From NCBI GenBank assembly GCA_008933615.1, contig WBUR01000034.1, positions 1 through 45,928 on the forward strand: DNA of 45,928 bases. The letters run 5' to 3'. This document shows positions 1-45,928 of this stretch, one piece after another; positions within the stretch are counted from its first letter, which is position 1; each line of letters begins with the position of its first letter. Source of the stretch: a bacterium. GTDB lineage: Bacteria > CLD3 > SB21. Under the pieces are notes generated by a model. That model saw nothing but the letters and a program-made list of their open reading frames with translations, was not told the DNA's origin and made no database searches. Position numbers and translations under genes: made by a program.

Positions 1-18
1 GGAGACAGGGTGGGGTTG
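1..18. repeat. Edge-cut copy of a C/G-rich palindromic repeat
   Basis: The first bases (GGAGACAGGGTGGGGTTG) match the right half of the C/G-rich hairpin at 15623-15674, whose right arm ends GGGAGATAGGGTGGGGTT. The left half must lie outside the window. A second G/C-run palindrome follows at about 26-58, with CCCCC runs pairing with GGGGG runs. Confidence 0.6.
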
Positions 19-83
19 TATTCGTCCCCCTTGCAAAGGGGGTTAGGGGGATTTCTCCCCCACAAAATATTCAATAAAAATAA

Positions 84-112
84 TTGACAAATGACCTGAA
101 GGTGGCTACATT
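84..112 (+). promoter_or_regulatory. Sigma70-type promoter of the methyltransferase gene
   Basis: TTGACA at 84-89, a 17-base spacer, then TACATT at 107-112. The same hexamers and spacing occur in the promoters at 17357, 20578 and 29774, so this is probably the standard housekeeping promoter of this genome. It leaves a leader of about 55 bases before the ATG at 177. Confidence 0.7.
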
Positions 113-176
113 TTTTTGCTTATCTAATACTCATTAAGAGTTAAACTTTTTTAACAAAACCAGATCGTTTTCAAAA

Positions 177-2687
177 ATGACATCAAAGACTTCAAATATT
201 GAGCATCTCAATAGACAAATACCTCCTGAAGCACATACTGCAATGTACAACTTCCACAAATATTGGTCGAGAAAAACTTGGAATGTTGTCGGTAAGTTTA
301 TAGAGACTTATTGTCCAAAAGGTAAAATTGTATTTGATCCCTTTGGAGGAAGTGGCGTAAGTGCAATTGAGGCATTGAAAATTGGCAGGAAAGCAATTAT
401 TTGTGATTTAAATCCATTAGCTACAGAACTGATCCGCCTAACTATTAAGCCTGTTGCACTACTATCGCTTCAAGAAGCATTTCAACGTGTAGAATCAAAA
501 GTAAAAAAGAAAATTCTTGAGTTATACGAAACTAAGTGTAGAAAATGCAAACATATTTTCCCATTTGACGTTGCCATCTGGAAGGATAATAATATAACGA
601 GCATCAGGTACTATTCTTGTCCAAAATGTGGGGCGTCACAAATGAAAAAAAATCCCCCCATAGTTTTTGATGAGAATAAAATTAAGGAAATTTCAAAACA
701 TAAAATAAAAGAATGGTACCCAGACAATAAATTGTACTACAATGGAATGCCTTTTAAAGAAAAACAAAAATATGAGTCTATAGATGAGTTATTTACAAAA
801 AGAAATTTGTATGCGCTCGCTATTTTGATGGATGCAATCGAGAAGGAACCTAATGCAAGTCTAAAGGATTTTTTGAAAATTGGTTTCACTTCAATTTCTC
901 ATCTCTGCACTAAAATGACTCCCGTTAGGCCAACTAGACCAATGAGTTCCGCATGGACTCAGCATAGTTATTGGTCAGCCAATGAATTCATGGAATCTAA
1001 CGTCTGGGACAAATTTGAAAGTGGGATTACTGGAAAACAAGGGCTTATAAAAGCGAAAGAAGAATCAAATAGTTATTTCGAAGAAATAAAATTCGGAAAA
1101 ACTTTTAAAGACGTAATTGGTGGGGATGCAGATATTTATATTCACGAAGGGTCATGTCTTGATTTGATGAATGAAATGTATAAAACTTATCATGAAAAAG
1201 GCTGTGTAGATTACATTTTTACAGATCCACCATATGATTCATCAATCCAATATGGAGAGTTATCGTATATGTGGGTTGCTTGGTTGGGGAAAGACAAAGA
1301 CTATTTGGAAACAATAGAAAAAGATGAGATAATTCATAATGAAAAGCAAAAAAAGAGTTTCGATGTTTATCACTCATTATTAAAAAACAGCTTCCTAGGA
1401 ATGTTTAATGTCTTAAAGCCAGATCGATATTTAACGCTCACATTTCATAACCCTACTTTTAAAATAAGAAATGCAACCATAAGGGCGGGTGTACTTTCTG
1501 GTTTTGAATTGGAAAAGATTCATCACCAAGAATTAGCTCACTCTTCACCAAAATCATTGCTTCAGCCTTTTGGTTCAGCGCAAGGGGATTTTTACTTGCG
1601 ATTTTATAAGCATGACCTAGGAATTAAGGGAAAAACTCCTGAGGCAATAGACGAGCATCGATTTGAGAAAATTGTTGTTGAAACGACAATAAAAATCCTT
1701 GCTGAGAGGGGCGAGCCAACCCCATATACAATTATTATCAACGCTATTGACCCTGAGTTGACTAGACATGGCTTTTTTTCTGAACTACATTCAGGGCTTG
1801 ATGTAAACGAGGTGCTAAGAAAACATACGGACAAAGAATTTGCTTTGGTGTCTGCAAAAAGTGGTTCAGCTTCCGGTAAGCTTTGGTGGTTTAAGAACCC
1901 TAAACAGGTACCAAATCTTGAAAAGATACCATTAACAGAAAGAGTTGAAAAAACCGTTCTATCACAATTGCAGGCAAAAGGTAAGGTAACATTTACTGAT
2001 ATGTGGGATGCAGTAAGTATTACATTTCCAAATTCACTGACATCAGATCAAACAAGCATAAAAGAAGCATTGGAAGCGTATGCTCGACCAATGCATGGTG
2101 GATTCTGGCTTATAAAATCAAATTTTAAGACAGATGCAATTGAAAAAGAGCATACAACAATCATAGCTTTGCTTGCTGAAATCGGAAGAAAGGAAGGTTA
2201 CTTTGTATACATTGGTAAAAACGAGCAAAGCCACGTTATAAATAGTCCAATATTGAAAAATTCTGGAGCTTTGAGCCAATATATGGATTACAAAGACGTT
2301 TCTAAACTTAAGAACATTCAAAACCCGGACGTCATTGACGACATTGATATTTTGTGGATAAAAGGAAACAGAATTGTTTTTATGTTTGAAATCGAGAGCA
2401 CTACCTCAATGACAAGTGCTTTACAAAGAGGTTCAAATGTTGAGCAATCAGTGACTAAAGTAATGCTCTATCCGGTAGATAGACAAAATCAATTCAATCA
2501 AAAAATGAAATCTCCATTGTTTGGCGAGCGTTTTAAGAGTGATAATTGGAAAATAATATTGTTTGATGTCTTATATGCTAATTGGAGCAAAAATAAGCGA
2601 AATATCGACATTACAAAATTATTTTCTGAACCAACAACTATCAAAGCAAAGAAAAATGTTGACGAAGACCAAATTTTATTGTTTTAA
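177..2687 (+). CDS. DNA methyltransferase with Zn-ribbon and nuclease-like C-terminal domain
   Basis: An 836-residue protein. It has the SAM-binding motif DPFGGSG (residues 54-60) and the catalytic motif DPPY (350-353) of amino-methylating (N6-adenine/N4-cytosine) DNA methylases. Between them is a four-Cys Zn-ribbon (C121, C124, C148, C151). This layout resembles the large DUF1156-type methylases. A helical middle part is followed by a C-terminal segment with D722/D724, F737-E738-I739-E740 and a downstream basic region. That pattern recalls PD-(D/E)XK-like restriction domains (IDxLW...FExE), so the protein could both modify and cut DNA. The gene is clearly AT-richer than its right-hand neighbours, which suggests transfer. 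No separate endonuclease or specificity gene is visible; upstream context is outside the window. The methylase call is firm; the nuclease call is inference. Confidence 0.85.
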   Translation: MTSKTSNIEHLNRQIPPEAHTAMYNFHKYWSRKTWNVVGKFIETYCPKGKIVFDPFGGSGVSAIEALKIGRKAIICDLNPLATELIRLTIKPVALLSLQEAFQRVESKVKKKILELYETKCRKCKHIFPFDVAIWKDNNITSIRYYSCPKCGASQMKKNPPIVFDENKIKEISKHKIKEWYPDNKLYYNGMPFKEKQKYESIDELFTKRNLYALAILMDAIEKEPNASLKDFLKIGFTSISHLCTKMTPVRPTRPMSSAWTQHSYWSANEFMESNVWDKFESGITGKQGLIKAKEESNSYFEEIKFGKTFKDVIGGDADIYIHEGSCLDLMNEMYKTYHEKGCVDYIFTDPPYDSSIQYGELSYMWVAWLGKDKDYLETIEKDEIIHNEKQKKSFDVYHSLLKNSFLGMFNVLKPDRYLTLTFHNPTFKIRNATIRAGVLSGFELEKIHHQELAHSSPKSLLQPFGSAQGDFYLRFYKHDLGIKGKTPEAIDEHRFEKIVVETTIKILAERGEPTPYTIIINAIDPELTRHGFFSELHSGLDVNEVLRKHTDKEFALVSAKSGSASGKLWWFKNPKQVPNLEKIPLTERVEKTVLSQLQAKGKVTFTDMWDAVSITFPNSLTSDQTSIKEALEAYARPMHGGFWLIKSNFKTDAIEKEHTTIIALLAEIGRKEGYFVYIGKNEQSHVINSPILKNSGALSQYMDYKDVSKLKNIQNPDVIDDIDILWIKGNRIVFMFEIESTTSMTSALQRGSNVEQSVTKVMLYPVDRQNQFNQKMKSPLFGERFKSDNWKIILFDVLYANWSKNKRNIDITKLFSEPTTIKAKKNVDEDQILLF

Positions 2688-2750
2688 AGTATCAGATAGC
2701 TTACAAGAAGAATAAGGTCTATTTATCGCCGTACAAATACAAGAAAGGAT

Positions 2751-2846
2751 ATGTCCATACCAAAAGAAACGGAACTGATCGGGATGAAAAAGGCAAGTGA
2801 CGCAGTTGCCTGCGCTTTGAAGAGAATAAGTAACTACCCTCGCTGA
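2751..2846 (+). pseudogene. map: 5' stump of a type I methionine aminopeptidase gene
   Basis: An ORF of 31 codons starts with ATG at 2751 after AAGAAAGGAT. It begins MSIPKETELIGMKKASDAVA, which resembles the N-terminus of Bacteroidota type I methionine aminopeptidases. It stops at the point where the family normally continues into a PGM-containing stretch. None of the metal-binding catalytic domain follows, so this is a truncated remnant. The break lies near 2840, at the change to unrelated sequence, and may mark a deletion or insertion edge linked to the arrival of the neighbouring methyltransferase gene. Confidence 0.5.
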
Positions 2847-2980
2847 CCCATTTCGCGCCTTGTTTGTGTAGCCGGAGCGTTAGCGGTCAGCTTGGAGAAA
2901 TCGAAACTTCCCACTGACTGCAAGAAATTTACGAAAACAAAACCGATTTAAAATAACATTAGATTTAAACAAAGAGTTCT

Positions 2981-3451
2981 ATGAAAGCACAAGGCAAAAC
3001 CGTTAAGGATATTTTATTAAACGTACCCGAGGATAGGTTCAAATCTTTTAATAAACTGCACGATGTCATCGTAAAAAACCTGCCCAAAGGATTTGAACCC
3101 GCCATTAGTTACGGCGGACTGGGTTATGTGGTGCCGCATAAACTGTACCCTGCAGGCTACCATTGCAAGCCTGAAGAGCCGTTGCCTTTTGCCGGCATTG
3201 CCTCGCAAAAAGGATCCATTAATTTTTATCACATGGGCATTTACAGCGATCCGAAATTATTAAAATGGTTCGTGGGCGAATATCCTAAACACAGCAGACA
3301 AAAATTGGATATGGGTAAGAGCTGCGTGCGTTTTAAGAAGATAGAAGAGATACCTTACGAACTCATCGGTGCATTAATGAAAAAGATGAGCGTTAAGGAA
3401 TGGATCGCGATGTATGAGAAAAATTATTTAAGGAAATCGAATAAGAAGTAA
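2981..3451 (+). CDS. DUF1801 (YdhG-like) family protein
   Basis: A 156-residue cytoplasmic protein of the YdhG/DUF1801 fold. Visible family features are the N-terminal helical stretch (VKDILLNVPEDR), the 'ISYGGLGYVVPHKLYP' segment, the 'INFYHMG' strand and the 'MGKSCVRFKKIEEIP' segment near the end. Its molecular role is unknown. It is monocistronic or loosely grouped with the DinB-like gene 40 bases downstream. The length is normal for the family and no defect is seen. Confidence 0.8.
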   Translation: MKAQGKTVKDILLNVPEDRFKSFNKLHDVIVKNLPKGFEPAISYGGLGYVVPHKLYPAGYHCKPEEPLPFAGIASQKGSINFYHMGIYSDPKLLKWFVGEYPKHSRQKLDMGKSCVRFKKIEEIPYELIGALMKKMSVKEWIAMYEKNYLRKSNKK

Positions 3452-3491
3452 CAAGTGCAATTGAACCAATGATCACTAAATAATTTAATTT

Positions 3492-4019
3492 ATGGAAAAA
3501 ACAACGGACAAAGAGTTTTTAAACGAATGTAAGAATAGGATAAACAGCTCCTTCCAACGACTTTATCATTGCCTCGAGCAACTTGATGACAAACAAATTT
3601 GGTGGCGGCCCAATGATAAAATGAATTCTATCGGGATACTCATTACGCACACTTGTGGAGCTTTCAGACAATGGACCATTACTATCATGAACAACGAAGA
3701 AGATGTGAGAGACAGGCCGGAGGAATTTTTAGACGACAGCAAGATAAATAAACAAGAATTGCTTCAGTTGGCGACAAAACTCAAATCTGATTTTATAACA
3801 GCAATCAATAATCTTGACTCTTCACGGCTTACCGAACAGAGACGTATACAGGGATACGATACAACGCTGATGAGCGCAATCTTCCGCGCACTTACACATG
3901 TAGAAGGACACGTCGGACAAGTAGTGTTGCTCACCAGAATTCAGTTGGACCATAATTATAAAATCTTTTGGACACCGCAGACCGATGAACAACGAGCGGA
4001 ACGAAAAAACAAACATTAA
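3492..4019 (+). CDS. DinB-like / DUF1572 family protein
   Basis: A 175-residue four-helix-bundle protein of the DinB/YfiT superfamily. The N-terminal helix (INSSFQRLYHCLEQL), the 'IWWRPNDKMNSIG' turn, His in 'LITHTCG' and the 'THVEGHVGQVVLLTR' helix with two His are typical. In the superfamily three His can bind a divalent metal, and some members are thiol-dependent transferases. The substrate here is unknown. The 3' end overlaps the start of the next (broken) acetyltransferase gene by 35 bases, suggesting they were once cotranscribed. Confidence 0.75.
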   Translation: MEKTTDKEFLNECKNRINSSFQRLYHCLEQLDDKQIWWRPNDKMNSIGILITHTCGAFRQWTITIMNNEEDVRDRPEEFLDDSKINKQELLQLATKLKSDFITAINNLDSSRLTEQRRIQGYDTTLMSAIFRALTHVEGHVGQVVLLTRIQLDHNYKIFWTPQTDEQRAERKNKH

Positions 4020-4518
4020 AATATTGCAGACAGTTTTTCCCGCGGCCAAGTTTCCGCCACCTAAAATTCTTGAGGATGAAATCTTAAAAATTGTTCCACT
4101 CATTGACAGGGACTTTGAAAGCCTATTTGAAGCAGCTTCTGATCCCTTAATTTGGGAACAACATCCTACCAGCGATCGATATAAAAGAGAGGTATTTCAA
4201 CTCTATTTTGATGAAGCTATATCAGGTAAAACTGCTTTTTTAATAATTGACAAGTCAACTAATAAAGTCATTGGTTCAACGCGTTATTACGATTATAAAC
4301 CTGAAAATTCGAGTATTGCGATTGGCTATACGTTTTTAGCAAGACCATATTGGGGTGGACTATATAATAAGTCTTCCAAAAAACTGCTCATTGACTATGC
4401 CTTTCAATTTGTTGACAAAATATATTTTCATATAGGAGCGAACAATATTCGTTCACAATTGTATCAAAGACAAATGGTCGCCGGGTTATGCGGCAAAAGT
4501 AGAGTGGTTCAAAAATAA
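3985..4518 (+). pseudogene. 3'-truncated RimJ/RimL-type GNAT acetyltransferase
   Basis: The reading frame encodes 177 residues. Residues 1 to about 158 match a RimJ/RimL-like N-acetyltransferase: 'IVPLIDRDFESLF', 'AFLIIDKSTNKVIGSTRYYD', 'ARPYWGG', 'YFHIGANNIRSQ'. After the NNIRSQ motif the usual C-terminal strands and helix are missing. The last ~19 codons are an out-of-frame read into a second, different acetyltransferase gene. The product therefore lacks roughly 40-50 C-terminal family residues and is probably inactive. The join lies near 4455-4470. It starts inside the 3' end of the DUF1572 gene. Confidence 0.65.
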
Positions 4519-5164
4519 GATCAATAAAGGCCTTAAGATCAAAATAGCCGTTGACAAACAGGGCAAACAGCTTGGGTTCATCGAATATATCCCTTCCGAA
4601 CTTGCATGGCGGCCTGTCAAGGCGGACGATTATCTTTTTATACAATGTATCGGTCTTTTCGTTAAAGATGCGCGTCATCAAAATATCGGTTCCTCTTTGA
4701 TCGGACATTGTGAAAAAGACGCAAAGAAATTGAATAAAACGGGTATTTGTGTCATGAGCAGTGACGGCCCATGGATGGCCAACAAGTCACTCTTTGAAAA
4801 AAATGGTTTTTTAATGGCTGACCAACTTGAACGGTTTGAATTAATGTACAAAGCGTTTGGTAAAAGCCTGAAGCCGCAATTTGTCGACTGGACAAAAGGA
4901 CGGGAAAAATACAAGGGATGGCATTTAGTCTATTCAGATCAATGCCCGTGGCACGAAAAGTCCATTACCGACCTCATGCAATCGGCGTTGGATCATGGGG
5001 TCGAACTAAAAGTGAAAAAACTGGCCACGCCTAAAGAAGCTCAGAACGCGCCATCCGGTTTCGGGACTTTCAGCCTGCTCAAAGACGGCAGATTACTTGG
5101 CGACCATTACCTGAGCAGAACAAGATTTGAGAATATTTTGAGACAGGAAATGAGAAAAAAATAA
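4457..5164 (+). pseudogene. 5'-truncated GNAT acetyltransferase with C-terminal YoaP-like domain
   Basis: Frame 2 is open from 4436 to 5164. From about 4457 it reads as a known acetyltransferase family: 'AAKVEWFKNKINKGLKIKI', 'LGFIEYIPSELAWRPV', 'KNGFLMADQLERFELM', followed by the YoaP-like C-terminal domain with 'HLVYSDQCPWHEKSI' and 'PSGFGTFSLLKDGRLL'. About 30 N-terminal residues are missing and the first in-frame ATG is at 4697, inside the acetyl-CoA domain. The gene begins where the upstream RimJ/RimL-like gene is cut, so the two were joined by a deletion or recombination. Expression from 4697 would give only a partial domain of 155 residues. Confidence 0.7.
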
Positions 5165-5218
5165 TTACGTAAGGCTCCTTCGTGGCGAAATCATCGCGTT
5201 ATTTGAAAGGATTACAAC

Positions 5219-5344
5219 TGTGATACGAAGCCTCTTTATCGCGCTTGTAGTTCTTTCTTACGGTAAAGAATTCAATCATGATCGATTTAAATATGGAAAT
5301 ACTGGATATCACCACTTGCAAACCATTGTGAACAAATTAGAATA
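5219..5344 (+). CDS. Small ORF of unknown nature, possible fragment
   Basis: A GTG-started reading frame of 41 codons with a hydrophobic start (IRSLFIALVVLS) and then a polar tail containing 'YGNTGYHHLQTIVNKLE'. No family recognised. The tail looks protein-like, so this may be a short peptide or the 3' remnant of a lost gene. There is no strong ribosome-binding site. It lies in the 187-base space between the acetyltransferase remnant and the DUF4256 gene. Confidence 0.2.
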
Positions 5345-5351
5345 GCGCAAT

Positions 5352-5915
5352 ATGACAAATAAAAATAAGTTGTCACCGGAACAACGTAAAGAACTGCTCA
5401 GAACGTTGAAAACCCGTTTCGAGAAAAACATGAACCGCCACAAGAGTCTTGAATGGGCTAAAGTACAAGCAAAGTTGGAAGCTCATACTGAAAAACTGTG
5501 GTCGCTCCATGAAATGGAAAGAACCGGCGGTGAACCGGATGTAGTTGGCCATGATAAAAACACAAACGAATACTTGTTTTATGACTGTGTGGCGGAAAGC
5601 CCTGCCGGCCGCAGAAGCTTTTGTTACGATCGTGAAGCGCTGGAGTCAAGGAAAGAACATAAACCAAAAAATAATGTTATGGATATGGCAGCCGCCATGG
5701 GTATCGAACTTTTGACGGAAGAACAATATCGAGAATTGCAGAAACTTGGAAATTTCGATACGAAAACATCGAGCTGGGTAAAAACGCCTCCGGAGATCAG
5801 AAAACTCGGCGGCGCCATTTTTTGTGATCGCCGCTACGATACAGTCTTTGTCTATCACAACGGCGCAGATTCGTACTATGCCGCCAGAGGATTCCGCGGA
5901 TTACTAAGAGTTTAA
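5352..5915 (+). CDS. DUF4256 domain protein
   Basis: A 187-residue cytoplasmic protein spanning the whole DUF4256 family: 'LKTRFEKNMNRH' at the N-terminus, 'MERTGGEPDVVGHD', 'FYDCVAESPAGRRSFCYD', 'AMGIELLTEEQYR', 'TPPEIRKLGG' and the C-terminal 'FVYHNGADSYYAARGFRG'. The function of the family is not established. The ATG follows a short A-rich leader (AGCGCAAT) without a strong ribosome site. Full length, no defects seen. Confidence 0.85.
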   Translation: MTNKNKLSPEQRKELLRTLKTRFEKNMNRHKSLEWAKVQAKLEAHTEKLWSLHEMERTGGEPDVVGHDKNTNEYLFYDCVAESPAGRRSFCYDREALESRKEHKPKNNVMDMAAAMGIELLTEEQYRELQKLGNFDTKTSSWVKTPPEIRKLGGAIFCDRRYDTVFVYHNGADSYYAARGFRGLLRV

Positions 5916-5944
5916 TTTTTGAACTTGAATCGAAATCGAGCATA

Positions 5945-6736
5945 ATGACAACTATTGGAAAAATTGAGAGCTTATGGCGTTATCCGGTCAAAAGCATGCG
6001 CGGTGAAGAGATGTCGGAAATATTTGTTGGATTTGCCGGTGTCTATGGCGACCGATGCTACGCTTTCAAGAGTTCATCAGCCCGTAAAGGAGCTCCCTAT
6101 TTAACAGCAAGCACGCAGCAGCACATGCTGCGTTACCGCCCGCAGTTTCGTTATCCGGAACGGGCGGCTGAACCGCCAAATTTGACCGAGGCTATGAGCA
6201 TCGAACCCGGTATAACCTATGCCAATGGCGACATCGGTGATCTGATGGTGGATGTCATTACGCCTTCAGGAACGATCGTCGCCATTGATGATCCAAAACT
6301 TGTGCACATGCTCAGCGAAGGACTTAGTGCACAACATCAACTTTCGCTGGTTCGATCGGATCGCGCGCTAACCGACTGCCGCCCGGTTTCGTTGATAAGC
6401 ATGCAAACCGTCAAACAGTGTGAAGCCGAGATGAAGATCCCGCTTGATAAGCGACGGTTTCGGGCAAACCTGTACGTTGATCTTTCTGCGGGTGCCGGTT
6501 TTGCCGAAGATGAATTTGTTGGCCGTAAACTGCGCATCGGTTCACAGGCGGTTGTCGCGATGCTCGAACGTGATCCGCGCTGCAAGATGCTCTCACTTGA
6601 TCCCGACACCGGCGAACACAACCCGGATATACTTCGAAAAATCGTCAACACACACGATAATTTTGCGGGAGTTTATTGCGCTGTTCTGGTTGAGGGAAAG
6701 ATTGCGAAGGGTGATTCGGTGGAAATTTTGGATTAA
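5945..6736 (+). CDS. MOSC domain-containing protein
   Basis: 263 residues. The MOSC N-terminal beta-barrel module is visible at the start ('IESLWRYPVKSMRGEE', residues ~6-22) and the MOSC domain in the second half ('VSLISMQTVKQCE', 'RFRANLYVDL', 'MLERDPRCKMLSLDPDTGEHNPDILR'). The Cys in 'DPRCKM' is at the conserved position. MOSC proteins handle sulfur bound to molybdenum cofactor or act as molybdoenzyme partners; the YiiM/YcbX-like members reduce N-hydroxylated compounds. The exact reaction cannot be told. It begins 29 bases after the DUF4256 gene and could be cotranscribed with it. Confidence 0.85.
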   Translation: MTTIGKIESLWRYPVKSMRGEEMSEIFVGFAGVYGDRCYAFKSSSARKGAPYLTASTQQHMLRYRPQFRYPERAAEPPNLTEAMSIEPGITYANGDIGDLMVDVITPSGTIVAIDDPKLVHMLSEGLSAQHQLSLVRSDRALTDCRPVSLISMQTVKQCEAEMKIPLDKRRFRANLYVDLSAGAGFAEDEFVGRKLRIGSQAVVAMLERDPRCKMLSLDPDTGEHNPDILRKIVNTHDNFAGVYCAVLVEGKIAKGDSVEILD

Positions 6737-6842
6737 TTTAACATCTTAAGAGAGGCGGGACATCTTATAATATCGGCACGGCTTGTGTGCCAAAAGTGCA
6801 CTCGAACTATCATCATTACAATTTTATCAGGAGGAAAGGTTT

Positions 6843-7436
6843 ATGAAAATCAAATCATTGCTTTTCGGTGGCTGCTTGATAGCATCTATAGCCTGCGTGG
6901 TTTATTCCAATTCCGCTTCTAGTATCGAGGGATGGCATATGGCGGGAACAAATCCTAAAGATTACGATCTGGGAAAAGACACCAAAATTTTTCATTCCGG
7001 AAAGAGCAGTGCTTTCATGCAGTCGAATAAGGAAACTATTCAGGGTTTTGGCACGCTGATGCAAACCATAAAGGCCGATTCTTATTTAGGGAAACGGGTT
7101 CGAATGACCGGGTACATAAAAGTGGACAACATAAACGGCATGGCTGCGATGTGGATGAGAGTAGACAGCAAAGACACTCCACCGATTCAGCTAAGTTTCG
7201 ACAATATGAGCAATCGCGGAATCAGTTCTGCATCCGACTGGAAAAAATGTGAAATTGTTTTAAATGTGCCCGCGAATAGCGGCGCCATTGCATTTGGCGT
7301 GCTTCTGCGTGGAACGGGCAAAATTTGGTTTGATGACGTACAGTTTGAGGCAGTCGATCTGAGCGTTGCCACAACCGAGATGAATATGGCGCCTCAATTT
7401 CCAAGTGAACCTGTCAATTTAGGGTTTGAAAAATGA
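6843..7436 (+). CDS. Secreted carbohydrate-binding-like (jelly-roll) protein
   Basis: 197 residues from ATG 6843, chosen because a strong ribosome site (AGGAGGAAAGG) lies just upstream. A signal peptide (KIKSLLFGGCLIASIACVVYSNSASS) precedes a beta-rich domain of about 150 residues: 'SIEGWHMAG', 'HSGKSSAFMQS', 'GFGTLMQTIKAD', 'GKRVRMTGYIK', 'MWMRVD', 'IAFGVLLRGTGKIWFDDVQFE'. This is the galactose-binding-like module also found attached to AraC-type regulators in Bacteroidota; here it stands alone and exported. Probable role: binding a sugar or small ligand at the cell surface; partner unknown. Confidence 0.7.
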   Translation: MKIKSLLFGGCLIASIACVVYSNSASSIEGWHMAGTNPKDYDLGKDTKIFHSGKSSAFMQSNKETIQGFGTLMQTIKADSYLGKRVRMTGYIKVDNINGMAAMWMRVDSKDTPPIQLSFDNMSNRGISSASDWKKCEIVLNVPANSGAIAFGVLLRGTGKIWFDDVQFEAVDLSVATTEMNMAPQFPSEPVNLGFEK

Positions 7437-7508
7437 TTACGATACGACTGAGAGTGAAACCCGCCAATTTAGAAAATAAATCAATTACAGTTCAAAAAAG
7501 GAGCTGAT

Positions 7509-7703
7509 ATGGAAAAGAAACCATCGAATAAACTAGTTGACGGAGCAAAATGCAAAGTAATCGGCAGCGTTCACGAGGGAAAATCCGGAACATTAACCGA
7601 TATTAAAACCGGCAAGACAGGCCATATTTCGATTACCGTTGTGCAGTCAAACGGCGTCAGATTCAAGACGCTGGCAAAAAATGTCGTTGTTGTGAAGAAG
7701 TAA
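7509..7703 (+). CDS. Small KOW/SH3-like protein
   Basis: A 64-residue basic protein with a good ribosome site (AAAAAGGAGCTGAT then ATG). The pattern 'VDGAKCKVIGSVHEGKSGTLTDI' followed by 'GHISITV' and 'GVRFKTLAKNVVVV' is the hydrophobic/Gly alternation of a KOW- or SH3-like barrel, a fold often used to bind nucleic acid or ribosomal partners. No named family recognised. It may be cotranscribed with the exported jelly-roll protein 72 bases upstream. Confidence 0.6.
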   Translation: MEKKPSNKLVDGAKCKVIGSVHEGKSGTLTDIKTGKTGHISITVVQSNGVRFKTLAKNVVVVKK

Positions 7704-7834
7704 TTTCATCATTTGTATAAATATTACAAAAACTAACCTACGGTAACTTCCTCGCATTCGACGGGGCTTGAAAATGGCGATCTTTGATTTCTTTACTTGT
7801 AAACTAAAATGTCTTAAAATTGATTAACAAAAAA

Positions 7835-8623
7835 ATGTATATGAAGTTTACTGAAAAGTATGGTACTGATGTTTTTCAAGAAGGTGATTTGTACATACCA
7901 AATAAAAAACCATTAGCCATACTTTGTCTCTATCATGGCGGATTCTGGCTGATGCCGTACGGCCGGGAACAGTTAACACCAATCGCAATTGATTTGGCCC
8001 GCAAAGGTTTTATAGTATGGAATGTGGAATATCGGCGGATTGGTGCAGTTGGAGGAGGATGGCACGGCACATTTGATGACGTTATTTCTTCGATAAATCA
8101 TCTCAAAACCCTTTGCCGAAAATATCATCATTTTGATTTAACGAAGGTTGTTGTAATCGGCCACTCGGCGGGCGGACAACTGGCAATATGGTCAGGGAAA
8201 CAATATGAGAACCGTTCTTTTACTGCTGATATGCTGCAAATTAGACCTAATCAGATTATTGGGCTGGCTCCCGTTGTAAATCTTGAGAAAGCATTTAAGA
8301 ATAAACTTGGCAACAACTCAGTATTTCAACTGCTTGGCGGTTCTCCCAAAGATGTTCCTGAGCGATATGCTTGTACTGACCCGATGAGAATGGTACCGTT
8401 AAATACTCCTCAGTTGTTGATACACGGAAGTCTTGATGATGAATTGCCGATTGAATGGACACGAGACTACGTGCGTTCTACCCAAGTTGCAGGCAGCGAT
8501 ATTGAGTACATAGAAATAAATGATGGGGGGCACATGGACTTTGTTGATCCTGATAGTAATTCTATTTCGATTTTGTATAATTGGTTGCTTTGTAAATACA
8601 ATGTGAGTGAGATTACTAAATAA
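7835..8623 (+). CDS. Alpha/beta hydrolase, esterase/formamidase-like
   Basis: 262 residues from ATG 7835; a TTG start at 7820 would add five residues. Oxyanion motif HGGFW ('CLYHGGFWLMPYG'), nucleophile motif GHSAGG (Ser111), acid 'HGSLDDELP' and His in 'NDGGHMDF' form a full catalytic set of the HGG-type (hormone-sensitive lipase / kynurenine formamidase-like) hydrolases. No signal peptide, so cytoplasmic. Substrate probably a small ester or amide; not determinable. Confidence 0.8.
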   Translation: MYMKFTEKYGTDVFQEGDLYIPNKKPLAILCLYHGGFWLMPYGREQLTPIAIDLARKGFIVWNVEYRRIGAVGGGWHGTFDDVISSINHLKTLCRKYHHFDLTKVVVIGHSAGGQLAIWSGKQYENRSFTADMLQIRPNQIIGLAPVVNLEKAFKNKLGNNSVFQLLGGSPKDVPERYACTDPMRMVPLNTPQLLIHGSLDDELPIEWTRDYVRSTQVAGSDIEYIEINDGGHMDFVDPDSNSISILYNWLLCKYNVSEITK

Positions 8624-8700
8624 AACCGCAGACTGCTTGTAAATATACGATACCACTACTGCAAGCAATTGACAAGCCCTCTTCACTAACAGGAGGCCTG

Positions 8701-8769
8701 ATGAAGATAAAATACGTTCTTGGAAAAAAAGTAGACAAGGAAGTTGTAAAAGTTCAAACAGAATGGTAA
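8701..8769 (+). CDS. Possible 22-residue ORF with strong ribosome site
   Basis: ATG 8701 follows AGGAGGCCTG, one of the best Shine-Dalgarno sequences in this part of the window. It encodes a short basic peptide (MKIKYVLGKKVDKEVVKVQT...) that ends at 8769. It may be a leader for the channel gene 51 bases downstream, or the 5' remnant of a longer gene. No family recognised. Confidence 0.3.
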   Translation: MKIKYVLGKKVDKEVVKVQTEW

Positions 8770-8820
8770 TTCCTATGGCGGAAATAAAAAAGGCAGTCGT
8801 TTCATTTAACGGGGATTTAT

Positions 8821-9414
8821 ATGAAAAAAGGAAGACTAGAAGCATTTAGTGACGGAGTACTGGCCATCATCATTACCATTATGGTCTTGGAAATGAAAGT
8901 TCCGCACGGCCATGATCTGGCTTCGCTTCAACCGCTTATTCCTGTCTTTATCAGTTATATTCTGAGTTTTATCTATATAGGAATTTATTGGAATAACCAT
9001 CACCACTTGCTGCATACTGTGAACGAGGTGAGCGCCGGCGTGTTGTGGGCGAACCTGCATTTGCTTTTTTGGTTGTCCTTAGTTCCTTTTGTGACGGGCT
9101 GGATGGGAGAGAATCGCTTTGAACCTATTCCGGTGGCGTTGTATGGAGTTATCCTGTTAATGGCCGCAATTGCTTACTGGATATTGCAGACTCAGATATT
9201 GCAAAAACACGGCAGTCAATCGATACTCGCGAAAGCCATAGGAAAAGATCTAAAAGGTAAAATATCGCCCCTACTTTATATTGTTGCTATTTTATCCGCG
9301 TATTTTAGTTCCTGGATTGCGGGAGGCATTTATGTTCTTGTGGCTTTGATCTGGATCATTCCGGATAAACGAATAGAACGTGTATTCAACGAGGCAACAG
9401 ATATCAGACCGTAA
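8821..9414 (+). CDS. TMEM175 family potassium channel-like membrane protein
   Basis: 197 residues, about six membrane helices. The first helix carries the family signature R-x3-FSDGVxAI ('RLEAFSDGVLAIIITIMVLEM'), which lines the K+ pore in bacterial TMEM175 proteins. 'YWNNHHHLLHTV' after the second helix and the Trp-rich helices are also typical. Bacterial members are tetramers with one DUF1211 repeat each, as here. Predicted inner-membrane K+ leak channel. Confidence 0.88.
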   Translation: MKKGRLEAFSDGVLAIIITIMVLEMKVPHGHDLASLQPLIPVFISYILSFIYIGIYWNNHHHLLHTVNEVSAGVLWANLHLLFWLSLVPFVTGWMGENRFEPIPVALYGVILLMAAIAYWILQTQILQKHGSQSILAKAIGKDLKGKISPLLYIVAILSAYFSSWIAGGIYVLVALIWIIPDKRIERVFNEATDIRP

Positions 9415-9525
9415 CCTGCTAAGTCAAGTTGTAACTTTCGGCTAATTCTGCGTATGAATCAGAAGCATCTTTCTCCGTAATTAAAAAACAAATTCTTGTT
9501 ATCCGGTAATTTTTCCAACAGTGCT

Positions 9526-10629
9526 ATGACCCAAGCAAAACCCTTTCTGCAGCGCCTCGATTTTCAGTGGTTTGCATCGTTCGCGTTATGGACGCTTTTT
9601 GCCGCTCTTTCACTCGGCCAGGCGTACTATTTCAGCTCTAATTCCGGCCAGGTTTTTCCTTTTTATTCCAGGCTGGTGTTCGAGTTATGCAACGCTTATG
9701 TTTGGGCGCTATTGTCGCCGCTTATATTTTTTCTTGGCCGCCGGTATCCAATCGAAAAGCCTGCGCTTTTTCGACATATCGGCTATCATGCCGTGTTATC
9801 GTTATTCATTGGTTTGATCCACAAGGCCGCGTCTTTCTATGGATCCGTCACGATGGCGCCGCCGGCCAATCCTATAACGTCGGATATTATTTTTTTGAAA
9901 ATCACGGGCGGATGGGTGAGCAGCGTGATCATTTACTGGATCATCCTCGGTATATTTTCCGCGCTGGATTATGCGAGACGATTTCGCGAACAGAAATTAT
10001 TTGCGACACGTCTCGAAGCCCAGTTGGCCACAGCACAACTTAACGCGCTCAAAATGCAGCTGCAGCCGCATTTTTTATTCAATACGCTTCATTCTATTGC
10101 TTCCCTCATGGAAGAAGACGTCAAAGCCGCTCAACGTATGCTGGCCCGGTTGAGCGAACTTCTGCGTTTGACGCTGGATCACGTCGGTGAACAGGAAGTT
10201 CCCCTATTTAAGGAAATTGAATTCTTAAAAAGTTATCTCGACATCGAAGAAATTCGTTTCCATGACCGGCTGCGCATTGAGTATCGTTTATCTCCCGACA
10301 CCATGAACGCGAAAGTGCCGTCACTGATACTCCAGCCGCTCGTCGAAAATGCTATCCGCCACGGCATCGCGCCTAAAGTGAACGGCGGCACAGTCCTGAT
10401 TTCAGCAGCGCTTGACAAGGATACAATGAAACTTGAAGTTCGCGACGACGGGCGCGGCGCGCCTGCCGTTAAACATGGCGTCGGTTTGTCGAACACCAAT
10501 AAACGATTGGAACAGTTGTACGGTTCACGCCAGAGCTTCACGTGGAAAAACCTGCCGGAAGGCGGATTTGCCGTATCGATATCGCTGCCCTTCATGAAAG
10601 CTGACGACAATGACGTTGACAAAAATTAA
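9526..10629 (+). CDS. LytS-type sensor histidine kinase
   Basis: 367 residues from ATG 9526; a TTG at 9496 would add ten. The N-terminal ~150 residues hold four membrane helices. Then comes the LytS-type kinase core: phospho-His box 'LKMQLQPHFLFNTLHSIA', N box 'LILQPLVENAIRHG' and G1 box 'DDGRGAP' of the ATPase domain. It phosphorylates the LytTR regulator encoded next, whose gene overlaps its 3' end by 20 bases. The signal is unknown; the N-terminus is a plain membrane sensor with no extracellular domain. Confidence 0.92.
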   Translation: MTQAKPFLQRLDFQWFASFALWTLFAALSLGQAYYFSSNSGQVFPFYSRLVFELCNAYVWALLSPLIFFLGRRYPIEKPALFRHIGYHAVLSLFIGLIHKAASFYGSVTMAPPANPITSDIIFLKITGGWVSSVIIYWIILGIFSALDYARRFREQKLFATRLEAQLATAQLNALKMQLQPHFLFNTLHSIASLMEEDVKAAQRMLARLSELLRLTLDHVGEQEVPLFKEIEFLKSYLDIEEIRFHDRLRIEYRLSPDTMNAKVPSLILQPLVENAIRHGIAPKVNGGTVLISAALDKDTMKLEVRDDGRGAPAVKHGVGLSNTNKRLEQLYGSRQSFTWKNLPEGGFAVSISLPFMKADDNDVDKN

Positions 10630-11410
10630 AACCATCATCGTAGACGATGAAGCATTAGCGCGGCGCCGCATAAAAAAATTACTTGCGGCCAGAGCCGATG
10701 CAGACGTCGTGGCGGAATGCAATAACGGCAACGACGCAATCGCTTCGATCGAAAGCCTGAAACCCGATTTGGTTTTTCTGGATATTCAAATGCCGGAGAT
10801 CGGCGGATTCGAATTGATCGAGCGTTTGGATGTAAAAAATTTTCCGGTGATCATTTTCGTAACGGCGCATGACAGCTACGCCCTCAAGGCGTTCGACATT
10901 AATGCCGTAGATTATATTCTTAAACCGTTCGACGACGAACGGTTTTATCATGCGCTGGACCGGGCTTGTGAACTCATCGAACAAAAAGAAACCGGAGCCT
11001 GGGCGAAACGGGTATTTAAAATGCTGAACGGACTGCAGCAGGAAGCCGGAGCGGCGGCCTCTGCCAGAACAAACTACCTCGACCGCATTGTGATCAAAAC
11101 ATCGGGGCGAATCCATTTTGCACCGACCGACGCCATTGACTGGATCGAAGCCTCGGGCAAGTATCTCGACCTTCATGCGGGTAAAAATGTACACCGAATC
11201 CGAGAGTCCATGAACGATCTTGAACAGAAGTTAGATCCAAAGAAATTCCTGCGTATTCACCGCTCCTATATTATCAATATCAGCCGCATTCGTGAAATGC
11301 AATCCTGGCACAAGGGTGAATATATGGTGATCCTTGAAAACGACACGAAGCTTGTTACCGGACGCGGCTACCGCGATAATCTGAACCTTTTACTGAACCG
11401 CCCTGCTTAA
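10610..11410 (+). CDS. LytTR-family response regulator
   Basis: 266 residues. The receiver domain has the acidic pair DDE (12-14), phospho-acceptor Asp58 ('FLDIQMP') and Lys in 'YILKPF'. The C-terminal LytTR DNA-binding domain shows 'FAPTDAIDWIEASGKYLDLH', 'FLRIHRSYIINISRI' and 'LVTGRGYRDNL'. It partners the overlapping LytS-type kinase gene. Targets are probably nearby or unlinked; LytTR proteins bind paired imperfect direct repeats, which I could not assign here. Confidence 0.93.
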   Translation: MTLTKIKTIIVDDEALARRRIKKLLAARADADVVAECNNGNDAIASIESLKPDLVFLDIQMPEIGGFELIERLDVKNFPVIIFVTAHDSYALKAFDINAVDYILKPFDDERFYHALDRACELIEQKETGAWAKRVFKMLNGLQQEAGAAASARTNYLDRIVIKTSGRIHFAPTDAIDWIEASGKYLDLHAGKNVHRIRESMNDLEQKLDPKKFLRIHRSYIINISRIREMQSWHKGEYMVILENDTKLVTGRGYRDNLNLLLNRPA

Positions 11411-11515
11411 CAAATTTTTCATTCCATAATTCATAAAATCAAATGTTTATATCCGGCAACTTTTACGCCCGCAGAGCGTATCATAGGAACCTGTTTATAA
11501 CATATCATTTGATTT

Positions 11516-12646
11516 ATGAATTCCACAACGTATGACTGGTGGCCGTATCTTTACGGCGCAATCCTTTTTCAAGGTTTATTTTTAGGTTTCATTCTATTAA
11601 CCGCCAAAAAGGGAAATCCGTCGGCGAACCGTTATCTCGCACTGATTATGTTCATGTTCGCGCTGGCGACGGCGGAACGTGTCGCCGCCGTTTCAGGCTT
11701 AAAAGAACTGTGGCCGCATTTGTTATTTGTCTCTTCCCCTTTCTGGTTTATTCTGCCGCCTTTATATTATTTTTATGCGCGCATTTTCGTGGGCGATCCG
11801 ATTCGGTTTTCAGCCGTTCATGTACTCCATGCGGTTCCTCTTGTTATCGTCATCATCTACCTCATACCGTCCTATTCGTTGCCTGCGGAAACCAAACTCA
11901 AATTTATTCGTGAACCGGATCTGATCTACGATCATCTGGAAACTTTTCTTTATTCAACATTTTATTACGGGCAAAGCCTGGTGTACTTGTGGTTATCGAT
12001 AGTTACCTTGAGACACAGCGCCAATCGTAAATTGGACGGCAAATGGCATTTGATCTTGTATTCGATCTTTACGGTATATGTGTCGTTCAGCGGTATTCAA
12101 TCTGTATATTTTTTTATTACCCATGAACATCTGATTCAATTTCGTATGTGGGGAATCCCAATTTACGCAATCGTTATTTATTCTCTTGCCTATACGGCAA
12201 TGGTCAAACCCGAAAAACTATTCATTCCGACATGGAAATTACTCGAACAAAAAGACGGCCGTTTATCGGCGCCTGAAATGGAGAACATTATCCGCCGGCT
12301 TGAAAACCTGATGACAACTGAAAAACTTTATTTGGACTGCAATCTGAAATATTCCGACGTCGCCGCCAGACTCGGTATCAGCGTTCGCGCGCTCTCCCAT
12401 GCGCTCAATGTGCATGCCGGCGAGTCGTTTAATGATTACGTCAACTCGTACCGGATACAGGAAGCGAAGTACCAAATGCTGGACGGTAAACTGAAAAGAG
12501 AAACCATTCTCTCCGTCGCATTTAAAAGCGGATTTTCAACCAAAAGCTCGTTTAATCGTATCTTCAAAAGTAATACCGGCCTGACGCCGACTGAATTTCT
12601 ACAGATAACCCAACCTCAAGCGGAACACCGCACGTATACGAACTAG
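11516..12646 (+). CDS. Membrane-bound AraC-family transcriptional regulator
   Basis: 376 residues. The first ~230 hold about seven membrane helices; residues ~255-370 hold the AraC/XylS double helix-turn-helix ('LKYSDVAARLGISVRALSHALN' and 'ETILSVAFKSGFSTKSSFNRIFKSNTGLTPTEF'). This layout is common in Bacteroidota/FCB genomes and couples a membrane sensor directly to DNA binding. It sits between the LytS/LytTR pair and a secreted hydrolase, which it may control. No ribosome-binding site is evident before the ATG. Confidence 0.9.
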   Translation: MNSTTYDWWPYLYGAILFQGLFLGFILLTAKKGNPSANRYLALIMFMFALATAERVAAVSGLKELWPHLLFVSSPFWFILPPLYYFYARIFVGDPIRFSAVHVLHAVPLVIVIIYLIPSYSLPAETKLKFIREPDLIYDHLETFLYSTFYYGQSLVYLWLSIVTLRHSANRKLDGKWHLILYSIFTVYVSFSGIQSVYFFITHEHLIQFRMWGIPIYAIVIYSLAYTAMVKPEKLFIPTWKLLEQKDGRLSAPEMENIIRRLENLMTTEKLYLDCNLKYSDVAARLGISVRALSHALNVHAGESFNDYVNSYRIQEAKYQMLDGKLKRETILSVAFKSGFSTKSSFNRIFKSNTGLTPTEFLQITQPQAEHRTYTN

Positions 12647-12820
12647 ACTACAAAATAACTCCAACTTTCCTGCCTTAGTTTTCAATTAATACCAAGCTCT
12701 TTTCTTTTTTTCTTGTCTCATTTACCGCCAATAGGACGACATGGGGGTTATTTCTTTTTATATTTGAGTCATTATACGTGTGGATTCAACATAATTATTT
12801 CCCTAAAAAAAGGAGGAACC

Positions 12821-13933
12821 ATGTTCACTCTGCGAAATGAATTTTATTCAAGGCTTACCTGCCTGATGCTGACTTTGATACTTTCCGTATCATCCGTTCT
12901 GGCCGAAACGGACTCATCAGGCACCCGTGCACGTACCGTATCAAAGGTTGCCGAAGGTGTGTACATGATCCGGCACAAAGATGCGCCGGACGGTTTTCCG
13001 CAGGGTAATACTACGGTCATAATCGGCGAGCGTGAAGTATTGGTGGTTGATGCGTGTTACCTGCCCTCCTCCGCAAAAGAAGACATCGCACAGATTCGCC
13101 AATGGACCAACAAACCGGTTCGGTACCTGCTCAATACCCACTGGCACTATGATCATACTATGGGAAACGGTACGTATGCCGAAGCTTTTCCTTCGATCAC
13201 GATCATTGCGCACGCGGAAACGCGGAAACAAATGGAAGGATATAATCCGGGATGGTTCGAGCGGTATCCCGGCCGCGCAGATATATTTAAGCGGTATGTT
13301 GAAACGGGAAAAGATGCCAACGGTAACCCATTGTCGGAACAAGACAAGATTGATTATCGGGAATATATTGAGGGAATTGAACCCGTTTATGCGGAATTCA
13401 AATTAATTAAAGACCGTATGCCTAATCTCACATTTGACGATGCAGTGACAATTGATATCGGAAATCGGGAAATACAGATCAAACATCTCGGCAAGGGAAA
13501 CACCGCCGGCGACGCCGTAGTCTATTTACCAAAAGAAAAAATTTTGATAACGGGCGATCTGCTCGATCATCCCGTGCCCTATCTCGGCGGAGGCTATCCG
13601 TCGCAATTCGCAAAAACACTTCGGAAAATGGCGCAGATGGATGCGGAAACCTTTATTCCCGGCCACGGTAACGTAATTAAAGGGAAAGTATATCTGAACC
13701 TCGTCGCAGATTTTATACAAACCGTTGTCGATGAAGTTAGTAAAGCGATCCACCGGATCGGAAACGGCCCCCGCAAACTGGAAGAGGTTCGGGAGTCCGT
13801 TCATAAATCCATCGACTTCAACGCTTGGAAAAAGAAAATCGTAGGCGAGAATAAAGCAGACGGCGATTTCTTTGACAGCTTCAGTGTGCAGGGAATTGTG
13901 ACTGCCGCTTACGCGGAAGCCTGGGGGAGATGA
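12821..13933 (+). CDS. Secreted MBL-fold metallo-hydrolase
   Basis: 370 residues from ATG 12821, chosen because AGGAGG lies 4 bases upstream and a signal peptide (LTCLMLTLILSVSSVLAET) follows. Metal motif HWHYDH (H107, H109, D111, H112), 'FIPGHG' His and 'TGDLLDHP' Asp complete the binuclear zinc site of the metallo-beta-lactamase fold. The insert between the motifs is longer than in class B lactamases, and the first domain resembles SoxH/quinoprotein-relay type periplasmic hydrolases. Substrate unknown. Acts in periplasm or outside. Confidence 0.87.
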   Translation: MFTLRNEFYSRLTCLMLTLILSVSSVLAETDSSGTRARTVSKVAEGVYMIRHKDAPDGFPQGNTTVIIGEREVLVVDACYLPSSAKEDIAQIRQWTNKPVRYLLNTHWHYDHTMGNGTYAEAFPSITIIAHAETRKQMEGYNPGWFERYPGRADIFKRYVETGKDANGNPLSEQDKIDYREYIEGIEPVYAEFKLIKDRMPNLTFDDAVTIDIGNREIQIKHLGKGNTAGDAVVYLPKEKILITGDLLDHPVPYLGGGYPSQFAKTLRKMAQMDAETFIPGHGNVIKGKVYLNLVADFIQTVVDEVSKAIHRIGNGPRKLEEVRESVHKSIDFNAWKKKIVGENKADGDFFDSFSVQGIVTAAYAEAWGR

Positions 13934-14328
13934 AATTAAAATAACTTGTGATCTTACTATTTCCGTTTAACAAACGTGATTTATAAACGCTTATCGGGTT
14001 TACGCACAATCCAAAAGTAAGGGCAGCCTGAGGCCATCCAAAGGCTGATTCTATTGACACGCGCGTTCATGCTTCAACGACATCAGCATGATATTGTGAG
14101 TAAAACCCGATAAACAGATTTAATTATCATACACGGGGACTTCCGTTTGAATCTCCCCAATGGATGCCTTTTGTTCCACTATAAATCCTTTTCGCTCCGC
14201 TTTTTCTGCTCTTAATTCCAAAAGAGAAACTGATAACAGCCTGGTCACGTATCTTTTGCTTTAATTGTGTGACCCATAGGGACATAATAGAATCAGCATT
14301 TCCCTAACAATTTTTAAGGAGAAACATC
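13934..14328. other. 395-base intergenic region with widely spaced inverted repeat
   Basis: No gene seen. TTATCGGGTTTAC (13991-14003) is matched in inverse by GTAAAACCCGATAA (14100-14113), with one extra base. Smaller complements between them (GGCAGCC.../...AAGGCTG) could fold. The last part holds the leader of the TPR lipoprotein with an AAGGAG ribosome site just before 14329. No clear promoter hexamers found. Confidence 0.4.
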
Positions 14329-15468
14329 ATGAAAAAGCTCGTGCTATTATGGTTATTCAGCCTGGCATTTATCGCCGGCTGTTCCGATGCGCCAACCTTC
14401 GCAGGAAAACCCGACGCCCCGGACGAAACCGATAAACAGATCCTGTTTCATATTCACAATGCCGATTACGCCGCTGCGGACAGTCTGATCACCATGCGCC
14501 TGAAAGAAAAACCCGATCATCCGAAATATTATTTCCTAAAATCATCTCTGCTTTTTCATGCGCGTTATTTTTATGCAACGCAGGCCAACCGCGATTCGAT
14601 CAAGAATTTATTCGGCGACTATTGCCGCCAGACCATACGCCTTGCGGAAAAGCTTCCTCCTACTACTGAAAATAAATTCTATCTCGGTTCCGCGCACAGT
14701 TATCTCAGCCGCGTACATATCATGAATCGATCCTTTACCGACGCTTATTTTGACGCGGCAACGGGTGAGGATTATCTCGAAGACGTGATCGAGGAGAACC
14801 CGGAATACTATGATGCTTATCTCAACCTTGGCGTCCTGCAATATTTCATCGCAACCCGGACGAATTGGTGGCAGTCAGGTCTCGCCTTCCTTAGCGGTAT
14901 GTCCGGTAATAAGGAAGATGCGCTGAGGCAGCTCCGTCTCGTTCATGAAAAAGGCGCATTCAATAAGAATGAAGCGGGTTTCATTCTGACTCAGGTTTAC
15001 CAATTCTTCGAGAACAGCACGGAGAATGCGCGGGTTTACGGAATGTGGTATCGGGATAACTTTCCAAACAACTTTTTCATGGAACGGCAATACAACATGA
15101 TCGCATTGACCGATCTTATAACGCAACGCGGCGTCCAATACTTTGAATCCAATATTGATTCGCTCGCGGCCAAATACACTTTGACCAATGCGGGCCCTCT
15201 TAATGGAGTCGGTTACCGCCTGATCACGGATAATAAGACCGAGGACGCGCTGGTGATATTCCGCGTCAACATGAAACTGTTCCCGGAAGTGGCCAATTGT
15301 TACGACAGTTACGCCGAAGCGAACGCGCTGCTCGGAAGGAAAGAAGAAGCGATCAAATATTATACTATGGCATACGACAAAACACTGACCGATCAATCGC
15401 TGAATGAAGAATTCAAAAAAACGCTTCAAACAGGGATTCAGGATAAACTGAAAGAGCTTCGAAAGTAA
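14329..15468 (+). CDS. TPR-type lipoprotein
   Basis: 379 residues. Signal peptide with lipobox (FSLAFIAGC, Cys18), so a membrane-anchored lipoprotein. The rest is alpha-helical with tetratricopeptide-like pairs ('YAAADSLITMRLKEKPDHPKY', 'EYYDAYLNLGVLQYFIA', 'NCYDSYAEANALLGRKEEAI'). Such proteins scaffold envelope complexes; the partner is unknown. Good ribosome site (AAGGAGAAACATC). Isolated by repeat-filled intergenic DNA on the right. Confidence 0.8.
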   Translation: MKKLVLLWLFSLAFIAGCSDAPTFAGKPDAPDETDKQILFHIHNADYAAADSLITMRLKEKPDHPKYYFLKSSLLFHARYFYATQANRDSIKNLFGDYCRQTIRLAEKLPPTTENKFYLGSAHSYLSRVHIMNRSFTDAYFDAATGEDYLEDVIEENPEYYDAYLNLGVLQYFIATRTNWWQSGLAFLSGMSGNKEDALRQLRLVHEKGAFNKNEAGFILTQVYQFFENSTENARVYGMWYRDNFPNNFFMERQYNMIALTDLITQRGVQYFESNIDSLAAKYTLTNAGPLNGVGYRLITDNKTEDALVIFRVNMKLFPEVANCYDSYAEANALLGRKEEAIKYYTMAYDKTLTDQSLNEEFKKTLQTGIQDKLKELRK

Positions 15469-15545
15469 TTCAAAATAAAAGAAAGAAAAGGACCTCACTG
15501 AGTGTCCGTATGATGACTGCCTCGCTATAAAGTAAACACTTAGAT

Positions 15546-15571
15546 CCGCTTTCTTTTTGAAAAGAAAGCGG
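15546..15571. repeat. Perfect palindrome, copy 1
   Basis: CCGCTTTCTTTTT pairs with GAAAAGAAAGCGG, a 12-base stem with almost no loop. An equivalent palindrome lies at 19010-19035. It follows the TPR lipoprotein gene by 80 bases and could stop transcription, but its repetition and lack of a long T run favour a dispersed repeat. Confidence 0.6.
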
Positions 15572-15622
15572 CAAATCACGCCAAAGGCGGATCAGCCTCT
15601 GGCTGAGAAAACTTCGGGAGTG

Positions 15623-15674
15623 AACCCCACCCCTGCCCCTCCCCTTGGCAAGGGGAGGGAGATAGGGTGGGGTT
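15623..15674. repeat. C/G-rich intergenic hairpin repeat
   Basis: AACCCCACCCCTGCCCCTCC... pairs with ...GGGAGGGAGATAGGGTGGGGTT around CTTGGCAAG. Half of another copy lies at the left window edge (1-18). No protein coding. Confidence 0.75.
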
Positions 15675-15675
15675 G

Positions 15676-15914
15676 CGCGAACTCGGGTTTCATCGGCATT
15701 TTTATCAAGGCCGGGAATACAAATACCTAGTAATGCGCAAATGAGGTTTCGGTATTCTCGTTTTCAGGCCTTGGAAAAACGCCGCGATTGAACAGGAGTT
15801 CGCGATATCATTTCAGCAGAAAACGTGAAAAAGACTAGAAAATTTTGAAGATATTAAATTAGAGGAACTGTTTTCTGCAACCAATATAGCGAACTCCGGT
15901 TCCGGCGTTTTTCC
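15676..15914. repeat. Nested palindromic repeats in the gap before the ankyrin gene
   Basis: GCGAACTCGGGTTTCATCGG...GGCCGGGAATAC (15676-15719) is nearly the reverse complement of 18833-18877. A second palindrome spans 15773-15914: GGAAAAACGCCG...GGAGTTCGC...CAGAAAAC pairs with GTTTTCTG...GCGAACTCC...CGGCGTTTTTCC. The two share their GCGAACTC core. The whole 15469-16031 gap contains no gene. It ends with a TTTCTTTCTTTTG/CAAAAGAAAGAAA palindrome at about 15938-15968. Confidence 0.65.
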
Positions 15915-16031
15915 ATAGCCATAGGCTCTTTTCTTTGTTTCTTTCTTTTGAGCCAGCAAAAGAAAGAAAAGGGGAAGCAAGTCACCCGCAGGGTAACTCT
16001 TTATACTGAAAAAAACTATAAAAGGATCAAC

Positions 16032-16550
16032 ATGAAGATCATCACACGCGGGCAATTCATCAGCAAAACTCTTGCCTCCTTCGCCGGAATGGCTTTTTTC
16101 CCGAATCTCCTTTCTGCACAACAAGAAGGCGCCAAACAAACCAAACCACAAAAAGGCCCGCCGCTCGATGTGAAACTTGTGCAGGAATTTGTCGGCGCGG
16201 CGCATAAGGACTTTGACAAGGTCAAAGCCATGCTGCTTGAAACGCCCGACCTGCTCAATGCCGTTAATAACCTCGGCGGATGGGACTGGGAAGACGCCAT
16301 CGGCGCCGCAGGCCACGTGGGAATTCGCGAAGAAGCGCTGTTTCTGCTCGAACAAGGCGCGCGCCCGACGATATCCGTTGCCGCGATGCTGGGAAATCTG
16401 GAGATCGTGAAAGCATACATCGCCGCCTTTCCGCAAATGAAAGACGCTGTGGGTCCGCACAAGATCTCCCTGATGCGCCACGCCAAAGCCGGCGACGAAC
16501 ATGCTTTGCATGTGGTGGAATACCTGAAGTCTATCGGAGCTAAAGAATAG
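16032..16550 (+). CDS. Exported ankyrin-repeat-type protein
   Basis: 172 residues from ATG 16032 (AAAGGATCAAC upstream). Signal sequence 'ITRGQFISKTLASFAGMAFFPNLLSA', where the single Arg and mild hydrophobicity resemble the 'ITRRQFL..' leaders of FCB proteins. The rest has ankyrin-like helix pairs: 'LVQEFVGAAHKDFDKVKAMLLETPDLL', 'EDAIGAAGHVGIREEALFLLEQGA', 'SVAAMLGNLEIVKAYIAAFP', 'HALHVVEYLKSIGA'. Probably a small periplasmic binding protein; partner unknown. Confidence 0.72.
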   Translation: MKIITRGQFISKTLASFAGMAFFPNLLSAQQEGAKQTKPQKGPPLDVKLVQEFVGAAHKDFDKVKAMLLETPDLLNAVNNLGGWDWEDAIGAAGHVGIREEALFLLEQGARPTISVAAMLGNLEIVKAYIAAFPQMKDAVGPHKISLMRHAKAGDEHALHVVEYLKSIGAKE

Positions 16551-16563
16551 TTAAGATCGTTTT

Positions 16564-16652
16564 ATCATTCTGTAAGAATCTTTTTTAAACCTTTTACAAT
16601 TGCGATACAAAGAAGTATCGCCGTTCATTCCAAAAAAGATCTTCATAATGAC
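16564..16652. repeat. Worn copy of the CATTCTG/AATCTTTT hairpin
   Basis: TCATTCTGTAAGAATCTTTT on the left pairs imperfectly with AAAAAAGATCTTCATAATGA on the right. It resembles the hairpins at 17271, 20490, 29452, 29686 and 43379 and again sits about 30 bases before a TTGACA-N17 promoter. Confidence 0.6.
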
Positions 16653-16679
16653 ATACTGTTCCTTCCGAATAAATACCGT

Positions 16680-16708
16680 TTGACAAGCCGCACATCCCGC
16701 CCTAAATT
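16680..16708 (+). promoter_or_regulatory. Promoter of the 16757 lipoprotein gene
   Basis: TTGACA (16680-16685), 17 bases, TAAATT (16703-16708), followed by TCAAA as in the better-conserved cassettes. It stands 49 bases before the ATG at 16757. It looks like a diverged member of the cassette family described at 17357. Confidence 0.6.
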
Positions 16709-16756
16709 CAAAGAAACCTGTAAATTCTCGTCTCAGGAAATTTAAAGAACTTTGAC

Positions 16757-17242
16757 ATGATCCAAACCGCGAAAAAGTTTTTTTCCTTTTGTTTGGCATC
16801 CCTTCTTTTGTCTTCGTGTTTCAACGCGCCGGCTGTTTCCAAAAACGATTACGCAGTATACAGCGCGATCATCGATTCATTGTATCTTGCAGATAACGAA
16901 TCGGTACCGGCCGTTCCGGTATTCCGATCGGTCGGAGAAACCCGCGACTCCGTTCCGGCGGCGCTGGCTGCGAAGCTGTTTACTTCACGCGTGAGGCCAA
17001 CGGTATTCGATGCCGACTCCATAGCCAAGAGCAGCGATTTCTGGGCCGGATTCAACCGGCTTTTCCCTAAATCATACGGTTACATTCATTTCTTCCCGGT
17101 CGTCTACGCGTCCGATGATTCTGCGGGCACAATTTTTGTTCGGGGTGCCGATAAATATTCCGTACACGCCACAGAAGTCCGGCTCGTCCGGAAGAACGGC
17201 GCGTGGCTTATTTTCGACACCCGCATTCTATGGACCCACTGA
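16757..17242 (+). CDS. Small lipoprotein of unknown function
   Basis: 161 residues with lipobox LLLSSC (Cys21). The rest has 'NDYAVYSAIIDSLY' near the start and 'FPKSYGYIHFFPVVYASDDSAGTIFV' and 'VRLVRKNGAWLIFDTRIL' in the C-terminal half. This last pattern, strands ending in 'W.I....IL', is common in envelope proteins. No function known. It is driven by the TTGACA-N17-TAAATT promoter 49 bases upstream. Confidence 0.7.
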   Translation: MIQTAKKFFSFCLASLLLSSCFNAPAVSKNDYAVYSAIIDSLYLADNESVPAVPVFRSVGETRDSVPAALAAKLFTSRVRPTVFDADSIAKSSDFWAGFNRLFPKSYGYIHFFPVVYASDDSAGTIFVRGADKYSVHATEVRLVRKNGAWLIFDTRILWTH

Positions 17243-17270
17243 AACCGCTTATCCTGATGCTTTGCTGACT

Positions 17271-17339
17271 TTCATTCTGCAAGAATCTTTTTGTTTCAAA
17301 GCACGAACCTTCATCCAAAAAAGATTCTTTCAGAATGAC
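17271..17339. repeat. Hairpin of cassette copy A
   Basis: TTCATTCTGCAAGAATCTTT pairs with AAAGATTCTTTCAGAATGAC, with about 25 bases in the loop. It follows the lipoprotein gene by 28 bases and precedes promoter copy A by 17 bases. It could act as a bidirectional terminator. Confidence 0.8.
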
Positions 17340-17356
17340 ATCTCTATAAATATTAT

Positions 17357-17385
17357 TTGACAAATCCTGCCCGGGTGCCTACATT
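17357..17385 (+). promoter_or_regulatory. Promoter, cassette copy A
   Basis: TTGACA (17357-17362), 17-base spacer, TACATT (17380-17385). The stretch from AAATA before it to GTAGGA after it (about 17347-17420) is almost the same in copies at 20568, 29530 and 29764. The conservation covers the spacer and the 5' leader, not just the hexamers, so these are copies of one ancestral sequence. Copy A drives the outer-membrane barrel gene. Confidence 0.75.
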
Positions 17386-17429
17386 CAAATCGCCCATCGT
17401 AGTTCTTTTCTATTGTAGGATGATCAATC

Positions 17430-17480
17430 ATGAGAGATCTAAGTGGACCCCAACAATCACCTTATATGAGGCCTTTATGA
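17430..17480 (+). CDS. Possible 16-residue leader peptide coupled to the barrel gene
   Basis: ATG 17430 begins MRDLSGPQQSPYMRPL and stops in a TGA that overlaps the ATG of the next gene (ATGA at 17477-17480). The same GTAGGA-N9-ATG start with 'MRD' occurs at 29846 (MRDSILA, then stop). A short 'MNE' occurs at 29613. It is either a true translationally coupled leader or the leftover start of the gene that first owned this promoter. Confidence 0.35.
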   Translation: MRDLSGPQQSPYMRPL

Positions 17481-18082
17481 AACATCTATGTCTATTTCTT
17501 ATTCTGTTTATTTCCAGCTTTCCGTGCTCGGCCCAAGATTTAAAGGGAACGATTCCTGTTGGAGGCGGAATTAGCGTTAATTATACCAGAACGGAGTTTG
17601 CCGACAAATATTTATCCTTGTGGATCAATCCAAAGGTTGGGAAATACCTCACGGATTGCGATGTTTTTGGATTTAGCATTTGGGATAATTATTATTGGAA
17701 TTCGGTTTCTTATGACTCTGTTACATTGCATGATAGGGATCATTCCTTTTCATTCAATCCATTCTGGCGACGTGATTTTCCAACCTCAGATCGGTTTGGT
17801 TTCTATATACAGTGTCAGGCCGGCTTAGGATATTCAAAACGCAGGAATGCATTCCCGGGCGGTCATAATACGGATAAAACCATTGATTTTATGGCAAGGA
17901 TAAACCCAGGGCTCTATTACTTTATAACCGATCGTTTAGCTTTTGAAGGTGTTTTCGGCGCCGCATCGCTGAATTCAACCTTTATGCGCGTAAATGGCCA
18001 CAAGGGAACCCGCACGGATATGAATCTTAGCTTTGGTACAACGACTTTTGGCATAGGACTTCAATATTACTTTATGAAATGA
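17477..18082 (+). CDS. Small outer-membrane beta-barrel protein
   Basis: 201 residues from ATG 17477. Signal peptide 'KHLCLFLILFISSFPCSAQ'. The rest is alternating amphipathic strands rich in Tyr, Phe and Gly ('GGGISVNYTRTEF', 'RFGFYIQCQAGLGYSKR', 'FMARINPGLYYFITDRLAFEGVFGA') and ends in an aromatic residue near the C-terminus ('FGIGLQYYFMK'), as OmpA/OmpW-size 8-strand barrels do. Under control of promoter copy A. Role unknown. Confidence 0.8.
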   Translation: MKHLCLFLILFISSFPCSAQDLKGTIPVGGGISVNYTRTEFADKYLSLWINPKVGKYLTDCDVFGFSIWDNYYWNSVSYDSVTLHDRDHSFSFNPFWRRDFPTSDRFGFYIQCQAGLGYSKRRNAFPGGHNTDKTIDFMARINPGLYYFITDRLAFEGVFGAASLNSTFMRVNGHKGTRTDMNLSFGTTTFGIGLQYYFMK

Positions 18083-18160
18083 TCAGGTGAACCTTGCTTA
18101 TCATGCGTTACGCGATGTTCAACGCTTTTTACAACCGGACCAATATGGAGGAATCATCAT

Positions 18161-18685
18161 ATGAAAAAAACGATTTTGATCATCTTGCTCGTTACGGCAT
18201 CATTCTTTTCCGGTTTCACCTTAAAGACCTTACTAACGCAACAAAACAATGTACCGGAAATTAAAAAGGTTACGGGAATAGGCGGCATTTTTTTCAAATG
18301 CAAAGACCCCGCCAAATTGAGAGAATGGTATAAGGCCAATCTCGGACTAAATACCAATCGATATGGAGCCGTGTTCGAATGGTATCAAGGTGCGGACAGC
18401 ACAAAGAAAGGATTTACTCAATGGAGCCCTTTTAAGGAAACAACGAAATACTTTGAGCCTTCGACAAAAGATTTTATGATCAATTACAGGGTTGAAAACG
18501 TCGAAGCGCTTATAGAAGAATTGAAGAAAAACGGAGTGACCGTTTTGGACACCGTTCAATCGTTTGACTACGGGAAATTTGTTCACATCCTTGACCCGGA
18601 AGGGAACAATATCGAACTGTGGGAACCGAATGATATCGAATATGAAAAATTAGGAATTCAATTTGGCGCCAAGACGACAAAATAA
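18161..18685 (+). CDS. Membrane-anchored VOC (glyoxalase-fold) protein
   Basis: 174 residues. An N-terminal hydrophobic segment (ILIILLVTASFFSGFTL) is followed by a glyoxalase/bleomycin-resistance fold: 'IGGIFFKCKDPAKLREWYKANLGL', 'NYRVENVEALIEELKKNGV' and metal-Glu region 'HILDPEGNNIELWEPND'. The fold usually binds a divalent metal; the export signal is unusual for this family. Strong ribosome site GGAGG 10 bases before the ATG. Substrate unknown. Confidence 0.82.
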   Translation: MKKTILIILLVTASFFSGFTLKTLLTQQNNVPEIKKVTGIGGIFFKCKDPAKLREWYKANLGLNTNRYGAVFEWYQGADSTKKGFTQWSPFKETTKYFEPSTKDFMINYRVENVEALIEELKKNGVTVLDTVQSFDYGKFVHILDPEGNNIELWEPNDIEYEKLGIQFGAKTTK

Positions 18686-18751
18686 ATGTAATCCTGTGGC
18701 GTTTTGAGGGGATAATTATTCATGCGGTATGAATTTGTCAATCTCTGTAAT

Positions 18752-19363
18752 GCAAATCCCCCTCTATCCCCCTTTTCGAGGCTGTTGCAATATGACATGT
18801 TGTCTTCAAATATTTACTTGATACATGCTTTGGTATTCCCGGCCTTGATAAAAATGCCGCCGAAACCCGAGTTCGCAGTATAACTTCTGCGAAAAACGGC
18901 TTTCATTAACGTTCTAATTTAACGTATCGTGAAGACTGAGAATCGTTTTTCGCAACTCGCGCTGCGAACGAGGGTTTAGGCATTTTTATTACAGCCGAAG
19001 TTTTCTTTCCCGCTTTCTTTTTAAAAAGAAAGCGGATTAACAGTAATTAGGGTTTACAATAAACTATATGTAAGATGAACACACGCGGAAAAACCATTCT
19101 TCTTTCTTTTGCTGGCACAAAAGAAAGAAGGAAAGAAAAGTGCCTTGGGCTGTTGAAAAAATGCCTAAAATCTCCGCTCCAGCCCTAAACAAAACAAACT
19201 CGTTCCGACTTCGTCGGAACTCGGACATGTTTTGTTTTTAACGGGCTTTCGCTTCGATTTCTTGACGGCATTTTTTCAAAGGCCCGAAAACGCTGTAACG
19301 ACACAATGGCACAAAAATAACTCATTCTGCAACAGCCTCGTAAAGGGCGTCAGGGGGATTGCA
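18752..19363. repeat. 600-base nest of palindromes with IS-like terminal inverted repeats
   Basis: The outer arms pair: AATCCCCCTCTATCCCCC plus TTTTCGAGGCTGTTGCAA at the left, and TGCAACAGCCTCGTAAAGGG plus CGTCAGGGGGATTGC at the right. GAGGCTGTTGCA (18778-18789, inverse at 19328-19339) resembles ends of some insertion sequences. Inside are an IR with TGATAAAAATGCCG.../...GGCATTTTTATTA, the CCGCTTTC palindrome (19010-19035), a TTTCTTTTG/CAAAAGAAA pair (19103-19127), and a GGGCTGTTGAAAAAATGCC.../...GGCATTTTTTCAAAGGCCC pair around GTTCCGACTTCGTCGGAAC (19202-19220). No transposase ORF, so it is a non-autonomous element or a repeat pile-up. The rest of the 18686-19419 gap shows nothing coding. Confidence 0.7.
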
Positions 19364-19419
19364 GATAAGATGCCGACCTTCATCAGATCTATATTCATTC
19401 AATTGAGCACGAAAACAAA

Positions 19420-20274
19420 ATGAAGATACTGCAGCGCATTCATCCGGTTTTATTGGTTGTCATCGCCATGTTCAGCGTACAATGGGGCGCGGCGCTCGCG
19501 AAATCCCTGTTTGCCGAATTTGGCGCCATCACGGTCGTGTTCTGGCGCGTGGCGCTGGGCGCGGTCATGCTACTGATCATCGTGCGTCCGGCGCTGCGCG
19601 CCTTAAACCGTAAGCAGTGGAAGACCAGCATCATTTTCGGCATCGTGTTGGTCAGTTTGAATGTCACGTATTATTTGTCTTTGGAACGTCTGCCGCTCGG
19701 CTTGTGCGTGACCATCGAATTTATCGGACCCTTAGCCGTAGCGGCCTGGCACAGTCATCGTAAGCTCGATTTTGTCTGGGTCGCGCTGGCGGCATTCGGT
19801 ATTGCGCTGCTTAATCCGTTCAGCGGGCACATCGATCCGGTCGGATTTGTCCTCGCGTTATTGGCCGGCGCTTTCTGGGGGCTTTACATTATCCTCGGCG
19901 AGAAACTGGGCAGCGCGACGCCGGGCGCGCTCGGTTTAACCGTCGCGATGAGCATCGGCACTTTGTTATTGGTGCCGGTGAAGATCATGGATGCGCCGGA
20001 GTGGCTGAATATCCTGCCCGCGCTGCCGTTTGCCGCGGCGGTTGCGCTGCTCTCGTCCGTCATTCCGTACAGTTTTGAGATCGAAGCTTTACGCCGTATA
20101 CCGGCTAAAGTATTCGGCATCATGATGAGCCTGGAACCGGCCTGTGCGGCCGTCGTCGGTTTCCTCGTACTCGGCGAGCGCCTGACGCTCTTGCAATGTT
20201 TAGCCATAGCCGCCGTCATGACGGCCAGTTTCGGCGCCGCGCGCGGCACTCCGAGCGTGCCGATGGATGATTGA
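19420..20274 (+). CDS. EamA/RhtA-like exporter (DMT superfamily)
   Basis: 284 residues, about ten membrane helices in two EamA repeats. 'MFSVQWGAALAKSLFAEFGAITVVFWRVALGA', 'YYLSLERLPLGLCVTIEFIGPL', 'GFVLALLAGAFWGLYIILGEKLG' and 'SSVIPYSFEIEALRRIPAKVFGIMMSLEPACAAVVGFLVLGE' match the RhtA group, which exports threonine/homoserine and similar metabolites. The GC content is higher than its neighbours. No clear ribosome-binding site before ATG 19420. Substrate not certain. Confidence 0.88.
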   Translation: MKILQRIHPVLLVVIAMFSVQWGAALAKSLFAEFGAITVVFWRVALGAVMLLIIVRPALRALNRKQWKTSIIFGIVLVSLNVTYYLSLERLPLGLCVTIEFIGPLAVAAWHSHRKLDFVWVALAAFGIALLNPFSGHIDPVGFVLALLAGAFWGLYIILGEKLGSATPGALGLTVAMSIGTLLLVPVKIMDAPEWLNILPALPFAAAVALLSSVIPYSFEIEALRRIPAKVFGIMMSLEPACAAVVGFLVLGERLTLLQCLAIAAVMTASFGAARGTPSVPMDD

Positions 20275-20311
20275 TCGCAAAGATCGAATAGGCTGTAAAC
20301 ACAACCCCGGC

Positions 20312-20489
20312 GTCACTCTGCAAGAATCTTTTTTGAGTCCATTGGCTGGTGATAAAAAAGCTCCGCCTGCTGCGGATAGCAAAAAAACACGAACTCCTAT
20401 GCCATTCTGAAAGAATCTTTTTTAAGTCCATTGCGCCGGTGATAAAAAAAGCTCCGCCTGCTGTGGATAGCCAAAAAACAAACCCCTAT
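20312..20489 (+). repeat. Two tandem 89-base repeat units
   Basis: Units start at 20312 (GTCACTCTGCAAGAATC) and 20401 (GCCATTCTGAAAGAATC) and are each 89 bases. Both contain AGTCCATTG, GGTGATAAAAAA, GCTCCGCCTGCTG and GGATAGC. A third start (GTCATTCTG) at 20490 turns into the hairpin-promoter cassette instead. So the left arm of the hairpin has been duplicated together with a spacer. With the cassette this fills the 20275-20662 gap; no gene seen. Confidence 0.8.
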
Positions 20490-20559
20490 GTCATTCTGAA
20501 AGAATCTTTTTTTGTTTTAAGTACGAACCTTCATTCAAAAAAGATTCTTGCAGAATGAC
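20490..20559. repeat. Hairpin of cassette copy B
   Basis: GTCATTCTGAAAGAATCTTT pairs with AAAGATTCTTGCAGAATGAC, a stem of over 20 pairs around TTTAAGTACGAACCTTCATT. It lies just upstream of promoter copy B and the SIR2-like gene. Confidence 0.85.
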
Positions 20560-20577
20560 GGCTCTTATAAATAGTAT

Positions 20578-20606
20578 TTGACAAATCCTGCCCGCGTCCC
20601 TACATT
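20578..20606 (+). promoter_or_regulatory. Promoter, cassette copy B, of the SIR2-like gene
   Basis: TTGACA (20578-20583), 17 bases, TACATT (20601-20606). The leader TCATCGTAGTTCTTTT...TTGTAGGA follows, as in the other copies. The ATG seen in copies A and D (AATCATGAGAGAT) is altered here to AATCGGGTAGATT, and the SIR2 gene begins on the next bases, with TAGGA or GGGT as ribosome site. Confidence 0.75.
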
Positions 20607-20662
20607 TAAAACGCTCATCGTAGTTCTTTTATATTATTGTAGGAATTTCAATCGGGTAGATT

Positions 20663-21802
20663 ATGAAATCAGTATCATTTCTCTTTGGTTCTGGTATCTC
20701 AATTTCGGGCGGCCTGCCATCTACTAGCGCAATAACAGAATTTCTATTGTCCACAAAAAAGGTCTTTCATCATACAGACAATACTTTCATTTTTGATGAA
20801 CCCCGTATTTTCTTGACAAAAAAGGATGAAATTGTTCAACGTGTTCAGAAGTTGTTAGACATTCTAAGATCATCAATCGATCAAAATTTTGAACCCCCAC
20901 TTACTATTAACTATGAAGACATTTATGCACTTGCAGACGAAATTGATCGAAAACGCTATCGAAATCCTCTTGTTAGAAAGTTTTTGAAAGAAATTGATCC
21001 CCAACTAAGAAAGCTTTTAAGCAAAGATGAAGATAGAATCCTTGACAATTTATATGCTGAACAGCTTGGTATTCCTCTCTATCTAACAGAAGACTACTCC
21101 TTTGACGAATTAATTAGCTGGGCAAAAGATTACATACATTACGGCGTTGAGCAATTACTGTGGAAAGAACCAAAATCTTTAGATTATCTCCATTCTATTT
21201 TAGAAGCATGTAAGGATGATCAGATAAATATTAAAGCAATTTTCACACTGAATCACGATTTATTCTTAGAACAACTGTTAACCAATCATATAGAAATCGG
21301 ATTTAACGAGGCGAATGATGACATCCAACTTTGGAACTCCAATAAATTCACAGATAATCACAATAGAATTCCATTACTCAAACTTCATGGCTCAATAAAT
21401 TGGCACAATTTTAAAGTAAAAGGTGTGTATAGATTGGGAATCCCGACGAGAACAGACTGGAATCATTACAAAACATATGAAAGCCAAAAGTCTGTTATTT
21501 TAATTGGCTCTTCAAACAAAGTCTCTGATTATTACCAAGATACTTTTTTTGAATTACACAATTTGTTTAAAAAATATCTTTTCCAATCTGATTACTTGAT
21601 AATTTCAGGATATGGGTTTGGCGATATCGGCATCAATCTCAGAATCAGCGAATGGTTAATTAATGGCCGCCATAGAAAAGTTATTTTGATTCATCCAGAT
21701 CCGAAATCTGTGTTACGTTCAACTGAACAAGACAATATAATTTTATTGAAACAAAAAATTGATGATATTCAGTGGTCAGAAATACTAAGTATGATGAGAT
21801 AA
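20663..21802 (+). CDS. SIR2-like NADase-type protein, probable anti-phage effector
   Basis: 379 residues. The SIR2-like (SIR2_2) fold is shown by FGSGIS (8-13, NAD-binding loop), TLNHD (195-199), LHGS with likely catalytic His242 (241-244) and SGYGFGD (315-321). A helical insert (~60-185) separates the first motif from the rest. SIR2-like proteins of this kind are NAD+-degrading effectors of many bacterial defence systems; whether this one acts so is inference. The gene is AT-rich against its left neighbour and follows a duplicated promoter. A four-helix membrane protein gene lies 106 bases downstream, same strand, and is the most likely partner. Confidence 0.85.
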   Translation: MKSVSFLFGSGISISGGLPSTSAITEFLLSTKKVFHHTDNTFIFDEPRIFLTKKDEIVQRVQKLLDILRSSIDQNFEPPLTINYEDIYALADEIDRKRYRNPLVRKFLKEIDPQLRKLLSKDEDRILDNLYAEQLGIPLYLTEDYSFDELISWAKDYIHYGVEQLLWKEPKSLDYLHSILEACKDDQINIKAIFTLNHDLFLEQLLTNHIEIGFNEANDDIQLWNSNKFTDNHNRIPLLKLHGSINWHNFKVKGVYRLGIPTRTDWNHYKTYESQKSVILIGSSNKVSDYYQDTFFELHNLFKKYLFQSDYLIISGYGFGDIGINLRISEWLINGRHRKVILIHPDPKSVLRSTEQDNIILLKQKIDDIQWSEILSMMR

Positions 21803-21908
21803 CCTATCAACAATAGAATTATGGCCACAATCTTATTAACAATTGCCTCAACAATAACTTACGTATAAGAGACGAACCAATTTTGAAGCCTTTTAAACAT
21901 ATCAAACA

Positions 21909-22973
21909 ATGAATAAGTCAACTTCAAGTCTTAAAACCACTTCCGATCACATTTCATCAATACAATATATCTTTATTGGACTATTAATTTTCGACTTCAT
22001 TGCATTGTGTATTGTCATTCAACTTTCGCCTTTTAACCCAACCGAGCTTCAGATCGAGTTATCAAACTTCAAGCAACACATAGAAAGATGTCAACGTGTT
22101 GATTTAGATTCCTTTTTTATAGCCGAGCAATACAAACCCAAACTCACTAGACACCTTGAAAGGAAAATCAACTTGTCCTTCAACTTAAAATTGGACGAAG
22201 GAAATCTTTTTAATATTCAAAACAGCCAAACTAACTTGGTTAAGAATTTTTCGGCCGCTGATAATCTCACTACTCTTAGAAACGCACTTCTTAACTCATC
22301 ATCACAATACTCAATCGTTGATTCCTTTGAACAAAATTTTGATGATATAAATGCTACCTTCTCTGATCAGAGCGTTACAATTACTCTTAATACCGTTTTG
22401 TGGTCAGCAGATCAGTGTAGTATTCAAGTCTCATCTCCAACTCTAACAAAAGGATTTTTAAAGCCTTTTAGTAAATCCATAGTGAATTTTCATGTCGATG
22501 AGCACTGGTTTGAAGACAGATATCCTTTCATGGCTCAAAACTGGAAGCACATTAATGACAAAACATTCGCAAAGGCTTATCTAGCAATTCAAAACCAACG
22601 TATCGAAGAATTAAAATCAATTAATATAGTTCCGTATGGTAATTTTTCTATGTCTGGTTTTTTGTTTCTTATTATTTATCCTTTCATGTTTCTTATTGTA
22701 ATTTCCTATATATGGTGGCATTTAAAAGTTCTACACCGTACCGCAAATGACAAAAAAATCTCATTGACCCCATCGAGATGGCTTGGCATTACAAAAACTC
22801 CCGGGCGTTATTTCAATTGGGTAATTCTTTGCTGTGCGCCGTTTTTTATCTGTTATCTTCCGCTCGACCAGATTATTGGATTACGTGGAAGCTCCAATGT
22901 TGTTTTTGCTATTTGGTTTTTCTTTACTTTTATTTGCGCTTATAAAATAAATAATTTTATTAAAAAGGTGTAA
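21909..22973 (+). CDS. Four-TM membrane protein, possible partner of the SIR2-like protein
   Basis: 354 residues. One helix at ~18-40, an extracytoplasmic region of ~210 residues with no recognised domain, then helices at ~250-270, 301-319 and 331-350. AT-rich like the SIR2-like gene and on the same strand; only a short AT-rich stretch separates them. No family recognised. A membrane sensor or pore working with the SIR2-like protein is one possibility; an unrelated passenger gene is another. No visible ribosome site before ATG 21909. Confidence 0.65.
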   Translation: MNKSTSSLKTTSDHISSIQYIFIGLLIFDFIALCIVIQLSPFNPTELQIELSNFKQHIERCQRVDLDSFFIAEQYKPKLTRHLERKINLSFNLKLDEGNLFNIQNSQTNLVKNFSAADNLTTLRNALLNSSSQYSIVDSFEQNFDDINATFSDQSVTITLNTVLWSADQCSIQVSSPTLTKGFLKPFSKSIVNFHVDEHWFEDRYPFMAQNWKHINDKTFAKAYLAIQNQRIEELKSINIVPYGNFSMSGFLFLIIYPFMFLIVISYIWWHLKVLHRTANDKKISLTPSRWLGITKTPGRYFNWVILCCAPFFICYLPLDQIIGLRGSSNVVFAIWFFFTFICAYKINNFIKKV

Positions 22974-23097
22974 TAACTTGAAACTTCTCAAGAGGTAAAT
23001 ATATTTCGTCTGAATGCGTTGATTTGCGGAAGTAGGTCTTGTCGAATTTGTATATTAATATCACGTGATTTACTGGTTTTAGAAAGCTTCTCAAAAA

Positions 23098-23295
23098 ATG
23101 GCTCGTCAATTCACTTTGCTAATTCTTCTATCCCTCACCCTACTCTCCTGCGGAAAAAAAGAACGCGTCACGTTTTGGAAACCCGTTACGGTGAGAGAGA
23201 CCGTTTCCATTGACCGGCTTTATACGAAACCCGTGCCGGAGGTCTTTGCCATCGAGGGTAAGATCGTGCAGATCGATACAGCCCGCGGAGCTTAA
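23098..23295 (+). pseudogene. Truncated copy of the DUF4920-like lipoprotein gene
   Basis: Encodes 65 residues with lipobox (SLTLLSC) and 'VSIDRLYTKPVPEVFAIEGKI'. It is closely similar at DNA and protein level to the first half of the lipoprotein at 31114. The match runs from TTCTATCCCTCACCCT (23125) to GATCGATACAGCCCGCGGA, then breaks at GCTTAA, giving a stop where the intact copy reads on into SWFILED. So the C-terminal half of the domain is lost. Confidence 0.8.
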
Positions 23296-23472
23296 TACCT
23301 CACGTTAAGATCCCCGCCCACAAACAGTACATTTATTTTTTCCCCGACGCCGCCAACCTTCACCAATATCAAAAGAGCCGTTTTGCCGACGGCTTAATTA
23401 ACTAACAAATCTCAATTAATTTAACTACCTTTGGCAAACGATAGGGTTCTGCCATAAATAAATAATAATGGT

Positions 23473-23500
23473 CATCACGTAACCTATCGATCGAGTGATG
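23473..23500. promoter_or_regulatory. Possible operator ahead of the GT/GH130 cluster
   Basis: CATCAC (23473-23478) and GTGATG (23495-23500) form a short inverted repeat about 25 bases before the first ATG. A wider imperfect pair, CGATAGGGTT upstream and AACCTATCG inside it, adds to the symmetry. TTGGCA, 17 bases and ATAAAT upstream could be the promoter. All tentative. Confidence 0.3.
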
Positions 23501-23525
23501 TCTTTACCATGAAGAAACCGTAACT

Positions 23526-25772
23526 ATGAAACTTGCTTTTATCGGAACCTATCCTCCGCGTGAATGCGGCATTGGTACGTTTACCAGGAACCTCTACCAT
23601 TCCACGGTAACAGACCCTGCTAAACCAACAAAGGATCCGATCGAAGGGTTTGTGGTTGCCATGAACGATTATGAACAAACCTTTAATTATCCCGAAGAAG
23701 TAAAACATACGGTCAGGCAGGAGCATCAGCGTGACTATCTGGAGGCGGTGAAATTCATCAATCTGAGCGGCGCGGATATGTGTATCCTTGAACATGAATT
23801 CGGGATATACGGCGGGCAAAACGGTATTTATATCCTCCCGCTGATTTACCGGCTTGAAATTCCGCTTATCGTAACCCTTCACACCATCGTAAAATCCCCT
23901 TCTTACAATGAAAAGGCCGTATTGCAGGAAATATGCAAAATGGCCCATAAGGTCGTTGTCATGAGTCATAAGGCGATCGAATTTCTTACCAGCATTTATA
24001 GTGTTGATGAGAAAAAAATTGTCTTTATAGAACACGGCGTGCCGGATATTCAGTTTAATCAGGAGCAATCGAAAAAAGAATTTAAACTCGAAAACAAAAA
24101 ATTATTACTCACTTTCGGAATTATCAGCCGGAATAAGGGAATTGAAACCGTTATTAAAGCGTTGCCCAGGGTCGTTGAAAAACATCCCGAGGTCTTATAT
24201 ATGGTTTTGGGTAAAACGCATCCAAACGTTCTCCGGCATTCCGGTGAAGAATACCGTAATTATCTTCAACGGTTGACTAAAACCCTGAACTTAGACGATT
24301 ATGTTTTTTTCATGAATGAATTTATTAATCAAAAGGAACTGTTTAAATATTTATCCGCGTCCGATATTTACATTACACCCTATCTGAACGAAGCACAGAT
24401 TACCAGCGGTACGCTTTCCTATGCGATCGGCGTGGGTTCCGCTGTTATTTCAACGCCCTACTGGCATGCCTCGGAATTACTGGCAGATGGAAGAGGACGG
24501 CTTTTCAACTTTAATGATTCCGGGGAGCTTTCAGGGATTTTACTGGAATTGCTGGATAATCCAAAGGTGTTGAAAGACCTGCAGAAAAAAGCATCTGATT
24601 ATGGAAAAACCTTAACATGGCCAAAATCAGGGGCCAAATATATTGCGCTTGTTGAACAAATCCTGGCTGCGAAACCGAAAGTATTAGTTAAGAAAGAAAC
24701 TTCTATCGATCCGCTTATTCTGCCCCCATTTTCGCTGGATCATATTAAACGCCTGACCGACGATACGGGCATTATACAGCATGCAAAATTCGGGATCCCC
24801 AACCTGAAAGAAGGTTACTGCCTGGATGATAACGCAAGGGCCTTGCTAATGGTGCTCATGGCGTACCGGCAGAATAAGGATATGCTCGCATTGAATTTAG
24901 CTCCTATATATCTGAGCTACATCCACTACATGCAAAACAAAGACGGAACATTTAGAAATTTTCTAAGTTTTAACCGAAACTTTCTCGACGAGGTAGGATC
25001 CGAAGATTCTTTTGGAAGGACCATCTGGGCGCTCGGATATCTTATGGACAATGCACCCAACGACGCTTATTATCAAACCGGAAAATTGGTTTTTTTTGAT
25101 GCCTCGCCGAATTTCGAAAAACTTCAATCCATACGAGGCATCGCCAATACTATTTTGGGCATCAGTTATTATCTCAAAAGTAACCCCACGGATGATTCGA
25201 TGACCGAAAGATTAAGAAGCCTTGCCGGTAAACTTATCAAGCATTATGAAGAAAACAGTTCTTCGGACTGGAAATGGTTTGAGCCGTTGCTGGCATACGA
25301 TAATGGTATTTTACCATTGGCTCTGTTGCATTCTGCAAAAAGACTCAACGATGGTAAGATCAAACAGATTGCTCTGGAATCGATGAACTTCCTGACGGGA
25401 ATAACACTCAAGGATGGTTATTTATCAATTATCGGTAACGAAAAATGGTATCCCAAGGACGGTGAACGTTCCATTTTCGCACAACAGCCTGTGGATGCCC
25501 TTGCCATGGTTCTAATGTATCATCAGGCGTTTCATTTAACGGGAGATAAGGACTATCTGACTAAATTATTTTCATGCTTCATGTGGTTCATGGGAGAAAA
25601 CGACCTTAGAATGAATTTGTTCGATTTCGAAACCAAAGGATGTTGTGACGGTTTTGAGCGACATGGCGTTAACCGAAATCAGGGCGCCGAGAGTTCACTG
25701 GCTTATCTGATCTCCCATTTAATAGTTCTGCAGGCCTTTGAGGAATTTGAACAAAAACATTTAATACCGTAA
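23526..25772 (+). CDS. GT4 glycosyltransferase fused to an (alpha/alpha)-barrel-like domain
   Basis: 748 residues. Residues ~1-385 are a GT4/GT-B glycosyltransferase: 'FIGTYPPRECGIGTFT' at the start, 'FGIISRNKGIETVIKALPRVV' and the donor region 'YLNEAQITSGTLSYAIGVGSAVISTPYWHASEL'. Residues ~400-748 are helical with 'LKEGYCLDDNARALLMVLMAY', 'EDSFGRTIWALGYLM', 'FEPLLAYDNGILPLALL' and 'FETKGCCDGFERHGVN', resembling an (alpha/alpha)6 glycosidase-like barrel. First gene of a four-gene cluster with GH130 and GT4. Similar fusions sit next to GH130 genes in other FCB genomes; the product is probably a mannose-containing glycan. Enzyme pair order and specificity are inferred. Confidence 0.82.
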   Translation: MKLAFIGTYPPRECGIGTFTRNLYHSTVTDPAKPTKDPIEGFVVAMNDYEQTFNYPEEVKHTVRQEHQRDYLEAVKFINLSGADMCILEHEFGIYGGQNGIYILPLIYRLEIPLIVTLHTIVKSPSYNEKAVLQEICKMAHKVVVMSHKAIEFLTSIYSVDEKKIVFIEHGVPDIQFNQEQSKKEFKLENKKLLLTFGIISRNKGIETVIKALPRVVEKHPEVLYMVLGKTHPNVLRHSGEEYRNYLQRLTKTLNLDDYVFFMNEFINQKELFKYLSASDIYITPYLNEAQITSGTLSYAIGVGSAVISTPYWHASELLADGRGRLFNFNDSGELSGILLELLDNPKVLKDLQKKASDYGKTLTWPKSGAKYIALVEQILAAKPKVLVKKETSIDPLILPPFSLDHIKRLTDDTGIIQHAKFGIPNLKEGYCLDDNARALLMVLMAYRQNKDMLALNLAPIYLSYIHYMQNKDGTFRNFLSFNRNFLDEVGSEDSFGRTIWALGYLMDNAPNDAYYQTGKLVFFDASPNFEKLQSIRGIANTILGISYYLKSNPTDDSMTERLRSLAGKLIKHYEENSSSDWKWFEPLLAYDNGILPLALLHSAKRLNDGKIKQIALESMNFLTGITLKDGYLSIIGNEKWYPKDGERSIFAQQPVDALAMVLMYHQAFHLTGDKDYLTKLFSCFMWFMGENDLRMNLFDFETKGCCDGFERHGVNRNQGAESSLAYLISHLIVLQAFEEFEQKHLIP

Positions 25773-25807
25773 CGCTCTATTCCGTTATAAACACCTGTCT
25801 GTTAATT

Positions 25808-26734
25808 ATGTTAATAAAGAGATACCCGAACAATCCTATTCTTACCAGGGAAGATATTCCCTATCCTGTTGCAACCGTACATAATGCCGGGGTCGTAAAA
25901 TTTAACGGCAGGTATATAATGATTTTCCGGTCTCATAAACTTAACGGAAGAAGTATCCTGGGAAAAGCTGAAAGTGAAGACGGATTTAATTTTATAGCCG
26001 ATGAAAAACCGTTCATGGTTCCGGCAACGGAAGGTATTTTTAGGGAATATGAGGAATACGGTGTGGAAGACCCCCGAATTATTTTTCTTGATGGAGAATA
26101 TCTTATTACTTACAGCGCTTATTCCAGGAACGGGGTAAGAATAGGTCTCGCGAAAACCGCAGATTTTAAATCCATACAACGGATATCTCTTATCACGGAG
26201 GCCGATTACCGTAATGTGGTACTCTTTCCCGAAAAGTTTAATGGCTTATACGCACGTCTCGACCGCCCACATTCTGAAATATCACCTTGGTCCATATGGA
26301 TCTCGTATTCTCCCGACCTCAAGTACTGGGGTGAATCCAGGCTCGTCATGAAGCCTTGTCCGTATCACTGGGACGAAATGAAGATCGGCCCAGGCGCCCC
26401 ACCCATTAAAACTCCACGTGGATGGCTCCATATTTACCATGGCGTATTTCCTACCATGGATGGCTGTATTTACCGGCTCGGCGTGGCATTACATGACCTC
26501 AACGATCCTTCTAAGATAATGGCGGTGGGCGATGAATGGATCCTGCAGCCGGAGGAGCCGTATGAGATCACCGGCTATGTTCATAATGTGGTCTTTTGTT
26601 GCGGCGCGGTCCCCGAAGAAGACGGTACCGTTAAAATATACTGGGGCGGCGCCGATTCTGTGATGTGTGTGGGAACGGCCATCGTAGAACAGCTTGTCGA
26701 TCATTGCTTGAATCATTCGCGTCAACCGCTTTAA
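25808..26734 (+). CDS. GH130 family beta-mannoside phosphorylase/hydrolase
   Basis: 308 residues, cytoplasmic. GH130 five-bladed propeller features: 'RYPNNPILTREDIPYPVATVHNAG', 'EEYGVEDPRI' with catalytic-region Asp, 'LYARLDRPHS', 'WDEMKIGPGAPPIKTPRGWLHIYHGV', 'VHNVVFCCGAVPEEDG'. GH130 members phosphorolyse (or hydrolyse) beta-1,4- or beta-1,2-mannosides. Starts 35 bases after the fused GT4 gene and ends one base before the second GT4 gene, so an operon is likely. Exact linkage cannot be read from the sequence. Confidence 0.9.
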   Translation: MLIKRYPNNPILTREDIPYPVATVHNAGVVKFNGRYIMIFRSHKLNGRSILGKAESEDGFNFIADEKPFMVPATEGIFREYEEYGVEDPRIIFLDGEYLITYSAYSRNGVRIGLAKTADFKSIQRISLITEADYRNVVLFPEKFNGLYARLDRPHSEISPWSIWISYSPDLKYWGESRLVMKPCPYHWDEMKIGPGAPPIKTPRGWLHIYHGVFPTMDGCIYRLGVALHDLNDPSKIMAVGDEWILQPEEPYEITGYVHNVVFCCGAVPEEDGTVKIYWGGADSVMCVGTAIVEQLVDHCLNHSRQPL

Positions 26735-26735
26735 T

Positions 26736-27752
26736 ATGAAAATAGCGATCCTATCTCCTATTGCGTGGAGAACACCGCCGTTAAAGTACGGGCCTTGGGA
26801 ACAAGTAGCTTCCAACGTTGCGGAAGGGCTTATTGAAAAAAATATCGACGTTACCTTATTCGCTACCGGAAATTCTATTACCAAAGGTAAACTGCAGTAT
26901 GTTTCGAAAGACGCCTATGGGGAAAATCCGGACATGGACCCAAAGGTTTGGGAATGTCTTCATATCAGCAACCTGATGGAACAGGCGGATCAATTTGATT
27001 TGATCCACAACCACTTTGATTTTCTTCCGCTCACGTATTCCGCCCTTATTAAAACGCCTATGGTGACAACCATTCACGGCTTCTCATCTTCCAAAATCCT
27101 GGAGGTTTATAAAAAATATAATAATAATACTAACTCTTATGTCTCTATTAGTAATTCCGATCGTAGTCCGGAACTCAAATACACCGCAACCGTTTACAAC
27201 GGTATTGACACCCGTGCATTTACCTTCCGGCCGATGCCAAAAGAATATTTACTTTTTTTTGGCAGGATACATCCGGAAAAGGGCACAGCCGAATCCATTC
27301 AGATAGCGAAGCGATCCGGCAGAAAACTGGTCATTTCAGGTTTAATTCAGCATCAGGAATATTTCAACAGCAAGGTAAAGCCATTCATTAATGATGATGA
27401 TATAGTTTATGTCGGTAATTCAGGGCCTGAAGAAAGAGATAAACTATTAGGCGAGGCTCATGCCCTTTTACATCCGATCCGTTTTAGAGAACCTTTTGGC
27501 TTAAGCGTCGCGGAATCCATGATGTGCGGGACTCCGGTCATCGCATTCAACTTAGGTTCCATGCCTGAATTGATTATACATGGAAAAACCGGTTTTCTGG
27601 TCCATACCATTGCCGAAGCCGCGGAAGCCGTTGCTCATATTGAATCTATCGATAGAAGGTATTGCAGGGAGTGGGCCGACTCGACATTCAGCAGGGAAAT
27701 AATGACAGAAAAATACATGGAGGTTTATAACAATGTTTTGAAGTTGAAGTGA
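26736..27752 (+). CDS. GT4 glycosyltransferase
   Basis: 338 residues. 'MKIAILSPIAWRTPPLKYGPWEQVASNVAEGL' is the typical start of a GT4 family with a P-Y-G-G-like acceptor loop. 'LIHNHFDFLPL', 'YNGIDTRAF', 'LFFGRIHPEKGTAESIQIAK' and 'REPFGLSVAESMMCGTPVIAF' with the E-x7-E motif complete the fold. Cytoplasmic. Separated from the GH130 gene by one base, so tightly coupled. Probably transfers mannose or a related sugar in the same pathway; donor not known. Confidence 0.88.
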   Translation: MKIAILSPIAWRTPPLKYGPWEQVASNVAEGLIEKNIDVTLFATGNSITKGKLQYVSKDAYGENPDMDPKVWECLHISNLMEQADQFDLIHNHFDFLPLTYSALIKTPMVTTIHGFSSSKILEVYKKYNNNTNSYVSISNSDRSPELKYTATVYNGIDTRAFTFRPMPKEYLLFFGRIHPEKGTAESIQIAKRSGRKLVISGLIQHQEYFNSKVKPFINDDDIVYVGNSGPEERDKLLGEAHALLHPIRFREPFGLSVAESMMCGTPVIAFNLGSMPELIIHGKTGFLVHTIAEAAEAVAHIESIDRRYCREWADSTFSREIMTEKYMEVYNNVLKLK

Positions 27753-27811
27753 GCGTACTCCGCGACAGCGCGGTACCGGCAAGAGCGAACATAACATAAT
27801 GGAATGAAAAA

Positions 27812-29284
27812 ATGGAAGAGAATACAATAAAGAAACCTATGGTTAAAAGAAATAGAACCAAACTAGTGCGCGACACTTCAAGGGTAATAACCCGTACTCA
27901 TATCCCCGGCAATACCGATCGAATCCCTAAAATAATTGACAGGGTATTGAAGATGACGGAACATGATGCCGCGGATCTGTTGCAAAATGTGAATCTCAAT
28001 TTCTCTAACAGGCATAAAAACATAGAGAACGTTTTTATTAACAATTTCAATAAGGTTTCGCAATACGGTCTAAATGACCAAACCATAAGCAGCGCCAAAA
28101 AATTATTGATTGGCGCTTATTTTACGATGGAATACTCTGTCGAATCGGCGGCCCTCTTCAATCCTTCTATCGTTCCGCATCCGGACCAAACGGACGCAGG
28201 TCCCGGGAACCTCCGCTTCATCATGAGCCTCCGAGCTACAGGAGAGGGGCATATTTCCTCTATCGTCTTTCGTAGCGGGATTATTCGGAGCAACGGTTCA
28301 TTTAATTTTGATCCGCTCGGTGAATACGTTGAAACCCCCAAGATTCGCCATGACAAGTTATATGACCGTCATCTGCTTCGTCTCAAATTGAAGGACATGG
28401 GTGCGTGGAATGAAACAAGTGCCCGTATATTTGAACCATTACCTGAATTGTTCACGTTCGGTGAACTAAAAAACAATATTACAGAGCTTCATTTGAATGG
28501 GCAAAACGCAACCAATAATGAGGCGATAAAAAATTTATTATGGCTTGTCGATTCTAATTATTTTATAACATTCGAAGTAAAAAATGAAATTTCCGAACGT
28601 GTCATATTTCCCGTTTCAGAAAGTGAAAGCAGGGGCATTGAAGACGCAAGGTTTGTTCAATTCTTCGATGATAACGGTGAAATCACCTATTACGCGACGT
28701 ATACCGCGTACAACGGGGTCAGCATTCTTCCGCAACTATTGGTGACTAAAGATTTTCTCAATTTCGATATCATGACATTAAACGGTAAGGCCGTCCAAAA
28801 CAAAGGTATGGCATTATTCCCACGAAAGATCAAAGGTCAATATGTAATGCTCTCCCGTTTGGACGGGGAAAATAATCATATCATGTTTTCCGATCACCTG
28901 CATTTCTGGAATGATGCAAAGATTATCCAGGAACCGCTTCGGCCATGGGAATTCATTCAGATCGGTAATTGCGGTTCACCCCTCGAAACCAGTGACGGCT
29001 GGCTTGTGCTTACCCATGGTGTTGGACCCATGAGGCAATATTTCATCGGCGCCATTTTACTGGATCTCGAAAACCCGTCAAAACTCGTCGCCAGGCTCGA
29101 AGAACCGCTTCTTACGCCAAACGAGAATGAACGCGAAGGTTATGTGCCCAATGTCGTCTATTCGTGCGGCTCGCTGATTCACAATAATACGCTGATCATT
29201 CCATATGCCATGTCTGATATTACTTCCGGCATCGCTCATGTTGAAATAAAAGATCTGATTGCTTGTATGACGCGATGCCATTGA
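27812..29284 (+). CDS. Long GH130-type glycoside phosphorylase
   Basis: 490 residues, about 150 longer than the shorter GH130 at 25808. The extra part is N-terminal, mostly helical ('DRVLKMTEHDAADLLQNV'). The catalytic propeller shows 'SRGIEDARFVQF', 'LFPRKIKGQYVMLSRLDGENNH', 'FIQIGNCGSPLETSDGWLVLTHGVG' and 'EREGYVPNVVYSCGSLIHNNTLIIPYAMSD'. Such long GH130 members form their own subgroup, with 1,2-beta-mannan or related linkages reported for relatives. Last gene of the cluster; followed by repeat copies C and D. Confidence 0.88.
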   Translation: MEENTIKKPMVKRNRTKLVRDTSRVITRTHIPGNTDRIPKIIDRVLKMTEHDAADLLQNVNLNFSNRHKNIENVFINNFNKVSQYGLNDQTISSAKKLLIGAYFTMEYSVESAALFNPSIVPHPDQTDAGPGNLRFIMSLRATGEGHISSIVFRSGIIRSNGSFNFDPLGEYVETPKIRHDKLYDRHLLRLKLKDMGAWNETSARIFEPLPELFTFGELKNNITELHLNGQNATNNEAIKNLLWLVDSNYFITFEVKNEISERVIFPVSESESRGIEDARFVQFFDDNGEITYYATYTAYNGVSILPQLLVTKDFLNFDIMTLNGKAVQNKGMALFPRKIKGQYVMLSRLDGENNHIMFSDHLHFWNDAKIIQEPLRPWEFIQIGNCGSPLETSDGWLVLTHGVGPMRQYFIGAILLDLENPSKLVARLEEPLLTPNENEREGYVPNVVYSCGSLIHNNTLIIPYAMSDITSGIAHVEIKDLIACMTRCH

Positions 29285-29451
29285 CAGCAAAATCAACCAT
29301 CGCACCAATCAACAATTTCAAAAGAGCTTTTACCTTTGCTCCAGAGAAACACTATTACCATTATCAATACACCTTCGGAGATTAGAAAACTCGATCTAAT
29401 CCACTAGAAGAACTCGCAAAGTCTGACCGCTCCCTGATCGACCAACTAACT

Positions 29452-29521
29452 GTCATTCTGAAAGAATCTTTTTTTGTTTTAAGTACGAACCTTCATTCAA
29501 AAAAGATTCTTTCAGAATGAC
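29452..29521. repeat. Hairpin of cassette copy C
   Basis: GTCATTCTGAAAGAATCTTT pairs perfectly with AAAGATTCTTTCAGAATGAC around TTTAAGTACGAACCTTCATT. It is nearly identical to the copy at 20490. It follows the long GH130 gene by about 170 bases that contain no gene I can recognise. Confidence 0.85.
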
Positions 29522-29539
29522 ATCCCCCATAAATAGTAT

Positions 29540-29568
29540 TTGACAAATCCTGCCCGTGTGCCTTCATT
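29540..29568 (+). promoter_or_regulatory. Promoter, cassette copy C, with altered -10
   Basis: TTGACA (29540-29545), 17 bases, TTCATT (29563-29568) where the other copies have TACATT, so it may be weak or dead. The leader and ATG follow (TAATCATGAACGAATAA), giving only the peptide MNE before a stop. No gene starts before copy D. Confidence 0.6.
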
Positions 29569-29685
29569 TAAAGCGCCCATCGTAGTTCTTTTCTATTGTA
29601 GGATTATTAATCATGAACGAATAAGTAATAGCAGAAAACATATAACTATGCTTCATTGCCGCTGTTTTTTGCAACTAACCCCGAT

Positions 29686-29754
29686 GTCATTCCGTAAGAA
29701 TCTTTTTTTGTTTTAAGCTCAAACCTTCATTCAAAAAGATTCTTTCAGAATGAC
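29686..29754. repeat. Hairpin of cassette copy D
   Basis: GTCATTCCGTAAGAATCTTT pairs with AAAGATTCTTTCAGAATGAC (two mismatches). It lies 165 bases after the end of the copy C hairpin, in the same orientation. Copies C and D thus form a tandem pair upstream of the HEPN-like gene. Confidence 0.82.
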
Positions 29755-29773
29755 AGTTTCTCATAAATAGTAT

Positions 29774-29802
29774 TTGACAAATCCTGCCCGGGTGCCTACA
29801 TT
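29774..29802 (+). promoter_or_regulatory. Promoter, cassette copy D, of the HEPN-like gene
   Basis: TTGACA (29774-29779), 17-base spacer equal to copy A's, TACATT (29797-29802). The leader continues to GTAGGA and ATG 29846, which encodes MRDSILA before a stop. The HEPN-like gene starts 37 bases later. Confidence 0.75.
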
Positions 29803-29905
29803 CAAATCGCCCATCGTAGTTCTTTTTTCGTAGGAATTGTTAATCATGAGAGATTCAATATTAGCTTAAGCGTTAGGTATCATGCACCACTAAACTCAAG
29901 AGCAA

Positions 29906-31105
29906 TTGAACAAGAAATTAAAAACCATACAGAAGTATTTTGACTTTTTTACAAAAAACTTTGAACCAGATCCCGCACCAAAACCTGTTTGGGTTGACTT
30001 TGGTAACGGAAGAAGAATGCTTCAAGAATATAGAATTGCACTCCCCGAGAATATTAGGGTTCGTCATCCATATATCGTGTTTATAATTTTTGTTTACTTG
30101 AAGAAATTCCAATTTATGGGCCCTTGGGAAAAGGTTGCCTGGGAAATACCTCTAAAGTACAAAGGTACGCCATTGATTCTAACCCACAGAAAATTTGGAT
30201 TTGAGATTATTTCATATTTAGAAAACGAAACAATAACAAAACGTGGCATTGAGGCAGTGACAAATATTCATAAGGCTACGCAATATGCAGAAATACTTAT
30301 TGAACCACATATAAGGTCTTTAGTTCAAACTGGGCATATTACTCTTGATAATGGTTATCGCAACATTAGAAACAGATATATTTTTTTAAGAGAAAACGCA
30401 TCAAGGGAATACAGTCAAGCCAATGGGATAAAAAAAATCTTCGAGCCTGAGCAGGGAATAGGACTTGAAGAAAACATTAAATCTTATAATAGATTTATCA
30501 GAACAATTAATGCGGGTCATTACTATATGATCGCTATGCTTGATGCTTATTTTAGTTTGCTAGAACACACACTAGTTTTGCTTCTTCCTTTTCTCAAAAA
30601 CATCGATCCAGAACAAGTTAATTTAGAAGATTTCATAGGGAAAAATTGGAAGGAAAAATATAAAGTTATTTTACCCATAATTTCCGATACGGGTGCCCTT
30701 CAGCTTTTAGAGCGACTTGATAAAATTAAAAAGCGTGTTCGTAACCCGTTGTCTCATGGTAATCTTTTAAAAAATGGTTTATCTTTTTATGTGCATATGG
30801 AGAACTTGGGCGCCATTCCGGTAACCCTCACAAAATCAAACAATAAATTCAAATATAGTTTTGATGAGAATATGCAAATGGAGTTTCAAGAAATTTGTGA
30901 TTGTTTTGATAATTGCGATACTTTTTTTGAAACACATCCATTGACTAAGTACGGAATCCGTTACATAAAAAGCGAACTATCAATTGCATTTGACACCAAA
31001 TCATGTGTTCAGTATAAAACTTTTATGACAAATGGTGATGAATTTAATAAGTTTATTGAAAATATGAGTAGAGAGCATGATGATGCAGCAAATATGGACT
31101 GGTAA
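29906..31105 (+). CDS. HEPN-like protein, probable RNase/toxin-type defence gene
   Basis: 399 residues from TTG 29906; an in-frame stop at 29891 and no ATG nearby leave TTG as the only normal start. AT-rich. The C-terminal half has a helix 'MLDAYFSLLEHTLVLLLPF' and the motif R279-N-P-L-S-H284, the R-x4-H signature of HEPN RNases, in 'KKRVRNPLSHGNLLKNG'. The N-terminal half has no recognised domain. HEPN proteins act in toxin-antitoxin and abortive-infection systems; a role in defence here is inference. It sits between cassette copy D and an intact DUF4920-like lipoprotein, mirroring the SIR2 locus. No obvious antitoxin gene adjoins it. Confidence 0.65.
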   Translation: MNKKLKTIQKYFDFFTKNFEPDPAPKPVWVDFGNGRRMLQEYRIALPENIRVRHPYIVFIIFVYLKKFQFMGPWEKVAWEIPLKYKGTPLILTHRKFGFEIISYLENETITKRGIEAVTNIHKATQYAEILIEPHIRSLVQTGHITLDNGYRNIRNRYIFLRENASREYSQANGIKKIFEPEQGIGLEENIKSYNRFIRTINAGHYYMIAMLDAYFSLLEHTLVLLLPFLKNIDPEQVNLEDFIGKNWKEKYKVILPIISDTGALQLLERLDKIKKRVRNPLSHGNLLKNGLSFYVHMENLGAIPVTLTKSNNKFKYSFDENMQMEFQEICDCFDNCDTFFETHPLTKYGIRYIKSELSIAFDTKSCVQYKTFMTNGDEFNKFIENMSREHDDAANMDW

Positions 31106-31113
31106 AATTGACA

Positions 31114-31497
31114 ATGAATAACCAAGTGACATGTTTAATCCTTCTATCCCTCACCCTATTCTCCTGCGGGAAAAAAGAAGGTGTGACGTACGGAAAACCC
31201 GTTACGCTCAAAAAAACCATTTCCATCGACCGGCTTTATACGCGGCCCGCGCCGGACGATTTTGCCATCGAGGGAAAGATCGTGCAGATCGATACCGCGC
31301 GCGGATCGTGGTTCATCCTGGAAGATGATGACGACAAGATCGAAATTTCTTTGACAGAGTTTGTGATCCCGCAGGATGCCAAAGGGAAACGGGCGCTTGT
31401 TCAGGGAACAAAACTCGTGAAAGCCTACCGCCGGAGCGCGTCCGGACAGGATTATGAAACTTTTGTGGTCTATGCATCGGGAATGGAGATCTATTGA
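31114..31497 (+). CDS. DUF4920-like lipoprotein, intact copy
   Basis: 127 residues from ATG 31114 (TTG 31108 would add two). Lipobox SLTLFSC. Domain 'FAIEGKIVQIDTARGSWFILE', 'KIEISLTEFVIPQDAKGKRALVQGTKL' has the layout of the DUF4920/OB-like proteins, though the usual Cys pair is replaced (R-G-S-W). Envelope protein of unknown role. Its start follows the HEPN-like stop by nine bases. A truncated paralogue lies at 23098. Confidence 0.78.
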   Translation: MNNQVTCLILLSLTLFSCGKKEGVTYGKPVTLKKTISIDRLYTRPAPDDFAIEGKIVQIDTARGSWFILEDDDDKIEISLTEFVIPQDAKGKRALVQGTKLVKAYRRSASGQDYETFVVYASGMEIY

Positions 31498-31522
31498 CAC
31501 TGCCGTAACAAGATTCTTAATT
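31494..31522 (+). promoter_or_regulatory. Possible promoter of the membrane protein gene
   Basis: TTGACA (31494-31499), 17 bases, TTAATT (31517-31522). It overlaps the stop codon of the lipoprotein gene and precedes the ATG at 31612 by 90 bases. Hexamers and spacing fit the house pattern, but there is no other support. Confidence 0.4.
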
Positions 31523-31611
31523 CCACCGGGAACTTTTTGTAAAATTGCGGCGTATTAGATTGATCGTTTCTATACAAGTAAAAATTGTATATTAAAAAGT
31601 ATCCTAAATTC

Positions 31612-32328
31612 ATGCATCTAACTTTACTCCTACATATCCTCGCCGGAACATTAGGGCTAGTCTCAGGCGCGGTAGCGCTTTCGGTTCTCAAAGGCGGAAA
31701 ACTGCACCGGAAAAGCGGAATCATTTTCATTTATACCATGGTAGCCATGTCATTGGCAGGCGCCGTCTTGGCGGCAATTCCGCATCAAGGACTCCATGGC
31801 AACCCTCTGGGACCTCAGAGATTTTCGGTGGTGGGCGGTGTCCTGACTTTTTATTTGGTGATTACCGGGCTATTATCCGTGCGGCATCCCGGCCGATCAC
31901 GATGGATTGACGCCAGCGCAATGTTGCTTGCACTGACGGTCGGCAGTATGAGTATAAAATTCGGTTTCGATGGATTAAATAACAATGGAGAACTTGACGG
32001 GCAGCCTGCGGCGCCCGGTTTTGTATTCGGCGCCGTCGCCATCCTGGCCGCGCTGGGGGACATGCGGATGATTATTAAAAGAGGACTGCAGGGAACCCGT
32101 CGCATTGCAAGACATCTCTGGCGCGTTTGTTTTGCAATGTTTATTGCAGCTTTCTCATTCTTCCTTGGCCAGGCTCAGGTAATACCGGAGCCGATACGCA
32201 TTATTCCATTGCTTGCGCTGTTGGCGTTGGCGCCTCTGATCGTTATGTTCTACTGGCTATGGCGTGTCCGAATCAAACAAACACTAAAGGATACTTTTGA
32301 AGGCGCATCGCATGAGCCAACTTCCTGA
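31612..32328 (+). CDS. DUF2306-like multi-TM membrane protein
   Basis: 238 residues from ATG 31612; a TTG start at 31585 would add nine. About seven membrane helices, including 'LLLHILAGTLGLVSGAVAL', 'SGIIFIYTMVAMSLAGAVL', 'GGVLTFYLVITGLLSV' and 'FAMFIAAFSFFLGQAQ'. 'LHILAGTLGLVSGAVAL' with 'KGGKLHRKSG' is characteristic of DUF2306-type proteins, whose His residues may bind haem. Role unknown. Confidence 0.75.
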   Translation: MHLTLLLHILAGTLGLVSGAVALSVLKGGKLHRKSGIIFIYTMVAMSLAGAVLAAIPHQGLHGNPLGPQRFSVVGGVLTFYLVITGLLSVRHPGRSRWIDASAMLLALTVGSMSIKFGFDGLNNNGELDGQPAAPGFVFGAVAILAALGDMRMIIKRGLQGTRRIARHLWRVCFAMFIAAFSFFLGQAQVIPEPIRIIPLLALLALAPLIVMFYWLWRVRIKQTLKDTFEGASHEPTS

Positions 32329-32447
32329 CATCGCATTGATGGAGTTCAATTAGTTTCTTATTAAGGAAGTTATTCCAGCTAGTATTTTAGACCATTCGCT
32401 CAAGTCAATTTGTTTGAACTTATTCATATGAAAAGTTAGAACTGACT

Positions 32448-32882
32448 ATGAATCGTGAAGAACATGCTGAACCAAACGTCACCCAAGCGGTGCCTCTTCT
32501 GGCAGTTTCCAATATGGAGACGTCCATTCACTTCTATATGAATGGGCTTGGATTCAAAATAAGGGACAAATGGCTGGATGAAGGTAAATTGCGCTGGTGC
32601 CGGCTGCAACTCGGCGCCGCCGCATTGATGCTGCAGGAATTCAAAAAGGAAGGGCACGATGCCTGGGTTCCAAAAGGACAAGTAGGCGAAGGCGTGTCCA
32701 TCAATTTCATTTGCAATGACGCATTGTTAATTTACCGTGAACTAAAGTCAAAAGATATTCCGGCAAAGAAACCGTTTGTCGGAAACGGTATGTGGGTTGT
32801 AGGCCTATCGGACCCGGACGCATATAATTTATTTTTCGAGAGCACGACGGATATGCCTGAAGATGCAGAGTACTCGGAATAA
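32448..32882 (+). CDS. VOC family (glyoxalase-fold) protein
   Basis: 144 residues, cytoplasmic. 'QAVPLLAVSNMETSIHFYMNGLGFKIRDKW' and 'GEGVSINFICNDALLIYRELKSKDI' are the two betaalphabetabetabeta units; 'VGLSDPDAYNLFFES' carries the metal-ligand-type Glu region. Could be a resistance-type binding protein or a small dioxygenase/isomerase. Starts 119 bases after the membrane protein gene. No function assigned. Confidence 0.82.
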   Translation: MNREEHAEPNVTQAVPLLAVSNMETSIHFYMNGLGFKIRDKWLDEGKLRWCRLQLGAAALMLQEFKKEGHDAWVPKGQVGEGVSINFICNDALLIYRELKSKDIPAKKPFVGNGMWVVGLSDPDAYNLFFESTTDMPEDAEYSE

Positions 32883-32963
32883 ATTTAATTTGGCCATATG
32901 TTTGCGGCTTTGTTCACTGCTGTGAATTTTGCTTTGATTCTAGGAAACTGCCACACGATACAA

Positions 32964-33431
32964 ATGACCGTACAGAGAACCAATTCCGATAACCGTGATT
33001 TTATTGATCTCGTAAGATTGCTTGATGAAGAGCTTTCAATAAGAGACGGTGAAGATCATCCATTCTATGCTCAATTCAACAAGATTGACAAGATTAAGTA
33101 TGTAATGCTGGCTTATGAAAACGGCAGGCCAGTAGGATGCGGAGCGATAAAAGAGTATGACGTGAATACCATGGAAATCAAACGCATGTACGTTTTGCCT
33201 GAAGAAAGGAAACGAGGAGTTGCCGCAAAAATTCTGTTGGAGTTGGAAATGTGGGCTTCCGAATTAACTTATACGAAATGTATATTAGAAACAGGGAAGA
33301 AACAGCCTGAGGCTATCATGCTTTACAAAAAGAACGGTTACACACTGATCCCAAATTACGGGCAGTATGCCGAAGTAGAAAACAGCCTGTGCTTCGAAAA
33401 AGAATTGAAAGGCAAATATAGTATATCATGA
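32964..33431 (+). CDS. GNAT family N-acetyltransferase
   Basis: 155 residues from ATG 32964; an earlier ATG (32898) would add 22 hydrophobic residues that do not fit the family, which begins near 'VQRTNSDNRDFIDLVRLLDEEL'. Acetyl-CoA site 'MYVLPEERKRGVAAKILLELE' (R/Q-x-x-G-x-A) and 'LETGKKQPEAIMLYKKNGY'. The next gene, a sigma factor, overlaps by four bases (ATGA), so the two are cotranslated. Confidence 0.85.
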   Translation: MTVQRTNSDNRDFIDLVRLLDEELSIRDGEDHPFYAQFNKIDKIKYVMLAYENGRPVGCGAIKEYDVNTMEIKRMYVLPEERKRGVAAKILLELEMWASELTYTKCILETGKKQPEAIMLYKKNGYTLIPNYGQYAEVENSLCFEKELKGKYSIS

Positions 33432-34198
33432 CTTCTATTGACGCAGACATTGACATTTCAAAGACCTACACCGAACTTCTGCCTGAATTGGGGTCCTATT
33501 TATACCGCCTTACGTGCGACAAAGAAGTTTCGAATGACATTGTTCAGGACACCTTCGTCAAGGTCATGGAAAAACAAGATCAATTCAACGGTCGCTCCAG
33601 TTTAAAAACATGGATATTCTCCATTGGGACCAACCTGGCTATGGACTGGCTTAGAAAAAAGAAGCGCTGGTCTGAAACGGCTCAGGACGAAGCTAAATCA
33701 TTGGCTCAGTCGGACCCGCACTACAGGGCGGCTCTCATGGATAAAAGCCAAAATTCACCGTCCGGGGCGTTCGACTTTAAAGAACATATCAACTTCTGTT
33801 TTACCTGTATCTCTAAAACGCTGCCTCTTGACCAGCAAGTAGCGCTGATCTTAAAAGACATCTACGATTTCAAGATCAATGAGATATCAGCGATCCTGGG
33901 TTCGCCGGAAGGAACCGTAAAACATTGGCTGTTTTTAGCCCGTCAAACCATGTCAGACATTTTTGACCGGCGGTGTGCTTTGGTGAATAAACAAGGCGTT
34001 TGCTACCAATGTTCCGAATTGAACGGGCTTTTTAATCCAAAACAAAAACAACTTAAAAATGTATTTCAGGCCGTAGATAAAAAAGACCTCTATACATTAA
34101 GAACACGGCTTGTAAAAACAATAGATCCCTTGTCGGCCAATGGCTCGGATCTGGAAGACACTATCATGCAGATCTTAAGAAAGGCAATCGACGATTAA
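33428..34198 (+). CDS. ECF-type sigma factor with C-terminal Cys-rich extension
   Basis: 256 residues. Region 2 ('YLYRLTCDKEVSNDIVQDTFVKV', 'FNGRSSLKTWIFSIGTNLAMDWLRKKKR') and region 4 ('LPLDQQVALILKDIYDFKINEISAILGSPEGTVKHWLFLAR') are complete. After these the protein has a ~70-residue tail with 'CALVNKQGVCYQCSELNGLFNPKQ', a CxxC-type putative metal site that may regulate it in place of a separate anti-sigma factor. No anti-sigma gene follows. Overlaps the GNAT gene by four bases. Confidence 0.88.
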   Translation: MTSIDADIDISKTYTELLPELGSYLYRLTCDKEVSNDIVQDTFVKVMEKQDQFNGRSSLKTWIFSIGTNLAMDWLRKKKRWSETAQDEAKSLAQSDPHYRAALMDKSQNSPSGAFDFKEHINFCFTCISKTLPLDQQVALILKDIYDFKINEISAILGSPEGTVKHWLFLARQTMSDIFDRRCALVNKQGVCYQCSELNGLFNPKQKQLKNVFQAVDKKDLYTLRTRLVKTIDPLSANGSDLEDTIMQILRKAIDD

Positions 34199-34254
34199 TA
34201 GTTTCGACCGTTTTCACCCTCTTATTCGTCTAAAATATAAAAGGGAGAAACGTT

Positions 34255-34713
34255 ATGAAACACGATGGATTCAAGATCACCTACTCCGGCTTAATAGCCG
34301 GATTTGTCAGCGAAGGCTTTTTAGGCGGACTTTTTATGAGCCCGCCCGTTCAAAACATACTTTATAACCCGGATTGGCAAAGTAAAATCTTTCTTGAATT
34401 AACCCCGACCAGAGATATATTTTCTTCTGTTGCCGGAATTGTAGTGTTGAGTATAGTACATAGCTGGCTCTTTACCGTTTTTCAAAAATCAATTCCAGGG
34501 AAAACCTGGTTCAAGCAAGGGCTGTATTGGGGCTTTACAATATGGATTATGTATTGGGTATTTCAGGAATGGTTTATCTACCACACACTTTTACAGGAAC
34601 CCATTTTATTGAACCTAGTCGAATTGAGCATTTTATTGATTGGTAGTTTCATTGAAGGTTTGATCATTTCAAAATTTCTATATAAAAAACCTGAAGCAGT
34701 TCTTAATCCGTAA
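34255..34713 (+). CDS. Four-TM membrane protein of unknown function
   Basis: 152 residues, four hydrophobic segments ('YSGLIAGFVSEGFLGGLFM', 'SVAGIVVLSIVHSWLFTVF', 'GLYWGFTIWIMYWVFQEWFI', 'LVELSILLIGSFIEGLII'). Ribosome site AAGGGAGAAACGTT before ATG 34255. No family recognised with confidence. It follows the sigma factor by 56 bases and could be one of its targets or a cotranscribed partner. Confidence 0.65.
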   Translation: MKHDGFKITYSGLIAGFVSEGFLGGLFMSPPVQNILYNPDWQSKIFLELTPTRDIFSSVAGIVVLSIVHSWLFTVFQKSIPGKTWFKQGLYWGFTIWIMYWVFQEWFIYHTLLQEPILLNLVELSILLIGSFIEGLIISKFLYKKPEAVLNP

Positions 34714-34746
34714 ATCGGCGTTATTCGAGAAGCGGTGAAGCTTCCT

Positions 34747-35223
34747 ATGAAAATCGTGAAACCATCCCGCGTAAAAAGAGATTATGTCCAAACCCTAATT
34801 GGGACTCCTGAAGCGGTTTTCCCGCTCTTATGTCCCGTTCGCGAAGCGGAGTGGGTCAACGGTTGGGATCCCGATTTAGTTATTTCTCAATCCGGCCTTG
34901 CGGAATTAGGCTGTATATTTACGATTGGACCAAGCGACGTAAAATCGATCTGGATCGTGACGACGTACGATCCTCTCAATTTCAAAATATCCTTTTTGAA
35001 AGTAACACCGGCAGAAACCGTTGCCGTGATCGATATCGAATTGGAAAGATCTTCTGGCGGAACTTTGGCTCATATCAGTTATCAATACACAGCCATCAGC
35101 GCGAAAGGCGTTACGTTTGTTGAGAACTTTACCGAAGAATATTACGATTCCTTCATGAAAGAATGGGAGAACGAATGTAATCACTACCTGATTACCGGAA
35201 AGAAACTGATTCCTAATTTATGA
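34747..35223 (+). CDS. SRPBCC-fold (START-like) protein
   Basis: 158 residues from ATG 34747; GTG 34735 would add four. 'RDYVQTLIGTPEAVFPLLCPVREAEWVNGWDPDLV' is the N-terminal part of polyketide-cyclase/SRPBCC proteins, and 'DIELERSSGGTLAHISYQYTAIS' plus 'FTEEYYDSFMKEWENECNHYL' the final strand and long helix. The fold has a hydrophobic cavity for a small ligand. No ligand known. Same strand and spacing as its neighbours, so probably one operon. Confidence 0.7.
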   Translation: MKIVKPSRVKRDYVQTLIGTPEAVFPLLCPVREAEWVNGWDPDLVISQSGLAELGCIFTIGPSDVKSIWIVTTYDPLNFKISFLKVTPAETVAVIDIELERSSGGTLAHISYQYTAISAKGVTFVENFTEEYYDSFMKEWENECNHYLITGKKLIPNL

Positions 35224-35244
35224 TAAGATATTTGGAGGTATGTT

Positions 35245-35433
35245 ATGAATGAGATTTCACAGGTTTATAACTCTCTCCATATCATGGCTATATTAGGAAA
35301 CATTGTTATTGTTTTCTGGATTCTGAGGAATGGGATCAACGAAAATTTTCAGGGAACAACTCATGAAATTATATCATATATCAGCTTGATGATCTTACTT
35401 CTTCTTAACTCATTCTTACTTTATAAACACTAA
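35245..35433 (+). CDS. Small two-TM membrane protein
   Basis: 62 residues, with hydrophobic helices at about 10-28 ('SLHIMAILGNIVIVFWIL') and 42-58 ('IISYISLMILLLLNSFLLY'). Good ribosome site (GGAGG, 6 bases before the ATG). It begins 21 bases after the SRPBCC gene and ends 14 bases before the cysteine-synthase-like gene, so it is in the same transcript. No family recognised. Confidence 0.6.
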   Translation: MNEISQVYNSLHIMAILGNIVIVFWILRNGINENFQGTTHEIISYISLMILLLLNSFLLYKH

Positions 35434-35447
35434 GCGAAAGATTATAA

Positions 35448-36359
35448 ATGCAGGTCATAGGAAAAACACCGTTACTAAAATTAGAACGATTATCCGAGCC
35501 CGGCTGCGCCGAAATATATGTAAAATACGAAGGAACTAATCCCACCGGCAGCATGAAAGACCGGATGGCGCTTTCCATGATCGAAGGCGCGGAACGGCGG
35601 GGCGAACTCAAGCCCGGCGGTATGGTGATGGATTATACCGGTGGAAGTACGGGGAGTTCTCTCGCGATGGTCTGCGCCACGAAAGGTTATCGTGCGCACT
35701 TCGTTTCCTCCGATGCTTTTGCAGAGGAAAAACTTCAGACCATGAAAGCCTTTGGCGCCACGCTTGAAATATTTCCGAGTGAGAACCGAAAAATTACAGC
35801 CAAACTGATCGACTCCATGGTTCAGAGAGCGAGAGAATTAAGTAAACAGCCCAATACATTTTGGACTGACCAGTTTAATAACATGGATAATAGGAATGCC
35901 TATCATAATATGGCAACAGAGATCATCGAGGCGCTCGGAAAAAATATTGATGAATTTATTATGGGCGTAGGGACGGGCGGCTGTTTTTCAGGAAATTCAG
36001 AAGTGTTAAAAAAGGAAATACCCAATATACGCTGTATCCCGATTGAACCGCTGCACGTTCGCTCCCTTTCGGGAGGCGATACGTCGGGAACGCATAGATT
36101 AGAAGGCATTGGCGCAGGATTCATTCCGAGCATATGCCGGTTGGATCTGGCGGATGAAATAATATCCGTTTCGGATGAAGATGCCAGGGAAACGGCGCGA
36201 AAACTGGCAAGACTGGAAGGGATATTCGGAGGAACCACCTCCGGAGCCAATGTGTGGGCAGCCATTCAAAGGGCGAGAATTATCGGCGCAGGGAAAAAAA
36301 TCGTGACTGTGATCGTTGATTCAGGACTTAAATATCTTAACGGCGATTTGTATAAATAA
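35448..36359 (+). CDS. PLP-dependent cysteine synthase / cystathionine beta-synthase-type enzyme
   Basis: 303 residues, fold type II PLP enzyme. 'VIGKTPLLKLERL' at the start, Schiff-base Lys37 in 'NPTGSMKDRMA', asparagine-loop-like 'TGGSTGSS', phosphate cup 'GTGGCFSGNSEVLKK' and 'GIFGGTTSGANVW'. 'MDNRNAYHNMATEI' replaces the usual 'NPANP.AH...T..EI' of CysK, placing it in the CysK/CBS-like group but not in the core CysK line. It may make cysteine or a related beta-substituted alanine. Last gene of the + strand run starting at 32448. Confidence 0.88.
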   Translation: MQVIGKTPLLKLERLSEPGCAEIYVKYEGTNPTGSMKDRMALSMIEGAERRGELKPGGMVMDYTGGSTGSSLAMVCATKGYRAHFVSSDAFAEEKLQTMKAFGATLEIFPSENRKITAKLIDSMVQRARELSKQPNTFWTDQFNNMDNRNAYHNMATEIIEALGKNIDEFIMGVGTGGCFSGNSEVLKKEIPNIRCIPIEPLHVRSLSGGDTSGTHRLEGIGAGFIPSICRLDLADEIISVSDEDARETARKLARLEGIFGGTTSGANVWAAIQRARIIGAGKKIVTVIVDSGLKYLNGDLYK

Positions 36360-36387
36360 CGATACCCCAGCGATGTAGAATGCAGCT

Positions 36388-36987
36388 TTAATTGGGCAGA
36401 ACAATATCGCGATAACCAACCGTCATACCATCCACGTTTTTTAACGATAGAATTCCCGATCCTGAATCGCCGACTTGTTTTAATCTTTTTTTCCTTTCGG
36501 CGGTAAGAAGCGGGTCGTCGTCAAACATAAAAGAGTCCAGCGCAATTTCCTGTTTTCCGGGAGATTTGACGGTAATGTGGATGTGTTGCGCTTCCGTTCC
36601 GCTTGGATACGATGCGGGACGGATGGTTTCGAATGCATACGATCCGTCGGACGAACTCTTCAGCCAAGCGCGAAGATAGCCGTGCCGTTTGCCGTTACCG
36701 GTTTCGTTACCCTTTTTTTCGTACAGACCCTTTGCATTGGTGTGGTAGAGGTACACAATAACTCCGGCCGCAGGCGTTTCTCCGTCGGATTGATAAAATT
36801 TTCCGCGAATAGTAATTCGCACGCCCGGTTCGTCTGCAGGGGCGATGATTACATGTGAAGTTAAGTTAGCCGGCGCTTCGTCTGTGCCGCACCAATTGCA
36901 TTCAGGCAAATCATTTGAATTTTTCTGGGCATTGCAGCTGGACGTAACGAATATCACCCACATTAATATAACCGCTGTTTTTCTCAT
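36388..36987 (-). CDS. Intradiol dioxygenase-like lipoprotein
   Basis: 199 residues from ATG 36987 on the minus strand, with AGGGAG five bases upstream; a GTG at 36993 would add two. Lipoprotein signal 'TAVILMWVIFVTSSC'. The rest is an intradiol-type beta-sandwich: Tyr in 'VIVYLYHTNAKGLY', 'SSSDGSYAFETIRPASYPSG' (Tyr) and 'AQHIHITVKSPG' (two His) provide the four Fe(III) ligands of protocatechuate/catechol dioxygenases. As a surface-anchored variant it may open small aromatic rings outside the cell or only bind. The convergent neighbour ends at 36359. Confidence 0.75.
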   Translation of the reverse strand: MRKTAVILMWVIFVTSSCNAQKNSNDLPECNWCGTDEAPANLTSHVIIAPADEPGVRITIRGKFYQSDGETPAAGVIVYLYHTNAKGLYEKKGNETGNGKRHGYLRAWLKSSSDGSYAFETIRPASYPSGTEAQHIHITVKSPGKQEIALDSFMFDDDPLLTAERKKRLKQVGDSGSGILSLKNVDGMTVGYRDIVLPN

Positions 36988-37282
36988 GCACACTCCCTTT
37001 CGGGTGATGTTCTAAACTTTTTTTAAAATAGCATTCTGCGAATTAAGGTTCAACCGAATTTCAGATTTTTATTACTCACAACCTAATGTTGAGATGAGGG
37101 ATCTGTATTTTATTATAATGCGGCACTTGCGTTTTTCTACGGTTCACGTTAAGTTTTGCTTATAATTAAGACCGATCGAAAATGGATCACCCAAATAGAT
37201 ATACACTTCAATGCGGTTAATCATCAGGTCGTCTTCGACCCGCTGAGTATTTTAAAAATAAAAAAAAGATAATAATTCAACT

Positions 37283-37897
37283 ATGTATATTCCTCAACAT
37301 TACAAGAACGAAGACACGGACGCGGTCAGGGCATTCATTCATGGCAACGGTTTTGCCATATTGGTAAGTCAGGTTGACGCAAAACCATGGGCCACGCATA
37401 TCCCGCTGTACCTGGATAAAAACTCGGACGGCAAAGACGTCCTGATCGGACATATCTCGCGGAGCAATAAGCAATGGAAGGATTTTGATAAGAACGAGGA
37501 AGTGCTGGCGATTTTTTCAGGGCCTCACGCATACGTGTCGTCGTCATGGTACGATCACGAGAATGTTCCGACCTGGAATTATCTCGCCGTTCATGTATAC
37601 GGTAACGTCCGTATCGTCGCGGGCGAACAACTGAAAGACCAGCTCGGTAAACTGGTTGATAAATATGAATCGGGTATGCAGAATCCGGTAAGCGTCAATG
37701 GAATGTCGAAGGAATTTGTTGACCGCGAAATGCGCGGCATCGTCGGGTTTGAGATCGAGATCACCCGTATTCAGGCTGCAATGAAACTTTCACAGAACCG
37801 CGATGAAAATAATTATGACCGGGTCGTCAAGGCTCTGGAGGCGCAAGGAGATATGGATTCGGTCGAGATCGCAAAACTAATGAAGAAAAGAAAATGA
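37283..37897 (+). CDS. FMN-binding PaiB-like protein
   Basis: 204 residues with a complete split-barrel flavin fold of the PaiB family: 'MYIPQHYKNEDTDAVRAFIHGNGFAILVS', 'WATHIPLYLD', 'LIGHISRSNKQW', 'FSGPHAYVSSSWYDHENVPTWNYLAVHVYG', 'MQNPVSVN' and 'GFEIEITRIQAAMKLSQNRDENN'. PaiB proteins are annotated as negative regulators of sporulation or proteases in Bacillus; in other phyla they may be flavin enzymes. The last four bases overlap the next gene (ATGA). Confidence 0.9.
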   Translation: MYIPQHYKNEDTDAVRAFIHGNGFAILVSQVDAKPWATHIPLYLDKNSDGKDVLIGHISRSNKQWKDFDKNEEVLAIFSGPHAYVSSSWYDHENVPTWNYLAVHVYGNVRIVAGEQLKDQLGKLVDKYESGMQNPVSVNGMSKEFVDREMRGIVGFEIEITRIQAAMKLSQNRDENNYDRVVKALEAQGDMDSVEIAKLMKKRK

Positions 37898-38313
37898 ATA
37901 AGCATCTTTTAAATGATTCAAACGAGTTTCCCGATGACAAAATCTTATTAAAACACCTTGATAAGAGCAAAGTTCTTTGGGATGAATTGACATCTACGGT
38001 CTCTTCCAATTTTCCACCGACCACGCTGGAATGGAAATACTACAAAGACGGAGGCTCGTGGCTGGGTAAATTGGTTCAAAAGAAAAAAACGGTTTGCTGG
38101 ATATCCGTTTGGGATAAGTTCTTCAAAGTATCTTTTTATTTTACAGAAAAGAATGACAAAGACATAAAAAATATGAAAATTGATCAAAGCCTGAAGGACG
38201 CATATTTTGCCCATAAACCGATTGGGAAACTGAAGCCTCTAACTGTCGAAGTTAAAACCAAAAAGGCACTAAAGGACGTCTGTGAATTGATAAGCTATAA
38301 AACCTCCCTTTAG
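37894..38313 (+). CDS. DUF3788 family protein
   Basis: 139 residues: 'SKVLWDELTSTVSSNFPPTTLEWKYYKDG', 'KKTVCWISVWDKFFKVSFYF', 'DQSLKDAYFAHKPIGKLKPLTVEV' span the DUF3788 family from end to end. Cytoplasmic, function unknown. Translationally coupled to the PaiB-like gene by a four-base overlap. Confidence 0.78.
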   Translation: MNKHLLNDSNEFPDDKILLKHLDKSKVLWDELTSTVSSNFPPTTLEWKYYKDGGSWLGKLVQKKKTVCWISVWDKFFKVSFYFTEKNDKDIKNMKIDQSLKDAYFAHKPIGKLKPLTVEVKTKKALKDVCELISYKTSL

Positions 38314-38441
38314 ATTAATTTTAGGCTTTGTCGTTTTTAAAAAAAATTAAAAGTGTAAGTTTTTGAAGCCGTTTCACACTTAATTCAATAAAAGGCCTTC
38401 TTTTATAATTGGTCTAAAATGTTACGCATTGTGAGGCATTT

Positions 38442-39548
38442 ATGAAACGGTATATTAGAAATCGTATTATTGGCGCTCTGGTAATTTTTTGTGCCTGCGA
38501 ATCTTCACAAAGGCAGGATGGAACCGAGAAAACGTACTTTAAAATTTATGATTTTTCCATGTATGATCGCATGAGCCACGTTTTTTCACAATCTTCAGGT
38601 TCGTTAGGCTTCATCGAATTATCGGATTCAGCATATGGGCCGCCAGCAGGCAGTTACGCCATGAGACTCGACGAAAAGGGCGACACAGTATGGACAAGTA
38701 AAATAGAAGGATACAATTGGAGAAAGGAGGCCGACGGAAAAATTCGAGGATTGACTTATGGAGAGTCGGATCATTTTGTTTTTGTGTCTCCGGAAGGCTC
38801 TATCTCTGGTTTTCCGATCAAGAAACGTGGCGCTTCCGTTTATTACGACGCCCACATTCGTGCCTTCGACGGAGACTATGTTTTAGCGGGTTCACGTTGG
38901 ATTTCACCGTCGAAATATTCTATGATCATAAGCCGTGTAAATTCTTTAGGCGACACAATCTGGACAAAAGAACATGCGCCTTTTCCACAAGATTTTTATC
39001 CGTTTTTTTCAGAAATGATACCAACAAAGGACAGCGGGTACATTGCCCTGGGCGGCATTAATTACGCCACTTCGCCTGTTGGGGATCTGTTGGTCATCAA
39101 GATCAATAGTGAAGGTGAGCTTGTATGGTCAGATACCCTGCGAACCACTTCATGGAATTATGAGGCTCAGATCATGGAACTTAATTCCGGTGATCTTTTG
39201 ATTGCCACAACTCCGTATTTAACCAGTAATGCGCTTTATCGACTATCTTCAGACGGAGACTCTTTGTCGGCTATTTCCTTTTCTTACTTTGGAGATTTTT
39301 CACGAATGACTCAATCCTCAAACGGAGACTTCGGCCTTGTTTATACCGAAGGCTTTAAAGTGCTGGATAATAATTTGTCGGAAAGATCTACGCGCACGTG
39401 GACTGAAATAACCGGCACTAACTTAAGAGGTATTTGGATCGATGCTACTTCCCATGGATGGATTATAGGAGGAGATATTCCACATAGGCTGGATTCCAGC
39501 GATGCTTTCATTCTTACTGTGAACGAAGACGGTATGATAGAGCCGTAG
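38442..39548 (+). CDS. Lipoprotein with propeller-like repeats
   Basis: 368 residues, lipoprotein-type signal peptide ending at Cys18 or Cys20 ('GALVIFCACESS'). The mature part repeats a 'R.NSxGDTxWTK'-like unit ('RLDEKGDTVWTSKI', 'RVNSLGDTIWTKEH', 'KINSEGELVWSDTL', 'LSSDGDSLSAI') every 60-80 residues, as in predicted beta-propellers of FCB surface proteins. No enzyme motif seen. Stands alone between DUF3788 and the SnoaL-like gene. Confidence 0.7.
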   Translation: MKRYIRNRIIGALVIFCACESSQRQDGTEKTYFKIYDFSMYDRMSHVFSQSSGSLGFIELSDSAYGPPAGSYAMRLDEKGDTVWTSKIEGYNWRKEADGKIRGLTYGESDHFVFVSPEGSISGFPIKKRGASVYYDAHIRAFDGDYVLAGSRWISPSKYSMIISRVNSLGDTIWTKEHAPFPQDFYPFFSEMIPTKDSGYIALGGINYATSPVGDLLVIKINSEGELVWSDTLRTTSWNYEAQIMELNSGDLLIATTPYLTSNALYRLSSDGDSLSAISFSYFGDFSRMTQSSNGDFGLVYTEGFKVLDNNLSERSTRTWTEITGTNLRGIWIDATSHGWIIGGDIPHRLDSSDAFILTVNEDGMIEP

Positions 39549-39646
39549 ATATAAATCGCTTATATGAATAAAAACGGTGGTCGGTATTAAATAACGACTT
39601 TGAAATAAAAATTATCCATAATTGTTGTCAAACCACATCGGAAGTC

Positions 39647-40006
39647 ATGACCCCCAAACAAATTGTACAAAAATGGGTTGACGCTTTCAACCGCGTTGAC
39701 CTTGATGCGCTAATGGAATTGTACGCCGATGATGCGGTTAATCATCAAGTGGTTTTTGAACCCCTGCGGGGAAAAGAAAAGATCCGGCGGATGTTTGCCG
39801 GTGAATTTGCAAAGGCCAAAATGGTTTGCATCGTCGAGAAAATTTTCGAGGACGGCGAATGGGCCATTCTCGAATGGAAGGACCCGCTTGGTCTGCGCGG
39901 CTGCGGCTTCTTTCAGATCGTCAATGGTGAGATCGTTTTTCAGCGAGGTTATTGGGATCAGTTATCTTTCCTGCGTCAGCACAAACTGCCTTTGCCTAAG
40001 GAGTAA
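39647..40006 (+). CDS. SnoaL-like (NTF2-fold) protein
   Basis: 119 residues: 'IVQKWVDAFNRVDLDALMELYADDAVNHQVVFEPLRGKEKIRRMFAGEF' and 'EWAILEWKDPLGLRGCGFFQIVNGEIVFQRGYWDQLSFLRQHKL' are the two halves of a cone-shaped NTF2-like fold. Often binds small molecules or isomerises ketosteroids; the role here is unknown. It ends 13 bases before the palindrome at 40018. Confidence 0.82.
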   Translation: MTPKQIVQKWVDAFNRVDLDALMELYADDAVNHQVVFEPLRGKEKIRRMFAGEFAKAKMVCIVEKIFEDGEWAILEWKDPLGLRGCGFFQIVNGEIVFQRGYWDQLSFLRQHKLPLPKE

Positions 40007-40017
40007 ATCTCATTCTC

Positions 40018-40076
40018 CCGCAGATTTCGCTGATTTTCGCAGATTTTTTTCTGCGCTGATCTGCGGCATCTGCGGG
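40018..40076. repeat. CTGCGG/CCGCAG palindrome
   Basis: CCGCAGATTTCGCTGATTTTCGCAG... pairs with ...CTGCGCTGATCTGCGGCATCTGCGGG around a T run. This kind of repeat is common between genes of many bacteria. It follows the SnoaL-like gene and could act as a terminator. Confidence 0.7.
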
Positions 40077-40180
40077 AACTACGCCTTTCTCGCATCATAA
40101 CAAAACCATTGGAAAAAACATCAAAATCGATTAGCTTTTGCGCGTTGATTTTTTTCCAATTTTTATCTAAGGATTCATTT

Positions 40181-42406
40181 ATGAAACGATTTTACATTTT
40201 ATTTCTTATTTGCATCTCCGGCCTTGCGGCTCAGGACCGTTCCTTGCTGACGCTGGAACGCATTTACGGTTCGGATGAATTCAAACCGAAGTTTTTCGGC
40301 CACTCCAAATGGCTCAAGGACGGGTCCGGCTACGCAACCCTTGAACCTTCGGCATCCTCCGCAGGCGGGAGAGACATCGTGACATACGACGTTGAAAAAG
40401 GTACACGGGATATTTTGCTCAGTTCGTCCAGACTCATGCCCGAAGGACAGTCTACAGCTCTGTCGATCTACAATTACTCATGGTCGCCGGACGACAAGCG
40501 ACTTTTGATATTCACCAATACGAAAAAAGTTTGGCGGCTCCATACGCGCGGCGATTATTGGACGCTCGATCTTGCGAGCGGCAAACTGCGTCAGCTCGGC
40601 GGCAATGCCGAACCCTCTACGCTCATGTTTGCAAAGTTCTCCCCCGACGGAAATAAAGTTGCCTATGTGCGCGAAAACAATTTGTACTCGGAAGATGTGG
40701 TAACCGGCAAGATCACTCAGTTGACCTTTGACGGTTCAAAAACAGTGATCAACGGGACATTTGACTGGGTGTACGAAGAAGAATTTCACATTCGCGATGG
40801 ATTCTCCTGGAGCCCCGACAGCAAGTCTATCGCCTATTGGCAACTCGACGCTACGGACATCGGTATTTTTTATATGATCAATAACACCGACTCCGTTTAT
40901 TCCCGCGTGATCCCGGTTCAATACCCCAAAGCGGGCGAGAATAATTCCGCCTGCCGTATCGGCGTCGTCAGCGCGGAGGGAGGTTCCACTACCTGGATGA
41001 AAGTTGCAGGCGATTCACGTACAGATTATTATATTCCGCGAATGGAATGGGCAGGCAATTCCGACGCGGTCGTAATGCGCCACCTGAACCGTCTGCAGAA
41101 TACAATGCAGCTTATGTTGGGAGACGTAAAGACGGGCGAAGTTCGATCCATCTTTACCGACACGGACAACGCATGGATTAGTATCGATGATGAATTTAAA
41201 GTCCTCGGCGGCAAAGGATTTCTCATTATCAGCGAACGCGACGGATGGAGGCATGTGTATCAGGTCTCCCGCGACGGCAAAAAACTGACGCTGCTTACGC
41301 CCGGGAACTTTGACGTCGTAAATGTTCTGAACGCCGACGAAAAAGAAAACTGGCTGTACTACATCGCATCGCCGGATAATGCGACGCAGAGGTTTTTATT
41401 CAGAATGAAAACGGACGGTAAAGGAAAAGCCGAAAAGTTAACGCCTGTGAAAAACGGATGGCATGCCTATCAAATTTCACCTAACGCGAAATACGCCATT
41501 CATACTTATTCTACCATTGACGAACCGGCCACGATCGAATTGATCAGCCTGCCGGAACACAAGACACTTCGGGTTATACAAGACAATGCCGAAATGAAAA
41601 AAAATCTTTCCGTTATCAAAAGGCGGCCAACCGAGTTTTTTAAAATCGACATCGGTAAGGGAACCACACTCGACGGATGGATGATCAAACCTTTTGATTT
41701 TGATTCCACCAAAAAATATCCGCTTTTCTTTTTCGTATACGGCGAGCCTGCTAATCAAACCGTCACCGATGACTGGGATAAAGATTATCTATGGCATCAG
41801 ATGCTGGCGCAGCAGGGATACGTCGTATGCAGTATTGATAACCGCGGCTCGCCGGCACCGCGCGGCCGTTCATGGCGCAAAATTATATACCGTGATCTCG
41901 GGTATCTCGGGCCGCAGGATCAGGCCGATGCGGTTCGTATAATGCGCACATGGAATTTTATTGATTCGACCCGCGTCGGAATATGGGGCTGGAGCGGCGG
42001 CGGCGCCAGCACCTTGCAGGCAATGTTTCGATTTCCGGAATTGTATCATGTCGGCATGTGTGTTTCTCCGGTGACCGATCAGCATAATTATGATAATATT
42101 TATACCGAACGATACATGGGACTGCCGAAAGATAACGCTGCCGATTATACTAGAACCGCGCCTTTGACCTATGTGAAAAATTTACGCGGGCATCTGCTGC
42201 TCGTTCACGGAACCGGCGATGATAACGTACATTATCAAAATACGGAAATGATGATCAATGAGCTGATCAAAGCGGGAAAACCGTTTGATATGATGGCCTA
42301 TCCGAACAGGACACATTCGATCAACGAAGGCGAGGGAACTTCTCTGCATTTGCGCTCATTGCTTACACGGTATCTGAAAACGCATTTGCCTCCGGGACCG
42401 AAATGA
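40181..42406 (+). CDS. Secreted dipeptidyl peptidase IV-like peptidase (S9)
   Basis: 741 residues from ATG 40181, chosen for AAGGA eight bases upstream and the signal peptide 'KRFYILFLICISGLAA'; an in-frame ATG upstream adds 24 residues that spoil the signal. Beta-propeller with the N-terminus-binding motif 'DWVYEEEF' (D195 to E201), then the hydrolase: Ser605 in 'GWSGGG', Asp680 in 'GTGDDNVHY', His712 in 'NRTHSI'. Spacing between Asp and His (32) equals that of human DPP4. Cleaves X-Pro or X-Ala dipeptides from peptide N-termini, probably in the periplasm. Full length. Confidence 0.93.
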   Translation: MKRFYILFLICISGLAAQDRSLLTLERIYGSDEFKPKFFGHSKWLKDGSGYATLEPSASSAGGRDIVTYDVEKGTRDILLSSSRLMPEGQSTALSIYNYSWSPDDKRLLIFTNTKKVWRLHTRGDYWTLDLASGKLRQLGGNAEPSTLMFAKFSPDGNKVAYVRENNLYSEDVVTGKITQLTFDGSKTVINGTFDWVYEEEFHIRDGFSWSPDSKSIAYWQLDATDIGIFYMINNTDSVYSRVIPVQYPKAGENNSACRIGVVSAEGGSTTWMKVAGDSRTDYYIPRMEWAGNSDAVVMRHLNRLQNTMQLMLGDVKTGEVRSIFTDTDNAWISIDDEFKVLGGKGFLIISERDGWRHVYQVSRDGKKLTLLTPGNFDVVNVLNADEKENWLYYIASPDNATQRFLFRMKTDGKGKAEKLTPVKNGWHAYQISPNAKYAIHTYSTIDEPATIELISLPEHKTLRVIQDNAEMKKNLSVIKRRPTEFFKIDIGKGTTLDGWMIKPFDFDSTKKYPLFFFVYGEPANQTVTDDWDKDYLWHQMLAQQGYVVCSIDNRGSPAPRGRSWRKIIYRDLGYLGPQDQADAVRIMRTWNFIDSTRVGIWGWSGGGASTLQAMFRFPELYHVGMCVSPVTDQHNYDNIYTERYMGLPKDNAADYTRTAPLTYVKNLRGHLLLVHGTGDDNVHYQNTEMMINELIKAGKPFDMMAYPNRTHSINEGEGTSLHLRSLLTRYLKTHLPPGPK

Positions 42407-42418
42407 ATTTTTTTTGAT

Positions 42419-42490
42419 CGTAAAGACGCTGAGACGCTAAGGGTCTCTATAAATATTTTCTATCTGACTTTGCGTCTTCGCGCCTTAGCG
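42419..42490. repeat. AAGACGC-type intergenic palindrome
   Basis: CGTAAAGACGCTGAGACGCTAAG pairs with CTTTGCGTCTTCGCGCCTTAGCG around an AT-rich loop. It lies between the convergent peptidase (+) and membrane protein (-) genes, where it may serve as a two-way terminator. A widespread kind of repeat. Confidence 0.75.
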
Positions 42491-42506
42491 GTTGATTTCA
42501 AATAAA

Positions 42507-43220
42507 TCACGAACAGGAATTCCTTCGAATGAAGATAACGACTGCAGAAAGAAGAAGGACCTCGCCCAGGCCAAAAATTATCCAGTCAAACGTTACGGGA
42601 ATATAATTGAGACTGAGTTCAAACAGTTTCTTGTCGGCTGACAACTGCATCAGTTCCGCAAAGGAATAACGGCTGAAGATAAAACGGGTAAAATCCCGGG
42701 TAAAAGAAAAAATGACTGTCAGCGATCCGGCTACCAATAGAGTCCATTCCGGCGCAGAGACAATTACAGATTTATTTTTTTGGCCGTAATACAAAATGCC
42801 CGCGCTTAGAAAAACCATCGTCATGGACAAAATAATCGGAGCAATGACCGGCCCTACCCATACAATAGGGATTAGGAATAAAATATCCCATGTCAATAAT
42901 GATGACGGCCACCCGAGCAGCCATTTCAGAAAAACATAATAGAAAATATCCCATAGGGCGAAACAAAAAATGAAGTACGCCAGTTTTTCGGCCTTGTTTT
43001 TTCCGAGCAAGATCCCCATACTCAGCAGCATGATCAGTGTTGCCGCTTCTCTGAATATTTCGGTAACGGCAATGGTATAATCAACAGGAACCGGCGGAAA
43101 TTGGAATCCCTTCGGATAGTACAGGGCGCGAATGTAAACAACGACGGCGGATTCCATAAATCCCATTGCAACGCTGAAAATAGTAACCCAGCTTATTTTT
43201 TTAAGTAATGAAGAATGCAT
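42507..43220 (-). CDS. Multi-TM membrane protein of unknown function
   Basis: 237 residues, about seven helices. The N-terminal 'SWVTIFSVAMGFMESAVVVYIRALYYPKGFQFP' and 'FCFALWDIFYYVFLKWLLGWPSSLLTWDILFLIPIVWVGPV' are rich in aromatic and membrane-embedded charged residues (Glu, Asp), which suggests a channel or enzyme. No family name I can assign. Convergent with the peptidase gene; its start faces the 43221-43536 intergenic region. Confidence 0.7.
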   Translation of the reverse strand: MHSSLLKKISWVTIFSVAMGFMESAVVVYIRALYYPKGFQFPPVPVDYTIAVTEIFREAATLIMLLSMGILLGKNKAEKLAYFIFCFALWDIFYYVFLKWLLGWPSSLLTWDILFLIPIVWVGPVIAPIILSMTMVFLSAGILYYGQKNKSVIVSAPEWTLLVAGSLTVIFSFTRDFTRFIFSRYSFAELMQLSADKKLFELSLNYIPVTFDWIIFGLGEVLLLSAVVIFIRRNSCS

Positions 43221-43378
43221 ACGTCTTTAGGGTTCGTTCCTTAAAGTTAACGATCGTTATTTATTATTATCAAATAGAATTTATTGTAATTTTGTAACTA
43301 CTCAGTTCTCATAATGCTTTTCGGTTCATGGAGGATTAGCAGGAATCAAGATCGAAATGGGATTCAGAAAATACCGTT

Positions 43379-43446
43379 GTCATTCTGTAAGAATCTTTTT
43401 TTTGCAGCGCGCGATCTATGATTCAAAAAGTTTCTTACAGAATGAC
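43379..43446. repeat. Hairpin of the CATTCTG family in a divergent intergenic region
   Basis: GTCATTCTGTAAGAATCTTT pairs with AAAGTTTCTTACAGAATGAC. It sits between a gene starting leftward and one starting rightward, so it is not placed at a gene end and no TTGACA promoter of the cassette type follows. The rest of 43221-43536 holds AT-rich leader DNA with no gene. Confidence 0.75.
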
Positions 43447-43536
43447 GTGATCGGCATTTTGGGCTGACAGCAGACCAATTACATAGAGCCTTTAATTTTT
43501 TCTAAACTATACATCTTTTAATTCACCAGAAAGGTT

Positions 43537-44247
43537 ATGACATTGTCAACTGATCCGGTCATAGAAAAACGCCATTCCATCGTTCGTTCTTTTTTTCCGG
43601 GAACCGGAAAATCGTACGATACGGTTGTAAATGTTTTCTCCTTGGGATTGGATCGTTATTGGAAGCGCGCGATATATAAACGCGTCCCGCCATCCAAACG
43701 TATACTCGACCTCGCGTGCGGAACAGGGATCGTGACGTTGGGATTGTCAAAACGCCATCCGGAGGCGGAGATCATTGGCGTCGATATCACGGACGACTAT
43801 CTCGCCATTTATCAAAAACGAATTCAAAAAAACCATATCCGCGCGCAATTTATTTTAGGTAACGCCGAAGAAGTAAAATTAGACGGATTGTTCGATGCGG
43901 TTGTTTCATCCTATATTCCTAAATACGTTGACCCGGATATTTTACTTAAGAATATTTCCCCGCACATTCGCTCCGGCGGTGTGATTGTTCTGCACGATTT
44001 TACATTGCCGCCGAATCGTTTCATCCGATCTGTCTGGGCTATTTACAATCATATCATGAATTTCATCGGCATCCGTTTATTTCCGGAATGGAAAGAAGTG
44101 TTTGACGCCGGACTCACCCGCCTAATCCGCGAAACGCGTTGGTTTGAAACTTTCCCGGAAGCACTTGCCCGTCATGGGTTTACTAACATTCAAAAAAAAT
44201 ACCTGACCTTGGGCAGCGCAGGGATCATCCGGGCTGTGAAAAAGTGA
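43537..44247 (+). CDS. Class I SAM-dependent methyltransferase, UbiE-like
   Basis: 236 residues. SAM-binding motif 'ILDLACGTGIVTLGLS', 'IIGVDITDDYL' and 'FILGNAEEV' are the Rossmann-fold methyltransferase signature; 'YDTVVNVFSLGLDRYWKRAIY' and 'YIPKYVDPDILLKNISPHIRSGGVIVLHDFT' resemble the UbiE/MenG group that methylates quinone rings. The family's 'DRYN' region is loosely kept ('LDRYWKR'). A role in menaquinone or lipid methylation is likely but not proved. Monocistronic. Confidence 0.8.
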   Translation: MTLSTDPVIEKRHSIVRSFFPGTGKSYDTVVNVFSLGLDRYWKRAIYKRVPPSKRILDLACGTGIVTLGLSKRHPEAEIIGVDITDDYLAIYQKRIQKNHIRAQFILGNAEEVKLDGLFDAVVSSYIPKYVDPDILLKNISPHIRSGGVIVLHDFTLPPNRFIRSVWAIYNHIMNFIGIRLFPEWKEVFDAGLTRLIRETRWFETFPEALARHGFTNIQKKYLTLGSAGIIRAVKK

Positions 44248-44378
44248 ACAAATCGTAATATTTTTTCATTGCTTTCCCTCTCCTTTCGGATATATTTCAT
44301 TCACACTTATCCTTTGGTGCCGTAAACATTTTTGATCATTAATTATATTTTAAATTTATTTTAAAACAGGAGGATAAT

Positions 44379-45371
44379 ATGTCTTCGAAATTCTTTTTTA
44401 CAGCGGCCCTTTTTTTGTTAATTGCGGCGCATTCAGCGCAGGCTAAAATCTGGACTGTTGCACAACGGCCCGGTGCCAATTTCTCGGCTCTTTCAACGGC
44501 GGTGGGCTCCGCGTCAGTCTTGGCAGGGGATACTATTCTGGTTTCGGGTGGGAGTCTGAGTTACGTTGGATTTACAATCAGCAAACGGCTGACTATTATC
44601 GGTCCGGGTTATTTCCTTGGCGAAAACCCCGGCCAGGCAGACACTAATTCCGCAAGAATAAACAGCACCGTGAACGTCAATGCTCAGGGAACTATACTCA
44701 TGGGGTTGTATTTTGCCTTAGGTATTTACGTCAACGCGGATAATGTTACGATCTCACGGTGCCGAATGGGAACCAGCGGTGTCGGCACTTATCCTCTGTA
44801 TGTCTATGCCAAAGACAGCGTTATCATTCGACAGTGCTATATACATCAGGCAAGTTCTTATTACGGTGCAGTAAGCGTAGCGACCGGGAATACTCAGTTT
44901 TTGCTCCAGAATAATTATATCGAATATGCAGGCGGTAGCTCTTATACGGCAATTGATTTTGGCGCCTCCGTTACCGGAGATGTTTCAAATAATGTCATCA
45001 CAGGCGATATTAATATAAACACTGTCTCTTACAACAACAATATTCAGCGTTCAGGAACCTTTAACGGCAACGGCAGTGTCACACCTTTAAACAATATCGG
45101 AAATGGAGCACAATATCCTGCCGGTACCAATCAACAAGGCGTCACTATGACGACAGTTTTTGCTCCGAGCGGTACGAGCGATTCCAAATGGCAAATTCAG
45201 ACTCTGGGCCCTGCGGACAATACCGGTTTCGGCGGCGTGGATTGTGGTATGTTCGAGAATGGCGTAGGCCATGGCTACGTGTTATCAGGAATCCCGTCGA
45301 TTTATTTATTCGATGCCGCAGTCGGTGGATCAACGATAACGATCGACGTAAACGTCAAATCAAATAATTGA
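44379..45371 (+). CDS. Secreted parallel beta-helix-type protein
   Basis: 330 residues. Signal peptide 'FFFTAALFLLIAAHSAQA' after a strong ribosome site (ACAGGAGGATAAT). 'IWTVAQRPGANFSALSTAV' then repeating strands with Asn/Val ('NVTISRCRMGT', 'SVIIRQCYIHQA', 'QFLLQNNYIEYAG', 'DVSNNVITGDI') typical of right-handed beta-helix proteins such as pectate-lyase-like surface proteins. No catalytic residues evident; no C-terminal sorting domain seen. Possibly an adhesin or matrix protein, cotranscribed with the next secreted protein 36 bases downstream. Confidence 0.78.
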   Translation: MSSKFFFTAALFLLIAAHSAQAKIWTVAQRPGANFSALSTAVGSASVLAGDTILVSGGSLSYVGFTISKRLTIIGPGYFLGENPGQADTNSARINSTVNVNAQGTILMGLYFALGIYVNADNVTISRCRMGTSGVGTYPLYVYAKDSVIIRQCYIHQASSYYGAVSVATGNTQFLLQNNYIEYAGGSSYTAIDFGASVTGDVSNNVITGDININTVSYNNNIQRSGTFNGNGSVTPLNNIGNGAQYPAGTNQQGVTMTTVFAPSGTSDSKWQIQTLGPADNTGFGGVDCGMFENGVGHGYVLSGIPSIYLFDAAVGGSTITIDVNVKSNN

Positions 45372-45407
45372 CTTCGGCTACTCCATCAGACATTATAAAT
45401 AGATTTT

Positions 45408-45928
45408 ATGATAAAATTTATAACAGCTTTATTACTTTTGTTTTCATGTGTTCTTCGGGCGCAGAATATTACGTACGTCGAGTATTTTTTTGATTCCGAT
45501 CCGGGATTCAATAATGCGATTTCAATCCCATTTTCTGCTTCACCGACCGTCTCCATCACCAGCCACAGTATTTCTACAGCTGCGCTTGGCGGCGGATTTC
45601 ATACTTTTTACCTTCGCGCGAAAGATCAAAACGGGAATTGGTCGGTTTTGAATTCACGATCATTTTACAAAACGCCCGGTGGCGGCCCCGCTCTGCCTAA
45701 CGTAACAAAGCTGGAATATTTTATCGACAACGATCCCGGGTTTGGCGCTGCGACCAATGTGGCAATTACTCCGGGTACGAACGTTATTCAAAACGGTATT
45801 GTGGTAGACATTTCATCGGTTGCGGGTGGATTTCATACGTTGTATGTTCGTGCAAAAGACGCCAATGGAAACTGGTCGGTTTTGAATGCAAAAGCTTTTT
45901 ACAAAACGCCCGGTGGCGGCCCCGCTCT
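45408..45928 (+). CDS. Secreted tandem-repeat protein, cut by window end
   Basis: Frame open from ATG 45408 to the window end (173 codons so far). Signal peptide 'KFITALLLLFSCVLRAQ'. A 78-residue repeat follows: 'VEYFFDSDPGFNNA' ... 'GGGFHTFYLRAKDQNGNWS' ... 'FYKTPGGGPA', then the second copy 'LEYFIDNDPGFGAA' ... 'GGFHTLYVRAKDANGNWS' ... 'FYKTPGGGPA'. At the DNA level the TACAAAACGCCCGGTGGCGG block recurs exactly 234 bases apart. Such YFxDxDPG repeat proteins are exported surface proteins in FCB bacteria. The number of repeats and the C-terminus are unknown because the gene runs off the window. Confidence 0.8.
   Translation, partial: MIKFITALLLLFSCVLRAQNITYVEYFFDSDPGFNNAISIPFSASPTVSITSHSISTAALGGGFHTFYLRAKDQNGNWSVLNSRSFYKTPGGGPALPNVTKLEYFIDNDPGFGAATNVAITPGTNVIQNGIVVDISSVAGGFHTLYVRAKDANGNWSVLNAKAFYKTPGGGPA

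Follow-up and report, generated by a model that had tools for sequence, protein, structure and literature searches.

The first gene of this contig raises the question of whether one bacterial polypeptide can modify DNA and also restrict it. The window (the whole stretch of 45,928 nucleotides analyzed here) begins at the end of contig C34, and the gene (177..2687, + strand) starts 176 bases from that end. Its frame is uninterrupted and translates to 836 amino acids, and the ORF list shows nothing of 80 aa or longer on the opposite strand there. The sequence-only reading had assigned a DPFGGSG and a DPPY motif to a single polypeptide; both lie in this one frame, at residues 54–60 and 350–353, together with CRKC (121–124), CPKC (148–151), DIDILW (722–727) and FEIE (737–740). 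The residue numbers that the reading gave (D724, E738, E740) proved correct. Based on relatives of the protein and a main alignment of 52 rows, which includes relatives down to 24% whole-chain identity, we regard the gene product as a probable stand-alone, single-chain restriction-modification (R-M) enzyme consisting of a methylase with a Zn-ribbon insert, helix-turn-helix (HTH) modules and a nuclease.

The methylase begins with an N-terminal half at residues 27–82 (255..422, +), in which Pfam N6_N4_Mtase matches residues 33–82 (3e-12 for the 836-aa protein). Motif I, DPFGGSG (336–356, +), retains D54, G58 and G60 in all 52 rows, and the DPPY catalytic motif (1224..1235, +) is likewise invariant (52/52). 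Motif I precedes DPPY by ∼290 residues, the alpha order. The top PADLOC model was PglXI (6e-42), followed by Type II methylases (MTase_II). The full-length AlphaFold2 model (mean pLDDT 86, pTM 0.82) was compared with known structures: E. coli Dam accounted for eight of the ten Foldseek rows with E≤0.001, whereas the tRNA methylases Trm11, Trm14 and TrmN ranked first in VIA (Z 15.7–16.7), so that the methylase fold alone leaves DNA versus RNA undecided. An RNA methylase of the Trm11/Trm14/TrmN kind is nonetheless scarcely credible here, given that the Foldseek list is led by Dam, that the solved sequences best matched by the family profile in the PDB are the DNA methylases RsrI, CcrM, MboIIA and DpnA, and that an HTH-like region, a Zn-ribbon insert and a restriction-type nuclease share the chain. 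We infer that residues 1–480 form an alpha-order DNA methylase with N6-adenine as its target.

A four-cysteine Zn ribbon (residues 118–151; 528..629, +) lies between motif I and DPPY, as the sequence-only reading had placed it, in the predicted target-recognition region. In the AlphaFold2 model C121, C124, C148 and C151 sit on or beside predicted strands. All four cysteines are kept in 47/52 rows; two sequences (L041, L077) are altered and three (L095, L105, L009) have no ribbon. BREX is a phage-defence system. Its type-3 methylase BrxXI (PglXI) is described in a 2026 survey as a Dam-like core with a ∼250-residue target-recognition insert tipped by a 4C Zn finger and followed by three HTH-like domains; the survey's authors report no insert homologs outside BREX systems (PMC12839542). 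The ribbon of the 836-aa protein is therefore not new, and the suggestion that a ribbon within a methylase is an oddity has to be dropped. Like BrxXI, the 836-aa protein combines a Dam-like alpha-order N6 methylase, a 4C Zn-finger insert and a following HTH/winged-HTH-like region (residues 493–646; 1653..2114, +), which we so name from AlphaFold2 secondary structure; residues 490–646 would act as HTH/winged-HTH-like DNA-binding modules. The difference is at the C-terminus, as BrxXI closes with its three HTH domains and acts together with other BREX genes (PMC12839542), brxC, pglZ and brxHII among them, whereas here a PD-(D/E)XK-like domain is added after the HTH-like region. No BrxXI-like methylase fused to a nuclease was found in the open-licence literature searched, and a term search of the survey returned no such fusion (PMC12839542).

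This C-terminal domain (CTD) was modeled by folding residues 646–836 alone with 52 sequences (pLDDT 89.7, pTM 0.85). The core of the model runs alpha-beta-beta-beta-alpha-beta, which is the PD-(D/E)XK order (H4–27, E31–34, E80–84, E87–94, H100–107, E115–120), and a pair of short helices separates its first strand from its second; the nuclease-like region spans residues 652–806 (2130..2594, +; pLDDT ∼90). The predicted fold is thus nuclease-like, as had been proposed, with modest structural matches. In Foldseek EcoT38I, a restriction enzyme, headed the PDB rows (E 0.018, prob 0.90), the remaining rows listed all having prob ≤0.4. VIA placed the R.BspD6I small subunit first (Z 7.7), followed by EcoT38I (7.3), Nt.BspD6I (6.9), AF1548 (6.7; of unknown function by its title), BsaWI (6.6) and a CRISPR ancillary nuclease (6.3). 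A Z of 6.0 was shared by OkrAI, AF2093 and YihU, a reductase; BstEII, NucC, McrBC, HindIII and PspGI were mixed with unrelated proteins between 5 and 6, and imine reductases appeared at 5.1–5.4. Every VIA row for the CTD has Z<8, a level that by the tool's own guidance can reflect a common arrangement, and the nuclease call therefore leans on fold, residues and sequence pointing the same way. The CTD sequence profile matched nothing in the PDB up to E 10.

Six residues, H659, D724, E738, E740, T743 and R751, are identical in 52/52 rows, down to 18% CTD identity. The conservation of these residues, of motif I and DPPY and of the four cysteines goes far beyond chance. These include the predicted catalytic Asp, D724 (2346..2348, +), and the predicted catalytic pair E738-x-E740 (2388..2396, +). 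The proposed D-x-D...E-x-E signature accordingly holds for its last three acidic residues, all invariant in the 52 aligned rows, and not for its first, D722, which is conserved in only 18/52. Neither outcome named by the sequence-only reading as refuting it, a C-terminal fold unlike a nuclease or a lack of conservation at D724, E738 and E740, was thus encountered. In the model D724 lies ahead of one strand, and E738 and E740 at the end of the next. The Lys position of (D/E)xK is taken by the invariant Glu740, beside an equally invariant D724 and E738, so that ExE replaces ExK. From these features we infer that residues 652–806 adopt the PD-(D/E)XK fold with a D-x13-E-x-E site and would cleave DNA.

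The same replacement, together with the modest structural matches, could instead indicate a dead or otherwise non-cutting PD-(D/E)XK module that binds DNA or nucleotides, in which case the protein would be an orphan methylase or a sensor. We regard this as unlikely. An ExE active site is known for BamHI, whose pair includes E111, and the BamHI D94N/E113K double mutant is cleavage-deficient. D724, E738, E740, H659, T743 and R751 are preserved in 52/52 rows and in five stand-alone relatives of the domain. Inactive REase domains have been proposed as sensors in BrxHII helicases, but according to the published description the BrxHII domain no longer has its motif (PMC12839542). A functional nuclease remains our preferred reading.

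The domain also occurs outside the fused family. With residues 652–836 as the query, tblastn matched 30 plasmid records (best E 1e-6), and in 13 of these the match falls under a gene annotated as a type II restriction endonuclease. A CTD profile built from the fused family only recovered all seven of the proteins examined from a stand-alone, ∼420-aa family on plasmid loci (L019–L025; E 4e-24 to 2e-17), six of the seven being annotated as type II restriction endonucleases. These proteins share the nuclease domain by profile but differ in their N-terminal part and lack a methylase in the chain. The gene table for their seven stretches, which is incomplete, lists no DNA methylase. Five of them were aligned with the window's protein and a protein from a phage-like contig (L009), and D724, E738 and E740 are invariant in the resulting seven rows; all six conserved residues recur in the five stand-alone proteins. 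Against the PDB, one stand-alone nuclease gave only weak and irrelevant spike-protein matches. An orphan methylase with a random tail was rejected as an explanation, the CTD being kept down to 24% whole-chain identity and recurring as an independent protein.

Among 297 genomes of one phylum the domain was detected in 21 at E 1e-8, four times in the fused family and 17 times in other frames. Sixteen of these 17 loci were examined further. In one (L188) a short N6_N4_Mtase fragment lies directly upstream of the nuclease-domain frame, in another (L187) such a fragment, below the Pfam cut-off, lies ∼0.7 kb away, and in a third (L185) a UPF0758_N protein stands ahead of the frame. Two of the proteins were checked for added Pfam domains, and in one (L180, not L177) the nuclease domain is fused to an EVE domain. 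EVE domains are often linked to modified bases. This fusion would fit a modification-dependent enzyme, whose nuclease would attack DNA bearing the mark set by the methylase, or some other mark, and such a model is discussed for Pgl (PMC12839542). For the 836-aa protein this is highly improbable, as the searches revealed neither an EVE nor any other reader domain in it, and a single chain that was always active in this way would be expected to cut its own chromosome.

The stand-alone character of the predicted R-M enzyme was assessed from its neighbors. Clustering the neighbors of 57 loci gave one widely shared family, a mini-protein, initially counted in 38 loci; the cluster ranking second comprised six loci with scattered positions. 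A profile search raised the count to 43/56 of the fusion loci (L026–L081), plus L085, or 43 of the 49 assessable bacterial loci of the fused family. The mini-protein is always on the same strand, 33–101 bp (median 53) upstream of the matched start, a spacing that leaves out one frameshifted copy (L074). The 13 loci without it are six archaeal loci, one cut at its start (L067), and L027, L029, L034, L060, L062 and L068. All 28 mini-proteins scanned matched Pfam UPF0758_N, the RadC N-terminal domain with helix-hairpin-helix (HhH) motifs, and the RadC C-terminal domain was absent from the Pfam matches of these 28. By eye, several mini-proteins carry the UPF0758_N unit twice.

Because this mini-protein is the sole widely shared neighbor in the 57 loci, the fused enzyme appears to stand alone. 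The same observation bears on whether it belongs instead to a BREX-like multi-gene system, with the nuclease as an add-on. Such membership would account for the match of the methylase half to PglXI, and a relative on a Halorarius plasmid (L007, archaeal, 27% identical, PglXI 1e-85) does adjoin BrxA-family and PglZ-domain genes; this relative was not found by the nuclease-domain profile. We nevertheless judge it very unlikely, since the neighbors share the mini-protein alone, and the only PglZ-domain gene found in the window's own genome, on contig C9, starts with a receiver-like domain and reads to us as PorX-like. Inspection of the window's ORFs by eye revealed no BREX gene on the one flank visible, the downstream side, the upstream side being cut off at the contig end.

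Other defence genes were sought in 81 of 178 listed flanking proteins. Among the best 25 of 98 PADLOC families no model was found in more than 2/81 proteins; the leading models were Type IIG and Type II methylase, in two proteins, with candidate-defence models in one each. Among the best 25 of 150 Pfam families, phosphoglucomutase occurred three times and Eco57I, epimerase, GAF, TPR and others twice each. A common defence-island partner was accordingly rejected for these 81 proteins, two of which are themselves R-M enzymes. As separate observations, a GAF-like gene lies directly downstream in L052, L053 and L074, whereas in L072 the distance is 3 kb; a phosphoglucomutase gene lies downstream in L028, L060 and L062.

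The gene in the window lacks the mini-protein: a profile search of the upstream stretch at the contig end (1..176, +) found no UPF0758_N gene, and in the rest of the genome the profile matched ordinary full-length RadC only. Bases 25–56 of this stretch are a repeat present on three other contigs of the same genome, so a displaced partner may lie beyond the contig end. If the window is counted among the loci without it, the mini-protein changes between present and absent six times on the tree. The absence beside the window's gene and in six archaeal and six bacterial loci indicates that the mini-protein may be non-essential. Its profile matches PDB entries that include regions of topoisomerase V, Hef, DisA and XPF, and HhH domains sense DNA structure elsewhere. 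In most bacterial relatives examined it is likely a second subunit, and by analogy perhaps a DNA-structure sensor or a loading factor.

Members of the fused family are scattered patchily over phyla of both bacteria and archaea. In a genome scan 582 pattern matches and 551 relatives were obtained, and 80 loci were kept; 56 of these (L026–L081) have the same fusion, nearly full-length or cut. The hosts are Bacteroidota, Planctomycetota, Lentisphaerota, Nitrospirota, Thermodesulfobacteriota, Myxococcota, other bacteria and archaea. In its own genome the 836-aa protein gave one full match and is thus single-copy, and in its own phylum only that genome was positive at E 1e-20 (1/9). The GC content of the gene is 0.346 against 0.432 in the rest of the window, and its GC3 is 0.294 against 0.43–0.55 in eleven other window ORFs, as expected of an acquired gene. 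On a quick tree with long branches flagged, 21 groups required 26 changes of phylum label (minimum 20, shuffled mean 33.8), the labels being clustered but not clean. Five changes fell to Bacteroidota and three each to Planctomycetota and Ignavibacteriota, starred branches forcing at least three in each. Measured along tree paths, the window's closest rows belong to a Brocadiaceae protein and to several proteins of Bacteroidota, Lentisphaerota and planctomycetes. Taken with the GC deviation and the absence from sister genomes, these changes suggest some horizontal transfer, which the tree tool cautions they do not prove. Single-protein patterns found no close viral homologs. A viral search with the alignment gave 11 loci, the nuclease domain being detected by profile only in the protein from the phage-like contig (L009), which has no Zn ribbon.

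Eco57I, MmeI, TkoI and other Type IIC/IIG enzymes likewise join methylase and nuclease in one polypeptide (PMC4081073, PMC8172983). In the majority layout an N-terminal nuclease precedes a gamma-class (NPPY) methylase (PMC4081073), whereas in the 836-aa protein the order is reversed and the methylase has the alpha order. The atypical Type IIC enzyme BtgZI has an N-terminal alpha-class methylase and a C-terminal PD-D/EXK variant (PMC4081073). The 836-aa protein is likened to it by description only, as methylase then nuclease in one chain, and differs in having ExE where BtgZI is described with Q for E. The unusual layout with an alpha-class methylase first and a nuclease last thus has one named precedent in that source, BtgZI (PMC4081073), which corrects the sequence-only reading, where a single-protein R-M enzyme with a Zn-ribbon inserted in the methylase was called uncommon.

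In the mechanism that we propose, one recognition module would serve methylation and cleavage alike. Host sites would be methylated by the methylase half, while unmethylated sites in incoming DNA would be bound and cut by the tethered nuclease. Cutting would probably occur at a distance from the site, as Type IIC/IIG enzymes cut away from their sites (PMC4081073).

The mini-protein is not confined to the fused family. In ten genomes of family members there are three further short mini-proteins away from it, the remaining matches being RadC-sized frames or second units, besides one 608-aa frame. Each of the three directly precedes an enzyme of 1039–1169 aa; two of these enzymes (L123, L124) match Pfam Eco57I and N6_Mtase, the third (L125) is 64% identical to that of L124, and relatives of L124 (L142, L146) match the PADLOC model REase_MTase_IIG. 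Among 395 genomes of one phylum, the mini-protein was found in 15 at E 1e-28, a threshold that favors mini-proteins like those of the fused family, so that the following counts are no census. Downstream lay the fused family in four (all apparently among the 80 kept loci), Type IIG-like enzymes related to L124 in six (that of L145 cut by a contig end, that of L142 ∼0.45 kb from the mini-protein) and Eco57I/TaqI_C-type enzymes in two (L147, L150). In L151 a Type I-like operon follows, with an HsdR-like first gene and further genes that look HsdS- and HsdM-like by eye. The only match in L152 is one of 75 aa at a contig end, and the neighbor in L153 matches no Pfam family. In the phylum of the L030 genome, two of 395 genomes have the mini-protein, both beside the fused family and one of them the L030 genome itself.

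The pairing of a UPF0758_N mini-protein with the fused family, which it precedes, and its occurrence ahead of other R-M types are new here; the open-licence literature searched, including passages of PMC5512222 and PMC12458937, yielded no UPF0758_N or RadC-N partner of R-M enzymes. We tentatively speculate, as a possibility that we do not favor, that the mini-protein, a RadC N-terminal domain standing alone as one or two units, is an unrecognized accessory R-M subunit common to such unrelated enzymes as the fused family, Eco57I-like Type IIG enzymes and a Type I-like operon, which would steer cleavage by sensing DNA structure or guard the host against it.

The fused enzyme connects the methylase of BREX type 3, described from a multi-gene system, with a candidate restriction enzyme that is complete in one gene, and suggests how a Zn-finger target-recognition insert can be re-used. 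The family also offers compact candidates for new cutting specificities. The function of RadC is disputed. If the mini-protein is indeed a shared R-M subunit, no partner of it would be better defined than the fused family, and this would hint that the corresponding domain of RadC has a role tied to DNA structure. The recurrence of a RadC-N-like partner beside several R-M types provides a testable handle on the function of this domain.

Relatives at about 30% identity, Zn-insert methylases lacking the nuclease domain, are encoded on a Kurthia plasmid (L003) and a Thiospirochaeta plasmid (L004). Each methylase gene adjoins a divergent DUF2357 gene, itself paired with an AAA ATPase gene in the Kurthia plasmid and with a hypothetical gene in the Thiospirochaeta plasmid, and these pairs resemble McrBC/LlaJI. 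An 870-aa relative encoded on a phage-like contig (L009:5710-8319) combines the methylase, the HTH-like region and the nuclease motif without a Zn ribbon, and inspection of the ORFs by eye placed terminase- and portal-like genes nearby.

Relatives of the nuclease domain also occur as stand-alone proteins of ~420 aa, their middle part HhH-like by eye, in the plasmid records L019 and L021 to L025. No DNA methylase was annotated around these genes in the retrieved stretches, for which the gene table is incomplete. Metal-resistance or efflux genes lie near the stand-alone nuclease gene in six of the seven plasmid records, the exception being L020. At a further locus (L185:3588-4996), the UPF0758_N mini-protein is encoded directly 5' of the gene for a 303-aa protein, which carries the nuclease domain without a methylase.

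Elsewhere in the window, the contig end carries a G/C-run repeat (25-56), with further copies on three other contigs of the same genome (C18, C20 and C71). At 20663-22973, a gene for a 379-aa SIR2_2-domain protein (Pfam, 4e-10) precedes one for a membrane-like protein that matched no Pfam family, both within a region of low GC (0.38-0.39); together, the two possibly constitute a defence pair.
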